Below are positions 1 to 64,000 of a DNA stretch of 64,000 nt, in pieces (the stretch's first letter is position 1; every line of letters begins with the position of its first letter). Position numbers and translations under genes: made by a program. The notes under the pieces were generated by a model, which was not told the DNA's origin, searched no databases, and saw only the letters and a program-made list of their open reading frames with translations. Source of the DNA: an uncultured Candidatus Peregrinibacteria bacterium (GTDB lineage Bacteria > Patescibacteriota > Gracilibacteria > Peribacterales > Peribacteraceae); assembly GCA_903825315.1 (NCBI GenBank), contig CAIKAD010000002.1:62001-126000 (forward strand). The letters run 5' to 3'.

Positions 1-77
1 TACACGCGGAAAGAATCCAGACATGCCCCGGAATTTGGCGAAGAGCGTGACGGTGAAGTGAACGACGTGAGGATCTC

Positions 78-455
78 CTACTTCTTCACACTCCTGTGGT
101 GCGTGCGCGCCGGGCGTTCTCCCAATTGTTCATCCTGGTCGAGAAGGTACTTATCCATTTCGTAGGCGAGGAGGAGCGGGAGCAATCCCAGGTAGACAGG
201 CAGGAATGTAACCACGACGGGATGGCCACCGATAGCAACATCCTTGGCAGGAAGCGTGGAGAAGATGAGGAGCACAACACCGAAAATATTGAGGCGTGCC
301 GCCATCGTGCGGATGTACGCGCGCGGCAACTTGTGCCGTGAGAACAGCCAGCGCGTGAGCGCCGTGACCATCACGAAGACGCCAATGAATACCGCAATGT
401 ACGCGAGCGTCACCAGGGAGATATCGATCCTCAGGGAAGTGCCGGGGAGTTGCAT
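78..455 (-). CDS. hypothetical membrane protein, three predicted TM helices
   Basis: A 125-residue protein that I do not recognise. Three hydrophobic stretches (about residues 12-35, 53-70 and 77-98) are separated by a basic loop rich in Arg and His, and the C-terminal tail is polar and charged. This suggests a small integral membrane protein. The first ATG of the frame is used, with no clear ribosome-binding site. Downstream on the same strand an open frame runs off the left edge of the window (an ATG at base 24), so it may be the first visible gene of an operon, but that fragment is too short to identify. Confidence 0.6.
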   Translation of the reverse strand: MQLPGTSLRIDISLVTLAYIAVFIGVFVMVTALTRWLFSRHKLPRAYIRTMAARLNIFGVVLLIFSTLPAKDVAIGGHPVVVTFLPVYLGLLPLLLAYEMDKYLLDQDEQLGERPARTHHRSVKK

Positions 456-512
456 GGAGGTGATTGTAGCCTGATCGGATTTTTATGTGAACTGTACTTG
501 TATGGGGAAGAG

Positions 513-548
513 GAATCCGATGAAACCGAGAATGCCGACGTATCCGAG
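513..548. repeat. solitary array of four degenerate 9-base words (GANNCCGAR type)
   Basis: Four consecutive 9-base units, each with CCGA at units 5-8 (one ends CCGAC), lie in the gap before the small gene at 684. The unit is the same one used in the palindrome between dut and ftsZ, but I found no complementary arm in the rest of this 228-base gap, so it looks like a half element. The rest of 456-683 shows nothing else I can name. Confidence 0.5.
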
Positions 549-683
549 AAATGATGGTCCATGTATGCCCCAAACTGCATCATTGACCGATCCTCGTAAT
601 CATGGACTCCCTGAAATCCTTGGCATCCATCAATACACCAGTGACGACAATCACGCTATGATGCAGACATACCCCCACCCCCC

Positions 684-884
684 ATGGCAGATCTCAGCAA
701 GCAACAAGTACAAGAGCAGAGCCAGCAATTCGTCAATTCCCTCGGCCGCCCCGCTTTTATCATCATCGGATGGCAGAAGGATGACGGCAGCCTGGACGTG
801 GTACAAACGCTCGAGGAAATGAACCCCATGTCCTACGTAAAGGCGATGACGTGGGCGCTCAATGAAGTGACGAGCAAAATGTAG
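684..884 (+). CDS. small hypothetical protein
   Basis: A 66-residue acidic to neutral protein with a plausible globular composition (WQKDDGSLDVV, MTWALNEVTSKM). It has no signal peptide and no membrane segment. There is no Shine-Dalgarno sequence: the start codon follows a C-rich run. I prefer this strand because the opposite frame is a Leu/His-rich composition typical of a shadow. It stands alone between a repeat-bearing gap and the convergent penicillin-binding protein gene. Function unknown. Confidence 0.5.
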   Translation: MADLSKQQVQEQSQQFVNSLGRPAFIIIGWQKDDGSLDVVQTLEEMNPMSYVKAMTWALNEVTSKM

Positions 885-942
885 CAACCAATGCTCCTCT
901 CACGTTGAGGCAGTTTCGCTACGTTCGCGCCGCAACAGCGTA

Positions 943-3477
943 TTATTTTGCGTCCGGCGGAATGCCGTAGTACTTAAAGAGATATGACGCGATCTCCTTA
1001 AAGACCGGTCCTGCCACCGTGGCTCCCTGGACGGCGTTCTTGGGACGGTCGATTTTGACGAGGATGAGGAACTTGGGATGATCCACCGGCGCGAATCCCG
1101 CAAACGTGGCGAACGTGGAACCGGTGCCCGTCTCGTACTTGCCGCCCGGTCCCGCAATCTGACTCGTTCCCGTCTTTGCGGCGATACGGTAACCCTGCGG
1201 TCGCCCCCCTTTGGCAAATCCGATAGTACCCACGGACACGAGCATGGATGTAATGATATCCGATGTCTCCTTGGTGATGACCTGGTCAAGAAGGTGCGGT
1301 TCCGTCTTCTCCACACTCCCATCTGCATGGATAATGGAATCGATGACAGTGGGACGCACCAGCCTCCCGCCATTGGCGAGCGCCGCCCACGCGGTGATCA
1401 CCTGCAGCGGAGTGGCCGAAAGCCCCTGTCCGAAACCGGTGGTAGCCAAAAGCGTCCTGCTCCACTCGCGCCAGGGCCGTATTTCCCCGGGCAATTCGTC
1501 CTCCAGCTCGATGCCCGTAATCTTCCCGAACCCGAAACGGTCCAGCATGCTGTAGAGCAACTTCTGCCCCAGCTTAGAGGATACTTCCAACATGCAGGTG
1601 TTGATGGAGAACTCCAAGCACTGCGTCATCGTCACCTTGCCGTAGTGGCGATGATCATTATTGTCGATCTTGTATTCGTCCACCTCCACCGGCCCCTTGT
1701 CGTTGTACGTATCTTCCGCCAGCACTTCACCCTGGTCGAGAGCAATAGCCATGATGATCGGCTTCATGACGCTGCCCGGCTCATAGATCTCCTGTGTCGA
1801 GCGGTTGAGATACGCTCCCACCCCTATGGTGTTCTTGTACTTAAGCCATACTTCCGGCTTATCTGTGGGGAATACTTCCATGCGCAAATTCTGTCCCACA
1901 TAGAGGTAGTATCGCGTGTAGTCCCTGAGCTCATACAGCTTCTCCATCTTCTCCAGAGCAGCACGCGTCTTTTCACTCAGTGTCTGCCGGCCTTCAGACG
2001 TAAAAACATCATCAATGTACGCCTTGACCACACGCTCATTGGTCTCGGGATCAAAGATCTCCACCACGATCTGCTTGCGGCGGTTGGCATCCACCTGGAT
2101 CGGCTCCTTGCCGTACACAATCGCATAGTTGTTGGAGTCAAACAGCGGGGCATTTGCCATGGCCAGGATACGGCCGGTGAAGGGGTCCATGACAATGGCT
2201 TCGCCGCTCTCCGCATTATATTTCTTCACCCCTTCTTCCAACACCGTTTCCAGCTCCTTCTGAATGGAACGGTCTATGGTAAGTACCAGCGCATCGCCGT
2301 CCTTTGGTGTGATGATCGTCTGCTCGCCCGTGAGGATCTGCCCACCCGCAAAATCGCTTACCGTACTAATAAGCCCCTCCTGCCCGCGCAACTGTGGGTT
2401 GTACAACCGTTCGACGCCGTACTGCGGTTCCTGGTTGGTATTGAGGAAGCCCACTACATGCGAAGCAACAGTCCCGTCGGGATAGTATCTCCAGTGCTCC
2501 GAAAGGAGCGCAACGCTACGGAATAAATAGTCAACTTCCTGCATTGTTCCTTTGGCGGATTTCCGGGCGAGCGCCGCCTCCTCCGCTTCCTTATACCCCT
2601 GCAGCTGCATCTCCTTTATCTGAAGGGAAAGTGACGGGGAGAGTTTGTGCATTATGGGCACGTACCGCAGCGGCCGCGAACGCAGCAAGTTTTGGATGTC
2701 CCGGGCATCTTCCGAGAGCGCCACGGCAAGCGCCCGCGCAATGGAGGGAATTTTCATCTGCGGTACCTGCTCAGGATCGGCATAAATGAGCTTGTCTTTC
2801 AACGAGACAACAATGCCATCGATGCCCATGGATGCCACCGCCGCCATCTGCACCTTAGTCGCCCCGTATTTGAGGGGAGCAAATGTCACGCGTTTCTCCG
2901 CAATGCGCCTCTCAATGTCCCGCGCGAAAAGGCGTCGCGCCTCCACGAGATCGGGAAGTTTGAGGAAGGTTGTGGGAAGAACGCCGGTGGCCGGCAACGG
3001 TTCGAGCAGGGAACCGGAATGGAGGAGGTTGTACTGGAGGAGGGGATCAAACGCCTGTTCGTAAAACTTTTGGAGCTCGCGCGGGCAATCCTGGCTTCCT
3101 GCCGTACAGAAGCGGTGCACGTCTTCGGTCAACAGGATATCCGCAAGTTTCTCCGCCAGGCGCGTCGCATCGGACGTGATGAGGGGATCTACGTAAAGCA
3201 TGTCGAGCGTCGTGTTAGTCGCCAGGATATTTCTCTCTCCCGTCTTGCTGTTGATCGCGTAAATCTCGCCACGCTTTGCCGGCAATTTTACCCCTCCGTA
3301 GTGCTGTGCCTGCGCAACTGCGCGGTATGCATTGCCCTTGAGCACCTGCAGTTCCAGCAAGCGAGAGACAATGAGAAGCAGGACTACGAGGAATATGCCG
3401 TTCACAACAGCCATGCGTCGCAGGAGCGACCGCTTCTTCTGGGTCTCCGAGGAATGAAGGGTGGGACGGAAGGCCAT
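943..3477 (-). CDS. class B penicillin-binding protein (FtsI/PBP2-like transpeptidase) with a large insertion
   Basis: A D,D-transpeptidase that cross-links peptidoglycan peptides outside the membrane. Residues 22-45 form a single N-terminal membrane anchor, followed by a PBP dimer domain. The catalytic triad motifs are all visible: SVMK (Ser569, Lys572), SIN (624-626) and KTGT (768-771). At 844 residues it is longer than a usual FtsI (about 550-700). About 100 extra residues (449-553) lie between the TGRILAMAN segment and the active-site serine, where relatives have about 20-25. The frame is open up to 3600, but I start at the ATG at 3477 because the extra N-terminus is encoded by a repeat and the gene's own promoter. 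It is transcribed divergently from the GspE-like gene. Confidence 0.9.
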   Translation of the reverse strand: MAFRPTLHSSETQKKRSLLRRMAVVNGIFLVVLLLIVSRLLELQVLKGNAYRAVAQAQHYGGVKLPAKRGEIYAINSKTGERNILATNTTLDMLYVDPLITSDATRLAEKLADILLTEDVHRFCTAGSQDCPRELQKFYEQAFDPLLQYNLLHSGSLLEPLPATGVLPTTFLKLPDLVEARRLFARDIERRIAEKRVTFAPLKYGATKVQMAAVASMGIDGIVVSLKDKLIYADPEQVPQMKIPSIARALAVALSEDARDIQNLLRSRPLRYVPIMHKLSPSLSLQIKEMQLQGYKEAEEAALARKSAKGTMQEVDYLFRSVALLSEHWRYYPDGTVASHVVGFLNTNQEPQYGVERLYNPQLRGQEGLISTVSDFAGGQILTGEQTIITPKDGDALVLTIDRSIQKELETVLEEGVKKYNAESGEAIVMDPFTGRILAMANAPLFDSNNYAIVYGKEPIQVDANRRKQIVVEIFDPETNERVVKAYIDDVFTSEGRQTLSEKTRAALEKMEKLYELRDYTRYYLYVGQNLRMEVFPTDKPEVWLKYKNTIGVGAYLNRSTQEIYEPGSVMKPIIMAIALDQGEVLAEDTYNDKGPVEVDEYKIDNNDHRHYGKVTMTQCLEFSINTCMLEVSSKLGQKLLYSMLDRFGFGKITGIELEDELPGEIRPWREWSRTLLATTGFGQGLSATPLQVITAWAALANGGRLVRPTVIDSIIHADGSVEKTEPHLLDQVITKETSDIITSMLVSVGTIGFAKGGRPQGYRIAAKTGTSQIAGPGGKYETGTGSTFATFAGFAPVDHPKFLILVKIDRPKNAVQGATVAGPVFKEIASYLFKYYGIPPDAK

Positions 3478-3512
3478 GATGAATCGGGCAGCACAGGCTG
3501 GGACGGAGGTGA

Positions 3513-3540
3513 AGGATAGCACGGACAGTTCCTGTCCCAA
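3513..3540 (-). promoter_or_regulatory. probable promoter of the PBP gene
   Basis: Read on the minus strand: TTGGGA, a 16-base spacer, then an extended -10 TGCTATCCT. The predicted transcription start is about 30 bases before the chosen ATG. It lies against the edge of the palindromic repeat at 3539-3623. TATCCT recurs as a -10 before tyrS and before the TrbL-like gene. Confidence 0.45.
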
Positions 3541-3623
3541 TGACCAATTTTCAAAATCCCAATGACCAAAAATGCTTCGGTTGTCGGTCGTTTTGGTCAT
3601 TGGCTCATTGGTGCTTGATCATT
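3539..3623. repeat. heptad-word palindrome (CCAATGA family)
   Basis: Two 33-base arms (3539-3571 and 3591-3623) are inverted repeats with 24 of 33 positions identical, around a 19-base loop. Each arm is a run of degenerate 7-base words of the type CCAANNN. It lies between the divergent PBP and GspE-like genes, so it cannot simply be a terminator. Close relatives are at 33968-34049 and 36504-36585. Confidence 0.75.
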
Positions 3624-3633
3624 TCATGAACAC

Positions 3634-3662
3634 TCCACAAATGAACGTATTCGTGATATAAT
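3634..3662 (+). promoter_or_regulatory. promoter of the GspE-like gene (leaderless)
   Basis: TCCACA, 17 bases, then a perfect TATAAT (3657-3662). Only six bases separate the -10 box from the ATG at 3669, so transcription should begin at or beside the start codon. No Shine-Dalgarno sequence is present. Confidence 0.6.
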
Positions 3663-3668
3663 ACCCTG

Positions 3669-4781
3669 ATGTCCACAAACTGGGCCACTCTCGATGGAGA
3701 AACCCTCCTCACGTCCCTCCAGCAGGAGTGCGTGCAAAAGGGCGTGTCCGACATCCACATTTCCCCGGAAAAAAACGACGTGCGGCTGGAGTGGCGACTG
3801 CACGGCGTACTTCTGCCCCTCGCTCGCATCACGCGTGGAAATTTCGACATGCTCATGCGACGCGTTAAATTCATGTCCAAGCTCAAGCTCAATGTCACCA
3901 ATATCCCGCAGGACGGGCAATATACATTTGAGACCGGAGAAGGAAATGCGAAGTGGACTGTCAACGTCCGTGTCGCAACCATTCCGTCTCGTTTCGGCGA
4001 AGCGCTCACGCTCCGCCTTCTCGATCCACACCACGGCATCATCCCGCTGGAAAAGCTGGGCTTTCCCGTGAAGATAAAGGAACAGCTGCAGAAACTCGTG
4101 GAACTCCCCAATGGATTGATCCTCGTCACAGGACCAACGGGTTCAGGAAAGACAACCACGCTGTACGCGCTCCTCTCCACGATCATCGGCAAGGAACGTA
4201 ATATCATTACACTGGAGGACCCGGTGGAATATGAATTGCCCGGCATCATCCAGAGCGAAATCGATGCCGACCACGACTACACATTTGCGGGCGGCCTGCG
4301 CTCCATCCTCCGCCACGACCCGGACGTGATCCTTGTGGGAGAAATCCGCGACCTGGAGACCGCGCAGACGGCGATAAACGCCTCGCTCACGGGCCACGTC
4401 GTGCTCTCCACACTCCACACAAACTCCGCCGTGGAATCCATCCACCGCCTCCTCTCCATGGGCGTCAGCCCCTACACGCTCGCGCCCGCGTTGCGCGCCG
4501 TACTTGCCCAGCGCCTCGTCCGAACCATGGCCCCGCGCTGCCGCGACGACAATGCGCATTGTGATCCCATGGACAATGCGACGTACGATGGCCAGATGTG
4601 CCTATCGGAACTTCTTCAGAACAGTGCAACGATCCAGCAGGCGATCCTCTCCTTCGAGAGCGCCTCCTCCCTTCTCGAACTTGCAAAAAAGGAGGGTTTT
4701 AAGACGATGCGGGAATGGGGAGAGGAGATGATACGACAGAAGATAACGAGCCGGGAGGAGGTAGAGCGTGTGTGTATGTGA
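3669..4781 (+). CDS. GspE/PilB/PilT-family secretion or pilus ATPase
   Basis: A cytoplasmic hexameric ATPase of the type II secretion/type IV pilus family. Walker A GPTGSGKTT is at residues 155-163, the Asp box at about 184 (LEDPVEYE), Walker B DPDVILVGEIRD at 217-228, and the His box TGHVVLSTLHTN follows. At 370 residues it lacks the long N-terminal domain of typical GspE/PilB (about 500-570) and is nearer PilT in size, while the sequence around the Walker motifs is GspE-like. A Cys-bearing loop (RCRDDNAHC) near the C-terminal third may be a reduced zinc loop. No pilin or platform gene is adjacent, so its partners are elsewhere. Confidence 0.85.
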   Translation: MSTNWATLDGETLLTSLQQECVQKGVSDIHISPEKNDVRLEWRLHGVLLPLARITRGNFDMLMRRVKFMSKLKLNVTNIPQDGQYTFETGEGNAKWTVNVRVATIPSRFGEALTLRLLDPHHGIIPLEKLGFPVKIKEQLQKLVELPNGLILVTGPTGSGKTTTLYALLSTIIGKERNIITLEDPVEYELPGIIQSEIDADHDYTFAGGLRSILRHDPDVILVGEIRDLETAQTAINASLTGHVVLSTLHTNSAVESIHRLLSMGVSPYTLAPALRAVLAQRLVRTMAPRCRDDNAHCDPMDNATYDGQMCLSELLQNSATIQQAILSFESASSLLELAKKEGFKTMREWGEEMIRQKITSREEVERVCM

Positions 4782-4861
4782 AGCACCAATCTCCAAGAAC
4801 CAAGCACCTTACGCCTCGTTCTGCGATTATTTTGGGATTTGGTAATTGTGGCTTGGGGCTT
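4781..4861. repeat. heptad-word palindrome (CCAAGCA family)
   Basis: Arms 4781-4808 and 4834-4861 are inverted repeats with 19 of 28 positions identical, each made of degenerate 7-base CCAANNN words. The left arm begins on the last base of the GspE-like stop codon. The related element at 22705-22766 uses the same words. The remaining bases up to 4934 show no further feature. Confidence 0.65.
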
Positions 4862-4934
4862 TTCCATGGCTGATCTTCAACTACCACTTGCTCACACACT
4901 CCGCTTGTGACTAGCATATGCCTCCCAGCCCACA

Positions 4935-6644
4935 ATGCTGACCCACTACCGCCGCCGGCGTGGATTGTACTCGGTTGCGCCCCCACGCCCGGCCATCTCA
5001 CGACGCCTGATCGCCTCGGCAGCGTTCATCGTGGTGTTCCTCTACTTCTTTGGCGGGAAGATCGTGCATCTCTTCGGATTCGGCGGACCCATTGAGCGTC
5101 TTCCTGCAACCGTGTCGGTTGAGGAAGGCGGCACCGTCAACGTTACGCTCGACGGCGGCAATACGAAACGTGCGGAAAACGGGATGAAGATCTTTGAAGG
5201 AGAAAAAATATCCACCGGCGGCAACGGCCACGCCACACTGCGCTTCTTTGAAGGGACGTTGGCACGTTTGGATGCCAGCACAGAGGTTGATGTTCTCCAA
5301 AGCACGCAGGAAAAGAAAGACGCTTTCGTCTCCCTTTCCCTCCAACACGGATCCCTCTGGCTCACCTGTCCCGGAGCATCGGGCTCATCCCTCCGGACCG
5401 TAAAAACACCGTTCCTCACCTTTGATCTCCCGCCGAATGCAGAAGTCCTGCTCTCTCCCACATTCCTCCAGGTCTACAATGCCGACAGGGAAGGAGTGCG
5501 CGTCTCCCTCGCCAAACATGACCCCGTCATGGTTGGCGAAGGCCAACAACTCTCCCTACCGGAAAGCACGGCCGTCCGCGACATTCACAGTGATCTCTAC
5601 ACGTACCGCTCACCCCTCAACAGCGCCACACCACCCGCTTTCATCACACAGAGCAAGACGTTGTTCGCCTCCTATCGAAATAACGCACAACAAATACGGA
5701 CTACGCCGACGGGCGATCTCCTCACGATTCGTACGCCCAAGGATGGCGAAAAGGTAATGGACGGGACGGTATCCGTCTCCGGTACCGTGGATCCCAGCGT
5801 CAAATCCGTCCGCATCAATGGGTACGCTGCAACGCTTGATCCCGACACGCACACGTTCGCCCAGGTTATCTCGCTCCCCGCCGGGGAATCGGCTTTCGCC
5901 ATCCGTATCTCGGCTCTTGATGCGGAAGGTAATCCTCTCGCCGAATCCCAGCGCACCGTCAGCCGCGGCACGGCAACGAGTAGCCTGCCATCTCCCGAAT
6001 TCACTGTCCCCGCCAAGACCGGCGAAACCTACCGGACCAGCCTCGCGGAGCTCGTTATCCGCGGCACCTCACCGCTGAACGCGGCGGCAATCTACGTCAA
6101 TAACTACAAGCTCCAGCTCTTTACACCGTCCAAAGGGACATGGAGCTATCTCGCCAGCCTGTCGCTCGGCAACATGAAGCCCGGCACCAATACCTACGAT
6201 GTCGTGGTAGAAGACCAGAATGGCAACAAGAGCGCCCCGGCGCGCATCACGATCATCCAGGAACAAGGCGGAAGAGATGGCGTGATTGCAACGGACGGTT
6301 CATCCTCGGCTGCATCCGCACCGGTCAATCCCGGAACACTTCCCACGAACGCCCCCACCGCCCCGGGTTCGCTTTCCGTAACAGGTGCAGCAGCACAACT
6401 CGGATTTATCGCCACCGGTACCGGTTTCGTTCTGGAAGGGATAACGTCGCCTCGTACCGCTTCGGTCTGGGTAAACGACTACCAACTCAAGCTCTATAAA
6501 CAGGGGAAGACCTACTGGAACTATCTTGCCAGCCCCGATTTAAAGACGCTCAAGGAAGGAAAGAATACGTTCACCATCGTCGCCAGGGACCGTGATGGGA
6601 CGATTCTGGACCAGCTGGCAGTGAACGTGGAGTATCAGAAGTGA
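4935..6644 (+). CDS. FecR-domain surface protein with Ig-like repeats
   Basis: A 569-residue membrane-anchored protein. A short basic N-terminus is followed by one TM helix (about residues 25-43), so the bulk is extracytoplasmic. Residues 75-190 resemble a FecR domain (raised ISTGGNGHATLRF, then a SLWL segment). Next come three beta-rich Ig-like modules; the last two share the related phrases IYVNNYKLQLF and VWVNDYQLKLY followed by a W-x-Y-L-A motif, so they are internal repeats. A Ser/Ala/Pro linker separates the last two. FecR domains in signalling systems sense via TonB receptors; here no sigma factor is nearby, so a structural or adhesive surface role is more likely (inference). Confidence 0.75.
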   Translation: MLTHYRRRRGLYSVAPPRPAISRRLIASAAFIVVFLYFFGGKIVHLFGFGGPIERLPATVSVEEGGTVNVTLDGGNTKRAENGMKIFEGEKISTGGNGHATLRFFEGTLARLDASTEVDVLQSTQEKKDAFVSLSLQHGSLWLTCPGASGSSLRTVKTPFLTFDLPPNAEVLLSPTFLQVYNADREGVRVSLAKHDPVMVGEGQQLSLPESTAVRDIHSDLYTYRSPLNSATPPAFITQSKTLFASYRNNAQQIRTTPTGDLLTIRTPKDGEKVMDGTVSVSGTVDPSVKSVRINGYAATLDPDTHTFAQVISLPAGESAFAIRISALDAEGNPLAESQRTVSRGTATSSLPSPEFTVPAKTGETYRTSLAELVIRGTSPLNAAAIYVNNYKLQLFTPSKGTWSYLASLSLGNMKPGTNTYDVVVEDQNGNKSAPARITIIQEQGGRDGVIATDGSSSAASAPVNPGTLPTNAPTAPGSLSVTGAAAQLGFIATGTGFVLEGITSPRTASVWVNDYQLKLYKQGKTYWNYLASPDLKTLKEGKNTFTIVARDRDGTILDQLAVNVEYQK

Positions 6645-6668
6645 TACTGCCTTCGGAGAACCTACTCC

Positions 6669-7262
6669 TCATTTCTCACCCCACGCTTTTCGGAATGCAA
6701 AATTGACGGCTGGCCGCCGCTCGCGCGGTTTCTGTTCGCGAACCAGAAGATCTTTCGGCAGTTGTGACGGATCTCCGGGGTAGCCGACCGCGATCATGGA
6801 GCCGGGCATAAAATCCTCCGGCACATTGAAGAGCATGTTCGCTTTCGTCCGGTCAAACCCCGCCATTTGGTGCGCAATGAGCCCGAGTTCCGTCGCCTGC
6901 AACACGAGGTACCCCGAGGCGCATCCCACGTCGTGCATGGCATGATAGTTCTCCTTTCCGTTGTGGGAGAACGTCTTCTTGGCAAAGCTGAGGATGAGAA
7001 GTGGTGCATCGGCCGCCCAGTTGTTCCCCTCCAAAAGGAGAGAATCCAGCCTCGCCCGGTCCGCCCCATCCTCCTTGGCGCAATACACGTAGCGCCACGG
7101 CTGTTCGTTAAAACTGCTCGGCGCCCAACGCGCGGCTTCGAAGAGTATTGTAATCGTCGCATCTTCCACCGGCTTCTCGGAAAACGCCCGCGGACTCCAA
7201 CGTCTCTTAATGGCGGGGAGAATGGAAAGGTCCGTGATGGCAGGTTTCTCGGGATACAACAT
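6669..7262 (-). CDS. nitroreductase-family FMN oxidoreductase
   Basis: A 197-residue flavoprotein of the nitroreductase fold. Visible landmarks are the FMN phosphate motif RRWSPRAF (residues 20-27), the APSSFNEQPWRYV segment (about 47-59), and the glycine-bearing MIAVGYPGD near the C-terminus. The size is normal for single-domain members. The substrate cannot be told from sequence. The start is supported by a TATACT box (7270-7275) seven bases upstream of the ATG, which suggests leaderless transcription. The gene lies just downstream of the pseudouridine synthase on the same strand. Confidence 0.85.
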   Translation of the reverse strand: MLYPEKPAITDLSILPAIKRRWSPRAFSEKPVEDATITILFEAARWAPSSFNEQPWRYVYCAKEDGADRARLDSLLLEGNNWAADAPLLILSFAKKTFSHNGKENYHAMHDVGCASGYLVLQATELGLIAHQMAGFDRTKANMLFNVPEDFMPGSMIAVGYPGDPSQLPKDLLVREQKPRERRPAVNFAFRKAWGEK

Positions 7263-7299
7263 GACACGCAGTATAGCGCGAATCGTTACCGAATGCGAT

Positions 7300-8235
7300 T
7301 CACGGTTTCCATACCATCCCTATGGTTTCCAGTGCGTGGACGAAAGGGTAGGGGAGTGGCGCCTCCACCTGATGCTCTCGCTGGTCATTCGGCGAAAGAA
7401 ACGTCAGCTTCCAGGCATGGAGACTTAGGGAGTGCAGGTCGAATTCCTCCGCCAACATTTCACTCAAGTCATTCCGGTAGGTCCCGTCCCCCAGGACAGG
7501 ATGACCGATGGACGAAAGATGGACGCGCACTTGATGGGTACGCCCCGTGTGGAGATCACAGAGGACGAGCGCAACTTTTCCCTTCGCTTCAAGGACTCTG
7601 TACGTCGTCTGTGCCTCGCGGCTCCCGGCAGACCCGGTGACGGCCATGGTTGTCCGGTTCGCCGTGGAACGCCCGATGGGCGCGTCGATGACGGCAGCAG
7701 GAACTTCCGGCACTCCCGCGATGAGTGCGAGGTACTGTTTTTGGACCGTCCGCGTCTCAAATTGCCCTTGCAGGAACATATGTGCGGCGGGGTTTTTTGC
7801 CACGAGCAGACAGCCCGTTGTGTCCTTGTCGAGGCGGTGGACAAGGACCGCCTCGGAAGAAAAGGGAAGCGACCTCTTGCGGAAGACAAACGCAATACCA
7901 TGGAGGATCGTTTTCTCACCGGGAGCCATGCCCGCGCCGGGATGGACGGCAATGCCCGCCGGCTTGTTGATGACCATGCAGGTGTCGTCTTCGTAAAGAC
8001 TCTCCAGCTGCAAATCGACGGGCTCGATATGATCGTCTACAACAACTGCTTCCTCCTCCAACTTCACCACATCCCCCTCCTGCAAGCGGAGCGATGATTT
8101 TGTGGTGACGACGTCGTTCACCAGTACGCGTCCGGCCTCGATGGCAGCCTGAGCCTTGGCACGGCTCAGCATGCGTCCTTGGGAAGCAAGGAACACATCC
8201 AGCCGTTCGGGAAGGGAAACGACCCAATTGGGCAT
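7300..8235 (-). CDS. RluD/RluA-family 23S rRNA pseudouridine synthase
   Basis: It isomerises specific uridines in structured RNA. An N-terminal S4-like RNA-binding domain (SRAKAQAAIEAGRVLVND, about residues 24-41) is followed by the catalytic domain with HRLDKDTTG (about 138-146, catalytic Asp), typical of the RluA/C/D group. The length of 311 residues fits the family. I start at the internal ATG at 8235 instead of the longest frame: a TACACT box ends six bases before it (8242-8247). Exact target sites cannot be assigned. Confidence 0.9.
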   Translation of the reverse strand: MPNWVVSLPERLDVFLASQGRMLSRAKAQAAIEAGRVLVNDVVTTKSSLRLQEGDVVKLEEEAVVVDDHIEPVDLQLESLYEDDTCMVINKPAGIAVHPGAGMAPGEKTILHGIAFVFRKRSLPFSSEAVLVHRLDKDTTGCLLVAKNPAAHMFLQGQFETRTVQKQYLALIAGVPEVPAAVIDAPIGRSTANRTTMAVTGSAGSREAQTTYRVLEAKGKVALVLCDLHTGRTHQVRVHLSSIGHPVLGDGTYRNDLSEMLAEEFDLHSLSLHAWKLTFLSPNDQREHQVEAPLPYPFVHALETIGMVWKP

Positions 8236-8287
8236 GAATGTAGTGTACCCAATTTCTACGAGAATTACGCGGTGGAACAAACACGAC

Positions 8288-8441
8288 TATATTCTTGTGG
8301 CAAACCATCGTTTCTTCATACTCAAGACAGTTCCTTTCCTGTTTCTGACGTCCCTACACAGGAAGGACCTAGTCACCTCCCACTGGTGACGCCCGTCCCT
8401 GCCGCCTCTCTCATCACTGAGGATGGCAGGGACATTTTTTC
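8288..8441 (+). promoter_or_regulatory. tyrS upstream RNA element: three hairpins ending in a strong terminator
   Basis: The gap 8236-8513 has a TATATT box (8288-8293) followed by a folded segment: TCCTTTCCTGT pairing with ACAGGAAGGA (8332-8370), GTCACC pairing with GGTGAC (8372-8390), and a terminator. No plus-strand gene lies upstream for more than 1.6 kb, so the terminator must belong either to a tyrS leader (attenuator or riboswitch) or to a free-standing small RNA. The TGGTGACGC stretch is loosely like a T-box core, but the canonical 14-base motif is absent. A 22-codon open frame (8442-8510) with two Tyr codons fills the space up to tyrS. Confidence 0.5.
8395..8440 (+). terminator. intrinsic terminator ahead of tyrS
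   Basis: GTCCCTGCC (8395-8403) pairs perfectly with GGCAGGGAC (8425-8433), with extra CCTC/GAGG pairs inside, and is followed by A and six T. Polarity is clear: only the plus strand gives a U tract. It ends 73 bases before the tyrS start codon. Confidence 0.8.
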
Positions 8442-8513
8442 ATGATGGATACAGGGAGAATACGTTACATTGAATGCCTACGCATCCATGCCCTCGAATG
8501 GTATCCTTAACGT

Positions 8514-9683
8514 ATGGATCACACCCCAGAACTCCTTACCCGCGCCGTCGAGACGGTCGTCCCGCGCGACCTTGCGGAAAAGAAATTGGCTTCCGGCAAG
8601 CCTTTACGTCTCTATCTTGGCATCGACCCTACCGGCAGCAAGCTTCACCTTGGGCACTCCGTGCCACTGCGCAAGCTTAAGGCATTCCAGGACGCGGGCC
8701 ACCACGTGATCTTCCTCATCGGCAGTTTTACCGCCATGATCGGCGATCCCTCGGGGCGCGAGACCGGCCGGCCTGTCCTTACGAAGGAACAGGTAATGAA
8801 GAACTTTGAGACCTACAAGGAACAGGCTTCCAAAATCCTCGATTTTTCCAAGGTGGAAATCCGCGAGAACGGCGAGTGGTTGAGCAAGCTGAACTTTGAG
8901 GACATCCTCAGGATTATGTCGCAGTTCACAGTGCAACAAATGCTCCAGCGCGACATGTTCCAGCGCCGCCTGAAGGAAGACAGCCCTATCGGCTCACATG
9001 AGTTCCTCTACCCGCTCATGCAAGGCTACGACTCCGTCGTGCTCGATGTGGATTGCGAAGTGGGCGGCAACGACCAGCTCTTCAATATCCTCTGCGGTCG
9101 CACGCTCCAGCAAGCCTACGGCAAGCGCGAGAAATTCGCCCTCACTACCAAACTCATCGAGGGTACGGACGGCCGTAAAATGAGCAAGTCCTACGACAAC
9201 TGCATCTTCCTGGAGGACCCGCCTAACGAGATGTATGGCAGGCTGCTCTCCATTCGGGATGATCTGATTATCACCTACATGGAGTGTGTGACCGAGATGC
9301 CGATGGCGGAGGTCAAAGAAGCAGAACAGGCACTCCAGAAAGGGACGAATCCGAAGGATTTGAAGATGAAGCTCGCGCGTGAAGTTGTCACGCTCTACTA
9401 CGGCGCCGATGCTGCGCAGGCGGCAGAGCAGGAATTCCAACAGGTATTTGCGGATAAGGGTGTGCCTGATGACCTGGCAGAAGTGACGGTGCAGAAGGAA
9501 ACGCTTCTTGTGGACTTGATTGCCAAAGAGAAGCTTGCACCATCCAAGACGGAAGCGCGCCGCCTCATTCAGCAGGGCGCTGTGAAGATAGACGACAAGG
9601 TCATCACGACTATCGACGCAAAGGTTGAAGCAGGAGTGCTGAAAGTGGGAAAGAGGAAGTTCCTCAAGGTCACCCTCCATTAA
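8514..9683 (+). CDS. tyrS: tyrosyl-tRNA synthetase
   Basis: A class I aminoacyl-tRNA synthetase that charges tRNA-Tyr. Landmarks: the HIGH-type motif as HLGH (about residues 43-46), the tyrosine-pocket segment YPLMQGYDSVVLDVDCEVGG, the class signature KMSKS (about 222-226), and a C-terminal S4 RNA-binding domain (about 325-389). The length of 389 is close to the TyrZ-type enzymes. An extended -10 TGGTATCCT ends six bases before the ATG (8502-8507), so a leaderless transcript is possible in addition to any long leader from the upstream element. Two regulatory modes may therefore coexist. Confidence 0.93.
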   Translation: MDHTPELLTRAVETVVPRDLAEKKLASGKPLRLYLGIDPTGSKLHLGHSVPLRKLKAFQDAGHHVIFLIGSFTAMIGDPSGRETGRPVLTKEQVMKNFETYKEQASKILDFSKVEIRENGEWLSKLNFEDILRIMSQFTVQQMLQRDMFQRRLKEDSPIGSHEFLYPLMQGYDSVVLDVDCEVGGNDQLFNILCGRTLQQAYGKREKFALTTKLIEGTDGRKMSKSYDNCIFLEDPPNEMYGRLLSIRDDLIITYMECVTEMPMAEVKEAEQALQKGTNPKDLKMKLAREVVTLYYGADAAQAAEQEFQQVFADKGVPDDLAEVTVQKETLLVDLIAKEKLAPSKTEARRLIQQGAVKIDDKVITTIDAKVEAGVLKVGKRKFLKVTLH

Positions 9684-9699
9684 CAGTCAAACGGTCTCA

Positions 9700-9732
9700 T
9701 AAAAAGAGCCCCGTCGCGTAATACGACGGGGC
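9700..9732 (-). terminator. intrinsic terminator of the small lipoprotein gene
   Basis: GCCCCGTCG and CGACGGGGC (9708-9716 and 9724-9732) form a 9-bp stem. On the minus strand it is followed by a T-rich tract (bases 9705-9700). It sits seven bases past the stop codon of the lipoprotein gene. Confidence 0.85.
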
Positions 9733-9738
9733 CAGGAG

Positions 9739-9936
9739 TCACTCATGCGTCTCGATGTTTCGCGTCTCGACGTTCCACATCACGACGCTGTCGACGTATT
9801 GCTGCGGCATCCATGCGTACGGCTGTACCTGTGCCTTCACAGCCAGCGAAAGCTGCGAAGAACAATTCTGACAGCCACCACCGATGAACAACGCAGCAAC
9901 CGACACCATCACAAACATCATCCGTGAACGTGACAT
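9739..9936 (-). CDS. small putative lipoprotein
   Basis: A 65-residue precursor with a lipoprotein signal: basic start MSRSR, a hydrophobic core, then GGGC at the lipobox (Cys23), which Lgt and a type II signal peptidase would process; lgt is at 37387 in this window. The mature peptide has a second Cys close by (CQNC) and no recognisable domain. I take the ATG at 9936 over the longer frame because a G-rich ribosome-binding site (GGGGGG) lies seven bases upstream. The transcript is bracketed by a strong promoter with a palindrome and by an intrinsic terminator, so this is a monocistronic, probably regulated unit. Confidence 0.7.
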   Translation of the reverse strand: MSRSRMMFVMVSVAALFIGGGCQNCSSQLSLAVKAQVQPYAWMPQQYVDSVVMWNVETRNIETHE

Positions 9937-9971
9937 CGTTTGTCCCCCCAGACAAAGAACGACTCCTGAAC

Positions 9972-10033
9972 AACCTTTCACCTGACCATCAGGTGAAAGG
10001 TTACATAATACTACATTTTTTATAATATGTAAA
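9972..10033 (-). promoter_or_regulatory. promoter with overlapping 14-bp perfect palindrome (operator candidate)
   Basis: Minus-strand promoter: TTTACA (10028-10033), exactly 17 bases, TATTAT (10005-10010). The expected start is near 9998. It falls inside a perfect inverted repeat, AACCTTTCACCTGA and its complement, spaced by CCA (9972-10002). A palindrome across the start site suits a dimeric repressor operator, or a 5' hairpin in the mRNA of the lipoprotein gene. Confidence 0.65.
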
Positions 10034-10166
10034 GTTATCGCGTCGTGCTAGTTTTCGTTTATCAGAAGCCATTTTCTTGTATACAACCCGGTGAACGTTC
10101 GGCACAAGTGCCCATTCTTACTAACCCACTACGAAGAGATCTGCACCAACAGGCAGAGGTCATGGA

Positions 10167-10367
10167 CTATCGAAGAGCCAAATTCTCCACCGATGTTATT
10201 TGCATACCCACTGTGTTGGGCTCCATCGAACCGGAACCGGAGGAGGGGAGTAATGCCTTCTCTCCTTCGAGCGAGGTTGCAAAGAGAAGCGCAATCGATG
10301 CCACCACCAGAACGGGAATTGTGGCGATGAGAATGGCCTGTTGGAGACTGTACTCGTGATGCACCAT
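10167..10367 (-). CDS. small single-TM hypothetical protein
   Basis: A 66-residue protein with one clear hydrophobic helix (about residues 11-32, ILIATIPVLVVASIALLFA) and a polar Ser/Glu-rich tail, probably anchored with the tail outside or in the cytoplasm. The start at 10367 is chosen over a longer frame because GGAAGGA, a good ribosome-binding site, lies seven bases upstream. No family is recognised. The 130 bases between it and the neighbouring promoter (10034-10166) hold nothing I can identify. Confidence 0.6.
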   Translation of the reverse strand: MVHHEYSLQQAILIATIPVLVVASIALLFATSLEGEKALLPSSGSGSMEPNTVGMQITSVENLALR

Positions 10368-10491
10368 AGTGATTTCCTTCCGTCGCAAGGGATGAAAGGA
10401 AGAATTAGTACACGTTCTTGCTACTTTGTGCAAGTAAGTATGTAACTATATGCGTGACGGCATCCGTCATCCAACCTATCATCATGGATAC

Positions 10492-11916
10492 ATGAAGACG
10501 CACCTCCTGCGCGTTCGTCGCACGCTTCTGTGTTACGGCCCGGAGCTCCTCCTCTCGCTCCTCGCCCTCTACTTCGCCTTCCGCGAACTGGGAAGTTTTC
10601 CCGAAATCTGGGGCGATGAAGGCCTCTTCCTCGTGGTCGCACGCTCCCTTGCGGATGGACGAGGATACGTCCTTCCGACTTTTACGTACCAGTGGCCGTA
10701 CCCGAACATTTTGATGGTTGGTCCGCCGCTCCTGCTCCCCGTGGCCCTGTCGATCCGCATCCTGGGCTTTTCGATGGCTGCGGCGCGCCTCCCTATGGCC
10801 CTCTATATCCTCGGCTCGTGTGTTTTGTTTTATATATTCACCAAAAGAGCTGCGGGTCATTCTGCGGCACGGTGGGCAACGGGGCTCCTCATCACACTCT
10901 CCGCCTTCGTGAACACGGGGAAGCCTGTGCTCGGCGAGGTCCCCGGGTTCTTTTTCCTCCTTCTCGGGCTCCTCGCGCTCCAGGGAAAACGGAGACCGCG
11001 GAATGACATTTTAGCCGGACTCGCATTTGGCCTGGCCGCAGTAACCAAACTCACCTACGGCCTCGCACTGCCCGCACTCCTCGCCCCATGGCTCATTGCA
11101 CTCGTCCGCAGACAATGGAAAGCATTGTCTTCAGTTACCGTGATGGGACTCACGGCTGCCCTCACACTCTTTCTGTGGACGGCGTTCCTCTTCCTGCATG
11201 CCGATCTCGCCCGGGAAATGAACCAGTTCCTGCTGGGGAACGGCGGCACGGAACTTTTCGTCCCGCTGCGGCAGTATCTTCGCGATCTTGTACGCTTCCA
11301 GTATGTCTACTTTGACGTCCTCCTCCTCCTGTCTCTCATCGGAATCTGGAAGCTCAAGCCCGCACTGGGATGGTCGATGACTGCATTCATCGTAACTTTC
11401 ATTGCACTCAACATTCTCCACTTCGTCGGTCCTCCCACGCCGCCATGGTACCGCTACCTGCTTCCGGCACACCTCGTGCTTCTTCCGTTTGTCCCCACAG
11501 GAGCGCGGGTGGTTCTCCATGCACGACTCTCCGCTGCGCTGCTCGCATTCTTCATTCTCGCACAAGGGTACTGGCAGTGGGATCACCGCGGCTCCCGCCT
11601 TGCGAATGCCGTTGCCACCGCCGCAGCCGAAGTGGTCCGCTCGTACAAGGACACAGACCTCGTGGTCACCGAAGGGGAAATCTTTGCGCTCCTCCCGCAG
11701 GACAATCCGCATTGGTACTTCGTAACGAATGAGCTCTTCCGCAGGACCTACGACGTCTTCCCCAGTCTTCCGATCCGCCAAGAGCAGCACTGCCTGCCTG
11801 TGGTCCAACGCATGGCCGAAGAAGACATTCTGAATACACCTCCCGACCGCATCAAGAGGCTGTACGGAAGTTATGTGGTTCTGGAGCCACCGGAGAGTTG
11901 TTCGAGGGTCAGGTAA
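10492..11916 (+). CDS. GT-C family membrane glycosyltransferase (ArnT/PMT-like)
   Basis: A 474-residue polytopic protein with about ten predicted TM helices. The first periplasmic loop contains WGDEG (about residues 36-40), matching the catalytic acidic motif of GT-C enzymes that use polyprenyl-phosphate sugars. The C-terminal 90 residues are soluble and extracytoplasmic. It probably transfers sugar to a lipid or protein on the outer face of the membrane; donor and acceptor are unknown. The frame opens at 10450, but I prefer the ATG at 10492, which is preceded by TATCAT nine bases upstream. It resembles the protein at 58293 in layout. Confidence 0.75.
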   Translation: MKTHLLRVRRTLLCYGPELLLSLLALYFAFRELGSFPEIWGDEGLFLVVARSLADGRGYVLPTFTYQWPYPNILMVGPPLLLPVALSIRILGFSMAAARLPMALYILGSCVLFYIFTKRAAGHSAARWATGLLITLSAFVNTGKPVLGEVPGFFFLLLGLLALQGKRRPRNDILAGLAFGLAAVTKLTYGLALPALLAPWLIALVRRQWKALSSVTVMGLTAALTLFLWTAFLFLHADLAREMNQFLLGNGGTELFVPLRQYLRDLVRFQYVYFDVLLLLSLIGIWKLKPALGWSMTAFIVTFIALNILHFVGPPTPPWYRYLLPAHLVLLPFVPTGARVVLHARLSAALLAFFILAQGYWQWDHRGSRLANAVATAAAEVVRSYKDTDLVVTEGEIFALLPQDNPHWYFVTNELFRRTYDVFPSLPIRQEQHCLPVVQRMAEEDILNTPPDRIKRLYGSYVVLEPPESCSRVR

Positions 11917-11955
11917 TCAAAGCTATTGAGAAGACGGGATTGCGAGACCGTATCC

Positions 11956-12882
11956 TTACTTCCCATGGTACTTCTGATGGATCTCCTTCAGCTGAGGATT
12001 GGTGACGTGCGTGTAAATCTGCGTTGTGGAGAGGTCCTTGTGGCCGAGGAGTTCCTGCACGGACCGTAGGTCAGCTCCGTTCCTCAGAAGATCCGTGGCA
12101 AAAGAATGGCGAAGCGTATGCGGCGAGGGGTTACTCATAATACCTGCCGCCCGCGCGTACTTCTTCACGAGGTTGTAGATGGAAATGCGTGAAAGCCGAA
12201 AGTTCTCCCCGGGAGGCATTTCTGTGCTCGCCTGGTTGTGGTTCCGAATGAACAGAGGTTCCAGGTGGTCCAGGCGGCATTCCAGATATTCCCTGAGAGA
12301 TTCGACTGCACGGTCCGAAAGGAAGACTACACGGAGCTTGCTGCGTTTGCCCCGTACACTTATCTCCCGTGTCTGAAAGTTGAGGTCCTTGCGGTTGAGG
12401 GACCGTAACTCTGCGAGACGGAGACCCGTGGAAAAGAAGAGTTCCAGAATAGCCTTATCGCGTTTTCCTTCCTTGGTGGACGTATCGGGAGCCATGAGGA
12501 GGCGATCCAGATCTTCTTTGAACAGCACTTTCACCTTCCGTTGCTCCTCCTTAAATCTCCGCACACGGTCCGGGGGATACACATCCATCTCTTCCTCTTG
12601 AATAAGGTACCGGAGGAAGGCGCGTAAAACGGTGAGATGATGATTCTTCGTACGGATCGAGAGGTCTTTGTCCTGCCTGCTCCTGAACTCCTGCAACTTG
12701 CCCTTGTACATCCTCACGGATTCTTTACTTATGTCGGACACATCACGAAGAGGGGACAGTGTCAAAAAGAGATCCAATGATTGCCGATAGTTGCTTAATG
12801 TCAGTGGAGATTTGTTCTCCTCGGCTCGAAGGAAGAGGAGGTAACGCTCGACGGCCTGATCTAGAGGGGAGTGGGAGGGCAT
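11956..12882 (-). CDS. tyrosine recombinase, XerC/XerD type
   Basis: A site-specific recombinase of 308 residues with the usual two-domain layout: an N-terminal SAM-like core-binding domain (about 5-105) and a catalytic domain (about 115-308). Active-site residues are visible: Arg155 (GLRLAEL), His255 and Arg258 (HTLRHSF), His281 (LLGHKDL) and nucleophile Tyr290 (QIYTH). The length and motif spacing match Xer proteins that resolve chromosome dimers; no phage or island features surround it, so a housekeeping role is favoured. A dif site was not found in the window. Confidence 0.88.
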   Translation of the reverse strand: MPSHSPLDQAVERYLLFLRAEENKSPLTLSNYRQSLDLFLTLSPLRDVSDISKESVRMYKGKLQEFRSRQDKDLSIRTKNHHLTVLRAFLRYLIQEEEMDVYPPDRVRRFKEEQRKVKVLFKEDLDRLLMAPDTSTKEGKRDKAILELFFSTGLRLAELRSLNRKDLNFQTREISVRGKRSKLRVVFLSDRAVESLREYLECRLDHLEPLFIRNHNQASTEMPPGENFRLSRISIYNLVKKYARAAGIMSNPSPHTLRHSFATDLLRNGADLRSVQELLGHKDLSTTQIYTHVTNPQLKEIHQKYHGK

Positions 12883-12909
12883 AGGCTTCTATTATTAACA
12901 TAATGCATT

Positions 12910-13533
12910 TTATGTAAATAGATTCTTTAGGGTAAACATAACAAGGGCGCCAATCTCTCGAATTACGCTTTTGGCTTCAAATATCGCGTTCGCCTTCCCC
13001 TGTGTAGGTACTGTGGATAACTTCCATCCCTGCGTCTTCGCGATCCATTCGATACGGGCCAGATGGTAATCGTCACTCACACCGATCACGGAGCTGCAGG
13101 AGCCTGTGAGAGGTCTCGTGAGCCAGATATTTTCCTCCGTAGACCGCGATCCCGTCTCCGTTACAATGTCTTTGCCGTCCACACCGAGTTCCAACGCCAG
13201 TTGCTTCATAACAAATGCTTCACTGAATTTCGACCCGTCCCCTTTTCCACCACTCATATAGAGACGACTCACCTGCTGATGTTTGTACAAATCAACAGCG
13301 GTCTTCACCCTTCTCGCTATTCCCGGTCCAGGAGTGCTTGAAACTAGTTTGCCATAATCGTCAAATACTGGATGGACTGCAGCTCCAAAAACAATGGCGC
13401 AGTCGGCAGGAAAACGTGCGTCCCCTTTCATCCCTGACAGAACAAAGGCAAGCCCTGATGCGACAACTCCTCCACTGACGAGACAGATGATGACCAGCGT
13501 CCAAGCGCTGATCCGCAATATACGGGAAGACAT
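12910..13533 (-). CDS. DUF218/SanA-like membrane protein
   Basis: A 207-residue protein with an N-terminal membrane anchor (about residues 7-31) followed by a DUF218 domain. Family landmarks are CAIVFGAAV, the RVKTAVDLYK segment, MSGG, and TEENIWL. DUF218 proteins such as SanA and YdcF are linked to envelope integrity, but their chemistry is poorly known. I start at the ATG at 13533, which begins a basic segment ahead of the TM helix. A perfect DnaA-box-like 9-mer (13012-13020) lies inside the coding region, probably by chance. Confidence 0.75.
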   Translation of the reverse strand: MSSRILRISAWTLVIICLVSGGVVASGLAFVLSGMKGDARFPADCAIVFGAAVHPVFDDYGKLVSSTPGPGIARRVKTAVDLYKHQQVSRLYMSGGKGDGSKFSEAFVMKQLALELGVDGKDIVTETGSRSTEENIWLTRPLTGSCSSVIGVSDDYHLARIEWIAKTQGWKLSTVPTQGKANAIFEAKSVIREIGALVMFTLKNLFT

Positions 13534-13611
13534 CAAAGGCAGACTACTGATCGAAGGACCACTAATGCAATGACCAACGCTCAAAAAACAACTCCATATT
13601 CATTCCTACTC

Positions 13612-15204
13612 CTACATCGCCACAATGGAAATACTGGACGGGATGGAGGGCAACAACCTGCTCCAGGGCGGCCATATCTTGATTTCCGCTTTCTCCACCT
13701 CCGGCAGGTTTTTGACGATTCTCAACGCTTCATCGCGGGGAAGCCCTGTCACTTTTGCCCGGACATCACGCGCAAACCGCGCGCCGGGCGACGTGAGGGG
13801 ATCCAGGATGAATTGTTCCGTCGCAGAGAGCTCCGCAGTGGCCTTGATCCAAGAGAGGTCATCCGCGTAATCGAAGACCCGGATATCCATATGCTGCAGG
13901 CCCACGGTCTGGGGGAGCAGTTTTTTATCTTCCTCTATGCGCTTCACCAGTTCCTTCTGGATCATGTCGAGGATGGCAGATGCATCATAGGCCAGGACGC
14001 GGTAGTGGAGCGCCCCCTCAACGGTGATGGACTTCACCTCTTTGTTAAGTTGATCCACGGGAAGAACAAAGCCCGTGTATGTCGCTGTAACGAGCTGGTC
14101 CTGCATGAGAACGCGATACTGCTGCCCACCCGTGAGGAGGTTCATGGAAGCGACCTTGTCCTCCACCTTCGTTTTTGCGTCTGCCATGAGTGCCTGCTCT
14201 AAACGCTTGCGCGCCGTGTCGATGTCCACCTTCTGCAGGACCGTGCGATACGATGTCTTTCCTCCCGTTGCGGGAACCCTGTTCTCGCCGTAAACAAGTT
14301 TCCTTTCGTCTTCCGGCAGCCCGGGGAGTTCCCACTTCACCCCTGCCGGCATATTCCCCCGCTCCCCGATCACTTCTCCGTACTCGTCGAGATCATCTGC
14401 TTTGGCCCGCACGGACATGGTGCCGTTGGGAGGCACGGTAATCCACTTCTGTATCCGGAAGATCATGCCGGCCTGGTTGCGCAGTCGCGTGCCTTTCTGG
14501 AGGGCAAGGGGGTCTGATGTGCCATTGACGATCGTCATGGGTACCTCGGCATTCGTTCCTGTAAAGCGTTTGCTGATCTGGTCGGATGTGACGGAGCTGT
14601 GCAGTACCAGTTCCAGAGGATTGATCGGTAACGTACGGATGTGTGACGGAAGCTGGGTAGCACCGGACTGCACAAGCAGGACATTCATCGACTGTGTGGC
14701 CATATCACCGCGCGGCCACACGCGGATTTCCACGGAGGGTAGCAGTCGGAAGATGACGAAGAGGAAGAGCCCCACACTGAGAATGAGCAAAATGAGAATA
14801 CGCAGACGCGGCAGGGTGAGCAGGCCGACACTCTGCAAACGCGACCGCCACATCTGCCGCCAAAGATTTGGCGAAAACACCCGCAATGCCTCATCCCGCT
14901 GTGGATGGTGTGCAAGCGCATGGCGCAGTTGTTTGGAGGAATCCAGGACGCGGATTCCCATCTTGCGAGCGGATGCGAGAACGAGCGGCTGCCGTGTGGC
15001 AATGCTCACGCGCTGCCTGAGGCGTGCACACTCCTCCATAAACTTCGTCCGTTGCTCCTCCTGCAGAAATAGTGACATATCCGCCGCTCCGAGTACCACG
15101 ATCACCGTACCCTCCGTATCCGCAATACGCTTACTAAACCTTGCCCATGATTCCTCCTCCCGTCGGAACAAGACCTGCAGCGATTTATGGGCAGGGTCAG
15201 ACAT
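13612..15204 (-). CDS. single-TM protein with a baseplate-J-like extracellular region
   Basis: A 530-residue protein. The N-terminal 130 residues are cytoplasmic and charged; one strong TM helix follows (about 135-158, ILILLILSVGLFLFVIF), then a long extracytoplasmic beta-rich region. Around residues 225-275 the pattern NGTSDPLALQKGTRL, then IFRIQKWITVPPNG, resembles the beta segments of proteins annotated as baseplate J-like in CPR genomes. I cannot assign a function; a surface or spike-like structural role is an inference. The gene stands alone between the DUF218 gene and pgk. Confidence 0.6.
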   Translation of the reverse strand: MSDPAHKSLQVLFRREEESWARFSKRIADTEGTVIVVLGAADMSLFLQEEQRTKFMEECARLRQRVSIATRQPLVLASARKMGIRVLDSSKQLRHALAHHPQRDEALRVFSPNLWRQMWRSRLQSVGLLTLPRLRILILLILSVGLFLFVIFRLLPSVEIRVWPRGDMATQSMNVLLVQSGATQLPSHIRTLPINPLELVLHSSVTSDQISKRFTGTNAEVPMTIVNGTSDPLALQKGTRLRNQAGMIFRIQKWITVPPNGTMSVRAKADDLDEYGEVIGERGNMPAGVKWELPGLPEDERKLVYGENRVPATGGKTSYRTVLQKVDIDTARKRLEQALMADAKTKVEDKVASMNLLTGGQQYRVLMQDQLVTATYTGFVLPVDQLNKEVKSITVEGALHYRVLAYDASAILDMIQKELVKRIEEDKKLLPQTVGLQHMDIRVFDYADDLSWIKATAELSATEQFILDPLTSPGARFARDVRAKVTGLPRDEALRIVKNLPEVEKAEIKIWPPWSRLLPSIPSSISIVAM

Positions 15205-15297
15205 GGTCCCGATAGTAGCAGATACGAACGTGACTCGTTATCTCGATATTTCGCTCCTCGAAGAGCAGTGAATAATCTCCGAATACGTAAACACCTT

Positions 15298-16494
15298 TCA
15301 ACGTTTCAGAGCTTCTATAGCCGGCAGCTTCTTCCCTCCTATGAATTCCAGCATTGCGCCTCCGCCCGTGCTCACGAATGTGTAGATGTCGAGCGGATAG
15401 TTGTAGCGCGCATGGAAATCAATCGTGTCGCCGCCACCGATGATGGAAAGGGCGCCGTTCTTCGTGGCAGCCGCCACCGCCTCCGCGATGCGCTTTGTGC
15501 CATGGGAAAAGCGATTGTTCTCGTAAAAGCCCACCGGCCCGTTCCACACGATCATACCGGCCTTTTCTATGATCTTTTTGTACCGTTCCACCGTCACTTT
15601 GCCGATATCGAAGATCCCCATGTCGCCCACTACATCTTCGACCGGTAAATCGATCTTCTCTGCCCCTTCCGTCGGGGATGTCGCAACCACGGCATCACGC
15701 GGTACGTGTATGTCTGCCTTCTCTTCTTTTTCCGCTTCCAGCATTAACTCACGCGCCTTCTCAATGCCTTCCTCATCGTATTTTGACGTCCCTACGTCAA
15801 ACCCGCGTGCGGCGATGAACGTATTGGCAATGCAGCCGCCCAAAAGGATCTCGTCGCCTTTGTCCAGGAAGCGCTCGACCACGGGTACCTTCGTCTCCAT
15901 CTTTGCCCCGCTGATGATGAGCACGAGCGGCCGCTTGGGATCCTCGTTTACGCGCGACAGGTTCTCCACTTCTTTTTGAAGCTGGAGGCCCATGTATGAC
16001 GGAAGAATCTTGGGTATGCCCGTCATGGACGCATGGTTGCGATGACAGTTGGTAAATGCATCGTTGACATACACGTCACCAAGCGCGGCAAGTTCCTTCG
16101 CCAATTCCGGGTCATTTTTCTCTTCGCCCGCTTCATACCGGAGATTCTCCAGGAAAAGGACTCCTCCGGGCTTAAGCGCCTTCGACATTTTGAGCGTTTC
16201 CGCTCCGCGGCAGGATTCTGCAAAAGCCACAGTCTTCCCGAGCAGTTTCTCCAGGATAGAAACGATGGGCTTCTGACTGAATTCCGGCAGCGGCTTGCCC
16301 TTGGGACGGCCCTGGTGACTCATGATGATGAGCGACGCGCCTGCATCCAAAATGTACTTCATCGTGGGAAGCACGGCTGCTATCCGTTCCGTATCCATCA
16401 CCTTCCCTCCTTCCATGGGCACATCGAACCCGGCACGGAGGAGAACTCTCTTACCTTTCATATCTGCGTCAGCGAGAACGGGGTAGTTTGGCAT
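15298..16494 (-). CDS. pgk: phosphoglycerate kinase
   Basis: Glycolytic enzyme converting 1,3-bisphosphoglycerate and ADP to 3-phosphoglycerate and ATP. At 398 residues it is full length. Family landmarks: the N-terminal substrate site GKRVLLRAGFDVP (about 14-26), SHQGRPKG, the LLGGC segment, the hinge NGPVGFYE, and the C-terminal nucleotide loop IGGGDTIDF ending in STGGGAMLEFIGGKKLP. It is cytoplasmic. Together with the enolase at 34057 it indicates that lower glycolysis is retained. Its neighbours are unrelated genes. Confidence 0.95.
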   Translation of the reverse strand: MPNYPVLADADMKGKRVLLRAGFDVPMEGGKVMDTERIAAVLPTMKYILDAGASLIIMSHQGRPKGKPLPEFSQKPIVSILEKLLGKTVAFAESCRGAETLKMSKALKPGGVLFLENLRYEAGEEKNDPELAKELAALGDVYVNDAFTNCHRNHASMTGIPKILPSYMGLQLQKEVENLSRVNEDPKRPLVLIISGAKMETKVPVVERFLDKGDEILLGGCIANTFIAARGFDVGTSKYDEEGIEKARELMLEAEKEEKADIHVPRDAVVATSPTEGAEKIDLPVEDVVGDMGIFDIGKVTVERYKKIIEKAGMIVWNGPVGFYENNRFSHGTKRIAEAVAAATKNGALSIIGGGDTIDFHARYNYPLDIYTFVSTGGGAMLEFIGGKKLPAIEALKR

Positions 16495-16632
16495 ACTTCG
16501 TTGGGAACTCAGTACAAGTACCCGAATTGTACCACGAACTCCTCTTGAAGCCCGTGATTGATCCTTTCATTTCAATAATTCCTACAACTCTTCTATCGTT
16601 AGTTGTCAATTGTCCTCCTCAGTATTGTTCAC

Positions 16633-17784
16633 ATGAATATCCTCGACACCTGTCCTGAGTGCGAACGAAGGATCGTCGGAATCCTCGGCATCCTCTATCA
16701 TGTCCCCGTGCCCTCTCCCCTCTCGACCATTCCCCTGCTGGCACTGATCCTGTCTTTTTTCGCACACGCGATTGCGCTTAAGGTATTTCCACGATTGGGT
16801 CTTCTGGATTTTCCTGAACGGTACGGCCACAAACGGGGACGTATCCCCTACCCCGTAGGCATAGTTTCTGTCCTTCTCTTCCTCGCGTTCTACATTGTTC
16901 TTTCCCCGTGGAACATCCAATCGGGAATGACGGCTCTCGCCATTCTGTTCCTTGGAATCACGTCCTTTATTGATGACCGAAAAAACTTGCCGCCGCTCCT
17001 GCGCATCGTGATCCAGATAATCATAGCTCTCCTCATTTTCCTCGGCGGCGCGCGTATTTTTTCCTTCACGAACCCGCTGGAGGGGTTCCTCGGCGGCCCG
17101 ATTATCAAACTCGACGCTCCCGCGATCCAGACGGCGCTCTTCGGTACCTTACCGCTCCTGAGCGCCATCTTCACCGTCTTCTGGATAGGACTGACGATTA
17201 ACGCGCTCAACTGGTTCGACGGCATTCCCGGCCAAGTCTCCACACTCTCCACTATCGGTTTTTTGACCATCGGCCTCCTCTCGCTCAGCAGCCGCGTCAA
17301 TCAGCCCGGCCTGGCGCTCCTCGCTCTGACCCTCGCCGGAATATCCGCCGGCTGCCTCTTCTTTGATCTCCAAACTGCCAAAATGCTCATCGGCGATACG
17401 GGCGCCATGTTCTTCGGTCTCATGCTCGGATTACTGACAATTTACTCCGGAGGAAAAGTGGCCACGGCTTTTCTTGTCCTCGGCGTCCCTCTTCTGGATC
17501 TTGCCATTGTCATCGTCCGGCGCATCGCCAAGGGAAAGAGTCCGCTCAAAGGCGACGCCCGCGATGAGCACCTCCATCATCGCCTACTCCTCAAGGGATG
17601 GAGGCGCAGTTCCATTATTTCGCTCACGGCGGGTATTGGGACGGTGTTCGGCATTACGGCACTGTTCCTGAATACGTCACAGAAGTTCCTCGCCGCACTT
17701 CTTCTGTTCGTGTTGATGCTGGCCCTCTCAATCTATTCACGTCCCACAGCAGATGCAGATCTACATCTGCGGAAAACTGCGTAA
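16633..17784 (+). CDS. polyprenyl-phosphate sugar-1-phosphate transferase, WecA/TagO-like
   Basis: An integral membrane enzyme with about ten TM helices that loads a sugar-1-phosphate onto undecaprenyl phosphate, starting cell-surface glycan synthesis. The acidic DDRKNLPP motif, NALNWFDGIPG (metal and catalytic Asp residues), GDTGAMFFG and the C-terminal HLHHRLL motif are all visible. The His-rich motif argues for the WecA/TagO branch and against MraY. The start is uncertain: 16633 is an ATG close behind TATTGT, but the first TM helix begins only about 35 residues later. The stop codon is eight bases before the next gene. Confidence 0.85.
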   Translation: MNILDTCPECERRIVGILGILYHVPVPSPLSTIPLLALILSFFAHAIALKVFPRLGLLDFPERYGHKRGRIPYPVGIVSVLLFLAFYIVLSPWNIQSGMTALAILFLGITSFIDDRKNLPPLLRIVIQIIIALLIFLGGARIFSFTNPLEGFLGGPIIKLDAPAIQTALFGTLPLLSAIFTVFWIGLTINALNWFDGIPGQVSTLSTIGFLTIGLLSLSSRVNQPGLALLALTLAGISAGCLFFDLQTAKMLIGDTGAMFFGLMLGLLTIYSGGKVATAFLVLGVPLLDLAIVIVRRIAKGKSPLKGDARDEHLHHRLLLKGWRRSSIISLTAGIGTVFGITALFLNTSQKFLAALLLFVLMLALSIYSRPTADADLHLRKTA

Positions 17785-17792
17785 TATTCTGT

Positions 17793-18116
17793 ATGCGCTA
17801 TCACCTCATTGTCTACGTTCCCGTTGCCGATGCCGACCGCCTCCGCGAAGCTCTATCCAAGGCCGGTGCGGGACAACTGGGGAACTACGACAGTTGCTCC
17901 TTTTCCTCACGCGGCATGGGACGGTACCGTCCGCTAAAGGGCGCGCATCCTACGGTTGGAACTGTGGGCAGACTGGAAGAATTGGAGGAAGAGAAGATTG
18001 AAGTGATGGTGGATGTGCCGTCCGAAGATGACTTGCGGAACGTCATGGAGACAATCCGAGAAGCACATCCGTATGAGGAACCGGCGATCCACGTCCTGCC
18101 AATGCTGGACCTGTGA
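17793..18116 (+). CDS. NIF3/CutA-like small domain protein (YqfO insert family)
   Basis: A 107-residue protein corresponding to the ferredoxin-like insert domain of NIF3/YqfO proteins, here stand-alone. Landmarks: FVP-like start (YHLIVYVPVADADRLREAL), GAGQLGNYDSCSFSSRG, GAHPTVGTVG, and HPYEEPAIHVLPM at the C-terminus. Its biochemical role is not established. The start is the ATG at 17793, eight bases after the preceding stop codon, so the two genes are probably cotranscribed. Confidence 0.85.
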   Translation: MRYHLIVYVPVADADRLREALSKAGAGQLGNYDSCSFSSRGMGRYRPLKGAHPTVGTVGRLEELEEEKIEVMVDVPSEDDLRNVMETIREAHPYEEPAIHVLPMLDL

Positions 18117-18171
18117 TGTTGGTACACACCGAAAGGAGTACATACTGACAATCCCTTCGTGCATCATCCCC

Positions 18172-19608
18172 CTAATCCCTATACCGCATCGGTGCACTCA
18201 GGATGGCACCGGGCTGCAGTTCCACAACGACCGTAGTGCGCCCAAGCGGGAGCATTTCTACCGTCGCCTTGCCGTTGACGAAATCCTTGGCAGTGAGCAC
18301 GGACGGTCGAAACTCCGCACGGCCGAATGCGGTACGCATGTAGATGTCCGATGTGGGCTGCGCGAGCGCCGCCACATCGCCGGACGCGTCCTTAAGGACT
18401 ACTTCCACTTTTGTCCACTCACGTCCTGTAAAGGATCCTGCAAGGCGTACTTCTAAGGCTACGTAATCCCTGGACGGTACGGGTGCGGCAACTACCGCTG
18501 GAACCGCTTCGAGAGAACTGGAAGATGAACTCGATGCTTGTTCTTCAATGGGAACGACCATTGCCGTTTCGTCACTCTGCGCGAGCAGCGCCTTCTTCTG
18601 CTCCTCCGCTACAAATTCCGCCTGCCGCTTTGCGACGCGCGCCTGTATGCGTTCCTGGCGACGCTGTTCCGACGTCTCGGGAGACTGCGCGGTACGTTCA
18701 TCATTCTCCACCACCTGCACCGGTGCGTACTGTGCCTGGATGTATACAAAAGGATTGACGGTGTCTGCCAGACCGCGATCCTGGTTAAGCCCTTGGTCAA
18801 TGGCCTGGTTAAACGTCAGGTTCGCCGCTCGCGCTTCTGCACTCGAGTAAGGCCAGAATGGATGCGGTATGGGATTGCCCTGTACGTCTTTGTCCCGTTC
18901 CATCTGGAAGTGCAAGTGCGGACCCGAGGCCAGCCCCGTCTGCCCGCTCAACGCGATCTCCTGACCCTTTTCCACCACTTGCCCCTCCGCTACAAGCTGT
19001 TCGCTGAGGTGGGCGTACACGGTATAAAGAGTGGTCAGCCTGTCCGGACTGGAAGGATCGGGGACATTGGGATGGCGGATGACGAGGTATTTGCCAAACC
19101 CGCCCGAATCAACATCCACTCTCTGCACCACGCCATTCATGACGGACTGCACGGGTGTGCCTGGAGGAGTGCGGATGTCTACGCCCGGGTGGCTTCCCTC
19201 ATCCTGTAACCCCGTGGCATACGATCCCATGTACTCAATAGAGTAGAAGAGCTGATCCGACTGCGTGCCGTTGTAACGCGGCATGGAAATAAGATACTGC
19301 TGCGGTACATCGGCAAACGTCCTTCCACCTTCTCCGTAGAGGGACCATTTGTGGAAATCGGGAATGCGTGCGATGGGAGGGACTGTCCCTGTGTACACAA
19401 TGAGACTATCATCCTGTCTGCCCATTACGGACTTCCAGAATACCCTCCAGCCATGCTGCCCCATCATATTTCCCGTAACGAATGCCAGCACAGAAAACAC
19501 CGCGATCCAGAACGTGACACGCTGCGTGAGATAGTAGTGATCGGGAGGTGGTTCTTTAGCTTTGTGAAGCGGCCTGCAATGGAATTTGTTGCGCTTACGC
19601 GGGGTCAT
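18172..19608 (-). CDS. M23-family zinc metallopeptidase (LytM domain)
   Basis: A 478-residue membrane-anchored peptidoglycan endopeptidase or amidase regulator. A basic N-terminus and a TM helix (about 30-46) place the rest outside. The LytM domain spans about 130-235 with metal ligands His140 and Asp144 (HPGVD), His200 (YAH) and the HLH motif at 231-233. The C-terminal half holds a Gln/Arg-rich coiled stretch (about 310-345), a run of Ser residues as linker, and a beta-rich domain of unknown kind. Metal ligands are intact, so catalysis is expected. It probably works with the PBP and the FtsA/FtsZ divisome. Confidence 0.88.
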   Translation of the reverse strand: MTPRKRNKFHCRPLHKAKEPPPDHYYLTQRVTFWIAVFSVLAFVTGNMMGQHGWRVFWKSVMGRQDDSLIVYTGTVPPIARIPDFHKWSLYGEGGRTFADVPQQYLISMPRYNGTQSDQLFYSIEYMGSYATGLQDEGSHPGVDIRTPPGTPVQSVMNGVVQRVDVDSGGFGKYLVIRHPNVPDPSSPDRLTTLYTVYAHLSEQLVAEGQVVEKGQEIALSGQTGLASGPHLHFQMERDKDVQGNPIPHPFWPYSSAEARAANLTFNQAIDQGLNQDRGLADTVNPFVYIQAQYAPVQVVENDERTAQSPETSEQRRQERIQARVAKRQAEFVAEEQKKALLAQSDETAMVVPIEEQASSSSSSSLEAVPAVVAAPVPSRDYVALEVRLAGSFTGREWTKVEVVLKDASGDVAALAQPTSDIYMRTAFGRAEFRPSVLTAKDFVNGKATVEMLPLGRTTVVVELQPGAILSAPMRYRD

Positions 19609-19653
19609 AAGATTTGTGTGGCTTTGCTAATATAGTATCACTTTTGCATATTT

Positions 19654-20679
19654 ATGTCAATTATCGATCCCTGCCGCATATTACTTCCCAATCACCAAAG
19701 TACGGTGGATGCCGGACATTCTCTGGCGCATGCGATTTACACAATGCCACTGACTATCCTTCTCCAGGGAGAACTGGGAAGCGGCAAGACGACGCTCTTC
19801 CGCGGTTTTGCGCAGGGATTGGGCGTGGGTGCATATGTCATTAGTCCCACGTTTGCATTGGAGCAGCGTTACACCACGGAGCGGTGGGGGGAATTGTTAC
19901 ACGTAGATCTCTATCGCCTCTCGCCCGAGCAATCACGGGAAATCGTGGCAACCTCCGATGACCATCCCGGCATCCGCTGCATCGAATGGGCGGAGCGCCT
20001 GGGAGTGGACCTAGCCACGTCATTCCCGCACGCCATTTCCATTGAACTTGAAGAAGAAGGTAACGGACGTAGCATGGATGTGACCTATCGCGATGTGCCG
20101 CTTCCCTCCGCCGCGGAGATTGCCTCCTGGCGGAACGAAGTGATGTTGCCGGCTCACATCATTTCCCACTGCCACGCCGTCTCCACCCTGTGCCGGACAT
20201 ACGCCGATTCCCTGTGTGACCGCTGCATTCCCGTACGCGCCGAGGCACTCGTTGCTGCTGCGGAACTCCACGACCTTCTCCGCATCGTGGGTATGCAACC
20301 CGATACGGGTCCGGCGGGAATAACGACAACTCCCGAGGAGGAGTCCTGCTGGGAGAAATGGCGCTCTCTCTACGCAGGTCTCACTCACGAGGAAGCGGCA
20401 GCAGCTTTCCTCCGCGAACGTGGTTATGCCGCATTAGCCGAAATCGTTGCCGTACACGGCCTCACCCTGCCTTCGCCACTCCGTGCAACAACGGAGCAGA
20501 AACTACTATTCTACGCGGATAAGCGCGTCAAACAGGACATGGTCGTATCCTTGGAGGAACGGTTTAAGGACTTCCAAAAGCGCTATGGCAAAGGCAAAAA
20601 ATCCGCGCAGTCCCAAGAGTGGTACGAGGAAGCTAAGGCTCTGGAGAAAGAGCTGTTTCCGAATGGTGTACCTGCGTAG
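19654..20679 (+). CDS. TsaE-type tRNA t6A ATPase fused to an HD-domain hydrolase
   Basis: Residues 1-150 are a complete TsaE domain: Walker A GELGSGKTT (39-47), SPTF (64-67), HVDLYRL (83-89) and IEWAER (110-115). TsaE normally is a stand-alone protein of about 150 residues that assists TsaD/TsaB in making t6A at tRNA position 37. Here it continues without a stop into about 190 residues with HD-domain features: SHCHAV (about 171-176), ELHDLL with the His-Asp pair at 206-207, VHGL, and a final Asp in FYADKRV. The second half is probably a metal-dependent phosphohydrolase of unknown substrate. The fusion is unusual. An AT-rich start region (TATAGT at 19631-19636) may be the promoter. Confidence 0.82.
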   Translation: MSIIDPCRILLPNHQSTVDAGHSLAHAIYTMPLTILLQGELGSGKTTLFRGFAQGLGVGAYVISPTFALEQRYTTERWGELLHVDLYRLSPEQSREIVATSDDHPGIRCIEWAERLGVDLATSFPHAISIELEEEGNGRSMDVTYRDVPLPSAAEIASWRNEVMLPAHIISHCHAVSTLCRTYADSLCDRCIPVRAEALVAAAELHDLLRIVGMQPDTGPAGITTTPEEESCWEKWRSLYAGLTHEEAAAAFLRERGYAALAEIVAVHGLTLPSPLRATTEQKLLFYADKRVKQDMVVSLEERFKDFQKRYGKGKKSAQSQEWYEEAKALEKELFPNGVPA

Positions 20680-20740
20680 TTCGTGATTCAGAAATGGAGG
20701 AATGCAGAAATACTCGCCCCTACAAAGACGCGAACCGAAG

Positions 20741-21310
20741 TTACAGCCGCCACGGAATAATCTGCCTCCGCAGGATCGTGAGCACAGTCCTGGCCCCTCC
20801 TTCAACGATTCGGGGGGACGCCGTGAGGAGCAGGAGCCCGGCAACGATCACGAAGACAAAGATCATCTCCGCAACGGTAAGGATTCCTCGCTTTGTCTTG
20901 GAAAGATGGGGAGACGTAAGTGACCGCACAAACCCGATGAAGATCGTCAGTTTGGAAATGAGAAGCGCAAGACCGAGGAGAATAGTCCACAGCGCCAAGT
21001 CTACGGCGCTATGCGCAATGAAGGACGGAGCCGCGGCAGCAAAGACCACGAGATTGAGTCCCACGACAAGCAGCATCAAGTCCAGAAGGTTCGCGCGTAA
21101 TGTGCCTACGACAGCTTGCTCCCGCGTCATTTTGGTCGACGCGCGCCAAAGCACTGCATCAAGCGTCATGCGCGCGACGAGAAGAAGCGCAAACAGACCA
21201 AAGTTACACATGCTTGCCAGCACGGCCGCCATCACAAAGAGCCCCGCCTGAAAAGCGGGCATCTGGAGAAGTCCTTTCAAGAAATCCTGTGTCTGCGTAT
21301 GCCGTCGCAT
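20741..21310 (-). CDS. hypothetical polytopic membrane protein
   Basis: A 189-residue protein with four to five TM helices (roughly 19-48, 70-90, 96-128, 140-165) and a basic loop between helices. No family is recognised. The upstream region carries a near-ideal promoter, TAGACA (21344-21349), 17 bases, TAAAAT (21321-21326). The ATG at 21310 lies ten bases behind the -10 box, and an in-frame ATG at 21316 is only four bases behind it, so the shorter start is preferred and the mRNA is probably leaderless. The promoter is framed by the inverted repeat AGACATA/TATGTCT. Confidence 0.6.
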   Translation of the reverse strand: MRRHTQTQDFLKGLLQMPAFQAGLFVMAAVLASMCNFGLFALLLVARMTLDAVLWRASTKMTREQAVVGTLRANLLDLMLLVVGLNLVVFAAAAPSFIAHSAVDLALWTILLGLALLISKLTIFIGFVRSLTSPHLSKTKRGILTVAEMIFVFVIVAGLLLLTASPRIVEGGARTVLTILRRQIIPWRL

Positions 21311-21380
21311 AGACATACATATTTTACAATATTTTCATGTATATGTCTAATTTATTTCATTTGTCCACTGGACTTGATAT

Positions 21381-22676
21381 TCATGGCCTAATGAGCTCAC
21401 GAATGTGTGCCATCCTCTCCCGAACCTCCACCTCAAACCCCCGGTCAGACGGTTCGTAAAAGTTCCGGTGCACCATACCGAGAGGAAAATATGTCTCCTT
21501 AGCCACGGCACCCGGGAGATCATGCGGATACTGATAGCCTTTCCCGTACCCCTGTTCCGCCATCCCCTTGAGTGGCGCATTGCGGAGATGATTGGGAACC
21601 TCCACCGAAGGCGCTTCGCGTAACGCGGCCTTCACTGCACACATCGCCCTCGTGACAGCATTGCTCTTGGGAGCCTGTGCCAGATACACGCAGGCATGAG
21701 CGAGGAAGAACTCCCCTTCCGGCAACCCCACAAGCTCAAACGCTTGCCAGGCGGACACGACAATCTGGACCGCGCGCGGGTCGGCGTTGCCCACATCCTC
21801 CGAAGCGAATATTGCCATGCGCCGAAAGAGGAAGCGCGGATCCTCACCGCTGCCAAGCATGGTGAAGAGCCAGAGAAGCGCAGCATCGGGATCGCTCCCG
21901 CGCATGCTTTTGATGAATGCCGAGATGATGTTGTAATGGTCTTCACCCGTCTTGTCGTATCGCTGATGACGTTCCGCAAACAGCTTCTGCGCCTGTTCAA
22001 GCGTGACCTTCTTCCCGGCTGTCAGAACAGCTAATTCCAAAGCATTGAGCGCCACGCGCGCATCGCCATTGCTCACGGTTGCCAGGTGACGAAGCGCGTC
22101 GTCACTCACCTTCACCTTGCCCCCGTAGCCACGTCCGTCTTCCAGTGCGCGCCGGAGGATCGCAAGAACCTGATCCACCTCCAACGGCTTGAGCAGACAT
22201 ACGCGGGACCGGGAGACAAGTGCCTGGTTTACGTCAAAGTACGGGTTCTGCGTTGTCGCACCTATGAGCGTTATCGTTCCACTCTCCGCATACGGCAACA
22301 ATGCATCCTGCTGTGAGGTATTGAAGCGGTGAATTTCGTCTACAAAGAGGAGAGTGCGCGTGCCAAACGCCTCCTTCATGCGCGTAGCCTCCTCGCACAC
22401 CGCCTTGAGTTCCTTAACGCCGCTCGTCACGGCATTGAGCTGCACGAACGTGGCATCCGTCGTTTCCGCAATAATCCGCGCAAGCGTCGTCTTGCCCGTC
22501 CCGGGCGGTCCGGCGAGGATCACGGAACGCAACTGGTCGCTCTCTATCGCCGCCCGGAGCGGCGTCCCCTCCCCCACGATTTCCTCCTGTCCCACAAACT
22601 CCGCTATCGTGCGGGGGCGCATGCGATAGGCGAGAGGTTCGGCTAACTTGATAGGGGGAGAAACTGACTTGTTCAT
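21381..22676 (-). CDS. rarA: RarA/MgsA-type AAA+ replication-recombination ATPase
   Basis: A clamp-loader-like AAA+ protein that acts at stalled forks. Walker A GPPGTGKTT (about residues 57-65), Walker B FVDEIHRFN, sensor 1 GATTQNPYF, and the C-terminal tetramerisation region with EDVGNADP and YPHD are all family hallmarks. The length of 431 residues is typical. The start is the ATG at 22676, past a longer frame that runs into the palindromic repeat at 22705-22766. It lies downstream of the peroxiredoxin gene on the same strand. Confidence 0.92.
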   Translation of the reverse strand: MNKSVSPPIKLAEPLAYRMRPRTIAEFVGQEEIVGEGTPLRAAIESDQLRSVILAGPPGTGKTTLARIIAETTDATFVQLNAVTSGVKELKAVCEEATRMKEAFGTRTLLFVDEIHRFNTSQQDALLPYAESGTITLIGATTQNPYFDVNQALVSRSRVCLLKPLEVDQVLAILRRALEDGRGYGGKVKVSDDALRHLATVSNGDARVALNALELAVLTAGKKVTLEQAQKLFAERHQRYDKTGEDHYNIISAFIKSMRGSDPDAALLWLFTMLGSGEDPRFLFRRMAIFASEDVGNADPRAVQIVVSAWQAFELVGLPEGEFFLAHACVYLAQAPKSNAVTRAMCAVKAALREAPSVEVPNHLRNAPLKGMAEQGYGKGYQYPHDLPGAVAKETYFPLGMVHRNFYEPSDRGFEVEVRERMAHIRELIRP

Positions 22677-22704
22677 GGAAAACCATGGTACAGAGGAACA
22701 GTAC

Positions 22705-22766
22705 CAAGCACCAATATCCAAGCACCTCTTCTGCCATTCTTCATGGAGCCTGGTGCCTGGTGCTTG
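22705..22766. repeat. heptad-word palindrome (CCAAGCA family)
   Basis: Arms 22705-22726 and 22745-22766 match as inverted repeats at 16 of 22 positions around an 18-base loop. Each arm consists of 7-base words CCAANNN, with the same CCAAGCA word as the element at 4781. It fills the gap between the peroxiredoxin stop codon and the rarA start codon. Confidence 0.7.
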
Positions 22767-22776
22767 AACTTAATGC

Positions 22777-23217
22777 TTACACGGCCTCCACTGCGAGATC
22801 ACGCAATATTTCCTCCGCATGCCACTCCGGCACGACATTGTCGTAGATCTCCGCAATTTTGCCTTCCGGATCGATGAGGAAGGTAATCCGGCTGCCCAGC
22901 ATAGATTCCTCCGCGCCGTATGCGCCGATGATGTGACGTTCCGGGTCCGAAAGAAGCGGGTACGGGATCAGATGCCTCTCTGCAAACTTCTCGTGGCTTT
23001 CCAAAGAATCCGCGCTCACGCCCAGGACCGCTGCCTTGCGACGCAACTCCCTGTACACATCCCGAAAAGCACTCGCTTCGACGGTGCATCCCGGTGTTTC
23101 GTCCTTGGGATAGAAGTAGAGCACTACCCAACCGCCGCGGTAACCCGAAAGAAGGTGAATCTGCCCAAACTGATCCGTTGCCTCAAAACCCGGTGCTTCA
23201 TCTCCAATTTTCAACAT
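22777..23217 (-). CDS. peroxiredoxin, Bcp/PrxQ family
   Basis: A thioredoxin-fold peroxidase of 146 residues that reduces hydroperoxides. The peroxidatic Cys lies in the PGCT motif (about residue 44). The second Cys five residues later, found in many PrxQ proteins, is replaced (PGCTVEASAF), so this looks like a one-Cys type or one with a distant resolving Cys. The start is the ATG at 23217. A promoter TTGAGG (23249-23254), 17 bases, TATTAT (23226-23231) lies eight bases upstream, so the mRNA is probably leaderless. Confidence 0.9.
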   Translation of the reverse strand: MLKIGDEAPGFEATDQFGQIHLLSGYRGGWVVLYFYPKDETPGCTVEASAFRDVYRELRRKAAVLGVSADSLESHEKFAERHLIPYPLLSDPERHIIGAYGAEESMLGSRITFLIDPEGKIAEIYDNVVPEWHAEEILRDLAVEAV

Positions 23218-23250
23218 AGACAATCATAATACGACCGCCCGTAGCCCCCC

Positions 23251-24240
23251 TCAACGAAGTTCCCTCTTTTTTTGTCTGATGATGAGGCCCATCGCCTTCC
23301 GAAGCGCCGCTTCTCCAGCCTGCACCCTCCCCCGCAATTCCTGCAGAGGAACGGACGTTGGAAACGCCGCAAATTTATCTTCTTCCCCCTGGGATACGAC
23401 CTCAAACGGTATGCCCGCTGCGTACGCCGCTACGGCTCCGTGGTACCGTTCCGTAAACACAAACGCTGCCCCCTTTAGGGCAGCCCGAAGTTCTTCCAGG
23501 GTTGTAAGGGGAACAACGGATGCTCCCGGCAAGGCATCCGTCATAGCTCTACAAGCCTTCGTTTCAAAAGGATTATCCGGCTGAAAGGAAAGAATTCGCA
23601 CAGTGGAATACCACGCTGCGGATGTAATAGAGGCGGCACGAGTAGCAAACGAGGGAGCGCTGTTCTTGCGTGGAATAATGATCAACGCATTCCGTACCTG
23701 ATCGGACGCCTCCGCGAAATCGAACATGAGAATAACAGGATCAAAGGACAGTACCACGTCCTGCGCCCCCAGTGTTCGCGCCCGTTGCGCTGACGCAGCA
23801 TCACGGACCGAAACAAATGCGGCATGCCTCACAGCAAAACGCGCCCACCATTGCGCCCTCCGCGTGCGAAAAGGCCCAATTCCCTGAAAGGCCAGGAAGA
23901 CCGGCTTGCGGAAAATGCGCGCCATGAGCACGTGCATTCCCCAGAGCAGGCACGCCTTGGGGGATTCCACGTCCGTAAAGAGCGTCCCGCCACCCAACAC
24001 CATGCCATCACACCTCCAGTATTCCCGTAGCGTCCGCCACCAGGGCCCGAAGAAAGACCGTACACCAATGGGCAATCTTGGAACTTCTGAAGCACCCCGC
24101 GGATGTGCACTCACGATGATCCATTCCATATCCCCCTGAGCAATGTCGAAGGGTTCAAACCGCAAACCAAGAAAATATTCCCGCAACAGCTCGTCACCCA
24201 GGTTGCCCACGCCGTAATTGCCGATGAGCAGGAGTTTCAT
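23251..24240 (-). CDS. polysaccharide pyruvyl transferase family protein (CsaB-like)
   Basis: A 329-residue GT-B-like enzyme that adds ketal pyruvate to cell-wall polysaccharide. The N-terminal glycine-rich GNYGVGNLGDE (about 7-17), GGGTLFTD in the middle, and the C-terminal TERYHGAVAAYA motif are characteristic. In other bacteria CsaB products anchor S-layer (SLH) proteins, so a role in S-layer attachment is possible here but not shown. A TATTCT box ends eight bases before the ATG. The gene overlaps no neighbour and lies between the peroxiredoxin and rplS genes. Confidence 0.82.
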   Translation of the reverse strand: MKLLLIGNYGVGNLGDELLREYFLGLRFEPFDIAQGDMEWIIVSAHPRGASEVPRLPIGVRSFFGPWWRTLREYWRCDGMVLGGGTLFTDVESPKACLLWGMHVLMARIFRKPVFLAFQGIGPFRTRRAQWWARFAVRHAAFVSVRDAASAQRARTLGAQDVVLSFDPVILMFDFAEASDQVRNALIIIPRKNSAPSFATRAASITSAAWYSTVRILSFQPDNPFETKACRAMTDALPGASVVPLTTLEELRAALKGAAFVFTERYHGAVAAYAAGIPFEVVSQGEEDKFAAFPTSVPLQELRGRVQAGEAALRKAMGLIIRQKKRELR

Positions 24241-24336
24241 GGACGAACAGAATAACAGAGTAAGGGAATATCGGGGACGAATATATTGGTATAACGCAAG
24301 AATATCATCCTCCTATTCCGTACTTCTCGTACTCTA

Positions 24337-24789
24337 TTACTCCTTCTTCGTTTCACCTTCCGCAGCCGCTTCCTCTGCCGGAACTTCTTCCTGCTTCGGT
24401 TCCTCCTTTGCAACAGCGACGGCGAACTCATCGGCGCTCGTAAAGCGCTCGCTGAGGCGTGCAGCCTTTCCGGCGCGACCGCGCAGGAAGTTGAGCTTGG
24501 CGCGGCGGACCTTGGCCACTTTCTTCACTTCAATCTTCTCTATGGTTGGCGAGTGCAGCGGAAAGACGCGCTCTACACCAACGCCGGACGCAATGCGCCG
24601 AACGGTGAAGCTGGCATCCGTGGAGACATGCCCGCGATGGATTCCGATGATGAGCCCCTCGAAGATCTGCACGCGCTCCTTCTCCCCTTCCCTAATGCGC
24701 TCATGCACGCGTACGGTGTATCCCGGCCGCAGATCGGGCCGTTCCTTCTTGTACTTCTCTGCCTGTTCGTGAAGAGCGAGGGATGTCAT
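24337..24789 (-). CDS. rplS: 50S ribosomal protein L19
   Basis: Ribosomal protein at the 30S-50S interface. Landmarks are the [15 protein letters not shown] segment, [37 protein letters not shown], and the basic [25 protein letters not shown] stretch seen in two adjacent parts. The body (about 115 residues) is followed by an unusual Glu/Ala-rich acidic tail of about 35 residues, a common decoration in reduced genomes. The usual trmD/rimM neighbours are missing. The start ATG at 24789 has only GC-rich sequence upstream. Confidence 0.93.
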
Positions 24790-24920
24790 GGGAGCCGCGG
24801 TAGGTTAATGGAAGTTTTGGCAGCTGTAAAGGCTTTTGGACCAACAAAAGGTCACAGGGGAGGCATAGAAGTCAAAATACCGAGGATTTTCTGCTATCCA
24901 GCATTCGGTGAGTAAAACGA

Positions 24921-24974
24921 CCGTTCCTCTGCATCCCCTGCTTCCTCTGCATCCTTTGCACCCTCTGCTTCCTC
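24921..24974. repeat. solitary array of six 9-base words (GATGCAGAG type)
   Basis: Exactly 54 bases form six degenerate 9-base units; on the minus strand the unit is GAGGAAGCA or GGATGCAGA-like. The array runs over the stop codon of the neighbouring regulator gene (24973-24975). No complementary arm was found in the gap 24790-24920. Full palindromes built from the same word are at 51854-51970 and 53028-53181. Confidence 0.6.
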
Positions 24975-25560
24975 ACTTGCCTTTCGCCTCCGCAATCTGC
25001 TCCTGGATAGCATTATGGACAATCAGGTGCCGTGGATCATTGAGAATTTCCAGAATAAACCGGTCACGCAGGCTCAGGCGATACAGGAAGTCCGCTTCCG
25101 AGAAGATGGAATATTTGACGTTTTTGAGCGTTGGCTCCTGTGAGAGGAGCGCTTCCAGAACCTCTTTTTTAATCGTGCCGACTACGAGCAGATCCACCTT
25201 GCTCTCCGTTCCCGTAAGGGCTCCTGCAAGCACAACGAGCTGTACGGAAGAAATATTCTTGAGGCTTGCGATGGCGGGGCTCTCGGGCTGGATCTCCTTG
25301 CTGAAAATGTTCCGAAGCTCAATGTAGAACGGAAACGTGGCATCCACGTGATAATACTTCTTACGATTCTTGTGACGTGAACGCACCAGGCCAATGCGCC
25401 GTAAGTTCTCGAGTTCCCGTCGGATGGAATTGATCTGTTCCCCAAGTAAACGTGTCAACTCACGGATAAAATATTCCTGCTCCGGGTGCAGCAAAAACGT
25501 GGAGAGGAGCTTCACTCTCGTCTGGGAACTAAACAGCGCTTTGAGCACCGTGGACGACAT
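24973..25560 (-). CDS. winged-helix regulator with a nucleotidyltransferase-like domain
   Basis: A 195-residue protein. Residues 1-80 look like an ArsR/MarR-type winged helix (LLSTFLLHPEQEYFIRELTRLL, then a recognition-helix region SIRRELENLRRIGLV). Residues 100-160 include VDLLVVGTI, resembling a minimal nucleotidyltransferase fold, a combination common in CPR genomes; the catalytic GS motif is not clear, so it may be non-catalytic. I use the ATG at 25560 because TTGCAC, 18 bases, TAATGT ends eight bases before it. The target is unknown. Confidence 0.7.
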   Translation of the reverse strand: MSSTVLKALFSSQTRVKLLSTFLLHPEQEYFIRELTRLLGEQINSIRRELENLRRIGLVRSRHKNRKKYYHVDATFPFYIELRNIFSKEIQPESPAIASLKNISSVQLVVLAGALTGTESKVDLLVVGTIKKEVLEALLSQEPTLKNVKYSIFSEADFLYRLSLRDRFILEILNDPRHLIVHNAIQEQIAEAKGK

Positions 25561-25666
25561 GTTCACAAACATTACTCAGAAAGGGACTCCTAGTGCAAGA
25601 AAAGTATACAATGCTATGAACTATATATGTATTCCTACTATTTGTTTATGATAAGCCAAATACTTT

Positions 25667-25688
25667 GTATATAAGAGCTCTTTTATAC
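25667..25688. promoter_or_regulatory. 22-base near-perfect palindrome in an AT-rich gap
   Basis: GTATATAAGAG and CTCTTTTATAC are inverted copies with one mismatch in 11 positions and no spacer. It lies between the divergent regulator gene (24973-25560) and the TrbL-like gene at 25823, where an operator for the regulator would be expected. The rest of 25561-25785 is AT-rich without other clear signals. Confidence 0.45.
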
Positions 25689-25785
25689 CCTTTGCTGAAC
25701 AAATAATTGTATCGCTTGTAATATGATTTTGTGGTCTTGCCATACTCCAACCATTATCTGCGAGTTTTCAGCATCCCTTACAGCA

Positions 25786-25814
25786 TTGTGAAGGAATGTA
25801 AAGTATGGTATCCT
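25786..25814 (+). promoter_or_regulatory. promoter of the TrbL-like gene (leaderless)
   Basis: TTGTGA (25786-25791), 17 bases, then extended -10 TGGTATCCT (TATCCT at 25809-25814). The ATG at 25823 lies eight bases further. The upstream in-frame ATG at 25805 is inside the promoter and so is unlikely to be translated. Confidence 0.6.
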
Positions 25815-25822
25815 ATCTAGAA

Positions 25823-27625
25823 ATGTCCAAACGCAAATGGATGCTTGGGCTCGCAGGAATACTCCTGGTTTTCTGGGCTCTCCGTAGTACTCCGGAACCC
25901 CTGATAGGCGTCGCTGTTGCGCACGCGCAGTCTATCCCAAACAACCCTCTGTCTCAGGTACTGAGCATGATGTTCGGCATCGTTAATATTGCCTGTGTCA
26001 TGCTGTATGCCGGCCTCTGGGTCATCGTGTGGATATTAGACATCCTCATGCGCCCCGAAATAGTCTTCGACCTTAGGAATGGCACGTCGGGGGAATTTAT
26101 GACGTTGCTCCACGACATGTGGATGTTCAGCCGAGACATCGTAAACCTAGCGTTTGTCTTCATCCTCATTGGCGGGGCTATTTACACTGTCGTAAAAGCC
26201 AACATGGAACTCGTGAAGAAAATGGCCCCCACCTTCGTACTGGCATTGGTGCTGGTCAACTTTTCCTGGTTCATACCCCAGGTCATCTTTGATGTCTCCA
26301 ACGTCCTTACCTTTACGGTCTATCAAATTCCGAGCATGTTCGGCACGGATGACTGCAGGGTAAAATTGGCAGATGGGACGACTGAAGAATGCAAAATTCC
26401 TGTAGACTTCAAATTTTTCGAACAAACGCGAGGTTTGACGAGTGGCGACGGAAGCTGGAACTGCCTGAAGGACATCGTCTGTTTTCAATCTGAACCGTAC
26501 AGCTCTGCAAAGACAAACGCCGATGTTCCCAAATCCATCCTTCTTCTCGGTGGTCTTGTTGTGAATTTTGCCCATCTCAAGGATTTTGCCAATCCGAACG
26601 TGATGACCGCCACACCACCCGGCTTGGCAGGCGCCATCATGCTGCTGGTGAAGATGATACTCATCGTCCTGGTCCACATCGCGCTGTTTTTTCCGCTTCT
26701 GGCGATGGCCTTTGCGTTTGCTGCGCGCATTCCCATCATCTGGCTCACCGTGGCCTTTATGCCGTTTGTGGCGCTCGGATATGTCCTTCAAGGGAAAATG
26801 GGTGAATTCGACCCCGTGGACAAGATCATGAAGTCTTTTCTCACATCCGTATTCCTTCCTGCGATGGTAGCCGTGCCGTTTGCCATCGGCTTTGTGATGA
26901 TTCGGCAGGGCATGAATGTCGATCCCGGTGCGTTCAATTTGCCTGCGGACAAGATGAATGCCATCGCCCTTCCCCTCTTCGCAAATATCGGAAGTCCCTG
27001 GGATATGTTGTGGATGGCTCTCTCCATTGGTGTCATGTGGGTGGGCGTTTTCGCTATTCTCAAGCGACAACAGATCACGTCAAGCATCACCGAAAGCATA
27101 AAGGGTGTTGGCCAGAGTCTCGGCAAGACGGCGCTTCAGGTTCCGCTCAGCGTTCCGCTGCCGTTTATGCCTAAGGGGCAGACTGCATTAGGCGGATATC
27201 GTCAGATGAAGAGTATGCAGCAGGTTCTCAGCGACACAGGAAACCTCAACAAAGCCTTCCAGGCAGGAAATAATAATTCTGGCGCCGCAGACCAGGCAGA
27301 CCACCTCAAGTCCCTTGTAGACAAACTGGATGATACGAAGAGAGGAAACATCCAAATGAAGATCAATACGAAGATCGATGCAGTTGCCGCAGCAAACCCC
27401 GCAGACCGGAACTCGCGCATAGAAGAACTGGTTCGTGAAGTGAAGAACAACTTTCAGGATGACAAACGTGTACAAGACATGAACAACGAGCCCGTCCTTC
27501 GCGGTCTCGGCAAAGCCTTCCCCCTCTTGAAGGACAAACTGGATAAGGCAATCGAGGAAAAACCAGCCGCACCGAGTACTCCAGCCCCACCTCCTCCTCC
27601 CCCGGGAGGACCAACTACACCCTGA
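25823..27625 (+). CDS. TrbL/VirB6-like polytopic membrane protein
   Basis: A 600-residue protein. A signal-like N-terminal helix is followed by about seven further TM helices (up to residue ~425), in the pattern of the TrbL/VirB6 inner-membrane channel components of type IV secretion systems. The region 170-235 is a soluble loop with four Cys residues. The C-terminal 170 residues are cytoplasmic, charged and partly coiled coil, ending in a proline-rich tail. The match to VirB6 is by topology only. The start is fixed by the promoter. It is followed after 15 bases by a soluble partner gene, likely in the same operon. VirB2-like pilins at 61995 and 62501 could belong to the same machine. Confidence 0.65.
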   Translation: MSKRKWMLGLAGILLVFWALRSTPEPLIGVAVAHAQSIPNNPLSQVLSMMFGIVNIACVMLYAGLWVIVWILDILMRPEIVFDLRNGTSGEFMTLLHDMWMFSRDIVNLAFVFILIGGAIYTVVKANMELVKKMAPTFVLALVLVNFSWFIPQVIFDVSNVLTFTVYQIPSMFGTDDCRVKLADGTTEECKIPVDFKFFEQTRGLTSGDGSWNCLKDIVCFQSEPYSSAKTNADVPKSILLLGGLVVNFAHLKDFANPNVMTATPPGLAGAIMLLVKMILIVLVHIALFFPLLAMAFAFAARIPIIWLTVAFMPFVALGYVLQGKMGEFDPVDKIMKSFLTSVFLPAMVAVPFAIGFVMIRQGMNVDPGAFNLPADKMNAIALPLFANIGSPWDMLWMALSIGVMWVGVFAILKRQQITSSITESIKGVGQSLGKTALQVPLSVPLPFMPKGQTALGGYRQMKSMQQVLSDTGNLNKAFQAGNNNSGAADQADHLKSLVDKLDDTKRGNIQMKINTKIDAVAAANPADRNSRIEELVREVKNNFQDDKRVQDMNNEPVLRGLGKAFPLLKDKLDKAIEEKPAAPSTPAPPPPPPGGPTTP

Positions 27626-27640
27626 TTCCGTCAGCTTCAG

Positions 27641-28855
27641 ATGACTTTTCCCCCGCTATCGCCGGAATTCCTTCCTTCGCCCGGCATGCCGGAAACGGAA
27701 AAACGGCGCCCGGAATCCCGTGATGCCATCAGGCGAGAAGCACAGAAGAATGTCGGCCTGGAGCTTATGGAGCAGGCATCCCGCATGCCTCCTTCCCCGC
27801 AGCGCGACGGACTCATGCGCGCAGCCATTCTCAAGCATTACCAACTGCACTATCCCGAGGCCGTTGCCGTCATGACGCGGCCGGACCACCAGGAATTCCT
27901 TCAGGGCGCCCCCAAGGATGATGTTCTGAACATGTGGGACAAGACCTCGGAAACATACGAAAAGGAATCCGGACTCGCGAAGGAGCGGAAAAGAGCCGTT
28001 GAATACATAACGAAGAAAGGCGAGATTGCAGATCCGGAACGCCCTTCCTTTAACCTCATCGACTTCGTCTCACTCATCAACGACGAGCTCGTAACGCTCG
28101 GAAACCTCCGCAGCCGTCCCGGCCTTTCTCTGGAGCAGTCCCAGGCCATCGCCCGGGAAAGCACGTATCTCAAAACCATGCTTTCCTGGTACAACATCCC
28201 GTCCAGCGACCAGATTCTCAAACGATTCGGGCTTTCTATGGAATCGAAGCCTGACGACAAACGCCAGTCGGTGAACAACGAAGTGAAAATGGTCGGGCGC
28301 GTACTGGTATCCATGGTGTCTGCGGGCATGGCACTCTATACGGCATTCACCGCCTGGATGATGGGGCGTCAGAACAAGGAGGGCGGCGATTACACCGCCA
28401 CTGCGCTCTGGGGAGCCATTGCGCTGGGGAATTCCTACTGGAAGAATCTCACGGAACCGCGTGCCCAGCAGGTCCTGCGGAATACGGAATTTCTTTCCCA
28501 GGACCGGTTTAGGAACTATCTCTCCCGGTTTAAACCTGGACAGCTTGGCAAGCCCATGGAAGCGCTCCTGGAAGAGAAGGACACCAATACACTGGCCAAA
28601 GACCTGATAGCCGAAAAAGGAGACACACGCTCGGAGGAACGTCGCAACCTGGCGCGTGAGCGCCTTACGGAGATCATTTCCGATGCGTCCGGCGATCCCC
28701 GCCTCGCCGAGGCAATGCTCCAGAATCCCCGGGATTTCGCCAGCTTTATCTTGCCGCAGCTCGAAGTGCGGAACGACGAGGATGCAAAGCAACTGACGCT
28801 CACCTGCATCAAAAAGCTAGCCGCACCGCCCCCGGCCATGTTCAAAAAGACGTGA
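27641..28855 (+). CDS. hypothetical protein, partner of the TrbL-like gene
   Basis: A 404-residue, mostly hydrophilic and helical protein. One moderately hydrophobic stretch (about 222-245, VGRVLVSMVSAGMALYTAF) followed by WMMG may be a membrane helix or buried helix, and a second weaker one follows at about 255-270. No domain is recognised. It starts 15 bases after the TrbL-like gene, which suggests translational coupling within one operon. It ends three bases before the convergent infB stop codon. Confidence 0.65.
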   Translation: MTFPPLSPEFLPSPGMPETEKRRPESRDAIRREAQKNVGLELMEQASRMPPSPQRDGLMRAAILKHYQLHYPEAVAVMTRPDHQEFLQGAPKDDVLNMWDKTSETYEKESGLAKERKRAVEYITKKGEIADPERPSFNLIDFVSLINDELVTLGNLRSRPGLSLEQSQAIARESTYLKTMLSWYNIPSSDQILKRFGLSMESKPDDKRQSVNNEVKMVGRVLVSMVSAGMALYTAFTAWMMGRQNKEGGDYTATALWGAIALGNSYWKNLTEPRAQQVLRNTEFLSQDRFRNYLSRFKPGQLGKPMEALLEEKDTNTLAKDLIAEKGDTRSEERRNLARERLTEIISDASGDPRLAEAMLQNPRDFASFILPQLEVRNDEDAKQLTLTCIKKLAAPPPAMFKKT

Positions 28856-28858
28856 GAA

Positions 28859-31123
28859 TCAGAGTGATTCCTTCTTCTTGAACTCCTTGCTGTACGCCTC
28901 CAATACGTCGCCTTCCTGCACGGGAAGCGCCATTTCTACGCGCATGCCGCACTCGCTCCCTTCCTTGGCTTCCTTGATGTCCTTGTCGACATGCTTGAGG
29001 GACAGTATGCGCCCCGTACCCACCGTCTTCCCGTCACGCTGGAGCCGGAATGGCACGCGCTTGAGGACACCATCGGTCACCTTGCCGCCGATGATCTGCT
29101 CGCTCTTCTTGCTAAAGAACACGCCGCGCACTTCCAGGTGCCCCAGGATTTTCTCTTCCTCCACCGGCTCCACCAGACCCTTGAGAAGCGCGTCTACTTC
29201 GTCCAGCAGTTCATAGAGGATGCGATGCTCACGCACCTGCACGCCTTCGCGCTCGGCTGTGCGCTGCACTTCCGGAGGAATCGCCACGTGGAACGCCATC
29301 ACGACGCCATCGCTCGCAGCGGCCATCATCACGTCGCTCTCGGTCACCGCTCCCACGCCCGCATGGATCACTTTAACGCCCACACCGCCCTCGCCCTGCA
29401 TCTTTCCCAAGGCATCGGCAATCGCCTCCATGGACCCCTGTGCATCCGCTTTGAGGACTACTTTGAGCTGCGTCACCTTTCCTTCCGTAAGGCGGCTCAC
29501 AAGATCGGCGAAGCTGCGCTTGCGCGAGCGTCCCGCCTGTTCCTGGAACCCCTCGAGGAGAACCTTGGCTTCGCGGTCGGAAGCCACGACCTGCAAAATG
29601 TCTCCCACGGCGGGAACCGTATCGAATCCCGAAACGCGGGCAGGACCGGAAGGCAACACTTCCTGAAGCCGATGGCCGGCATCATCCACCATCGTGCGGA
29701 TGCGCCCCATCGTCCCGCCGCAGACGAAGACATCGCCAACCCGCAGCGTGCCGGCGTTTACGATCACCGTTGCGAGCGGCCCAAGGGAAGAATCGAGATG
29801 GCTTTCGATAATGGTGGCAACGGCAGAACGCTTGGAGTTGGCTTTGAATTCTTTCAATTCCGAAATGAGGAGGATGTGGTCCAAAACATCGTTGATGCCC
29901 TGCTTGGTGACGGTAGAGGTGGGGATGACGGGAATGGTTCCTCCCCATTCTTCGGGCTGCAGACCTTGTGCCGCTAGTTCGCCTTTGACGCGCTCCAGGT
30001 CGGCCCGCTCTTTATCCACCTTACTGAGAACTGCAATGATGGGGACATCGGCATCCTTGGCGTGGTTGATGGCTTCGATGGTCGTAGCCTTAACCCCTTC
30101 CTCCGCGGAAACAACGAGAATGACGATATCCGTCACCTGTGCCCCGCGCGCGCGCATGGCCGTAAACGCCTCGTGGCCCGGCGTGTCGAGGAAGGTGATC
30201 TTTTTGGGTTCCGACGATCCAGCCATCACATGCTCCACCTGGTAGGCGCCGATATGTTGCGTTATGCCTCCCGCCTCCTGCGACACCACGTTCGTCTGAC
30301 GGATAACGTCCAAAAGCGCAGTCTTTCCGTGGTCCACGTGGCCCATCACCACCACCACAGGCGGACGAGGATAGAGATTCTCCGGTTCGTCCTTGATGAG
30401 TTCTTCCAGGTTGCGGCTAAAGAGGTCTTCAGCACGCGCCGCTCGTTGTTCGCGCTGAACATTGAGCCCCAACTCCGCCGCCACAATCGCAGCCGTCTCG
30501 AAGTCGATGGACTGCGTAATGGTGGCGAGGACTCCGTTCTTCATGAGCGCCTGAATCACTTTGGGCACCTGCACACCAAGCTTCTCCGAGAGTTCTTTGA
30601 CCGAGATGGAATCGGGCAGCGAAACCATCCCTTCTTTCTTCTTTATTTGCTGTTGCACGTCCGTGGACGGCGCCTTGGTCTTGGCATTCCGCTCCTGCGC
30701 CTTCTGCTCGCGCAGCCGCTCCTCCTTTTCCTCCTTCGTGAGCTTGTCGATCTTCTGTTCCTGCCGCTGGATCGCCTCCTTGGGAACATCTTCCAGCGTG
30801 AGCTTACGCAAAACATTGAGCGCCTCGGCATGTGTGGGCGACTCGTCGCGCGATGTCACGGGTAACGTGGCTTGTGGCACAGTCTCCGTCGCCTGTTCCG
30901 CACCCTCCTCCTTCTCCTCTTCCTCCGTCACATCCTGGAATCCCACGGAATCCGCATCCACTTTGAGATTGTATTTGTTGGCCAGGAACCGAATGATTCC
31001 CTTTGCCATTGTCTCCGGCACCTCGCGATCCGTCGGCTTCACGCCAAAGTTGACCTGCATCAGCTCTTTGCGGAGCTGCTGCCCGGTCATGCCCAATGCT
31101 TTTGCCACCTGCACGAGGCGCAT
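28859..31123 (-). CDS. infB: translation initiation factor IF-2
   Basis: A GTPase that places initiator tRNA on the ribosome. An N-terminal IF2N-like helix-turn domain (1-55), a charged linker, a second IF2N domain (about 165-220), then the G domain: G1 GHVDHGKT (261-268), G3 DTPGH (313-317). The G4 motif reads SKVD (367-370) in place of the almost universal NKxD, and G5 is PTSTVTKQ. Domains II-IV follow, ending in the C2 fMet-tRNA-binding region. The size of 754 residues is normal. The atypical G4 Asn-to-Ser change is notable because that Asn reads the guanine base. Confidence 0.95.
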   Translation of the reverse strand: MRLVQVAKALGMTGQQLRKELMQVNFGVKPTDREVPETMAKGIIRFLANKYNLKVDADSVGFQDVTEEEEKEEGAEQATETVPQATLPVTSRDESPTHAEALNVLRKLTLEDVPKEAIQRQEQKIDKLTKEEKEERLREQKAQERNAKTKAPSTDVQQQIKKKEGMVSLPDSISVKELSEKLGVQVPKVIQALMKNGVLATITQSIDFETAAIVAAELGLNVQREQRAARAEDLFSRNLEELIKDEPENLYPRPPVVVVMGHVDHGKTALLDVIRQTNVVSQEAGGITQHIGAYQVEHVMAGSSEPKKITFLDTPGHEAFTAMRARGAQVTDIVILVVSAEEGVKATTIEAINHAKDADVPIIAVLSKVDKERADLERVKGELAAQGLQPEEWGGTIPVIPTSTVTKQGINDVLDHILLISELKEFKANSKRSAVATIIESHLDSSLGPLATVIVNAGTLRVGDVFVCGGTMGRIRTMVDDAGHRLQEVLPSGPARVSGFDTVPAVGDILQVVASDREAKVLLEGFQEQAGRSRKRSFADLVSRLTEGKVTQLKVVLKADAQGSMEAIADALGKMQGEGGVGVKVIHAGVGAVTESDVMMAAASDGVVMAFHVAIPPEVQRTAEREGVQVREHRILYELLDEVDALLKGLVEPVEEEKILGHLEVRGVFFSKKSEQIIGGKVTDGVLKRVPFRLQRDGKTVGTGRILSLKHVDKDIKEAKEGSECGMRVEMALPVQEGDVLEAYSKEFKKKESL

Positions 31124-31248
31124 GGAATTAGGGGAAAATGCCGCGGGAAGTGTATCAGAGCGTAATCTCTATCGAAAGGAGAAACTGACAGATTCCCACA
31201 TTCTAGAAGATGCCAACTCTGGCGTCCGTTCACACTCCGGTAAATGCC

Positions 31249-32601
31249 TCACGCTCCGGTCGTACCATTCCCCTCCGTTAAGGCTTCCACAATGTCCTTC
31301 TCCTTCTTCGCCTTCTGTTCCGCGTGCTGCGTATCGATCTTGGGTGAAGCAAGTGACGATCGAGGTGGTGCGGCATACGTACCACCGGCCAGCCTGCCCT
31401 CCGTACCATGAGCCAAGAAGGGCGGAAGCTGATCACTCTCTTCCTTCTGCCGTTCCATACCTTCCTTGAGGCGCCGGATACATTCGAGAACCTGCAACTG
31501 AAAATTGGAGAACCCGCGTGCGCGGAATCCCGCCGCTCGCGCATGGCCGCCGCCGCCAAACGTCTCCGCCGCGAGCCGGGAGGCATCGATAGCGAGTGAC
31601 GACCGCATGCTCGCTTTAAGCGCACCCTCATCCGTCTGTGTAAAGAGAACGTACGCGTCGGCATCTGGGATGGTGGAGATGAGCTCGTCGAGAATGCCGT
31701 GTGTTTCGGGAGCCGCCGCCCCCATTTCCTGCAGGTCCTCGCGGCTCACGGCGGACCACACAATGCGCGCTGCCGGATCCATCTGGATGCGGTTGAGCGC
31801 CCGGCCCCAGATTTTGAGCGTGGAGAGCGGCTTTGTTTTGTAGATGTGCTGGATGATCTCCTGCTGTCGCGCGCCCCGCTCCAAAAGTTCCGCAGCCACT
31901 TCCAGCGATCGCGGCGTAGTATTGGGATTCTGAAAGCTGCGCGTATCGGTGATGAGCCCCGTGAGGAGAAGAGTGGCCATGTCCGGCGTCATCTTCTCGC
32001 GCCACTCCGGCACTTGCGCGAACCAGTGATAGAGCACTTCGGTGGCGCTTGCAGACGTAGGATCGATGAGATGGATCTGCCCGAAGCGCGTATTGCTGAT
32101 GTGATGGTCGATATTGAGAATGGGCGTCTCGGAAAAGAGATCGACGTGATCGGTGTAGAGGGAACCGAGCAGCGCCACGTCAGCCGTATCCACCACCACG
32201 ATGAGGTCATAGCGCTTGTCCCCTTCCCCAAAAGAAAGGGCCGAGCTCTTCACCTTCCCCTTCTTGGGCACCACGATGATATTCACGCGCTTGTCCTCCA
32301 CGGTGTAGCGGAGCTTGTCGATCTCCACCCCCTCGTCCATGTTCACCGTGATGATAAAATTCTGGCTCTCGGCGATCTCCCGCTCGAGGCGGTCGTACCC
32401 CGGGAGAAACTTGAGGGAGTCGGGCGGGGTATCTGGGCAAATTACCGTCACATCCTTCCCGATCGCCCGGAACATTTCGTAGCACGCGAGCGCGCTGGAA
32501 AGGCCATCCGGATCCACGTTGGCATGCGGAACCACCAGAATGCGCTGGTGGCTCGTTACCGCTTGGAGGGCTGCCGCTACGTGGCTTGGGGATAAGCTCA
32601 T
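31249..32601 (-). CDS. DHH/DHHA1 phosphoesterase (NrnA/RecJ-like)
   Basis: A 450-residue manganese-dependent phosphoesterase, probably a nanoRNase, pAp phosphatase or cyclic-dinucleotide hydrolase. The N-terminal motif PHANVDPDGLSSA (about 25-37) is the HxNPDGDA variant, the DHH signature is NIDHHISN (about 168-175), and the C-terminal DHHA1 domain has GGGGHARAAGF. A Lys/Glu/Pro-rich tail of about 70 residues is additional. TTGCAT, 17 bases, TATAAT lies upstream, leaving an untranslated leader of only about seven bases. It is followed by infB on the same strand. Confidence 0.85.
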   Translation of the reverse strand: MSLSPSHVAAALQAVTSHQRILVVPHANVDPDGLSSALACYEMFRAIGKDVTVICPDTPPDSLKFLPGYDRLEREIAESQNFIITVNMDEGVEIDKLRYTVEDKRVNIIVVPKKGKVKSSALSFGEGDKRYDLIVVVDTADVALLGSLYTDHVDLFSETPILNIDHHISNTRFGQIHLIDPTSASATEVLYHWFAQVPEWREKMTPDMATLLLTGLITDTRSFQNPNTTPRSLEVAAELLERGARQQEIIQHIYKTKPLSTLKIWGRALNRIQMDPAARIVWSAVSREDLQEMGAAAPETHGILDELISTIPDADAYVLFTQTDEGALKASMRSSLAIDASRLAAETFGGGGHARAAGFRARGFSNFQLQVLECIRRLKEGMERQKEESDQLPPFLAHGTEGRLAGGTYAAPPRSSLASPKIDTQHAEQKAKKEKDIVEALTEGNGTTGA

Positions 32602-32660
32602 GTGTAACAGTATATTATATCATAATTGTCATATTTATGCAACTCTTGAACGAGGAATGA

Positions 32661-32945
32661 ATGACCAAATTCCCATCACCTTTAAAAGGGACCTATGGAA
32701 GCACAAGTCCATGCCCAAACCAAGGCATTTCTCGCCGCCTTACTCTCGCTATCCGTCAGATCAATGTGCAGCTGCCCTCCTGTTCCGGCTCTACGAAACC
32801 GTATGGGGAAAGATTGGCACATCTGTATGGAACAGGTACTGTGATTTTGATGGTGACCCTTTTCAAGAATGCCCTCATCGCCTTTGGCGCCTCTGCACTC
32901 ACTATTGCAGTAGGCTTCGCCATGTTCATACGGATATCCCCCTGA
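32661..32945 (+). CDS. possible small membrane protein
   Basis: The best-looking frame in the 640-base gap between the DHH gene and tRNA-Pro. The 94-residue product has one convincing C-terminal TM helix (about 67-90, ALIAFGASALTIAVGFAMF), but the first 40 residues look non-coding. An overlapping frame beginning at an ATG at 32694 behind AAAAGGGA gives a plausible start (MEAQVHAQTKAFLAALLSL) that would need a frameshift to reach the TM part, so this may be a decayed gene. Confidence 0.3.
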   Translation: MTKFPSPLKGTYGSTSPCPNQGISRRLTLAIRQINVQLPSCSGSTKPYGERLAHLYGTGTVILMVTLFKNALIAFGASALTIAVGFAMFIRISP

Positions 32946-33136
32946 GAGGGAGAGAAAGATGCACCAGTGGGACGGGCGTTTTTAAATTCCCGGTTTACGT
33001 AACCCCTTCCGCTCCCCACTGCGACTCCCTATACTCCTCGCACCGGGAGGTAGCTCCCACCTCCGCTCTCTTGAGCTGCGGTGGGTAAACAGTTGGCTTC
33101 GAACTTCGGAACTCCCGAATCTATCATTGTCATCCA
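32946..33136. other. non-coding gap with small hairpins
   Basis: No convincing gene. Short palindromes are visible: GGGAG/CTCCC around GTAG (near 33045-33058) and CCCACC/GGTGGG just after (to about 33088). They do not match tmRNA, RNase P or SRP RNA motifs that I can recognise. An unassigned structured RNA is possible. Confidence 0.3.
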
Positions 33137-33210
33137 TCGGGACGTAGCTCAGTTGGGTCAAGGATCCGTTTACGGATCCGAGCAATCAAAAGACCTCTTG
33201 CAGCAAGCGC
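33137..33210 (+). pseudogene. tRNA-Pro 5' fragment joined to an inverted copy of its anticodon arm
   Basis: Bases 33137-33156 repeat exactly the first 20 bases around the start of the tRNA-Pro gene (33241-33260), covering acceptor and D-stem. The D-loop position then carries a perfect hairpin GGATCCG-TTTA-CGGATCC (33162-33179) closed by GCTC/GAGC. After it, 33192-33210 is the reverse complement of the tRNA-Pro anticodon arm (33266-33290) lacking six loop bases. It cannot form a functional tRNA. Confidence 0.7.
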
Positions 33211-33241
33211 TTCCCGAGGATTCGATTATTATCACCATCGT

Positions 33242-33318
33242 CGGGACGTAGCTCAGTTGGCTAGAGCGCTTGCATGGGGTGCAAGAGGTCGCTGGTTCAA
33301 GTCCAGTCGTCCCGACCA
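33242..33318 (+). tRNA. tRNA-Pro, anticodon GGG
   Basis: 77 bases with encoded CCA. Acceptor CGGGACG pairs with CGTCCCG, D-stem GCTC/GAGC, anticodon stem CTTGCA/TGCAAG with loop TGGGGTG giving anticodon GGG, T-arm CTGGTTCAAGTCCAG. All cloverleaf elements are intact. A hypothetical gene begins 20 bases downstream. Confidence 0.95.
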
Positions 33319-33337
33319 GATTTTCCCTTCAATTACT

Positions 33338-33730
33338 ATGGAACAGCATCACAACGGAGATGCGTGTGCCCTCTTCGGCGACAAGGAATCCTTAGCACAA
33401 AGAATTGTTTCACAATTGGGCAGCGTCCAGACCATGCAAACAGCATTGCGCCTTCATGGAAATGATCCTGTAAACACCGTCGCGTCGTTCACACGCAATG
33501 AAATACTGAACCTGTGTCTGGAAGCAGGTATCTCCATTCAACAGCTCACGGGACCCGTTCAATGGGCTTCCGTTGAGAATAAAGCTGAATGGGAAAAACG
33601 CGCAGCTACACATGTACACATTGTCGATACGGTTTCTCTCGGTGATGCTATCGCGATGACGGAAGTTCCCATGCATCCGGACGTCGTCGGCGACTTCGGC
33701 AAGCGCCTCCCCCCACAATATGAATCATGA
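33338..33730 (+). CDS. hypothetical protein
   Basis: A 130-residue soluble protein with no recognised domain, rich in short helices (LAQRIVSQLGSVQTMQTALRL; FTRNEILNLCLEAGISI). The frame extends back through the tRNA, but that part only translates tRNA sequence, so the ATG at 33338 is used. It overlaps the next gene by 11 bases, which suggests translational coupling and a common role. Confidence 0.6.
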   Translation: MEQHHNGDACALFGDKESLAQRIVSQLGSVQTMQTALRLHGNDPVNTVASFTRNEILNLCLEAGISIQQLTGPVQWASVENKAEWEKRAATHVHIVDTVSLGDAIAMTEVPMHPDVVGDFGKRLPPQYES

Positions 33731-33971
33731 AGAAACAATCCTGAGTATCCTCGACCGCAACGCCCGCGTGGAGCAGGAGAAAGCCTGGGAAGTGAGCTGG
33801 ACGCGACGTTTGACGATTCTGATCATGACCTACGCCTTCGCGGTGCTCTTTCTCTGGTCTATCCATATTTCGCTGCCCTACATTCAAGCGCTCGTTCCCA
33901 CACTTGGGTACCTGCTCTCCACACTATCGATCCCGTGGGTGAAGAAGTGGTGGATGTCGAAGGTGAAATAG
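33720..33971 (+). CDS. small membrane protein, two TM segments
   Basis: An 83-residue protein: a charged cytoplasmic N-terminus with WEVSWTRR, a TM helix (about 31-50), a short loop with a Pro, then a hydrophobic hairpin (about 55-75) and a basic Trp-rich end. I have the impression that similar small proteins occur in other CPR genomes, but the function is unknown. It overlaps the preceding gene. Its stop codon lies inside the left arm of the palindrome at 33968. Confidence 0.65.
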   Translation: MNHEETILSILDRNARVEQEKAWEVSWTRRLTILIMTYAFAVLFLWSIHISLPYIQALVPTLGYLLSTLSIPWVKKWWMSKVK

Positions 33972-34049
33972 CCAAAGATCCAAAATCCAATTCCCAAAAC
34001 AATTCTGAAGATGACCGTTTTGATCATTGCTCAATTGACCATTGGCTAT
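33968..34049. repeat. heptad-word palindrome (CCAATGA family)
   Basis: Arms 33968-34000 and 34017-34049, 22 of 33 positions matching as inverted repeats, loop 16 bases. Degenerate 7-base CCAANNN words run through each arm. It fills the gap between a plus-strand gene and the convergent enolase gene, seven bases from the enolase stop codon, so here it could act as a two-way terminator although no U tract is present. Confidence 0.7.
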
Positions 34050-34056
34050 TCATCCG

Positions 34057-35328
34057 TCAGAACGGTGACACATATGCGGCACGTTCACCGAGTTCCTCTT
34101 CTATTCTCAGGAGCTCGTTGTACTTGCACACGCGGTCGGTTCTCGAAAGCGACCCTGTCTTAATCTGTCCCGACTGAAGGCCAACGGCAAGGTGGGCGAT
34201 GAACGTATCCTCCGTCTCACCGCTGCGGTGGCTCACCACGGCGTTCCATCCATTCTTCTGCGCCGTCTGGATAGCATCCACAGTCTCGCTCACCGTCCCT
34301 ATCTGGTTCAGCTTAATGAGCACTGCATTGGCAGCCTTCTTTTCTATCCCCTCTTTGATACGCGTGACATTCGTTACAAAGAGATCATCACCCACAAGCT
34401 GCGTCTTGTTTCCAAGTGCACCCGCCATTGCTTCAAACCCATCCCAATCATCCTCGCTGTGGCTGTCTTCGATGCTTACAAGAGGATAGCCGGCAACCAG
34501 GTTTTCGTAGTAGGAAACGAGTGCCTCGGAGTTCAGAGACTTCCCGTCGATGTGATAGAGACCATCACTGAAGAACTCGGACGCAGCCGCATCAATGCCC
34601 AGCTTTACCTTGCCTATGTATCCGGCCGCATCGATAGCCTTGAGAAGGAAGGAAAAGGCTTCCGCGCTGTCCTTGAGGTGCGGCGCAAACCCTCCTTCGT
34701 CTCCCACTGCCGTGGAATATCCTCCTTCGGAAAGAAGTTTCTTGAGCGCGATGAATACCTCGTCGCCTGCACGGAGCGCTTCCGCAAATGACGGAAGCCC
34801 TACCGGGATAATCATGCACTCCTGAAAAGACAGACCGCTATCCGCATGTTTGCCACCGTTAATGACGTTCATCATGGGAACAGGGAGCATGACCTTCGTG
34901 CCGATCTTCACACCGTACTGGTCTGCCAAGGACTGCCAGAGGGATTTCTTTTCAGCAAGTGCCCGTGCGCGGCATACCGCCATGGACACACCGAGAATGG
35001 CATTGGCACCGAGCTTGGACTTGTTGGGCGTTCCATCAAGAACAATGAGTTTCTCATCCAGCTTCCGGTGGTCCGACACGTCCATTCCCTGCACCGCTTC
35101 CGCGATCACTGCGTTGACGTTTGTGACCGCCTTATACACGGATTTTCCCCCGTACACCTTCCTATCACCATCCCGGAGTTCCAACGCTTCATAGCTCCCC
35201 GTGGAGGCCCCGGACGGGACAGCAGCGCGGCCAAATGAGCCATCGGAAAGAGTGCAGTCGACTTCCACAGTCGGCGTGCCACGGGAATCGAGGATCTGAC
35301 GGGCTTTCACTGTTTGGATTGTGGGCAT
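34057..35328 (-). CDS. eno: enolase
   Basis: Glycolytic enzyme converting 2-phosphoglycerate to phosphoenolpyruvate. The 423 residues contain the N-terminal ARQILDSRGTPTVEVD, the GASTGSYEALELRD loop, metal ligands in SIEDSHSEDDWDGF, the catalytic Lys in LIKLNQIGTVSET, and the signature SHRSGETEDTFIAHLAVG. Full length with normal motifs. The start is the ATG at 35328 within a much longer open frame whose extra N-terminus is non-homologous. Confidence 0.96.
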   Translation of the reverse strand: MPTIQTVKARQILDSRGTPTVEVDCTLSDGSFGRAAVPSGASTGSYEALELRDGDRKVYGGKSVYKAVTNVNAVIAEAVQGMDVSDHRKLDEKLIVLDGTPNKSKLGANAILGVSMAVCRARALAEKKSLWQSLADQYGVKIGTKVMLPVPMMNVINGGKHADSGLSFQECMIIPVGLPSFAEALRAGDEVFIALKKLLSEGGYSTAVGDEGGFAPHLKDSAEAFSFLLKAIDAAGYIGKVKLGIDAAASEFFSDGLYHIDGKSLNSEALVSYYENLVAGYPLVSIEDSHSEDDWDGFEAMAGALGNKTQLVGDDLFVTNVTRIKEGIEKKAANAVLIKLNQIGTVSETVDAIQTAQKNGWNAVVSHRSGETEDTFIAHLAVGLQSGQIKTGSLSRTDRVCKYNELLRIEEELGERAAYVSPF

Positions 35329-35374
35329 GGGAAACGAGCGGAAATAAGGTATCCGTATCATAGCATGCTCCACC

Positions 35375-36448
35375 TCATGATATCTGTCTCTTGCTTGCCC
35401 TTCGATGCAACGTCCCCGAATAGAGACCAACGAGCGTGACGGCGAGCAACGAGAGCTCCGATCCGGCGGACGGCAGCCGGGATGGCCTGGAGGACGATGA
35501 TCCCTGCGCAAACGGGGAAATACTGCTACTCCTCCCAGCCGACGCAATGAGAGTGGAAGACGCATTACTGCTCTTCACCGATGAGCGAGCAGTAGAGGAA
35601 CGGGAAGACACGGGAATGGATCGCGCGGAAGAGGAAAAGGGTTGAGTACTGCTCTTACTGGAAGAGGCGGGAACGGAACTCGCCTTGGAGGAGGAGGGTA
35701 CCGCAGCCATACGCGACGAAAGCCGACTACTTGAGGAAGATAATGGAACGGAACTGGCGCGGGAAGACGATGCCGGAACGGAGGAAGATTGCTGCCTGGA
35801 AGAGGAAGAACTGGAAGGAACTGCGACGAATGGCGCAGATGACGACGTCACCATCGCGATCTTCCTGCTCGAGGTTGAGTTCGCCTGCCCACCGACAGAT
35901 GAACTGGGCGAAGAGACCTCCGCCATTTCCGATCCCGATATATCCCACCAATTCCCCTGCCAAATCACTGCGGCCAGTTGGTTAGGTGCGCCGGGCTTCC
36001 GTTCGTTAAAGGTGGCAAAGAAAAAGAATACGAGGAAAAGGATGGCGAGCGCCGTAAGGCGCGTCTCGCGCCGCCGGATCACGTCGAGAATGAAGGCGGC
36101 GAGGAGGATAAACGCCAGCCCCACGCCCGCGAGCGTCCAACCGAAGAGGTAGAGCCGAAGTACCGCCCGAACGGCGGGGACGCGGAATATGAGCAGCTCC
36201 AGGACCAGCCAGATACAAACAAGAATGGCCGGAACAAAATGGAGAAAACGGAACGCGTAGTCCGCGCGGTTCCGCTTGAGCATCCCATAGAGAGAAAGAG
36301 GGTACGCCAGCGCGAGTGCGAGCAGAATGAGCCACGGCAACGTCCCCTGCGGGAGATGCGGCAATGTGGGAATGAAAATGCCCGTGACCACTATGACCAC
36401 CGCAAGGGCGATCACGAGAATGGTTTCCGTGAGGTGCTTTAAGGGCAT
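35375..36448 (-). CDS. membrane protein with Ser-rich stalk and LPxxG-like C-terminal sorting signal
   Basis: A 357-residue protein. The first 150 residues form about four to five TM helices; then comes a very Ser-rich low-complexity region (about 180-320), and finally LPSAG at about 325-329, a hydrophobic helix, and a basic tail HRRASKRQIS. That last trio has the order of a sortase-type cell-wall sorting signal (LPxTG, TM, positive tail), with Ala at the fourth position in place of Thr. An N-terminal multi-TM part together with a sorting signal is odd. No sortase gene is in the window. Confidence 0.6.
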   Translation of the reverse strand: MPLKHLTETILVIALAVVIVVTGIFIPTLPHLPQGTLPWLILLALALAYPLSLYGMLKRNRADYAFRFLHFVPAILVCIWLVLELLIFRVPAVRAVLRLYLFGWTLAGVGLAFILLAAFILDVIRRRETRLTALAILFLVFFFFATFNERKPGAPNQLAAVIWQGNWWDISGSEMAEVSSPSSSVGGQANSTSSRKIAMVTSSSAPFVAVPSSSSSSRQQSSSVPASSSRASSVPLSSSSSRLSSRMAAVPSSSKASSVPASSSKSSTQPFSSSARSIPVSSRSSTARSSVKSSNASSTLIASAGRSSSISPFAQGSSSSRPSRLPSAGSELSLLAVTLVGLYSGTLHRRASKRQIS

Positions 36449-36503
36449 AGGAGCGGGATTGTCTTCGTCTCATTGCGGTATGTCAATTTGTCATTGCATC
36501 GGA

Positions 36504-36585
36504 AATGACCAATTCCCAAGGATCAATGACCAAAACGACCCCATATTCCCCGTATTTGGTCATTGGGAATTGATCATTGGTCATT
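36504..36585. repeat. heptad-word palindrome (CCAATGA family)
   Basis: Arms 36504-36534 and 36555-36585, 24 of 31 positions matching, loop 20 bases. The unit is again a 7-base CCAANNN word (CCAATTC, CCAAGGA, TCAATGA, CCAAAAC). It is located between the end of one minus-strand gene and the start of the next. An A-run follows at 36588. Confidence 0.75.
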
Positions 36586-36604
36586 CACAAAAAAATTGAC
36601 ACTA

Positions 36605-37030
36605 TCACTTCCTCTTGCCTGGTATGTACTTATTCCTCGGATCGTCGTACTGATGCGACGGCAATACCTTGTAGTGCCGGGCGCGGAACTGACGAAGCTG
36701 GAAGAGCACGTACACGAGCATCCCCAACCCCCACAGCATGAGGAGGAACCGCATGCCAACAAACTGTATCTGTTCTATACGCGCCACCGTGAGCACCAAT
36801 CCCACAATGCCGAACCAGAATGTGGTCATGCTCCAGGACCGGCTGAGACGCTTGGTGACGGGATTCCGTAGCCCTGCACGCCAGGAACGGATCGTGAGCG
36901 ACAACACCACCAACGCAAGACAGATGGCGATGAGCGCAATAAAGGCCGGTTGCCCGTAGGCAGCATGCCCCGGGTTGGGATGGAACACGTAGCTCAAGAG
37001 GTAATTGAGTGTGCGGAGAAAGGAACGCAT
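36605..37030 (-). CDS. hypothetical membrane protein
   Basis: A 141-residue protein with three TM helices (about 26-47, 69-86 and 92-110) and a basic, Tyr-containing C-terminal tail (HQYDDPRNKYIPGKRK). No family recognised. It belongs to a minus-strand set with the next small membrane gene and lgt. No ribosome-binding site stands out. Confidence 0.6.
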   Translation of the reverse strand: MRSFLRTLNYLLSYVFHPNPGHAAYGQPAFIALIAICLALVVLSLTIRSWRAGLRNPVTKRLSRSWSMTTFWFGIVGLVLTVARIEQIQFVGMRFLLMLWGLGMLVYVLFQLRQFRARHYKVLPSHQYDDPRNKYIPGKRK

Positions 37031-37099
37031 ACGGTACGGGAAGGGGTGATGTGCGTAGCCTAAGCGATCAGCGTGCGTCTGTCATCATCAACCTGAGCC

Positions 37100-37381
37100 T
37101 TACGGCTGCGCAGGAGTGATGCGCTGGAGCATGGCGTACATATCCCTCTGCTTAATGGTTCGGGCCGGACGGATGAGAAGGTAGAGAAAAAAGCCCACAA
37201 TGGGCACTACCGTGACGAGGAGAATGCAGCAGGCCTGGTACCAGAAAGACTTCGTGCGCAGGAGGATGTCCTTTGTCGTAATGGCGATGAGATAAATGGC
37301 AACGATCCCGAGGATAATGAGCGCCAGCTGCGAAAGACGAATAGTGGGATCCGACGAAATGTAGGAGAGGATATTGATCAT
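37100..37381 (-). CDS. small membrane protein, PLD-nuclease N-terminal-like
   Basis: A 93-residue protein with two TM helices (about 16-35 and 47-71) joined by a short polar loop with KSFWYQACC, resembling the two-helix PLDc_N segment found before cardiolipin synthase domains, here without any catalytic part. The similarity is judged by pattern only. It starts five bases before the lgt stop codon on the same strand, so it is probably cotranscribed with lgt. Confidence 0.55.
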   Translation of the reverse strand: MINILSYISSDPTIRLSQLALIILGIVAIYLIAITTKDILLRTKSFWYQACCILLVTVVPIVGFFLYLLIRPARTIKQRDMYAMLQRITPAQP

Positions 37382-37386
37382 AGGAC

Positions 37387-38352
37387 TTACAGGTAAGGAT
37401 AGCGGCGGCGGTGATCAACGACGTAGATGATCGTTCCCAGCAACACTACAATGGCCAGAAGCTGACTGAAGCGCAGTTCATACGAAGTCAGATCCAAAAA
37501 AGGGCGGAGAATGGCATAGCCGACGCCGACGGTGAGGAGCACCCCTTCGTAGATGAAAAGCATGCGTTTGCTGATCTTACTTCCCAACGCCGCCGCGGCA
37601 CCCAGGCTGAGGAATACCCCGGCGAGGAGGAGAAAATCGATCAGCGTGGCAAAGACGAGGACGGGAATGTCCCCGCGGTAGTACTCGATGAAGAATGTCC
37701 CCACGGCTCCCAGCACAATTCCCACGAGTGTCTCGGTTCCCACGCGTTTCGCCTTTTTGCGCACCACGAGGAGGAGGAACGTGAGAACAAAAAAGAAGAG
37801 CGCGTAGTAGAGCTGAACGGGATGGATGGGCACGGCGTAGCGGACGTTCATGGCATCGTACGTTACGGCCCAGAACGCGTCCGACGGGCGCCCATAGGCA
37901 TGGCCGGAGAAAAACGCCCCCAGCCAGGAGAAGACCAGACCGAATGTCGTGGCGGGCACCAGGGTATCCAGCCACTGCAGGTACGTGGAACGATGCCCCC
38001 GCGTGAGTACGGCAAGAACCACTGCAATGCCCGCAGCGCCGCCGAGAAAGCTGAATCCCCCATCCCACACCACGAATATCCTCAGCACATCCTGAATATC
38101 GAATTGATAGTTGGGAGCCAAAAACGCGAGCCATTTAAAGTACACGCGGAACTGGTCCACCAGAGCAAAGATGCGCGCACCAAGCGCGAAAGCCAAAAGG
38201 TACCACCAGCCATGCTCCCGAAAATGCTGGAGAGAGAGGTTTTCACTCGATGCCAACCGTAGGAGGAATTCCGTGGCCATCCACACCCCGAGCAGCGTGA
38301 ATGCAAGGCGCGACCAGAAGATAAATGGTCCGAGTTCAAATGCTTGGAACAT
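37387..38352 (-). CDS. lgt: prolipoprotein diacylglyceryl transferase family protein
   Basis: A polytopic enzyme of 321 residues that adds diacylglycerol to the lipobox Cys of prolipoproteins. Family features: IFWSRLAFTLLGVW near the start, VWDGGFSFLGGAAG (about 95-108), the GHAYGRPSD loop where relatives have GNFxNxExYG, and IHPVQLYYALFFF. The central loop is diverged, so activity is likely but less certain. The start at 38352 avoids an N-terminal extension encoded by the upstream repeat. The small lipoprotein at 9739 is a candidate substrate. Confidence 0.8.
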   Translation of the reverse strand: MFQAFELGPFIFWSRLAFTLLGVWMATEFLLRLASSENLSLQHFREHGWWYLLAFALGARIFALVDQFRVYFKWLAFLAPNYQFDIQDVLRIFVVWDGGFSFLGGAAGIAVVLAVLTRGHRSTYLQWLDTLVPATTFGLVFSWLGAFFSGHAYGRPSDAFWAVTYDAMNVRYAVPIHPVQLYYALFFFVLTFLLLVVRKKAKRVGTETLVGIVLGAVGTFFIEYYRGDIPVLVFATLIDFLLLAGVFLSLGAAAALGSKISKRMLFIYEGVLLTVGVGYAILRPFLDLTSYELRFSQLLAIVVLLGTIIYVVDHRRRYPYL

Positions 38353-38377
38353 CGGGTAGTAGCGTAGCACGGTATTT

Positions 38378-38435
38378 GGAATTTTGAATTTGGAATTTCG
38401 TAGAGCTTGGTGCCAAATTCCACATACCATATTCC
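38378..38435. repeat. heptad-word palindrome (CCAAATT family)
   Basis: Arms 38378-38398 and 38415-38435 match as inverted repeats at 17 of 21 positions, loop 16 bases. The right side continues in exact 7-base steps (CCAAATT, CCACATA, CCATATT). Orientation is opposite to the other CCAANNN elements, which carry the CC-rich arm on the left. It fills the gap between thrS and lgt. Confidence 0.7.
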
Positions 38436-38443
38436 AAATTCCA

Positions 38444-40261
38444 TCACCCAATCGACGCTTTCAGCTTCCTCTCCTTCACATCCGAGACGGTGGCAAAGAC
38501 GAATTCGTCAACGGGAACCGTCACTTGCTTCTTGGTGGCCACGTTCCGAACGGCAACCGCGTTCTGTTCCACTTCCTTATCCCCGATGACGAGCAGGTAC
38601 GGGATCTTCTGCCCTTCCCCTTCCCGTATGCGCTTGCCAAGAGAGTTATCGTGACTCATCAACTGGACACGCAGCCCCTCACCCTTAAGACGCTCCGCCA
38701 GCTTCTGCGCGTACGCTTCGTGCGGTTCCGCGACGGGAAGCAGCGCGATTTGCACGGGAGCAAGCCAGAGAGGAAACAGACCTGCAAATTGCTCGATGAG
38801 GAAGCCCACCAAGCGTTCATGGGTGCTGAGCGGCGCGCGGTGGATGCAGATAGGCGTCTTCTGCGTACCATCTTTGTCCACATACGTGAGCCCGAGCTTG
38901 CCGGGAACATCAAAATCCACTTGGTTGGTTGCGAGCGTGAACTCGCGTCCGATGGCGCTCCACACCTCGACGTCGATCTTGGGGCCGTAGAACGCCGCTT
39001 CGTTAGGTACCTCAACAAAATCGATCTTCGCCTTCTTCATCGCAGAGCGAACCATGTCTTCGGTCTTCTTCCACAGTTCCGGTTCGTTCACGTACTTCTT
39101 TCCGAGTTCCCGGGGATCATGGAGAGAAAGCCGCATCACGTACTTCTGGATATCGAATAATTTGAAGTACTTGAGATACAGTTGCAGCACCGAGATGAAC
39201 TCCTGCTCAAACTGCTCCTCTGAGCAGTAGATGTGTGCATCGTTCATCGTGAGCGACCGTACGCGCATGAGACCAAAGAGCGCGCCGGAATCCTCGTAAC
39301 GATAGTTGTGGCCGTATTCCGCAAGGCGCATCGGCAGGTCACGGTAGCTCCGCAATCCCGATGCGAAGATCTGGTGATGGTGCGGGCAGTTCATCGGCTT
39401 GAGGTAATACTCCCCTTCCTCGTTGGGCAGCTTCATCGGCGGGAACATGCTCTGCTTGTAGTGCGCCAGGTGCCCCGTCTTTTCGTACAGCCGCCCTTTG
39501 GCAATGTGCGGAGTACGCACGCGCAGATACCCGTACGCTGCCTCCGTCTCCTTGGCCAGCCTCTCGATCTCATCCGTAATGATCGTCCCCTTGGGCGTCC
39601 ACAGCGGGAGCCCGGGTCCCACATCCTCCGAGAACAGGAAGAGATCCAGCTCCTTCCCCAGCTTGCGGTGATCGCGCTTCCGCGCCTCTTCCAGCATGAG
39701 AAGGTGCGCATCGAGTTCCGCCTTGGACGTGAACGCCGCCATGTAGATGCGCGTAAGTTGCTGCCGCTTTTCGTCGCCCCGCCAATACGCTCCCGCGAGA
39801 CTCATGAGCTTAAAGGCATCCCGAGAAATGTCCTTGAGGTTGCTCACGTGGCCGCCGCGGCACAGGTCCGTAAACGTCTCTTCCCCCTTCTTGTTCACGT
39901 TGACGTAGTGCGTCACTTCCGTCGCACCTTCCTTCTCCAGATCCTCGATCAACTCCACTTTAAACGGCTGCTTGCGCGCGCTCCAGAATTTTTTAGCTTC
40001 ATCCGGAGAAAGCGTATCGACCCGAAAGGTCTGCGCCTCTTTGAGAATCTTCTTCATTTCCGACTCAATCTTGGGAAGCGCCTCCTCCGAGACCGGCTTG
40101 GAAAAAAGAAAATCGTAGTATGCGCCTGTGTCGATGGGAGGACCGATGGATATCTGCGTGTCCGGATACAGCCGCTGTACAGCCTGCGCAAGAACGTGCG
40201 CGAGGGAGTGGCGGATCTTATACAGGTCATCGACCTGCTGTTCTGCGTTTTGGGAGGACAT
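38444..40261 (-). CDS. thrS: threonyl-tRNA synthetase (no TGS domain)
   Basis: A class II synthetase of 605 residues. It begins directly with the N2 editing domain (HSLAHVLAQAV, residues 18-28; the later Cys/His zinc-like motif CRGGHV), then the catalytic core with MNCPHHHQIF, motif 2 region YRYEDSGALFGLMRVRSL, motif 3 region HRAPLSTHERLVGFLIEQFAG in part, and the C-terminal anticodon-binding domain. The ubiquitin-like TGS domain of about 60 residues that normally starts the protein is missing. Expression is probably controlled by the leader peptide and terminator just upstream. Confidence 0.94.
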   Translation of the reverse strand: MSSQNAEQQVDDLYKIRHSLAHVLAQAVQRLYPDTQISIGPPIDTGAYYDFLFSKPVSEEALPKIESEMKKILKEAQTFRVDTLSPDEAKKFWSARKQPFKVELIEDLEKEGATEVTHYVNVNKKGEETFTDLCRGGHVSNLKDISRDAFKLMSLAGAYWRGDEKRQQLTRIYMAAFTSKAELDAHLLMLEEARKRDHRKLGKELDLFLFSEDVGPGLPLWTPKGTIITDEIERLAKETEAAYGYLRVRTPHIAKGRLYEKTGHLAHYKQSMFPPMKLPNEEGEYYLKPMNCPHHHQIFASGLRSYRDLPMRLAEYGHNYRYEDSGALFGLMRVRSLTMNDAHIYCSEEQFEQEFISVLQLYLKYFKLFDIQKYVMRLSLHDPRELGKKYVNEPELWKKTEDMVRSAMKKAKIDFVEVPNEAAFYGPKIDVEVWSAIGREFTLATNQVDFDVPGKLGLTYVDKDGTQKTPICIHRAPLSTHERLVGFLIEQFAGLFPLWLAPVQIALLPVAEPHEAYAQKLAERLKGEGLRVQLMSHDNSLGKRIREGEGQKIPYLLVIGDKEVEQNAVAVRNVATKKQVTVPVDEFVFATVSDVKERKLKASIG

Positions 40262-40288
40262 GGGAGAGAGGATAGAAGAGAGGGTGAT

Positions 40289-40356
40289 AAAAAAACAACC
40301 CTTCGCTCTGTGAGGAAGGGCGCAATCGTGTTCTGCAGTGCCCTCCTCACACAGAG
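40289..40356 (-). terminator. attenuator terminator in the thrS leader
   Basis: On the minus strand CTCTGTGTGAGGAGGGC (40356-40340) pairs with GCCCTTCCTCACAGAG (40321-40306), with small bulges, and a run of seven T follows after GAAGGGTTG (40295-40289). It ends 27 bases before the thrS start codon. The last codons and the stop codon of the Thr leader peptide lie inside the first arm. Confidence 0.85.
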
Positions 40357-40394
40357 GTCGTAGTCGTTGCGGTCGTGGTGAGGGGGCGGTGCAT
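40347..40394 (-). CDS. threonine-rich leader peptide of thrS
   Basis: A 15-codon open frame, MHRPLTTTATTTTSV, with seven Thr codons (ACC, ACG, ACC, then ACG, ACT, ACG, ACC) among codons 6-13. Its stop TGA overlaps the first arm of the terminator. Known leader peptides of amino-acid operons have exactly this design: ribosomes stall on the regulatory codons when the charged tRNA is scarce. Here a stalled ribosome would cover the first arm and block the terminator, so thrS would be expressed when Thr-tRNA is low; completed translation would free the arm and stop transcription. The mechanism is an inference; the codon run and hairpin are seen directly. Confidence 0.8.
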   Translation of the reverse strand: MHRPLTTTATTTTSV

Positions 40395-40403
40395 GACGAA
40401 ACA

Positions 40404-40412
40404 AGTATAGCA
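40404..40412 (-). promoter_or_regulatory. extended -10 promoter of the thrS leader
   Basis: On the minus strand TGCTATACT (TATACT at 40409-40404), nine bases before the leader-peptide ATG at 40394. The -35 region is weak, as expected with an extended -10. The leader mRNA would begin within about three bases of the leader ATG. Confidence 0.55.
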
Positions 40413-40493
40413 CATCAATGCGACCCGTTCGATCTTTCCTGCATCAGCCCTATCTTCCAATAAGTACACTTTTGTATACCTCCCCCTCATCGG

Positions 40494-41957
40494 TCATGCG
40501 TTCTTCACGAACCCGCACTCCTGTTCCATGGCATGGATTTCGCGGAGGAGCTGGGGGTCGTTCTGCATGCGCTCTTCAATCTTCTCCACGGCGTTCATCA
40601 CGGTGGTGTGGTCGCGCCCGGAGAACACCTCGCCAAGCCGGACGTAGCTCATGACGAGATGTTTCTTGCCCAGGTACATCGCAATCTGCCGCGGGAAGAG
40701 AATCTCGCGTACGCGGGACTGGCCCAGCATGTCCTGCACGGAGACGGAGTAGTAGCGGCTCACGGCTTCGAGAATTTCCTGGAACGTCGCCTTGCGCTTC
40801 TCCGGCGTCTCGAACCCCGTAGGCACATCCGCTGCGTACGGGTCTTTGCTGAGCTTACGCATGATCTCGGCAATACTCTTCACGGTGGGCATCCGCTGCT
40901 CCAGCTCGTACAGCGCCACCGCCTGCATCAGAATGCCTTCCAGCTCACGGATATTCTTGGTGGTGTGCTCGGCAATAAACTGCAGCACCGTCATATCCAG
41001 AAATATTTCGTACTCCGCCGCCTTTTCGATGAGGATCGCCAGCCGCGTCTCGTAGTCCGGCAACGCCACGTCGGCGATCATGCCGCGTGCGAAGCGGGAG
41101 GTGAGGCGGTCCTCGATCTGCAGCTCCTGCGGCGGTCGGTCGGCGGAGATAATAATCTGCTTGTGCTCCTCGTACAGCGCGTTGAATGTGTGGAAGAACT
41201 CCTCCTGCGTACGCTCGGTGCGCGCAAGGAACTGGACGTCGTCGATGATGAGCACGTCCACCTGGCGGTACCTGCGCCGCAGCCCCTCCATCTTCTGGTG
41301 CTGGATCGCCTCAATGACGTGGTTGGTGAACTCCTCCGTGGTGAGGTAGACGACCGTCGCCTTGGGTATCTGCTTGAGAATGGCATTGCCCGTCGCCTGC
41401 AGGAGGTGCGTCTTGCCCAGACCCACTCCGCCGTAGAGGAAAAGCGGATTGTATTTTCCGCCGGGCTGCGAGGCTACCGCCTGACACGCGGCATGTGCGA
41501 GCCGGTTCGACGGTCCCACGATGAAGTTATCCAGTTGGTACCGGGGATTGAGAATTTTGCTCACGATCCCTTCCGCCAGTTTCACTTCTTGCTTGCCGGG
41601 CAGCTTACGCCGCTTGTGCTCCGGAAAGAGCTGGAGGATATCGATGGAACGCTCCGGATTGTCCTTGAGGCCCACATCCACCTTGTAGACGATCTGCCGG
41701 ATGCTGGGATCCAGCTCCTGCGCCTCCTGCAACGTGATGGCGCGGTAATGTTCCATGTGCCAGTTGAGGAACATGGGAAGCGGCAAGCCTACCACCAGAT
41801 TCCCCTCCTCCTTGCCGAGTACCGTCGTGTTGCGGAACCACGTGATAAAGAGCCCGCGCTGGACCTTGGGCTCGAGCCTTCGTATGACGTCGATCCAGAA
41901 ATCGCGCAGAGTGATATCGGAAGCAACGGCCGGTGCGGGAGGGGCAGCGACGGTCAT
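40494..41957 (-). CDS. dnaA: chromosomal replication initiator DnaA
   Basis: AAA+ initiator that opens oriC. Domain I is at residues 15-100, a short linker follows, then the AAA+ domain (about 130-350) with [11 protein letters not shown], Walker [10 protein letters not shown], and sensor motifs. Domain IV (about 385-485) carries the DnaA-box signature region ([15 protein letters not shown]). The length of 487 residues is typical. I use the ATG at 41957; the longer frame starts at TTG. There is no dnaN or obvious oriC next to it; the site-2 protease gene lies 12 bases upstream on the same strand. Confidence 0.95.
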
Positions 41958-41969
41958 GGAAGATGGCAA

Positions 41970-43085
41970 CTAAAACAGACGGAGGATGTCGTTGAACGTA
42001 ATGACGAGTATGAGGAGAATAAGGACAAGGAAACCGACGAGATTGGTAGTCACTTCAAAGCGCCGGTTAGCCGGCTTACGCCGTATGAACTCGACCACGA
42101 CGAAGAGAAGCCTTCCTCCGTCCAGCGCCGGGATCGGCAATATGTTGAGGATCGCCAGGCTTAAGCTGAGGAGCGCAACCAGCCGCAGGTACGTCATAAA
42201 GCCCTGCTGCACGGAGAGGTGCGTGAGTTCCGCAATGCCCACAATCCCCGTCACTCCCTCCGGCACCCTCCCCTGGAACAGGAGCGACGTTACAAGCTGC
42301 TTCATGCCAAGGATCGTCTGCACAGTGACCACGTTCGTCTCGCGCAACGAGAGGTACACCGCCTGGACGAGGTTGCGCCGCGGAGCAGAAAGTTCCAGCG
42401 GGAACGAACTGAGCGCCACGCCCGTCTTCCCTTCCCTGGAAAGCGGCAGTGTAATGTCCACCGGCTTCTTAAACCCCTCCCCCGTAAGAAGGGAGTAGGT
42501 CACCTCCTGCTTGCCGCGCTGGAGTTCACTCGCCTGTTCGGGTGACGTTACCGTCACGCCATCCACCTTGGTGAGAACGCTGGGTATGGGAAGATGCGCC
42601 TGTGATGCTGTTCCTCCGGGAAGCAGCTGATCGATGAGCACGGCAGGAACCAAATGCACTTCTCCCTTCGTCGCAGCCTCCTGGAGCGCCTCGTACGAAA
42701 GGTATGTGGGAATCCACCGGCCAACGGAAAAGCCGATGGTGAACAGAATCATGGCGAAGAGGAAGTTCATGGCCACACCCGCCGCAAGAATCACAATACG
42801 CGCAGAAATGGATGCGGAACCAAAGCTCCCTTTGGCAAACCTCTCGCGCTCATTAGCGGGATTTTCCCCCTGCAAACGTACGAATCCCCCAAACGGTATC
42901 CAGTTGAGCGTAAACTCCGTCTTCTTCCACCGGAAGAGCCTGGTTGCCTTGGGAGGCAATCCAAAACCGAACTCTTCCACCACAACTCCCGCCTCACGCG
43001 CGGCAAAAAAGTGCCCTGCCTCGTGGATGATGACGAGCACGGAAAGGAGAATAAAAAATGCGACAGCGGAGATGAATATGGACAT
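41970..43085 (-). CDS. M50-family site-2 zinc metalloprotease (RseP-like)
   Basis: An intramembrane protease of 371 residues. The zinc motif HEAGH is at residues 21-25 in the first TM helix; a PDZ-like domain lies in the middle (about 165-215); the third catalytic ligand is in PALDGGRLLF near the C-terminus. About four TM helices. It probably cleaves membrane-bound regulators or leftover signal peptides. The start is the ATG at 43085. Two DnaA-box-like 9-mers precede it, and dnaA follows, so the two genes may share a DnaA-regulated transcript. Confidence 0.88.
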   Translation of the reverse strand: MSIFISAVAFFILLSVLVIIHEAGHFFAAREAGVVVEEFGFGLPPKATRLFRWKKTEFTLNWIPFGGFVRLQGENPANERERFAKGSFGSASISARIVILAAGVAMNFLFAMILFTIGFSVGRWIPTYLSYEALQEAATKGEVHLVPAVLIDQLLPGGTASQAHLPIPSVLTKVDGVTVTSPEQASELQRGKQEVTYSLLTGEGFKKPVDITLPLSREGKTGVALSSFPLELSAPRRNLVQAVYLSLRETNVVTVQTILGMKQLVTSLLFQGRVPEGVTGIVGIAELTHLSVQQGFMTYLRLVALLSLSLAILNILPIPALDGGRLLFVVVEFIRRKPANRRFEVTTNLVGFLVLILLILVITFNDILRLF

Positions 43086-43106
43086 GGAGTGGGATCGTAA
43101 ACCTCC

Positions 43107-43132
43107 GGTGGATAACTTGAAAGTTTTCCACA
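43107..43132. promoter_or_regulatory. pair of inverted DnaA-box-like 9-mers
   Basis: GGTGGATAA (43107-43115) and TTTTCCACA (43124-43132) each match the TTATCCACA consensus at eight of nine positions, in opposite orientation and eight bases apart. They sit in the 129-base gap upstream of the protease-dnaA pair. They could be an autoregulatory site or part of oriC, but the gap has no clear AT-rich unwinding region. Confidence 0.45.
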
Positions 43133-43214
43133 CCCTCTTCGTGTTGCGAAGTTGCATGTTCTTTCGTCATGTGATCGTTTGGCTCGTTCTTATGGCGTAC
43201 GGTTGCAGCAGATA

Positions 43215-44204
43215 TCAGTCTGCATCCCAGCCGAATTGACCGCCTTCTCTCGCCGAATATTGATCACGAACTACCCTCCCCAGGTCATCAGTCCCACGCG
43301 TTTGGCCGAAAATTGGCCAGGGTGAAACGTTCTCAAATTCGGGCAGTAATGCGTAGACGTCATCAAGAATTCTACCCGTAATTTTCACAATACTGTTTTT
43401 CTTCAGTTTGGCGGCAACTTCTTGCAGGCTTTTCATCGACTTCACCAGTTTGACCATTGCAGCTTTATCCCTGGTTTCATCGGCAATACCCGTTTCCAAT
43501 GAGTAGAACAATTCTCTCACAGGAAGAGCTAATGCGCTTGCCCACCTCCGGACATCGGTAATTTGTAAATCCGTTGACGGTTCTTCTTGATGCATGATCT
43601 CCTCGGATGACAAACCATACGCCTTGAAATAGCGCACCATTGTTCTCCTCGAAATGCCCTCCCTTTTTCTCACTTCTCCGATTTGATGCAAGTTTTGAGG
43701 ATCAAAGAAGTGCTCTTTTTTTTCAACAACTTCCGGCTGCTCCAATTGTGGCCCGCCGAACTTCTGGATGATACTGTTGAGATCCGGACGCAATTGCAGG
43801 AGATGCTGCATGCACCGCTGGGCAAATATTTTGATTTGTTTTTGAGACGCTTCTTCATCAATAGTGAGCACTGCCTTCATCCATTGGGACAACATCAACC
43901 GGTGTGCGGAAATCCTTGCGGAGGGAGGAAAGTTTTCATCCACAATGAGCTCCGTGATATCAATGTCCAGCACAGCCGCCCACTGATATAACTCCGTTAA
44001 TTTGAGATCCGCGGTTTCCCTTTGGGATTCGCGAGTAGCGGCAGTACTTTTCTTCATCATCCTCGCTGCGTCTTCAATGGTTATCCCCTGGGAGAGACGC
44101 ACTTTTCGGATTCTGTTCAGCTCCTCAGAGGAACTCTTGTTTCCTTTTTCTAACACCAATTCCTGCTCAGACGTGCTATCGGATAGAGGGATGGAAATTG
44201 ACAT
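43215..44204 (-). CDS. Xre-type DNA-binding regulator with two HTH domains
   Basis: A 329-residue cytoplasmic protein. One Xre-like HTH is near the N-terminus (about 28-85, IRKVRLSQGITIEDAARMM), and a second HTH-like unit is in the middle (about 175-230, IGEVRKREGISRRTMVRYF, then LQITDVRRWASALAL). Both end with a similar ...W-A-...-L-...-ELI/ELF pattern, so the protein probably arose by internal duplication. Target unknown. TTGACT (44233-44238), 16 bases, TAACAT (44211-44216) lies six bases before the ATG at 44204, so the mRNA is probably leaderless. Confidence 0.72.
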   Translation of the reverse strand: MSISIPLSDSTSEQELVLEKGNKSSSEELNRIRKVRLSQGITIEDAARMMKKSTAATRESQRETADLKLTELYQWAAVLDIDITELIVDENFPPSARISAHRLMLSQWMKAVLTIDEEASQKQIKIFAQRCMQHLLQLRPDLNSIIQKFGGPQLEQPEVVEKKEHFFDPQNLHQIGEVRKREGISRRTMVRYFKAYGLSSEEIMHQEEPSTDLQITDVRRWASALALPVRELFYSLETGIADETRDKAAMVKLVKSMKSLQEVAAKLKKNSIVKITGRILDDVYALLPEFENVSPWPIFGQTRGTDDLGRVVRDQYSAREGGQFGWDAD

Positions 44205-44274
44205 ATGCAAATGTTATTTCTTGTTTAACGTAAGTCAACGCAATCCGGATTGTCCCCCGGAAATGGCTTTCTTG

Positions 44275-44937
44275 TTAATCCCTGGCCACTACGAGCCCTT
44301 CCACCCGCCTCACCCCCGCTTTTTTCAGAGCGGCTGCGCACGCATCCAGCGTCCCACCCGTGGTGCAAATATCATCCACGATGATTACATGTAGCGGCAC
44401 CTCGACCCCCTTCCGGACCTTGAACGCATTATGGACGGCCTTCACCCGTTCCCCTCTTCCCCTCCCCACCTGCGACCCTGTCGAGCGCACTTTTCGGAGG
44501 AGCGACACGAATGGAATGTTGCACCTCTCGCCGACACTCCTCCCTAATTTCTCCGCCTGATTAAATCCCCGTGAAAACCGCCGCATCCAATACATGGGAA
44601 CTGCAGTGAGTGCCGTCTGCCCATCAAACACACACACAGACCGCGCCTCTTCCATCAGCATGACCAGGTACGGAATGAGCGCGACGCTTCTCTTGTACTT
44701 GAGTGCGTGCAGCGCCTTACGGACAAGCGGCGACCTGCGGTACTCACAAGCGGCCACCAGCCGGTCGAGCGACTGGAATCCCAGCCGCCGCAGCTCATCC
44801 GTTTCGATGACTATCGGTAATGCCTTGAGCCTCATTCGTTCCTCTTCTGTAATCCATTCTCCCTCCGCTCCTGTGAGGGAACGCCGTGGAAAAAGAAAAT
44901 CGAGGAACACTGCATGCATGAATCCACGATAAGACAT
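44275..44937 (-). CDS. ComF/GntX-type phosphoribosyltransferase-like protein
   Basis: A 220-residue protein with the ComFC layout: ALKYKR motif near residue 77, FNQAEKLGRSV region, and the PRPP-binding loop VIIVDDICTTGGT (about 184-196). ComF proteins assist DNA uptake in competent bacteria, though the chemical role is unclear. The N-terminal zinc finger (two CxxC pairs) of typical ComF is missing. Whether natural transformation operates here is unknown. The 180 bases to tRNA-Val hold only a short hairpin (GTTCTG/CAGAAC near 45018-45040). Confidence 0.8.
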   Translation of the reverse strand: MSYRGFMHAVFLDFLFPRRSLTGAEGEWITEEERMRLKALPIVIETDELRRLGFQSLDRLVAACEYRRSPLVRKALHALKYKRSVALIPYLVMLMEEARSVCVFDGQTALTAVPMYWMRRFSRGFNQAEKLGRSVGERCNIPFVSLLRKVRSTGSQVGRGRGERVKAVHNAFKVRKGVEVPLHVIIVDDICTTGGTLDACAAALKKAGVRRVEGLVVARD

Positions 44938-45117
44938 AACTGACTCCCGGGAGAGACGCTGCCACGCAGATTCTTCCGCTCATGGTTATTTTTCCGCTAC
45001 ACGAAGAGAGCACGGACGTTCTGCGTACGGGCAGAACGCCACTACTACCTCTTCCTCCACCTTTCCCCTCTCCGCCTTCCCAAGCCTAGGAAGAATTGGT
45101 ACCGTATGTCGGCTCCA

Positions 45118-45194
45118 GGGCAATTAGCTCAGCTGGTTAGAGCGCCACATTGACATTGTGGAGGTCACTGGTTCGAGTCCAGTATTGCCCACCA
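45118..45194 (+). tRNA. tRNA-Val, anticodon GAC
   Basis: 77 bases with encoded CCA. Acceptor GGGCAAT/ATTGCCC, D-stem GCTC/GAGC, anticodon stem CCACA/TGTGG with loop TTGACAT (anticodon GAC), T-arm CTGGTTCGAGTCCAG. A normal cloverleaf. Confidence 0.95.
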
Positions 45195-45572
45195 TTCGTC
45201 GCTTGTGCTCCTCATGGCAAGCCATCCTGGTTCGCGCTTGCCCTGAGCGTTTGGCGGGGGAATCGAACGAACTCTGACATGATAATAGACACCGTAAAAA
45301 AGTATTGCTTAATCATTGACAAAAGACTTTTCGATCACCAAAATCCGCGAAACTCCGTTTCCTGTCCTCCGCAGCTTCCTACAGCGCGGATGAGGATACG
45401 AAGCCAACCTCCTTCCCCACTCGTTCCATGTACCGGACGAGCATCTCCAGGGGCTGTGACGGTAAGGGTGAAAAAGCCCGGATCTCTGTGCTGTTTAATA
45501 CAATTCGAATATACGGAAACATTTTGTTGTATAGTGCAACTTTCGAACCGAGCCAGAAGTGCGTTTTTCTGC
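45195..45572. other. gene-free gap after tRNA-Val
   Basis: No convincing gene on either strand. A perfect -35-like TTGACA (45317-45322) with CAAAAT 17 bases later could be a promoter. On the minus strand a short frame ends in MLVRYMERVGKEVGFV (about 45390-45444), which looks protein-like and may be a gene remnant. GGCAAG/CTTGCC forms a small hairpin just past the tRNA. Confidence 0.3.
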
Positions 45573-45578
45573 TAGAAT
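45573..45578 (+). promoter_or_regulatory. extended -10 box deciding a TTG start
   Basis: TGCTAGAAT with eight bases to the TTG at 45587. It lies inside the longer open frame that begins at 45428, so translation upstream of it is unlikely. Confidence 0.5.
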
Positions 45579-45586
45579 ATACGGAT

Positions 45587-46066
45587 TTGAACACACAAAC
45601 CGCACCACTACCGCTCCTCGCCTGGGAAGCGCCTTCGCTGCCGCCCCACGAGCGTTCCGCCCGATGGTATGTCATCGGGGGCGTCCTCGTGCTCGCCGTC
45701 GCCGTGTACAGCCTTCTCACGGGAAATTGGACCTTCTCCCTCGCGCTCCTGCTCATCGGAGGAATGTACGGATGGGTACACAGAGTGCCTCCCGCTCTCC
45801 ACCAAATGCAGCTGTTTGAAGACGGTTTCCTCTACGACCAGACGTACACGTCGTGGCAGGACTGCAAGGCATTCTGGTTCTACAGGTTTCCGGGATACAC
45901 GGAACTCCACATCACCCTCAAACGCGGTTGGATGCGCACCGTTACGATCCAAACGGGCATTGTGGATGTGGAACGCATTCGGGAAACCATTGCCCCCTAC
46001 CTCACGGAACATGAAGACCGTGAGGAGCGCTTCATCCATGCGCTTGCGCGCAAACTCAAGCTTTGA
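45587..46066 (+). CDS. hypothetical membrane protein with two TM helices
   Basis: A 159-residue protein: polar start, two TM helices (about 28-46 and 48-66), then a soluble domain of about 90 residues with an alternating hydrophobic pattern (MQLFEDGFLYDQTYTSWQDC, then FWFYRFPGYTELHITL) reminiscent of bacterial PH-like domains. I use a TTG start because of the extended -10 box directly before it and because the upstream codons are not protein-like. The stop codon is two bases before the next ATG, so the two genes form an operon. Confidence 0.6.
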   Translation: MNTQTAPLPLLAWEAPSLPPHERSARWYVIGGVLVLAVAVYSLLTGNWTFSLALLLIGGMYGWVHRVPPALHQMQLFEDGFLYDQTYTSWQDCKAFWFYRFPGYTELHITLKRGWMRTVTIQTGIVDVERIRETIAPYLTEHEDREERFIHALARKLKL

Positions 46067-46068
46067 CC

Positions 46069-48468
46069 ATGGCCTTCATCCCTGCCCTCTTCGGCTGGAT
46101 GCGGAACACCTCCCCCGAGCGGGAGAGGCGGGAGCTAGGTTTTGCCTTACCCGGTGGGTCCCCCAACCCGCAGCAAACTCCCACCCCTGAGAAAAATAGC
46201 CCTGCGGAGCGCCCGGAGCAGGCAGCACGTACAAGCGCGAGTCCCGCGGAAACCATTGGGGATATCTCAAAAGAAACGTCTGCTGGGGTAGAGGAAGTCA
46301 CCAAACCATTACAACCCCACGATGTGGAGTTCCAGGTTTCGATGACAGCCACCCGTCTGAAAAGTGCCGTGGAGGAAATGATCAAATTGGAACCCCAGAT
46401 CAAGAATACCGTCCGCGATCCGCAAGAGTACCAGGAATCGTGGTATAAGAACCGCAAAGCCATTGAAGCTCTGTCACTGGCAATGGAACATTGGCAGCTC
46501 TTGCTCGAGGGCATTAGACAATGGCAGGCAGGTAATACCTGTCCCTCAGAATTTGCAGACAGGCTGGAACGAGCATTTAGGGGTATGCACCAGCCTCCGC
46601 CGGGAGAAGACGGCAACATTCAACTCCCGACCTTTATTGAGGAGATCCGTAACAAGCAGCACGAATGGGAAACCGGAAATGTATCTGACCGGTTAGTGAT
46701 AGCACGGGACACTGCGAAGCAGGAACTTCAGATGCTCATGAAGGAAATGAGCAAACGTGCTGAGAAACAGGACACAGCGTCGGAAACTATTGAAAAGTAT
46801 ATAAAAGAGTTAAAAGTGGCTCAGCTTACTGCGGGAAAAGGGAAGGGGGGCCTCTTTAACTCCGTGGAGTTCTACAGTATCAACCAGTTCATTGCGAGCG
46901 TGAAGAATGTGGCGGACGCCGTAAAGAAGTCCTGGGGACAGTGGTCACAACTCAAGGTAGGCGCCCTCTCCCAAAAAATCGGCCTACCACTACGGTACCT
47001 CGCAGGGTGGCCCATCTTTGGTGAACAGTCCTACGTCACACTGGCACAGGAACTGGACCACAAGGACGACGAGGTGAAAGAAGCCTATAAGAAACATTTG
47101 GTGATCGACTACACATCCTTCCACCACCTCATACAACCGGGTGGCGTCCTGGATACACAAGAAGAGGATGGAAACCGCTTCCGCGCCGCACTGGAGTATG
47201 CAGCAGACCATGCCTGGCTGTATGACTTGGATACTGTCAATAAGACTGTCCTCGGCCATAAACTCGTTCCGGGAAAAAACCTCCCCGCCACGTGGAATGA
47301 GGAACGCGTCAACCAGTACGTTCGCTTCCTGGATGACCAGAACAGCGCAGGCCAGGAGAAGGAAATCAAGCGCGGGTACGGACGCGTACAGAACATTCCT
47401 GATATTCCCCCGATGATCGCAATCATGAACGACGAAATGAATCGCCAAAACTTTTGGGCCTGTTTCGGTATCACGCAGCGTGCACTGGAAAAAGGGAAGG
47501 TGGGTGAAACTTCCGCCTGGTGCAGCACCACGCTACTGCGTTACATCCGTGACGATACTCTCGCCAAGAAATACTTCCCCAAGGGTCTCGAAGACAAGTT
47601 GGGCAACCTGGGTATTGGGATCCCTGCATGGATCACCACGTTCTTCAAGATCGACCGCAAGAACCTGGAACACTTCCAGCAGGGGCGTCTGGAATTCGGT
47701 CAGGCAGGTACGATGGCCCGCGCAATGGCACTCATAGAAGAAGAGGTTCTCGAACGAGACAGAAAGGCAGGACATGGAGGAGAGATCACTCGCGAAGAAT
47801 TGGACAGGGTAGTGGCACAAGTAATGGCAACGCATACCGTCAAACGAGATGGATGGAGTACTGCTATGAGTATTTTTAATCACAAATACGATTTCTACCG
47901 TTCACAAATTTCCGGTACCACAACTACTATAGATGCAGGAAAAGCCGATGATGACTTCTACAACAAGGGAAACAAAGGGTCTGAAGTGGTCCTCATGAGC
48001 GCGCAAAACTACGTCCGTATCACGGATAAGACCTCTCCGGGTGACTGGCAGCACCCGGCCAAGGCGAAATACTTCCTGGAGCAGCTCATTTTCCATTCAC
48101 AGACCCTACGCAAGAATGGCTTACATGAGGAGCGAGATACTTTTTTACGTGAAACGCGCCCCAAAATGGCTGCCGTCATCGCAAACTACAACAGCCCAGT
48201 CACGGAAGCACTCGTCACTCATCGTTTCTACTCCGAAACTGGCAAACCGCTCTTCCTCGAGATGTATAAGGAAGGGCTGATTCCCATCAGCGTCATTGAG
48301 AGCGAAGTAGAAATTAAACACGCCTTCAGCCAACGGCTCCAAAAGCAGATTAAGGGCTTGCCGGACCCTGCTTCCTACTTGGACGAAAAGCCCGAACCCG
48401 CATCCGATACGAACACGCAAGCGAAGTCCGCAGAGAGTCCACAGGGTGCTCCTTCGACTGCCGCTTAA
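46069..48468 (+). CDS. large hypothetical cytoplasmic protein
   Basis: A 799-residue protein without recognised domains. The N-terminal 90 residues are Pro/Thr/Ser-rich and probably disordered. A helical, Lys/Glu-rich region (about 90-270) follows, then a mixed region with conserved-looking Trp and Cys residues (FWACFGITQRAL, ETSAWCSTTLLRY), and a disordered end. No signal peptide and no TM helix. It follows the two-TM protein immediately, so the pair may form a membrane-associated complex. Such long orphan proteins are typical of CPR operons. Confidence 0.7.
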   Translation: MAFIPALFGWMRNTSPERERRELGFALPGGSPNPQQTPTPEKNSPAERPEQAARTSASPAETIGDISKETSAGVEEVTKPLQPHDVEFQVSMTATRLKSAVEEMIKLEPQIKNTVRDPQEYQESWYKNRKAIEALSLAMEHWQLLLEGIRQWQAGNTCPSEFADRLERAFRGMHQPPPGEDGNIQLPTFIEEIRNKQHEWETGNVSDRLVIARDTAKQELQMLMKEMSKRAEKQDTASETIEKYIKELKVAQLTAGKGKGGLFNSVEFYSINQFIASVKNVADAVKKSWGQWSQLKVGALSQKIGLPLRYLAGWPIFGEQSYVTLAQELDHKDDEVKEAYKKHLVIDYTSFHHLIQPGGVLDTQEEDGNRFRAALEYAADHAWLYDLDTVNKTVLGHKLVPGKNLPATWNEERVNQYVRFLDDQNSAGQEKEIKRGYGRVQNIPDIPPMIAIMNDEMNRQNFWACFGITQRALEKGKVGETSAWCSTTLLRYIRDDTLAKKYFPKGLEDKLGNLGIGIPAWITTFFKIDRKNLEHFQQGRLEFGQAGTMARAMALIEEEVLERDRKAGHGGEITREELDRVVAQVMATHTVKRDGWSTAMSIFNHKYDFYRSQISGTTTTIDAGKADDDFYNKGNKGSEVVLMSAQNYVRITDKTSPGDWQHPAKAKYFLEQLIFHSQTLRKNGLHEERDTFLRETRPKMAAVIANYNSPVTEALVTHRFYSETGKPLFLEMYKEGLIPISVIESEVEIKHAFSQRLQKQIKGLPDPASYLDEKPEPASDTNTQAKSAESPQGAPSTAA

Positions 48469-48512
48469 ACGGACCCATTGCGAAGAAACAGGAATAACGC
48501 CATGCTTCCCTC

Positions 48513-48950
48513 ATGCGCGTCTCTATTCAACGTATCGATCCCACTCTCTCCCTTCCCGAATACCACACGAAAGGGGCTGTGGGCTTTGACCTCATCACAC
48601 GGCAAACGACGGTCATTGAACCGGGAAAAATCGCCCTGGTGCCGGGAAACGTGATTGTAAAGGTTCCGGAGGGCTACGCACTCGTCATCACCCCCCGCTC
48701 CTCCCTCCCCCGCAAAAAGGGCCTCGTGTGCCCGCATTCCATCGGGATCATCGATGCCGATTACCACGGGCCGCAGGATGAGATCCTCGTGCAGGTGCAG
48801 AACATCACCGATAAGCCCGTCACCGTGGAACGCGGCGAACGGATTGCGCAGGGATTATTCATAAAGATCGAGAAGGCGGAGTGGGACGAGGTCGACAGTC
48901 ACGGGGCAGAGACGCGTGGCGGGTTTGGAAGCACGGGGACGCATGTTTAA
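48513..48950 (+). CDS. dut: dUTP diphosphatase
   Basis: Trimeric enzyme hydrolysing dUTP to dUMP and pyrophosphate. All five motifs are visible in 145 residues: GAVGFDL, PRSSLPRKKGL, GIIDADYHGPQDE (catalytic Asp), ERGERIAQGLF, and the C-terminal glycine-rich RGGFGSTG. The size is normal. There is no Shine-Dalgarno sequence. The gene ends nine bases before the palindrome shared with the convergent ftsZ gene. Confidence 0.93.
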   Translation: MRVSIQRIDPTLSLPEYHTKGAVGFDLITRQTTVIEPGKIALVPGNVIVKVPEGYALVITPRSSLPRKKGLVCPHSIGIIDADYHGPQDEILVQVQNITDKPVTVERGERIAQGLFIKIEKAEWDEVDSHGAETRGGFGSTGTHV

Positions 48951-48959
48951 GAAACCAAT

Positions 48960-49026
48960 GAAACCGAGGATTCCGAAGAATCCGAGGGACGTTTCTCCCT
49001 TCGGTTTCTTCGGCTTCTTCGGATTC
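48960..49026. repeat. 9-base-word palindrome between dut and ftsZ
   Basis: Arms 48960-48988 and 48998-49026, 23 of 29 positions matching as inverted repeats, loop only nine bases. Each arm is three 9-base units of the form GANNCCGAR. It fills the gap between convergent genes, one base from the ftsZ stop codon, and would form a long stem in either transcript. A solitary array of the same unit is at 513-548. Confidence 0.75.
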
Positions 49027-49027
49027 C

Positions 49028-50287
49028 TCACTTACTCAGCGGCTTGCGCATAAATGCCGGGACCTCCAGTTCCTCCTCGTTGAGTTGCGGCGAGGTGGAC
49101 TTTACATTGGGATCCAGGAATGACTGCTGCGGCTGGCGCGTGTCCCTCTCCTGCGATGCGGGACGCGAGAAGGCGTTCTTCATCTGCCGCTGGACGGGAT
49201 TCGCCGCAGCGGGTACCGGGATATTCTCCTTGTCGGAGAAGCCCGTGGCCACCACCGTCACCTTGATCTGGCCGGTGTACGCCTCGTCGATGCAGGCGCC
49301 AAAGATCACGTTGGCCTCGGGGGCCGACGCCTCCGTGATAATACGCGCGGCCTCGTCCACCTCGAACATGGAGAGATCGTTGCCGCCGGTGATGTTGAAG
49401 AGGATGCCCTGCGCACCGTGGATGCTCGTCTCCAGAAGCGGGCTGTCGATGGCAGCGCGCGCCGCCTCGGCTGCGCGGCTGTCTCCCGTGCCGTACCCGA
49501 TGCCCATGAGCGCCGTACCGGCGTCCTGCATGATGGCTTTGACGTCGGCAAAGTCCACGTTCACGAGCCCGTGCACCGTAATAATGCTGGAAATGCCCTC
49601 GATGGCGTGCTTGAGCACCTCATCCACCACCTGGAAGGCCTCCGTAAGGGGTGTGGTCTTGTCGATGAGCGCGAGGATCTTGTCATTAGGGATCGTGATG
49701 AGCGTGTCCACCTTGCCCTTGAGCGATTCCAACGCCTCGTCGGCTTGCTTGCGGCGCTTAAAGCCCTCAAAGCTGAACGGCTTTGTCACCACGGCCACGG
49801 TAAGAATGCCCATGCTGCGCGCGGCTTCTGCGACGATAGGGAGTGATCCGCTGCCCGTGCCGCCGCCGAGCCCCGCCGTGAGGAACAGCATATCCGTCCC
49901 TTCCAGCGTATCCTTGATCTCCTCCAGGCTCTCCTCGGCCGCCTTCTTGCCAATGTCGGGGTTGGCGCCCGCGCCGAGCCCCTTGGTGGTGCCGCGCCCG
50001 ATGGTGATCTTCTTGCCAGCGGGACTGTGGAACAAGGCCTGAATATCGGTATTGAGCGCGATGAAATCCACGCCCTGCACCTTACCGGTAATCATGCGGG
50101 TCACCGCATTACAGCCGCCGCCGCCCGCGCCCATAGCGCGGATCACGGCACCAGGGATGGCTTCGGGCCGCACCTCGCGGGTGCCGGCATCGTCATCCTG
50201 CTGCTTGCCGGAAGATCCCATGCTACCGGTACCGGCAACCGGAGTAACAGGCTTGGGGCCGAAGATGGAGCGAAACGCGTCGGACAT
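49028..50287 (-). CDS. ftsZ: cell division protein FtsZ
   Basis: Tubulin-like GTPase that forms the division ring. N-terminal extension of about 45 residues, then GAGGGGCNAVTRM, the tubulin signature loop as GLGGGTGSGS (about 139-148; most FtsZ have GGGTGTG), the T7 loop region NVDFADVKAIM, and a variable linker leading to the conserved C-terminal peptide ELEVPAFMRK that binds FtsA. The length of 419 residues is normal. It lies directly downstream of ftsA on the same strand. Confidence 0.96.
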   Translation of the reverse strand: MSDAFRSIFGPKPVTPVAGTGSMGSSGKQQDDDAGTREVRPEAIPGAVIRAMGAGGGGCNAVTRMITGKVQGVDFIALNTDIQALFHSPAGKKITIGRGTTKGLGAGANPDIGKKAAEESLEEIKDTLEGTDMLFLTAGLGGGTGSGSLPIVAEAARSMGILTVAVVTKPFSFEGFKRRKQADEALESLKGKVDTLITIPNDKILALIDKTTPLTEAFQVVDEVLKHAIEGISSIITVHGLVNVDFADVKAIMQDAGTALMGIGYGTGDSRAAEAARAAIDSPLLETSIHGAQGILFNITGGNDLSMFEVDEAARIITEASAPEANVIFGACIDEAYTGQIKVTVVATGFSDKENIPVPAAANPVQRQMKNAFSRPASQERDTRQPQQSFLDPNVKSTSPQLNEEELEVPAFMRKPLSK

Positions 50288-50372
50288 GATGGGGAAGGGT
50301 TAGAGGGCGAGGGAAAGAAAAAGAATGTTGGAGTGTAGAGAGGCCCCGCTGGGGCGTCTCCTCGATCTGGAA

Positions 50373-51608
50373 TCAGGGGAAAAGAGACTTCAGCCAGGAA
50401 CCGACTTGCTTTACTGCGCGCTTCACCTGGAACGGACTGCGCCCGCCCATATGGTCCTCCTCACGCATGCCCCAGACGAGGGTGCCGAGGGCGGTGGCAT
50501 AGGCAGGGTCGTCCACTTTCTCAATGACGCCGCCGATCTCCACGGGAAAGCCCATCTGCACGGGCAGGCCGAGGACGTCGCGCGCCAAATCCAACACGCC
50601 GGGCGCCTTTACCGCGCCGCCCGTAAGGAGGGCTCCGGCCGGGAGCATGCCGCTCCTGCCGATGCGCTGCAGCTCATTCTTTACGAGCGTGAAGATTTCG
50701 TAGTAGCGCGCCTGCATGATCTCCGCCATGTACTTCTTGCTCACCGTCTGCGTGTCCACCTTGGAAACGGTGGAGAGATCGATCATTTCCCGCTCGCTCA
50801 TCTCGCCCGGGAGCACAGAACCGAACTCGATCTTGATCTTCTCCGCCGTATCGATGGAGGTGCGCAGCCCGATGGCGATATCGCTGGTAACGCTTTCGCC
50901 TCCCACGGGGAGAGCGCCGGAGTGGAGAATGGTCCCCTCTTCAAAGACGGCAATACTCGTGCAACCCGCACCTATATCGATAACGAGGACGCCCAGCTCC
51001 TTCTGGCGCTTGGTGAGGGTAGCCTCCGCAGATGCAATGGTGGACGGTACGAGGGCATCGATGTCCACACCCGCCTGGTCGATGCACTTCTCAATGTTCT
51101 TCACGTGCTGCACATGCCCCGTGACGATGTGCGCCTCCACCTCCAGCCGGATGCCCGTCATGCCGAGGGGGTTCTTGATCCCCCGCTGCTCGTCCACCGC
51201 GTACGCCTTGGGCTCGATGTGAAGGATGCGGCGGTTCTGCGGGATGGAGATGGCCTGCGCCGCGTCAAGGACGCGGGCGATGTCCTCCACCGTAATCTCC
51301 GCACCGGAGATGGCGATCACGCCGCGGCTGTCGAAGGACTCGATGTGCGAGCCGCTCACGCCGACAAAGACGTGATTGACGGGTACTCCCGCCATGCGCT
51401 CAGCGTCTTCTAAGGAGGAGATAATGTTGTGGATGAGTTCCTCCACGTCAATCACATGCCCCTTGCGCATACCAAGCGACGGGGAAAGACCCACCCCGAT
51501 CACATTGGGGATGCGGTGGTCGTTATCGGCACCGTCCACGACGGCAATAACAGTCCGAATCTTCGCGCTCCCTATATCGAGACTAGCGAGAACACGTTCC
51601 TTAGGCAT
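50373..51608 (-). CDS. ftsA: cell division protein FtsA
   Basis: Actin-like protein tethering FtsZ to the membrane. Phosphate 1 motif SLDIGSAKIRTVIA (about 9-22), the 1C domain, VLVIDIGAGCTSIAVF (phosphate 2), LTGGAVKAPGV (adenosine motif) and a C-terminal amphipathic helix GSWLKSLFP for membrane binding are all present. 411 residues. The start ATG at 51608 is selected because it precedes the first beta strand; the longer frame is not homologous. In the 364-base gap upstream there is a repeat (51854-51970) and little else. Confidence 0.94.
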   Translation of the reverse strand: MPKERVLASLDIGSAKIRTVIAVVDGADNDHRIPNVIGVGLSPSLGMRKGHVIDVEELIHNIISSLEDAERMAGVPVNHVFVGVSGSHIESFDSRGVIAISGAEITVEDIARVLDAAQAISIPQNRRILHIEPKAYAVDEQRGIKNPLGMTGIRLEVEAHIVTGHVQHVKNIEKCIDQAGVDIDALVPSTIASAEATLTKRQKELGVLVIDIGAGCTSIAVFEEGTILHSGALPVGGESVTSDIAIGLRTSIDTAEKIKIEFGSVLPGEMSEREMIDLSTVSKVDTQTVSKKYMAEIMQARYYEIFTLVKNELQRIGRSGMLPAGALLTGGAVKAPGVLDLARDVLGLPVQMGFPVEIGGVIEKVDDPAYATALGTLVWGMREEDHMGGRSPFQVKRAVKQVGSWLKSLFP

Positions 51609-51853
51609 AAACAGGGTGAGGGAAACCCGCGATGGAAGGGCGTCTCTTGCGCAGGAGAAAACGGCAGGAAGTCTAACGGGGCTTTGATAAGCCACGCAAG
51701 GGGGTTATGACTATGTTTCGTGTTCAGAAAGCCACAACGTGAGCACAATATCTACCCGGACTTTTTGTGTATAGACAGTGTTGAAGCAAAGAATTTGTTC
51801 AACGATTTATGGGGGTGTATTTACATGAGTATCTTTTGTGAACAATTTTTGGA

Positions 51854-51970
51854 GGATGCAGAAGATGCAGAAGAAGCAAAAGAGTCAGAAGAGTTGTACC
51901 TATCACTCTTCGCACGCTGTTGTACTTCCATTCCTCTGTATCCTTTGCATCATCTGTTTCTTCTGATTCC
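51854..51970. repeat. 9-base-word palindrome (GATGCAGAA family)
   Basis: Arms 51854-51893 and 51931-51970 are inverted repeats with 29 of 40 positions identical, around a 37-base loop. Each arm consists of four 9-base units close to AGATGCAGA. The right arm ends two bases before the exonuclease stop codon at 51973. The rest of the ftsA-exonuclease gap shows only a small hairpin (GTTGAA/TTCAAC near 51779-51804). Confidence 0.75.
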
Positions 51971-51972
51971 TT

Positions 51973-52923
51973 TTAAAAAAGGGACATCTGGCTCTTCTCC
52001 TTCACTGCAACATCAACAACTGGCGTCTGCTGCCAGCGGCCACTGCCATAGGGTGACTTTACCAGTGCATCAAATCTCTTGATGAGCGCCGCAAATTCCA
52101 CATCCCGGAAAAACGTAACTACGGGGTCGGTGGGGAGGTTATGGAATGTGATCTGCTCCAGGGAATGTGGCAGCGGCATATCAGACACAAGTGTTGCCAT
52201 GTGCTCACAGAAAAACGCTTGCTCACGGTCCTTCTCCAGCTTGGCACGGATCGTCGGCTTGATCTCCTCCAGATGGTCATAGATGCCCTTGAGCGTCTCA
52301 TATTGCTGCAGGAGTGCAGCTGCCCCCTTGGGACCAATGCCTAACACGCCTGGAAGATTATCCGACGTATCACCCACAAGCCCTTTATAGGAGGGAACCT
52401 GGTCGGGACGGATACCGTATTTTGCTTCTATTTCGGCAGGACCGAGATATTCGGCCTGCTGGTATCCCTTGTGCGGTATGGCGATGCGGATGTTCTTCGT
52501 TGCAAGCTGAAACGCATCCCGGTCACCTGTGACAATGGTCACGCGCCAGCCAGCCTTCTCCGCCATAACTGCATACGCGCAGAGAAAGTCATCCGCCTCG
52601 TATTTGAGGTCCGAAACCGATTCGAATCCGAATGCCTGGATCATCTGGATGATGCGCGGAATCTGCACGTAAAAATCGTCCGGCGTCTCCGCGCGCCCAT
52701 CCTTGTACGTCGCATTCTCCTGGTGCCGGAACGTCTCCTCACCGGCATCAAAACAAAAGAGGAGACCGTCCGGCTCTTCGGCCTTGAGAATGGCAAGGAT
52801 CATCGAGGCCACACCATATATGGCATTCGTCTGCTCCCCCTTGGAAGTCTGGAGGGTCCGCGGAATCGCGTAGTAGGCCCTGTACATTAAATGATGACCA
52901 TCAATCAGTACGAGATGCTTCAT
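51973..52923 (-). CDS. stand-alone 5'-3' exonuclease (DNA polymerase I N-terminal type)
   Basis: A 316-residue FEN-like nuclease that removes RNA primers and flaps. Landmarks: LVLIDGHHLMYRAYYA at the N-terminus (metal-binding Asp), FDAGEETFRHQ, EADDFLCAYA and TGDRDAFQL (acidic cluster), then the helix-3-turn motif GDTSDNLPGVLGIGPKGAAALL. No polymerase domain follows. The start at 52923 is the ATG beginning MKHLVLIDG. Just upstream, an out-of-frame near-copy of this start (52973-53002) is seen. Confidence 0.92.
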   Translation of the reverse strand: MKHLVLIDGHHLMYRAYYAIPRTLQTSKGEQTNAIYGVASMILAILKAEEPDGLLFCFDAGEETFRHQENATYKDGRAETPDDFYVQIPRIIQMIQAFGFESVSDLKYEADDFLCAYAVMAEKAGWRVTIVTGDRDAFQLATKNIRIAIPHKGYQQAEYLGPAEIEAKYGIRPDQVPSYKGLVGDTSDNLPGVLGIGPKGAAALLQQYETLKGIYDHLEEIKPTIRAKLEKDREQAFFCEHMATLVSDMPLPHSLEQITFHNLPTDPVVTFFRDVEFAALIKRFDALVKSPYGSGRWQQTPVVDVAVKEKSQMSLF

Positions 52924-52972
52924 AGAGAAGAGCGAAGGTGACTTGCCCGGCGAAGCTTTGAAGCGAAGTCGG

Positions 52973-53002
52973 GTGGCCATCGATGAGGACCAATTGTTTC
53001 AT
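52973..53002 (-). pseudogene. duplicated start of the exonuclease gene
   Basis: Ten codons starting at the ATG at 53002 read MKQLVLIDGH, nine of ten identical to the start of the neighbouring exonuclease (MKHLVLIDGH), but the nucleotide sequence differs at many third positions and the frame then becomes unrelated and ends at 52901. It looks like the remnant of a second, diverged copy cut off after ten codons. Confidence 0.5.
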
Positions 53003-53027
53003 GTGAGCACAGGGTACCACGTAAATG

Positions 53028-53181
53028 GATGCAGAGGATGCAGCCGTTCGAAGGCCCTGAGAGCCCTCAGGCCCGAATGGGAGGTATCAGAAGATGCAAA
53101 GGAGAAAACCGTTCAAAACCCTCGAAAAGCGCTTAGTTCTATTCCTCTGCTTCATCTGCATCTTCTGCATCTTCTGATTCC
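53028..53181. repeat. 9-base-word palindrome (GATGCAGAA family), long form
   Basis: Left words (53028-53044 and 53083-53103) and right words (53141-53181) follow the 9-base unit AGATGCAGA; the inner pair 53083-53103 and 53161-53181 matches at 18 of 21 positions. The interior contains a small GC hairpin CCTGAG/CTCAGG. It lies between the divergent exonuclease gene and the gene at 53253. Confidence 0.65.
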
Positions 53182-53252
53182 TACGTCAAGTTTCACTGAC
53201 TCCCCAAATATCGTTATTTCCGCTATAATATAAGGCTAAACACACATCAGTC

Positions 53253-53885
53253 ATGCCCCAATTTCTGCCCTCTACCGATCCCCATATCGCGCGAAAGTAC
53301 GCGATGGGAACACTGGACCAAAAGGTGCAGAACAAGACGGCGTTGCAGCGTGACTTGGGATGGCCGGCTGAGCCGAGACGCCTCATGCTTTGCCTCCCGC
53401 TCGGCATGACGGACAAGCTCGGCGGACCGCTCCTGTTGGAAACGCTCCCCGGTATCCTCAGTCTTCCACTCGAGATCCTCGTACTCGGCAAGGGATCGGA
53501 AAAATTTGGCGCGGTTTTTACCAAGCTTGCCAAGGACCATCCGCACCGCGTGCACATTGTGGCGGAGAATGAGAAGGAGATACATACAATGCTTGCCGCC
53601 GCGGACGCCGCACTCTTCCTTGCAGATGCATCACGGACAGAGGAGCTTACGCACTGTCTGCAGTACGGCGTGGTCCCGCTCGCCCCGGCAGGAACGCAGG
53701 GCGTGGACGATTACGACCCAGTGCAGGAAACGGGAAATGCATTCCTCTTTGAGGCCCCCCTCGTTTGGAACGTATTCGGGTCACTCGTGCGTGCAATGGA
53801 AACATACAAATTCCCGTTCGATTGGCGCACCATCCAGCGTCATGCGATGGAGAGCACAATCCGCGGTTCCCGCAAACCCGACTGA
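53253..53885 (+). CDS. GT-B glycosyltransferase C-terminal-like protein (glycogen-synthase-like half)
   Basis: A 210-residue protein that resembles the C-terminal nucleotide-sugar-binding half of GT5 enzymes: NKTALQRDLGW near the start, LEILVLGKG, HIVAENEKEIHTMLAAADAALFLAD and a TEELTHCLQYGVVPLA segment where glycogen synthases have EPCGLxQxxAxxYGxxP. The usual N-terminal half is absent, so it may be a regulatory or degenerate form. TATAAT (53224-53229) lies 23 bases before the ATG. It is the first gene of a plus-strand run to 57212. Confidence 0.6.
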   Translation: MPQFLPSTDPHIARKYAMGTLDQKVQNKTALQRDLGWPAEPRRLMLCLPLGMTDKLGGPLLLETLPGILSLPLEILVLGKGSEKFGAVFTKLAKDHPHRVHIVAENEKEIHTMLAAADAALFLADASRTEELTHCLQYGVVPLAPAGTQGVDDYDPVQETGNAFLFEAPLVWNVFGSLVRAMETYKFPFDWRTIQRHAMESTIRGSRKPD

Positions 53886-53888
53886 GCA

Positions 53889-54233
53889 ATGCCCGATTCC
53901 AACACCACTAACGGCCTTCCCTTCCCCCTCCCCACAGGACGCGAAGTGTACGACGCCCTCATGTCCTCCATTGAACCCGACCTCCTCACGGACGTGATCC
54001 CGACGCTCGACCAGAAGTACAGTGGTGAAAGCGCGGAGCATCGCCACGAACGGTACGTACGCTACCGTCTCGCATACAAGAAGTACGACGAGGCGTACAA
54101 GGCCTGGTCTGCGGAACTCAACGACGCCGTCACGCATACTTGCAAGGAGGCACTCAAGACCGCAGAAAAGAAATCCGCCGCGCAGGAGGCCAACACTCTT
54201 AGCGAACTGGAATCCAACATGCTTTCCGCCTGA
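53889..54233 (+). CDS. hypothetical protein, paralogue of the gene at 56224
   Basis: A 114-residue soluble helical protein. It shares a clear pattern with the product of 56224-56571: LPTGxxVYDALMxxIExxLL, then RYxxYxxAxxxxDxAxxA and a later CK pair. The two genes flank the long coiled-coil gene at 54236, so the arrangement arose by local duplication. Function unknown. It starts three bases after the preceding stop codon and ends two bases before the next gene, so it is in an operon. Confidence 0.65.
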   Translation: MPDSNTTNGLPFPLPTGREVYDALMSSIEPDLLTDVIPTLDQKYSGESAEHRHERYVRYRLAYKKYDEAYKAWSAELNDAVTHTCKEALKTAEKKSAAQEANTLSELESNMLSA

Positions 54234-54235
54234 TT

Positions 54236-56170
54236 ATGGACCTCAATTGTGACCCCATCAGCCTCCGCGAACACCGCCTCCTCTTCGAGAGTGGAACTCC
54301 CGATTCGCCAAAGAATCTACCTGTCGTTGAAAATAATGCGGAGAAGAAAGATGCGAAAGAATCGATCCCGACACCGGATACGGAAACACTAGATAATCTT
54401 CAAAAGAAAACTCAAGAGCGCACTAACAATGCACAGAATTATGTCACGCGTCAGGGCAACCGTCTCAAGAGCGTCTCGTTGACGGAATCACTGTCGACTC
54501 TCGGCGACCGCATCACAAAGCCCGATCCCCTTCCGAACAATGAGGGCCAAGAGATCGTGAAAAACGCCAAGAACATCATCCCGAATGATTTTGATGTGAC
54601 GAAAGCGACTCCTGTGGAAAAGGAGAAACTTCTCTCTCGCCTGCAGGCTGCAGGCGCCGACGTGAGTGCGGGAGAGAAAATTCTGGAAGCGAAAGTTGGG
54701 ACTGACGGGAAGAAAGAGTACCCAAACATCAAGGCCTATGGGGAGAACAGCCCGGGATGGGAGCGCTCCCTCAACCGCCTCGCGGGTCTTATCAGTTACG
54801 TCGGCGCGATCTTCCGGGACATCAAGGAGAGAATCCACGGCGTGACAAAAAAGCCGGAGGAGGCGCCCAAGACTGGTGCGGAAGCGGGTACCAAGAAACC
54901 CGAAGAAGACAAGAACGGACCGGGAGAAACGGGCAACCCAGCTCTCCTCAAGCGCGTGAAGGACAACGGATACGGTGCGGTCAAACAGCAGCTTGCAGAC
55001 CAGCTGACTCATGAGAATGAACGCCTCAGCGGCAACTTCGCACAACTTGGCTTGGTGAAGGAGAGGAACGCACTGGAGGAAACCGCGAACAACACAAAAC
55101 GCGAGGTAGAAACGCTCCAGCATTCCTTCTCCCAGATGAAACCGGACGATACGGATTACTTAACCGTGAAGAGTCAACTGGACCAGAAAAAGGAGGATGT
55201 GAGCCGTACGGAGGCGTCAATCAAAGGACTCGATGAGCAGATCGCCGCCGCAAAGAATCAGGAAACAGAAGTGCAAAAACAGCAGAAGGACCTTATGGAC
55301 ATGAAGAAAAGCGTCGACGACAAACGCACGGCGATCGGCAACACGATGAAAGATACCTATGAGGCGTTAGGTCAGGCCCCCCTCAACGAGCTCTCCGATG
55401 CGCAGGTGATTCGCAATGCGCTGGACGGTGCTCTGTCCATCGTTCCGCTCGATGCCGCAGACCGCTTCACCTACATGTTGGATAACTCCAATGCGGACAA
55501 AATTAACGCAGCCCGAAGCACCCTGACAAAACTGGATATGGATGCAACGGCATGGGACATGACCGGGAATGAACTCAAGAACCCCGATGCCTTTATCCAG
55601 TCCCTCACGGGGGTTGTTGAAAAACTCAAGGAAACTGGCAAAGCCGTTACGGACAAGAACAAGGAAATTACGGACAAGGGTGCAAGCCCCGAAGCGGCAA
55701 AGCAGGCGAATTTACTAAAGCAGAACTACGAAATACCACTCGACTTCAAGGATGGAGGATGGAAGATTGTAGAAGAAGAAGGTACAGACAAAGGTGCGCT
55801 TCTCGTCAGGTTATCGAGAGCGATCGTAAAGGAAGGTCAGACATTGGATGCACAACTTCAAACAACGCTCGTGACACATCTCAATGACGCCATGAAAGAT
55901 ATCACTACCCCCCTTGGAAAAGTGGCATTCGGTAGCTGCTTGAGGGAAAAATATCCTCAATACACGTCTTCATTTGTCGATCAAATGGTAGCCGTTGTAA
56001 AAGATATTCCTGAGCTATCAAAAACAGCAACGTACGATCTCGCACAGGATGTGCTCTCTGTGCCTGGTACTGGCTCAAATACAAATCTGCAAACAAATAT
56101 CCGCAGCCGTAAGGATTTTGCTACGCTCGATCCACTACTGAAGAAATTCTGGAATGTCGATACTCCTTAG
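54236..56170 (+). CDS. long coiled-coil hypothetical protein
   Basis: A 644-residue, highly charged protein. The segments about 255-370 and 455-500 have heptad-like Leu/Ala spacing with many Lys, Glu and Gln, indicating coiled coils. A moderately hydrophobic stretch (about 180-200, LNRLAGLISYVGAIF) may touch the membrane. No catalytic motif is visible. It sits between two paralogous small genes in one operon. A structural or scaffold role is a guess. Confidence 0.65.
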   Translation: MDLNCDPISLREHRLLFESGTPDSPKNLPVVENNAEKKDAKESIPTPDTETLDNLQKKTQERTNNAQNYVTRQGNRLKSVSLTESLSTLGDRITKPDPLPNNEGQEIVKNAKNIIPNDFDVTKATPVEKEKLLSRLQAAGADVSAGEKILEAKVGTDGKKEYPNIKAYGENSPGWERSLNRLAGLISYVGAIFRDIKERIHGVTKKPEEAPKTGAEAGTKKPEEDKNGPGETGNPALLKRVKDNGYGAVKQQLADQLTHENERLSGNFAQLGLVKERNALEETANNTKREVETLQHSFSQMKPDDTDYLTVKSQLDQKKEDVSRTEASIKGLDEQIAAAKNQETEVQKQQKDLMDMKKSVDDKRTAIGNTMKDTYEALGQAPLNELSDAQVIRNALDGALSIVPLDAADRFTYMLDNSNADKINAARSTLTKLDMDATAWDMTGNELKNPDAFIQSLTGVVEKLKETGKAVTDKNKEITDKGASPEAAKQANLLKQNYEIPLDFKDGGWKIVEEEGTDKGALLVRLSRAIVKEGQTLDAQLQTTLVTHLNDAMKDITTPLGKVAFGSCLREKYPQYTSSFVDQMVAVVKDIPELSKTATYDLAQDVLSVPGTGSNTNLQTNIRSRKDFATLDPLLKKFWNVDTP

Positions 56171-56223
56171 GTTTCCTAAGGTAAGAATCTGCAACTCCTC
56201 ACTCCTCACATCGTGACCACACC

Positions 56224-56571
56224 ATGCTTTCCGATTCGGCATCACCGGCAGAACTTCGGCTCCCCACAGGACAGCAGGTCTACGACGCGCTGATGGTCGA
56301 CATTGAGAAGGAACTCCTTGCCGGAAACGCGCAGGATATCGATGCCGCGCATGCGGACGAAACACCCGACCAGCGACAGCAACGGTACGAACGGTATCTC
56401 GAAGCTTTCATCAACTTCGACAAGGCATTCGCGGCGCTCACGGCACAGCTGCACCAGGCAGTAGAAACGTGCAAGCAGAATGAACTGAGCCGCGACAACA
56501 TCCCACCCCCCGCCCGCGAAGATCCTTCCTCCGTCGAACACATTCTTCCTCCTGCCGACCTCTCCGCATGA
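56224..56571 (+). CDS. hypothetical protein, paralogue of the gene at 53889
   Basis: A 115-residue soluble protein with the same LPTGQQVYDALMVDIEKELL opening as its paralogue upstream and the same RYERYLEAF... helix; its C-terminal tail is Pro-rich and differs. It overlaps the next gene by four bases (ATGA arrangement), so translation is coupled. Function unknown. Confidence 0.65.
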   Translation: MLSDSASPAELRLPTGQQVYDALMVDIEKELLAGNAQDIDAAHADETPDQRQQRYERYLEAFINFDKAFAALTAQLHQAVETCKQNELSRDNIPPPAREDPSSVEHILPPADLSA

Positions 56572-57212
56572 CTCGAAAACGCGAAAAGCGCCGGCTGCTC
56601 CTGCCCGGGCACTTCACGGAAGGCGTCAAAAGCCGCGCCGAAGCGGCTACGTATTTCATCGACCTTTTTGTGGTGCGTCGCTTGAACACACTGGGAAAAG
56701 GAACAGATGTGTCTGCGGTACAAGAGATCTTCGATGCGCTCCTCGCAAAGGGCGGCACCTTCCCCGTTGCAGCCTGGCTGGGACCTGTAGCCACCACCTC
56801 CTCTACCCCTGCGGCGAGCACCGATGCCCCGGATTCCCCGAACACTGCTCAGGCTCCCTCCGACCCCTCTCCACACACGCAGGAGGAACCTGGCGCTGCC
56901 GCCATTCTCATCCCCCCTGCAGATACCCGTGAACCGGCCCAGGCAGCCGAAGAGCTCTTATCATCCATGAGCCTCGCAGATGCCATCCATGCAGAAACGG
57001 CAAGAATTTACGACCTGTGCAAACAACGCGACGACTTCCAGGAGCAACTCGATGTACTCCAGGCCAGGATACATGCAAAAAAAGCCGAAGCAGACGCCGC
57101 GGATACGGCCGCCAAATTACAGGAGGCGCTGAAGGCAAAGGAAACCGATATCCAGCGTCACCGTTCGATCCGGATGGTACTGCAGGAAAAGGAAGCTGCC
57201 GGGCACTCTTGA
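56568..57212 (+). CDS. hypothetical protein with C-terminal coiled coil
   Basis: A 214-residue protein. A basic N-terminus (MTRKREKRRLLL) and a small helical domain (about 15-75) are followed by a Pro/Ala/Ser-rich linker (about 80-125) and a coiled coil (about 140-205). No TM helix. It overlaps the preceding gene, closing the 53253-57212 operon. The 118 bases after it contain only the lead-in to tRNA-Lys. Confidence 0.6.
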   Translation: MTRKREKRRLLLPGHFTEGVKSRAEAATYFIDLFVVRRLNTLGKGTDVSAVQEIFDALLAKGGTFPVAAWLGPVATTSSTPAASTDAPDSPNTAQAPSDPSPHTQEEPGAAAILIPPADTREPAQAAEELLSSMSLADAIHAETARIYDLCKQRDDFQEQLDVLQARIHAKKAEADAADTAAKLQEALKAKETDIQRHRSIRMVLQEKEAAGHS

Positions 57213-57330
57213 ATACCAAGAATATGCCGCCCTTCCGCCCAACGAATAGAATGGAAGATGCCAAGCCCTTGCTTCTGAAGGTATTTGAGGATTGAAGCGA
57301 ACGTGGCGTTTTGCTATTGTTGTGTTATCA

Positions 57331-57407
57331 GGGTCAGTAGCTCAGTCCGGTAGAGCAGTTGCCTCTTAAGCAATTGGTCCAGGGTTCAAATCCCTGCTGA
57401 CCCACCA
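57331..57407 (+). tRNA. tRNA-Lys, anticodon CTT
   Basis: 77 bases with encoded CCA. Acceptor GGGTCAG/CTGACCC, D-stem GCTC/GAGC, anticodon stem GTTGC/GCAAT with loop CTCTTAA (anticodon CTT), T-arm CAGGGTTCAAATCCCTG. Intact cloverleaf. Its last 34 bases are repeated exactly at 57673-57706. Confidence 0.95.
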
Positions 57408-57412
57408 GTATC

Positions 57413-57661
57413 ATGGATAAAATAGGAGTCTACATTTTGGAGGGTTCTCGGTACTACGTCGGAAGTACAAATGATTTGGATCGGAGGCTTCGAGAACATG
57501 AACGTGGACATACACAAACCACAAAGCGCATCGGGAAGTGGACACTTAGAATGTTTTTCCCGTGCACTTCCCTCAAAGAAGCACGTGCACTTGAGCGGAA
57601 GATCAAACTGTCGAAAGATGTCTCTCGCTGGCTCTCAGGTAGAGCAGCCCCGCAGCGCTAA
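57413..57661 (+). CDS. small GIY-YIG nuclease-family protein
   Basis: An 82-residue single-domain GIY-YIG protein: VYIL at 7-10, YYVGST (14-19), DLDRRLREHERG with the catalytic Arg (about 21-32), and the Glu in the ALERKIKLS helix (about 60-67). Proteins of this small class occur in repair and mobile-element contexts. It starts six bases after the tRNA-Lys CCA, and its last ten codons are encoded inside a tRNA-like sequence. The placement between two copies of a tRNA 3' end suggests that it came in with a tRNA-associated mobile unit (inference). Confidence 0.8.
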   Translation: MDKIGVYILEGSRYYVGSTNDLDRRLREHERGHTQTTKRIGKWTLRMFFPCTSLKEARALERKIKLSKDVSRWLSGRAAPQR

Positions 57662-57706
57662 CGCATGCGGGGTTGGTCCAGGGTTCAAATCCCTGCTGAC
57701 CCACCA
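57631..57706 (+). pseudogene. tRNA-like sequence carrying a copy of the tRNA-Lys 3' end
   Basis: D-arm GCTC-TCAGGTA-GAGC (57631-57645), then AG, then a hairpin CCCCGCA...TGCGGGG with inner GCG-CTAA-CGC (57648-57672) where the anticodon arm should be, then 34 bases identical to the tRNA-Lys 3' end including T-arm, acceptor strand and CCA (57673-57706). No matching 5' acceptor strand is present. It overlaps the last codons of the GIY-YIG gene. Confidence 0.75.
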
Positions 57707-57770
57707 ACGGCTTGAGAAAATCAAAGAGATTGTTGAGTACTATTCAAGTAATGATGTTAGATTTACAAAG

Positions 57771-58193
57771 ATGGAGCTAAACGAAAGTCCGGCAACTCTC
57801 CGTGAACCCATACGCGCTCAGTGCAGAGAAATACTTTTCGATGCAGTAGCAAAATTTGGGAAGGAACTTTTGTGCATTGTTGGAATCACCCCGGACAAAA
57901 ACCTCGATCGTGAATTGGATAAACTATTTCACATACATTTGCAGGAAAAGATGCATGGAAGACGGGTCGATTTTGCCGAGACGCACAGAAGCCAGCTTGA
58001 GGATTCATTTGTCAGAATGATGCAAGCAAAAGTCCAAGCGGGAATAAACCAGGCATCGGAAACAATACCTTTCCCCACTTCTTCAGAGAGATATCGCGAG
58101 GAAAGCACCGGAACAATGAAGTACTATCGACAACAAAGTTATAGCAATCGCCGGGCGTATAAGTCTACGAAGCGCGGCAAGTCCAAAAGATAG
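57771..58193 (+). CDS. hypothetical protein
   Basis: A 140-residue soluble protein rich in charged residues; helical first half (LREPIRAQCREILFDAVAKFGKELL) and a basic tail with SKSTKRGKSK-like composition. No domain recognised. The open frame extends back through the tRNA-like sequence, but the ATG at 57771 is the first sensible start. It may be part of the same acquired segment as the GIY-YIG gene. Confidence 0.5.
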   Translation: MELNESPATLREPIRAQCREILFDAVAKFGKELLCIVGITPDKNLDRELDKLFHIHLQEKMHGRRVDFAETHRSQLEDSFVRMMQAKVQAGINQASETIPFPTSSERYREESTGTMKYYRQQSYSNRRAYKSTKRGKSKR

Positions 58194-58292
58194 TCAGTAG
58201 ATACACTCCCCCGCATGATGGACGACGAACACGGAGAAACGCTCATACGGATCGCTCTACATTTTGCACTACCTCAACGCTATAGTCCCTTC

Positions 58293-59837
58293 ATGCCTAT
58301 CCGGCGACACGGCAGCAATCCCCTCCTGCCTCTCCTTGCGCTCGCCGTGGTGATCGGGCTCTTTACCTTGCTCATCTTCCGCACGTCCGAGCCGGTGTCC
58401 TTTGACGATGCATTGCGCCACATGGCCATGGCAAAGCTTCTGGCTGCCCGAGGAATCCTCAGCGTTCCCGGCTGGAGCACGTTCTTCTCCGGAGGCATGC
58501 TTCATACGCTGCCCACCGATCCCTGGTTTCTTGCCGATGTCATCCTCATCCCCTTCCTCCGCTTCCCCACAGTCATCGGCATCAAGATCTTCACACTGAC
58601 GGAAATTCTTTTCCTGGGTCTCTCTTTCCTCTTCGTCTTGCGAAGATGGACTGTCTCTTCCATGGCATCCGCCGTCCTCCTTCTGCTCCTGTTCCTCGGT
58701 AATTACCTTTTCTTCCTGCGATCCGCTTTAGGAAGACCCTACCCAGTCGCCGTCGCCATCACCATCCTCGTCGTCTGGGCGGTAATGGAACGACGTGGGG
58801 CGGTGCTCGCAGTACTCCTGTGTGTGAGTACGCTCCTCTCACAGCTCTTCCTCTTCCCTCTCTGTGTCGCCCTTGTGGGCGCAGCATGGCTGCAGACGCT
58901 GGGGGAACGTCGAGCCGCCTTCCTCCTTTGTACCGCCAGCCTTGCGGGAGTAAGCGCGGGTTTCCTGCTTCATCCTGCTTCCGCAGACTACCTCCGCTAC
59001 ATCCTGACTGTCTTTACACGCATCCCGCTCCTCAGCCACCGCCTGCGCTTGGGGATGGAAATGAATAACGCCGACCCGTCCTCCCTGTACCCCGTCATTA
59101 CTGCTACCGGCACAGTTATCCTCGGTTCCGTTTTCCTCGCGCACCATGTGCCGTCGCAATGGCGGAAAGTGCACCTCTCAGGCCTTAGCTACCTGTGGGC
59201 ACTTACTCTCCTCCTCTTCCCGGCATACCTCTTCTGGGGGCGAGGCATCGACTTCCTCTGGCCTATCATCATCCTCTCCATCGGACGCATGCTCTCTCTC
59301 CAACCGGATATAGCGGCTTCCATTGTCCGGTACATGTTCCCCAAACGATTCGCGTCGAACATCGGCGCCGCGCTGATCGTGTTCCTCTGCGCCACGGAAA
59401 TGTGGATTGCGCTTTCCGGCTTTCGGAAAACATCACACCTCTCCTCATTCACCATCCCCTCAACGGTCCCCGCAGAATCGCACATTCTCACTGTAGATTG
59501 GGACCTTTTCGCCCCATGCGTTTCCTCCCGTCCGGACCTCGTCTACGCAACGGGCATCGACGCATCGTTCACGTACCTTGCCAATCCCGCCCTTGCCGAA
59601 CTCCTCGGATACACCAAATCATCCAAGGGACTCATGAACCTCGACCCATCCTTCGACGTCAACGACTGGTTAACACAAACGCTCTCGCACTCCCCCTCCG
59701 ACTACATTGCCCTGCGACGCACCCGCCACCCGCAACTCATCTACCTCCTGCAGCAATCTCCTACAACACAGCAGGTGATGGTGAATCGGGAGATGGCAGT
59801 GTTTAAAGTGGTACGTACCTCAAAGATCATTCCTTGA
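58293..59837 (+). CDS. GT-C-like polytopic membrane protein
   Basis: A 514-residue protein with about ten TM helices and a C-terminal extracytoplasmic domain of about 110 residues. The first loop contains SFDDALRHMAMAKLL, an Asp-rich motif in the position of the GT-C catalytic acid. The layout is like the protein at 10492. The start at 58293 is preferred: TATAGT (58281-58286) ends six bases before it, and the preceding 26 codons of the longer frame are not membrane-like. Donor and acceptor unknown. Confidence 0.65.
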   Translation: MPIRRHGSNPLLPLLALAVVIGLFTLLIFRTSEPVSFDDALRHMAMAKLLAARGILSVPGWSTFFSGGMLHTLPTDPWFLADVILIPFLRFPTVIGIKIFTLTEILFLGLSFLFVLRRWTVSSMASAVLLLLLFLGNYLFFLRSALGRPYPVAVAITILVVWAVMERRGAVLAVLLCVSTLLSQLFLFPLCVALVGAAWLQTLGERRAAFLLCTASLAGVSAGFLLHPASADYLRYILTVFTRIPLLSHRLRLGMEMNNADPSSLYPVITATGTVILGSVFLAHHVPSQWRKVHLSGLSYLWALTLLLFPAYLFWGRGIDFLWPIIILSIGRMLSLQPDIAASIVRYMFPKRFASNIGAALIVFLCATEMWIALSGFRKTSHLSSFTIPSTVPAESHILTVDWDLFAPCVSSRPDLVYATGIDASFTYLANPALAELLGYTKSSKGLMNLDPSFDVNDWLTQTLSHSPSDYIALRRTRHPQLIYLLQQSPTTQQVMVNREMAVFKVVRTSKIIP

Positions 59838-59893
59838 TTGTCGCACTGAACATACAGACCCACGCAAGACCGCAACTGCTACCGACCCCGAGA

Positions 59894-60748
59894 TCACAGC
59901 ACTTTCCGCGCATGCGTCTCGCCGGTTGCTGTCGGCTCAAGAATGGCGACGGGAAGCTCCGCGTGCCAGCCAATGGTACGAGGCTGGACCGTGCCGGGGA
60001 TATTCTGGCCAAAGCGGATCGCCTTACACTCCTCTTCCGTCATGTCCCTGCGTGGAAGAGGGGCAAGCACGTCCTTAAGAGGAAGCACACGACTCCACGA
60101 CATCGCATCGGGAGAGACGGCATGGGCAAGTGACCAGGACCCCACTGCCGTGCGCCGCAATCCTTCCAGGTATCCCCCGCACCGGAGAAGTTGTCCAAGG
60201 TCGTGGGCGAGAGAACGGATGTACGTTCCGGAACCACACACAACATGCAGAGCGAGATGCGGATAGTCGTAATCCAGAATGCGGCACTCCGACACTTCTA
60301 CCTCGCGGGGAGGAATGCTGAATGACTTGCCTTGGCGCGCCATTTTGTACGCGCGTTCCCCTCCTACGTGAACGGCGGAGAACGGCGGAGGAATTTGACT
60401 AATGGTGCCCACAAATCGGTCGGCAATGAGGCGCTGGATCTGGACGTGTTCGGGAATCACCCAACCCATAGGGATCTTCATCTCTTCAATGACCCCTTCA
60501 CGATCATACGTGGAGCTCACGGCGCCAAACCGTACCTGTGCGTCATACTCCTTGGTGAGACCACTAAAGAGCTCGATCACCTTCAGCGCCTTCCGGCCCA
60601 CCGCCACTGCAAGCAGGCCCGTCGCCGCCGGATCCAGTGTTCCCAGGTGACCCACGTGCTGTTCAGACAGCGCACGCCGGACCATCGCGACGATGTCGTG
60701 ACTGGTCTTACCGGCCGGTTTGTCTATCAACAGGAAGCCATGTCTCAT
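59894..60748 (-). CDS. truB: tRNA pseudouridine-55 synthase
   Basis: It makes pseudouridine 55 in the T-loop of tRNAs. FLLIDKPAGKTSHDIV at the start, HVGHLGTLDPAATGLL with the catalytic Asp (about 32-47), the ALKVIELFSGLTKEYDA segment, and CGSGTYIRSLAHDLG are classic. 284 residues, with a short C-terminal RNA-binding part. A TATGAT box (60755-60760) ends six bases before the ATG, indicating a leaderless mRNA. The left inverted repeat of the four-helix-bundle element covers its -35 region. Confidence 0.94.
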   Translation of the reverse strand: MRHGFLLIDKPAGKTSHDIVAMVRRALSEQHVGHLGTLDPAATGLLAVAVGRKALKVIELFSGLTKEYDAQVRFGAVSSTYDREGVIEEMKIPMGWVIPEHVQIQRLIADRFVGTISQIPPPFSAVHVGGERAYKMARQGKSFSIPPREVEVSECRILDYDYPHLALHVVCGSGTYIRSLAHDLGQLLRCGGYLEGLRRTAVGSWSLAHAVSPDAMSWSRVLPLKDVLAPLPRRDMTEEECKAIRFGQNIPGTVQPRTIGWHAELPVAILEPTATGETHARKVL

Positions 60749-60775
60749 ATGTCAATCATAGTGGAATCGGATACG

Positions 60776-61255
60776 ATTGTTACATGGTTTCATTGCTACA
60801 TTGTTAATTTCTCGTTGGTGAACTTTATGAGCTGGTGCACTGCTCTTGGAAGTGATTTCAGCGTCTTGAATATGTGATCATATTGAACTTTTGTAATGAG
60901 CATTCTTCTCTCTGCTTTCTCATTCCAATCAAGAGATTCTATAATGGAACCATAGCTGTACCTGTAGAACATTACCTTGTCCTTTTTCGTGTACCGACCA
61001 AACCCTTCAGCGATATTTGCAGAAATGGAATCTACAGACTTTACGAACTGCTTACCCACGGTGTCCTTTGCAAAATAATCCCAAGCGTCGATGACATTCC
61101 ACACATACGTTGAAAGGTGGAACGAATCCCGATACGCATCAATGTCATTCAATGTCAGAAACTTCTTCATGATAACTATACTGTACATATCTTTCTCATG
61201 AGTTCAACCCTGATAATCGCCTGCGAACAATGTAACAATTCAACAATGCAACAAT
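60776..61255. mobile_element. candidate element: four-helix-bundle gene framed by 30-base inverted repeats
   Basis: 60776-60805 and 61226-61255 are inverted repeats with 25 of 30 positions identical. The right arm reads as 8-base words AACAATGN. They enclose one gene, and the gene's stop codon lies inside the left arm. No target-site duplication is visible. Proteins of this type are best known as ORFs inside intervening sequences of 23S rRNA, which are themselves bounded by inverted repeats; here the unit sits in an intergenic position beside truB. Confidence 0.6.
60796..61170 (-). CDS. four-helix-bundle protein (23S rRNA intervening-sequence/Avd-like family)
   Basis: A 124-residue helical protein with the family core: FVKSVDSISANIAEGFGR, then YSYGSIIES, and a final LIKFTNE helix. 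Members form four-helix bundles, are found in 23S rRNA intervening sequences and resemble the Avd accessory protein of diversity-generating retroelements; their role is not established. The ATG at 61170 follows TATAGT by four bases; an ATG at 61188 is the alternative. It is bounded by inverted repeats, and no reverse transcriptase is nearby. Confidence 0.85.
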   Translation of the reverse strand: MKKFLTLNDIDAYRDSFHLSTYVWNVIDAWDYFAKDTVGKQFVKSVDSISANIAEGFGRYTKKDKVMFYRYSYGSIIESLDWNEKAERRMLITKVQYDHIFKTLKSLPRAVHQLIKFTNEKLTM

Positions 61256-61274
61256 ACCTCCAAGAGGAAGATGA

Positions 61275-61853
61275 ATGATCGAACGGTATGATACGTTTAT
61301 GACGAATCTGACCTTAAGCTGGGACCTCTTCATTATCGTGTTCTTCGCGATCGTCGTGACGTACACGTTCATCATCGGAAAAAAGGAATCGGTTAAAGTG
61401 ATTCTTGCCACGTACATCGCCATCGTCGCCGTACAGGGGCTCGGAAACGTACTCCAGCGCGTCTCCGCAGAAGCTGGCATTTCCTTACAAACGCTCTTCG
61501 GCTACACGCCAGCCATACCAGCCCTCGCCATTTTCAAGCTCGTTGCTTTCATCGTCATCATGATCCTGCTCACAATTAAAGCCGGGTTTACGGTTAGCTA
61601 CCTCAAGGAAACCACGCTGGTGAATATCATCATCACTTCCCTCTGCGGCATCGCCACTGCCGGCCTCCTCCTCTCCACGCTGCTTACGTATGTCAGCAAC
61701 CTGCCGCTTCTCGATATGTCCCTCCCCAACCTCGCGAGCCTCTCCCCTATCATCCAACAAAGCTGGCTCATGCAACTGATGATCTTTAACCAGGACCTGT
61801 GGTTCTCCCTTCCTGCCTTTGTCCTTATTGGAGCAGGGTTCGCGAATTCATAA
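61275..61853 (+). CDS. hypothetical membrane protein
   Basis: A 192-residue protein with four to five TM helices (about 14-34, 37-58, 75-102, 113-137, 170-188). GAGGAAG upstream gives a modest ribosome-binding site. The order of helices is a little like CvpA, but I see no diagnostic motif. Its stop codon touches the first arm of the structured element before the pilin genes, so they may share a transcript. Confidence 0.6.
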   Translation: MIERYDTFMTNLTLSWDLFIIVFFAIVVTYTFIIGKKESVKVILATYIAIVAVQGLGNVLQRVSAEAGISLQTLFGYTPAIPALAIFKLVAFIVIMILLTIKAGFTVSYLKETTLVNIIITSLCGIATAGLLLSTLLTYVSNLPLLDMSLPNLASLSPIIQQSWLMQLMIFNQDLWFSLPAFVLIGAGFANS

Positions 61854-61983
61854 GGGAGATGGCCAGCTCTCCTTTACTAGTAAGGGAGAAGAGTGAATGA
61901 ATAACGTCAAGATCAACATGCCTACGTCTATACGTCTTGGCTTGCCGTAGGGGGAAGGACGGGATAAGAATGTGCCATCTCCC
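61854..61983 (+). promoter_or_regulatory. structured RNA element before the first pilin gene
   Basis: A perfect 10-bp closing stem, GGGAGATGGC (61854-61863) with GCCATCTCCC (61974-61983), encloses a hairpin CTCTCC...GGGAGAAGAG (61867-61893) and a second CCTACG/CGTAGG (61921-61951). The 3' strand of the closing stem ends 11 bases before the pilin ATG. The multi-branched shape resembles a riboswitch or processing site; no known class is recognised. Confidence 0.45.
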
Positions 61984-61994
61984 CCACCTTTTCC

Positions 61995-62396
61995 ATGCAA
62001 CTCTACGATCGCTGCACGTACCGGCTCTGGCTTGCCCTCGCCGGCGCCAGCGCGATTCTTTCTCCCACGGCATCCCTCGCGCAAGACGGCCCGATTGGCA
62101 ATACGAATGATCTCGACCAGCTTCCCGGCGGGGGAGAAGGCGGATCGGAATCCCTCATGAGTCTCATCACCCAGGTTGTGAAGTTGGTGCTGGATTTCCT
62201 GGCCATTGTCGCCGTGATTTTCATTGTTGTGGCAGGGATTCGCCTCATCGTTTCCCAGGGCGAGGAGGAGCAGAAAGAAAAGGCGAAGAAGTCCATCATC
62301 TACGTCATTATCGGTCTCGTCGTGGTCATCCTCGCACGCATGATCGTCGGCATCATTGCCGGCACTGTGGTCAACACGGCAAACAATGCCCTCTGA
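61995..62396 (+). CDS. VirB2/TrbC-like pilin, copy 1
   Basis: A 133-residue precursor: signal peptide with cleavage near SLAQ (about residue 30), an acidic Gly-rich segment, then two long TM helices (about 58-85 and 101-128) separated by a charged loop with GEEEQKEKAKK. This is the topology of VirB2/TrbC pilins that build type IV secretion pili. The next gene is a close paralogue. A perfect terminator follows, so it can be expressed alone. Confidence 0.72.
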   Translation: MQLYDRCTYRLWLALAGASAILSPTASLAQDGPIGNTNDLDQLPGGGEGGSESLMSLITQVVKLVLDFLAIVAVIFIVVAGIRLIVSQGEEEQKEKAKKSIIYVIIGLVVVILARMIVGIIAGTVVNTANNAL

Positions 62397-62417
62397 TTTC
62401 CTGCTCACCTGGTCTTC

Positions 62418-62445
62418 AAGCGCGCCGCAAGGCGCGCTTTTTTTT
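62418..62445 (+). terminator. intrinsic terminator between the pilin genes
   Basis: AGCGCGCC-GCAA-GGCGCGCT: an 8-bp GC stem with a GNRA-type tetraloop, then eight T including the last stem base. It lies 22 bases past the first pilin gene. Confidence 0.92.
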
Positions 62446-62500
62446 GGCTCTTACTCAAGGAGCTCGACCAGTCTTGCACTCGGGATACAGGAGGATGACA

Positions 62501-62908
62501 ATGTCGGATGTTTCCTCTCCCCCTCCTCCTGTGCTCCAGCGCTTCCGTTTTCTCCTGGGAACTGCCATCTCTACTACCCTTGCCATCGTCCCCCATTCCT
62601 TCGCACAGAACGGCATCAATACCGTGCCCGACATTGGCAATCTTCCCGGAGGCACTTCGGCCAATTCCGAGACCCTCATGAGCTTGATTGTGAGCATTGT
62701 GGAACTCGTCCTCAATTTCATCGCTATCCTCGCCGTGATTTTTATTATCATTGCGGGCATCCGCCTCATCGTGTCGCAGGGCGAAGAGGAGCAGAAGGAA
62801 AAGGCGAAGAAGACGATCATCTACGTTATCATTGGCCTCATCGTCATCATCCTCGCCCGCATGATCGTTGGTTTGACAGCGGGAACCATACTCAATACCG
62901 TCAGCTGA
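62501..62908 (+). CDS. VirB2/TrbC-like pilin, copy 2
   Basis: A 135-residue paralogue of the preceding gene: signal peptide with SFAQ near residue 36, a short polar region, and two TM helices around an almost identical GEEEQKEKAKK loop. The long helices are the most conserved part, the N-terminus the least. Unusually for this window a strong AGGAGG lies six bases before the ATG at 62501, which decides the start over longer frames. Being separated from copy 1 by a terminator, it may be expressed at a different level. Confidence 0.72.
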   Translation: MSDVSSPPPPVLQRFRFLLGTAISTTLAIVPHSFAQNGINTVPDIGNLPGGTSANSETLMSLIVSIVELVLNFIAILAVIFIIIAGIRLIVSQGEEEQKEKAKKTIIYVIIGLIVIILARMIVGLTAGTILNTVS

Positions 62909-62924
62909 GGCTGCAAGGATCTTC

Positions 62925-63461
62925 CTAGGCTACTTCGGGGACATTGAGCATTGGCGCCTTTTCGGTGGCAACCTTTTCCGGTGCGGAAGCCGTGGGATCT
63001 CGAACGATAATGGAGTCCTTGCGGATCTCCACGACGAGAGCGAGAGGGAGAGGCCGCTGCCACCGTCCAAACTTTTTAGGCCAGAGCCACTCCAACATAA
63101 AGAACTCCGTCTCAAACTGCACATCCGCACATCGGCCGAGCTTCTGTCCACGTTCCGTAACAATACGCTGTGAAAGAACCGGGCGCCGTTCCTCCAGGAG
63201 GGCCTGGAGGCGTATGCGTTCGTCGAGAGGTGAGAGTGCTTCGTGGTTACGCACCGTGACGCGCATGCCCCAACGCTGAATATCCTCCGCAGCCAGGAAA
63301 AGCATTTCGGAACGGACATACCATCGTTTGACCTTCACAAAGAATCCTTCCACCTTGCCGGTATCGGGATGGATGAGAATGTGGGCAATGCGCCCCAGTT
63401 CTTCCACCCCGTCCTCATCTACAACGGGCAGCCCAATGGCTGTAGAGAATCGAACATGCAT
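62925..63461 (-). CDS. PRC-barrel domain protein
   Basis: A 178-residue soluble protein with two PRC-barrel-like halves: the first (about 1-85) has LGRIAHILIHPDTGKVEGFFV, and the second (about 95-150) has GQKLGRCADVQFE. PRC barrels occur in photosynthetic reaction-centre H subunits, RimM and many small proteins of unknown role. TATAAT (63470-63475) ends eight bases before the ATG, so a leaderless mRNA is likely. It is divergent from prs with 41 bases between them. Confidence 0.82.
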   Translation of the reverse strand: MHVRFSTAIGLPVVDEDGVEELGRIAHILIHPDTGKVEGFFVKVKRWYVRSEMLFLAAEDIQRWGMRVTVRNHEALSPLDERIRLQALLEERRPVLSQRIVTERGQKLGRCADVQFETEFFMLEWLWPKKFGRWQRPLPLALVVEIRKDSIIVRDPTASAPEKVATEKAPMLNVPEVA

Positions 63462-63502
63462 CTGGTATCATTATAGTGCACTCTGCCTTCCCGGAAACCC
63501 CC

Positions 63503-64000
63503 ATGCATCTCTTCAGCGGATCCTCCCACCCCGCCCTCGCCGCCTCCCTCGCGGAGGAGCTGGGCATCCCTTTGGGAAACGTCACACTCAAATCCTTCAG
63601 CTCCGGGGAGCACTACGTCAAATACGAGGAATCCGTACGCGGAAAAGACGTTTTCCTGCTACAGACTGCCACCCTCCATCCCAACGAGGATGTCATACAA
63701 CTCTTCCTGATGTGCCAGGCGGCCAAACTCAGCTTTGCCCGGAGCGTCCACGTAATCCTCCCGCACTTCCCATACGCGCGCCAGGACCGCGTGACCGACC
63801 CCCGCGAGCCCATCTCCGCCAAGCTCATGGCGCACCTGCTGGAAGAATCGGGCGCTGACCACGTGATGACACTGGACCTCCATAGCGACCAGATCCAGGG
63901 CTTCTTCTCCATTCCGGCAGACTCTCTTACCGCCCGGCCCATCTTTACTGCATACTTCAAGGGAAAGAAGCTCAAGAACCCTGTTGTTGTGGCACCGGAC
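63503..64000 (+). CDS. prs: ribose-phosphate pyrophosphokinase, N-terminal part (cut by window end)
   Basis: The first 166 codons of PRPP synthetase, which makes the ribose donor for nucleotides from ribose-5-phosphate and ATP. LFSGSSHPALAASLAEELG at the start, FSSGEHYVKYEESVRG, HFPYARQDRV (ATP-binding region), PISAKLMAHLLE, and LDLHSDQIQGFFSIPAD are typical. The PRPP loop lies beyond the window. The phosphate-binding sequence varies from classical Prs at several positions (for example GEHYVKYEESVRG for GExxVxIxESVRG). Confidence 0.9.
   Translation, partial: MHLFSGSSHPALAASLAEELGIPLGNVTLKSFSSGEHYVKYEESVRGKDVFLLQTATLHPNEDVIQLFLMCQAAKLSFARSVHVILPHFPYARQDRVTDPREPISAKLMAHLLEESGADHVMTLDLHSDQIQGFFSIPADSLTARPIFTAYFKGKKLKNPVVVAPD

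Follow-up and report, generated by a model that had tools for sequence, protein, structure and literature searches.

How might thrS, the gene for threonyl-tRNA synthetase, be controlled in a bacterium in which a short, threonine-rich open reading frame (ORF) and a terminator-like hairpin precede it? We addressed this question at a locus in a 64-kb window (the whole stretch of DNA analyzed here), whose source had been predicted to be a CPR-type genome, an assignment borne out by the closest named relatives of the host, Candidatus Peribacteraceae/Peregrinibacteria. On the minus strand, the elements listed in Table 1 follow one another in the order dnaA, P1, leader ORF, segments 1, 2, and 3, U-tract, P2, and thrS, with dnaA (40494-41969) lying just 5' of the leader region and pointing in the same direction as thrS. 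The Pfam domains of the downstream product back its identity as ThrS, so that the gene behind the leader charges the very amino acid whose codons fill it. Its start codon is the ATG at 40261; the T-run ends at 40289, leaving the gap of 27 nt that had been claimed. We consider it very probable, on the sequence comparisons presented below, that thrS is under the control of a three-segment, Thr-responsive, ribosome-mediated transcription attenuator.

Table 1. Features of the predicted thrS attenuator (window coordinates)
Feature	Position	Strand	Description	Basis
P1	40404..40412	(-)	Extended -10 TGC-TATACT of leader promoter, without clear -35	Sequence; TANNNT enrichment
Leader ORF	40347..40394	(-)	MHRPLTTTATTTTSV	Seven Thr in eight consecutive codons; ATG 9 nt past -10; without Shine-Dalgarno
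Segment 1	40340..40356	(-)	CTCTGTGTGAGGAGGGC; antiterminator 5' arm, overlaps leader stop	Folding, pairing tests
Segment 2	40306..40321	(-)	GCCCTTCCTCACAGAG; arm common to antiterminator 1:2 and terminator 2:3	Pairing tests
Segment 3	40299..40304	(-)	GAAGGG; terminator 3' arm	Pairing with CCCTTC
U-tract	40289..40298	(-)	TTGTTTTTTT; of intrinsic terminator	Sequence
P2	40269..40274	(-)	TATCCT; possible proximal -10, 7 nt before thrS ATG, 3' of terminator	TANNNT enrichment
thrS	38444..40261	(-)	Threonyl-tRNA synthetase, 605 aa; regulated gene	PF00587, PF03129, PF07973

The sequence agrees with the original prediction of an extended -10 element followed by an ATG that opens a 15-codon frame with Thr in seven of eight consecutive positions (ATG CAC CGC CCC CTC ACC ACG ACC GCA ACG ACT ACG ACC TCT GTG TGA; stop codon at 40349-40347). 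Across all six frames of the window, this is the sole stretch of eight codons with at least seven Thr codons, and 60 simulated 64-kb sequences contained none; a pattern search of the window's own genome found no further Thr-run leaders. The position of dnaA, just upstream and in the same direction, would suit a plain dnaA terminator accompanied by a chance Thr-rich frame, but the simulations make a chance run of this kind negligible, and the run recurs with mixed codons and competing hairpins in 27 genomes; we therefore give this explanation practically no weight.

This recurrence emerged from a comparison of the kind that had been proposed with the original prediction, for which targeted searches and sequence stretches supplied thrS upstream regions of the family, class, and phylum to which the host of the window belongs. 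Among 153 distinct upstream regions from Patescibacteria, 28 contain a sense-strand short ORF with at least five Thr in nine codons and 16 contain one with at least seven in nine, whereas the reverse strand has none for Thr. At the 7-in-9 level, every other amino acid is confined to at most one sense-strand region, making Thr the only amino acid that is strongly enriched. Curation left 27 thrS leaders, including that of the window, of 11 to 20 codons with five to eight Thr codons each, which end about 75 to 160 nt 5' of thrS. They all belong to one class: 13 come from the window's family, 10 from the 11 tested members of family f6, and one each from families f2, f5, f16, and f29. All four Thr codons are in use (ACC, 68; ACG, 48; ACA, 28; ACT, 27), and hence it is the peptide, not a DNA repeat, that is conserved. 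Of the 28 regions with a leader, 23 also have a terminator, as opposed to 21 of the 125 regions without a leader (p 7e-11). The 66 thrS regions from other Patescibacteria classes yielded no convincing leader; weak Thr ORFs in them (e.g., locus L342) were rejected for their unconvincing layout. The distribution of the leaders is patchy, with eight gains or losses needed on the Peribacteraceae ThrS tree, and repeated loss or gain is therefore likely. Relatives thus retain both the Thr run and the pair of competing hairpins though the sequence differs, in support of the claim of a Thr leader peptide with termination ahead of thrS. The presence of the same device with different sequences in at least 26 related genomes suggests that CPR bacteria probably use a switch of the classical leader-peptide type.

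Folding of the leader region in the window gave -39.4 kcal/mol, compared to -27.2 kcal/mol for shuffled sequences (z -3.65). The most stable structure is a large hairpin, in which 40356-40340 pairs near-perfectly with 40321-40306 and which, as predicted, holds the leader stop codon within its first arm. The T-run had been described as directly following this hairpin, but about 10 nt intervene between the two. An ordinary intrinsic terminator has its hairpin directly before the T-run, and the large hairpin therefore cannot itself be one. The gap is filled by GAAGGG (40304-40299), which together with CCCTTC (40320-40315) forms a smaller hairpin adjoining the U-tract, so that segment 2 enters the terminator as its 5' arm. 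As both pairings need segment 2, 1:2 and 2:3 are mutually exclusive. By its position and pairing, the large hairpin is the predicted antiterminator, and the real terminator, which separates the leader from the gene, is the 2:3 hairpin with segment 3. It had been stated that there was no obvious separate antiterminator; a separate terminator and antiterminator are present, segment 3 having been missed. A generic promoter/terminator scan of the leader region gave no match because the promoter is without a clear -35 and the terminator is off the scan's template.

These structures bear on a simpler, steric scheme that formed part of the original prediction, in which the terminator consists of the 1:2 hairpin and the T-run, and its 5' arm is masked by a ribosome that stalls on the Thr codons, permitting read-through. 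The stability of the large hairpin, the highest of any structure in the leader, and its overlap with the stop codon fit such a scheme, but the 3' arm of 1:2 is set apart from the T-run by just the segment whose own hairpin adjoins it, segments 2 and 3 co-vary over 25 loci with segment 3 no more than 3 nt from the T-run (see below), and segment 1 would be hidden as well once a ribosome reached the stop codon, which would block termination under both conditions. Segment 1 would be masked by a ribosome that has arrived at the stop codon rather than by an early-stalled one, and we regard the steric scheme as very unlikely.

The sequences of the three segments differ from family to family (e.g., CGGAGGT/ACCTCCG/CGGAGGT, CGGCAG/CTGCC/GGCAG, and GAGGAAGG/CCTTCCTC/GAAGGG), and yet the pairings persist. 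In a swap test on 25 loci, with segment cores set by eye, own 1:2 pairs averaged -13.7 against -8.2 (sd 0.55) for swapped ones, and own 2:3 pairs -9.9 against -5.5 (sd 0.44), with p <= 5e-5 in both cases. Swaps weaken both pairings, and hence the three segments change together. An automatic terminator search combined with a 1:2 pairing test gave a combined p of 6e-18 over 19 loci, a value that ignores kinship. The layout is likewise constant, with segment 3 ending at the T-run or within 3 nt of it across the 25 loci. In every one of them, segment 1 lies between -15 and +17 nt of the leader stop, within reach of a terminating ribosome by the generally known size of its footprint, and three to seven Thr codons per leader are far enough 5' to leave segment 1 clear. 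The codons and the stop are accordingly placed such that the location of the ribosome would pick the structure. In all leader loci, segment 1 is G/A rich and Shine-Dalgarno-like (GGAGG, CGGAGGT, GGAAGG; 40350-40339 in the window), this stretch sitting at or directly 3' of the leader stop, and segment 2 looks like an anti-Shine-Dalgarno sequence.

The other end of the module, where P1 is separated by nine bases from the leader ATG at 40394, is also a recurrent arrangement: a TANNNT motif lies 6 to 10 nt 5' of the leader start in 23 of the 27 leaders, as against about four expected by shuffling, and a Shine-Dalgarno sequence is absent from all 27. Eight leaders outside the Peribacteraceae additionally have a TTGAC-type -35. 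The -10 spacing and the missing Shine-Dalgarno sequence together imply that transcription would start no more than about 3 nt from the start codon and that the leader ORFs would be translated in a leaderless or near-leaderless manner. The earlier claim that sensing occurs through translation of such an ORF is supported to this extent, with the start position deduced from that of the -10. As a separate observation, many genes in the window (e.g., 6669-, 8514+, 13612-, 23251-, 25805+, 31249-, and 58215+) have a -10-like hexamer 6 to 9 nt ahead of the start codon and lack a Shine-Dalgarno sequence. Though the start codons in this survey were picked partly by that very feature, it suggests that leaderless transcripts are widespread in the window's Peribacteria genome.

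A similar element, P2, raises the possibility that thrS is expressed chiefly as a leaderless mRNA from its own proximal promoter, with the upstream module producing a short terminated RNA or controlling a minor fraction of the transcripts. Besides the TATCCT 7 nt 5' of the thrS ATG and the frequency of such elements in the window, this explanation can draw on the enrichment of TANNNT 6 to 10 nt before the thrS ATG in leader-bearing Peribacteraceae (11 of 13, with 1.5 expected), where the hexamer sits at 7 to 10 nt, on a similar -10-like element before thrS in relatives that have no leader ORF, and on the fact that thrS would be without a Shine-Dalgarno sequence on the read-through RNA. Leader-bearing members of other families, however, show no such enrichment (4 of 14, with 2.7 expected) and still keep the attenuator, and the retention of the Thr codons together with the two hairpins implies a role for read-through. 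We accordingly see this explanation as rather unlikely, if well ahead of the steric scheme; P2 nonetheless indicates that attenuation may control only part of thrS transcription in the Peribacteraceae, and that a portion of it, perhaps the larger one, could escape the attenuator.

We propose the following sequence of events for the attenuator. RNA polymerase would start on the leader ATG itself or no farther than about 3 nt from it, as the position of the -10 suggests, and a ribosome would initiate on the (near-)leaderless ORF. With Thr-tRNA plentiful, the ribosome would reach the stop codon inside segment 1 and its footprint would hide this segment, whereupon 2:3 would pair to form the terminator before the U-run and transcription would end short of thrS. 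With charged Thr-tRNA scarce, the ribosome would stall at the first Thr codons, leaving segment 1 free to form the 1:2 antiterminator first, and the polymerase would proceed into thrS, resulting in more synthetase. If translation is absent, 1:2 would form too, making read-through the expected default. In the window, hairpin 1:2 is much stronger than 2:3, and termination therefore hinges on the ribosome truly holding segment 1 unpaired. In the Peribacteraceae, a basal level may come from the second promoter, which lies directly ahead of thrS and escapes attenuation; the attenuator would then add starvation-induced expression on top.

A T-box or another leader that binds a tRNA or metabolite would be an obvious alternative device, given that thrS is T-box controlled elsewhere, for instance in a Chloroflexi genome. 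The leader region of the window, however, gave no Rfam match, and specifically no T-box (RF00230) sequence with stem I and antiterminator, even at E <= 1, and the approximately 110 nt between the leader -10 and the terminator are already occupied by the ORF and hairpins, leaving no room for such a leader, which we hence judge extremely unlikely. At gathering thresholds, there was no cis-regulatory Rfam match in 16 other leader loci either, a threshold that also missed the Chloroflexi T-box. That T-box, in locus L089, matches RF00230 with 88.3 bits (E 6e-20), just under the Rfam cutoff of 93; T-box leaders are likewise carried by other Chloroflexi thrS genes (L101, L105, and others). Weak "MTEDSTTF" ORFs before Chloroflexi thrS were rejected as leaders, lying just 3' of the T-box terminators.

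Cognate leaders were also sought upstream of other synthetase genes in 7 to 12 genomes, covering the Ile/Leu/Val/Met, Ser/Pro/His/Gly-type, Phe, Trp/Tyr, and Asp/Asn/Lys enzymes. The only one found precedes asnS of a member of family f6 (G052, locus L419, minus strand), where a -10-like TTATATT is followed about ten bases on by the ATG of an Asn-rich leader, MRHNNLNSNNNNYSVE, in the same three-segment layout: ACTCGGTTGAGTAGTTCT as segment 1 over the stop, AGAACTACTCAG as segment 2, and CTGAGT as segment 3, and then TTTTTTT. This asnS leader stands alone, as the other asnS-like regions retrieved have none. Thr leaders occur beyond thrS as well. Genome G096, which has one before thrS, has a second (MKNFTTTTTTTTTPRSGAKSL) with a terminator 5' of pheS (L270, 852-1178), preceding a 60-aa ORF of unknown function (MCNYELRSEGSHSSELKPYTPLELAPALRDEIAALDTASKVRLSSAPRDPFGDGDYISMT). 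Its congener G171 has no leader at thrS (L160) but carries a Thr leader (MNRLSFVTTTTTTTTSLRNRG) and terminator before a small ORF starting MTNISQEGPNGSSLDE (L360, around 1480-1840). As a tentative generalization, in this class of Patescibacteria, evolving leaderless three-segment attenuators with read-through as the default might replace T-boxes on synthetases (widely for Thr and at least once for Asn) and act on a few small proteins of unknown function. If so, any loss of translation, not threonine shortage alone, would turn these genes on.

Several known systems share parts of this design. T-box control of thrS in Firmicutes concerns the same gene and signal (uncharged tRNA-Thr) and likewise places a terminator before thrS; it differs in that the tRNA is bound directly without a leader peptide, and it is not present in the window. 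Attenuators of the Escherichia coli trp type have four segments with a 1:2 protector, such that absent translation leads to termination, whereas in the thrS module it should give read-through. Among synthetase genes, pheST of gammaproteobacteria and leuS and trpS of Streptomyces are known or predicted to be governed by leader peptides (PMC1262725); these also combine a cognate-codon leader peptide before a tRNA synthetase gene with an antiterminator and terminator, but they pertain to other amino acids and other phyla. The original prediction named T-boxes and a translational operator as the known controls of thrS, which is incomplete, as leader control has been proposed, on weak features, for thrS and alaS of Streptomyces lividans (PMC8079986). 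The S. lividans thrS leader peptide is also leaderless but has only two Thr (MKRVRPFLETTPGFVPAR) and lacks a clear terminator, in contrast to the five to eight Thr and defined terminator/antiterminator of the type described here. A study from 2010 put the leader peptides known until then in the Proteobacteria and Actinobacteria alone and itself added hisS/hisZ of bacilli (PMC2965389). We found no earlier report of a leader-peptide attenuator from Patescibacteria in the part of the literature searched, and that of thrS is apparently unreported, in a phylum where it is unexpected. If confirmed, it would mean that ultra-small, reduced CPR genomes retain amino-acid-specific gene control tied to translation and that these bacteria couple transcription with translation, with leaderless initiation serving as the sensor. 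A parallel for such sensing is the trpLE(G) attenuator of Sinorhizobium meliloti, whose RNA begins at the ATG of a leaderless 14-codon ORF encoding a 14-aa leader (PMC7298713). Both systems join a short leader ORF with a run of regulatory codons to two exclusive structures and a terminator; the S. meliloti system uses Trp codons, governs a biosynthesis gene, and belongs to the Alphaproteobacteria, and no sequence relationship between the two has been shown.
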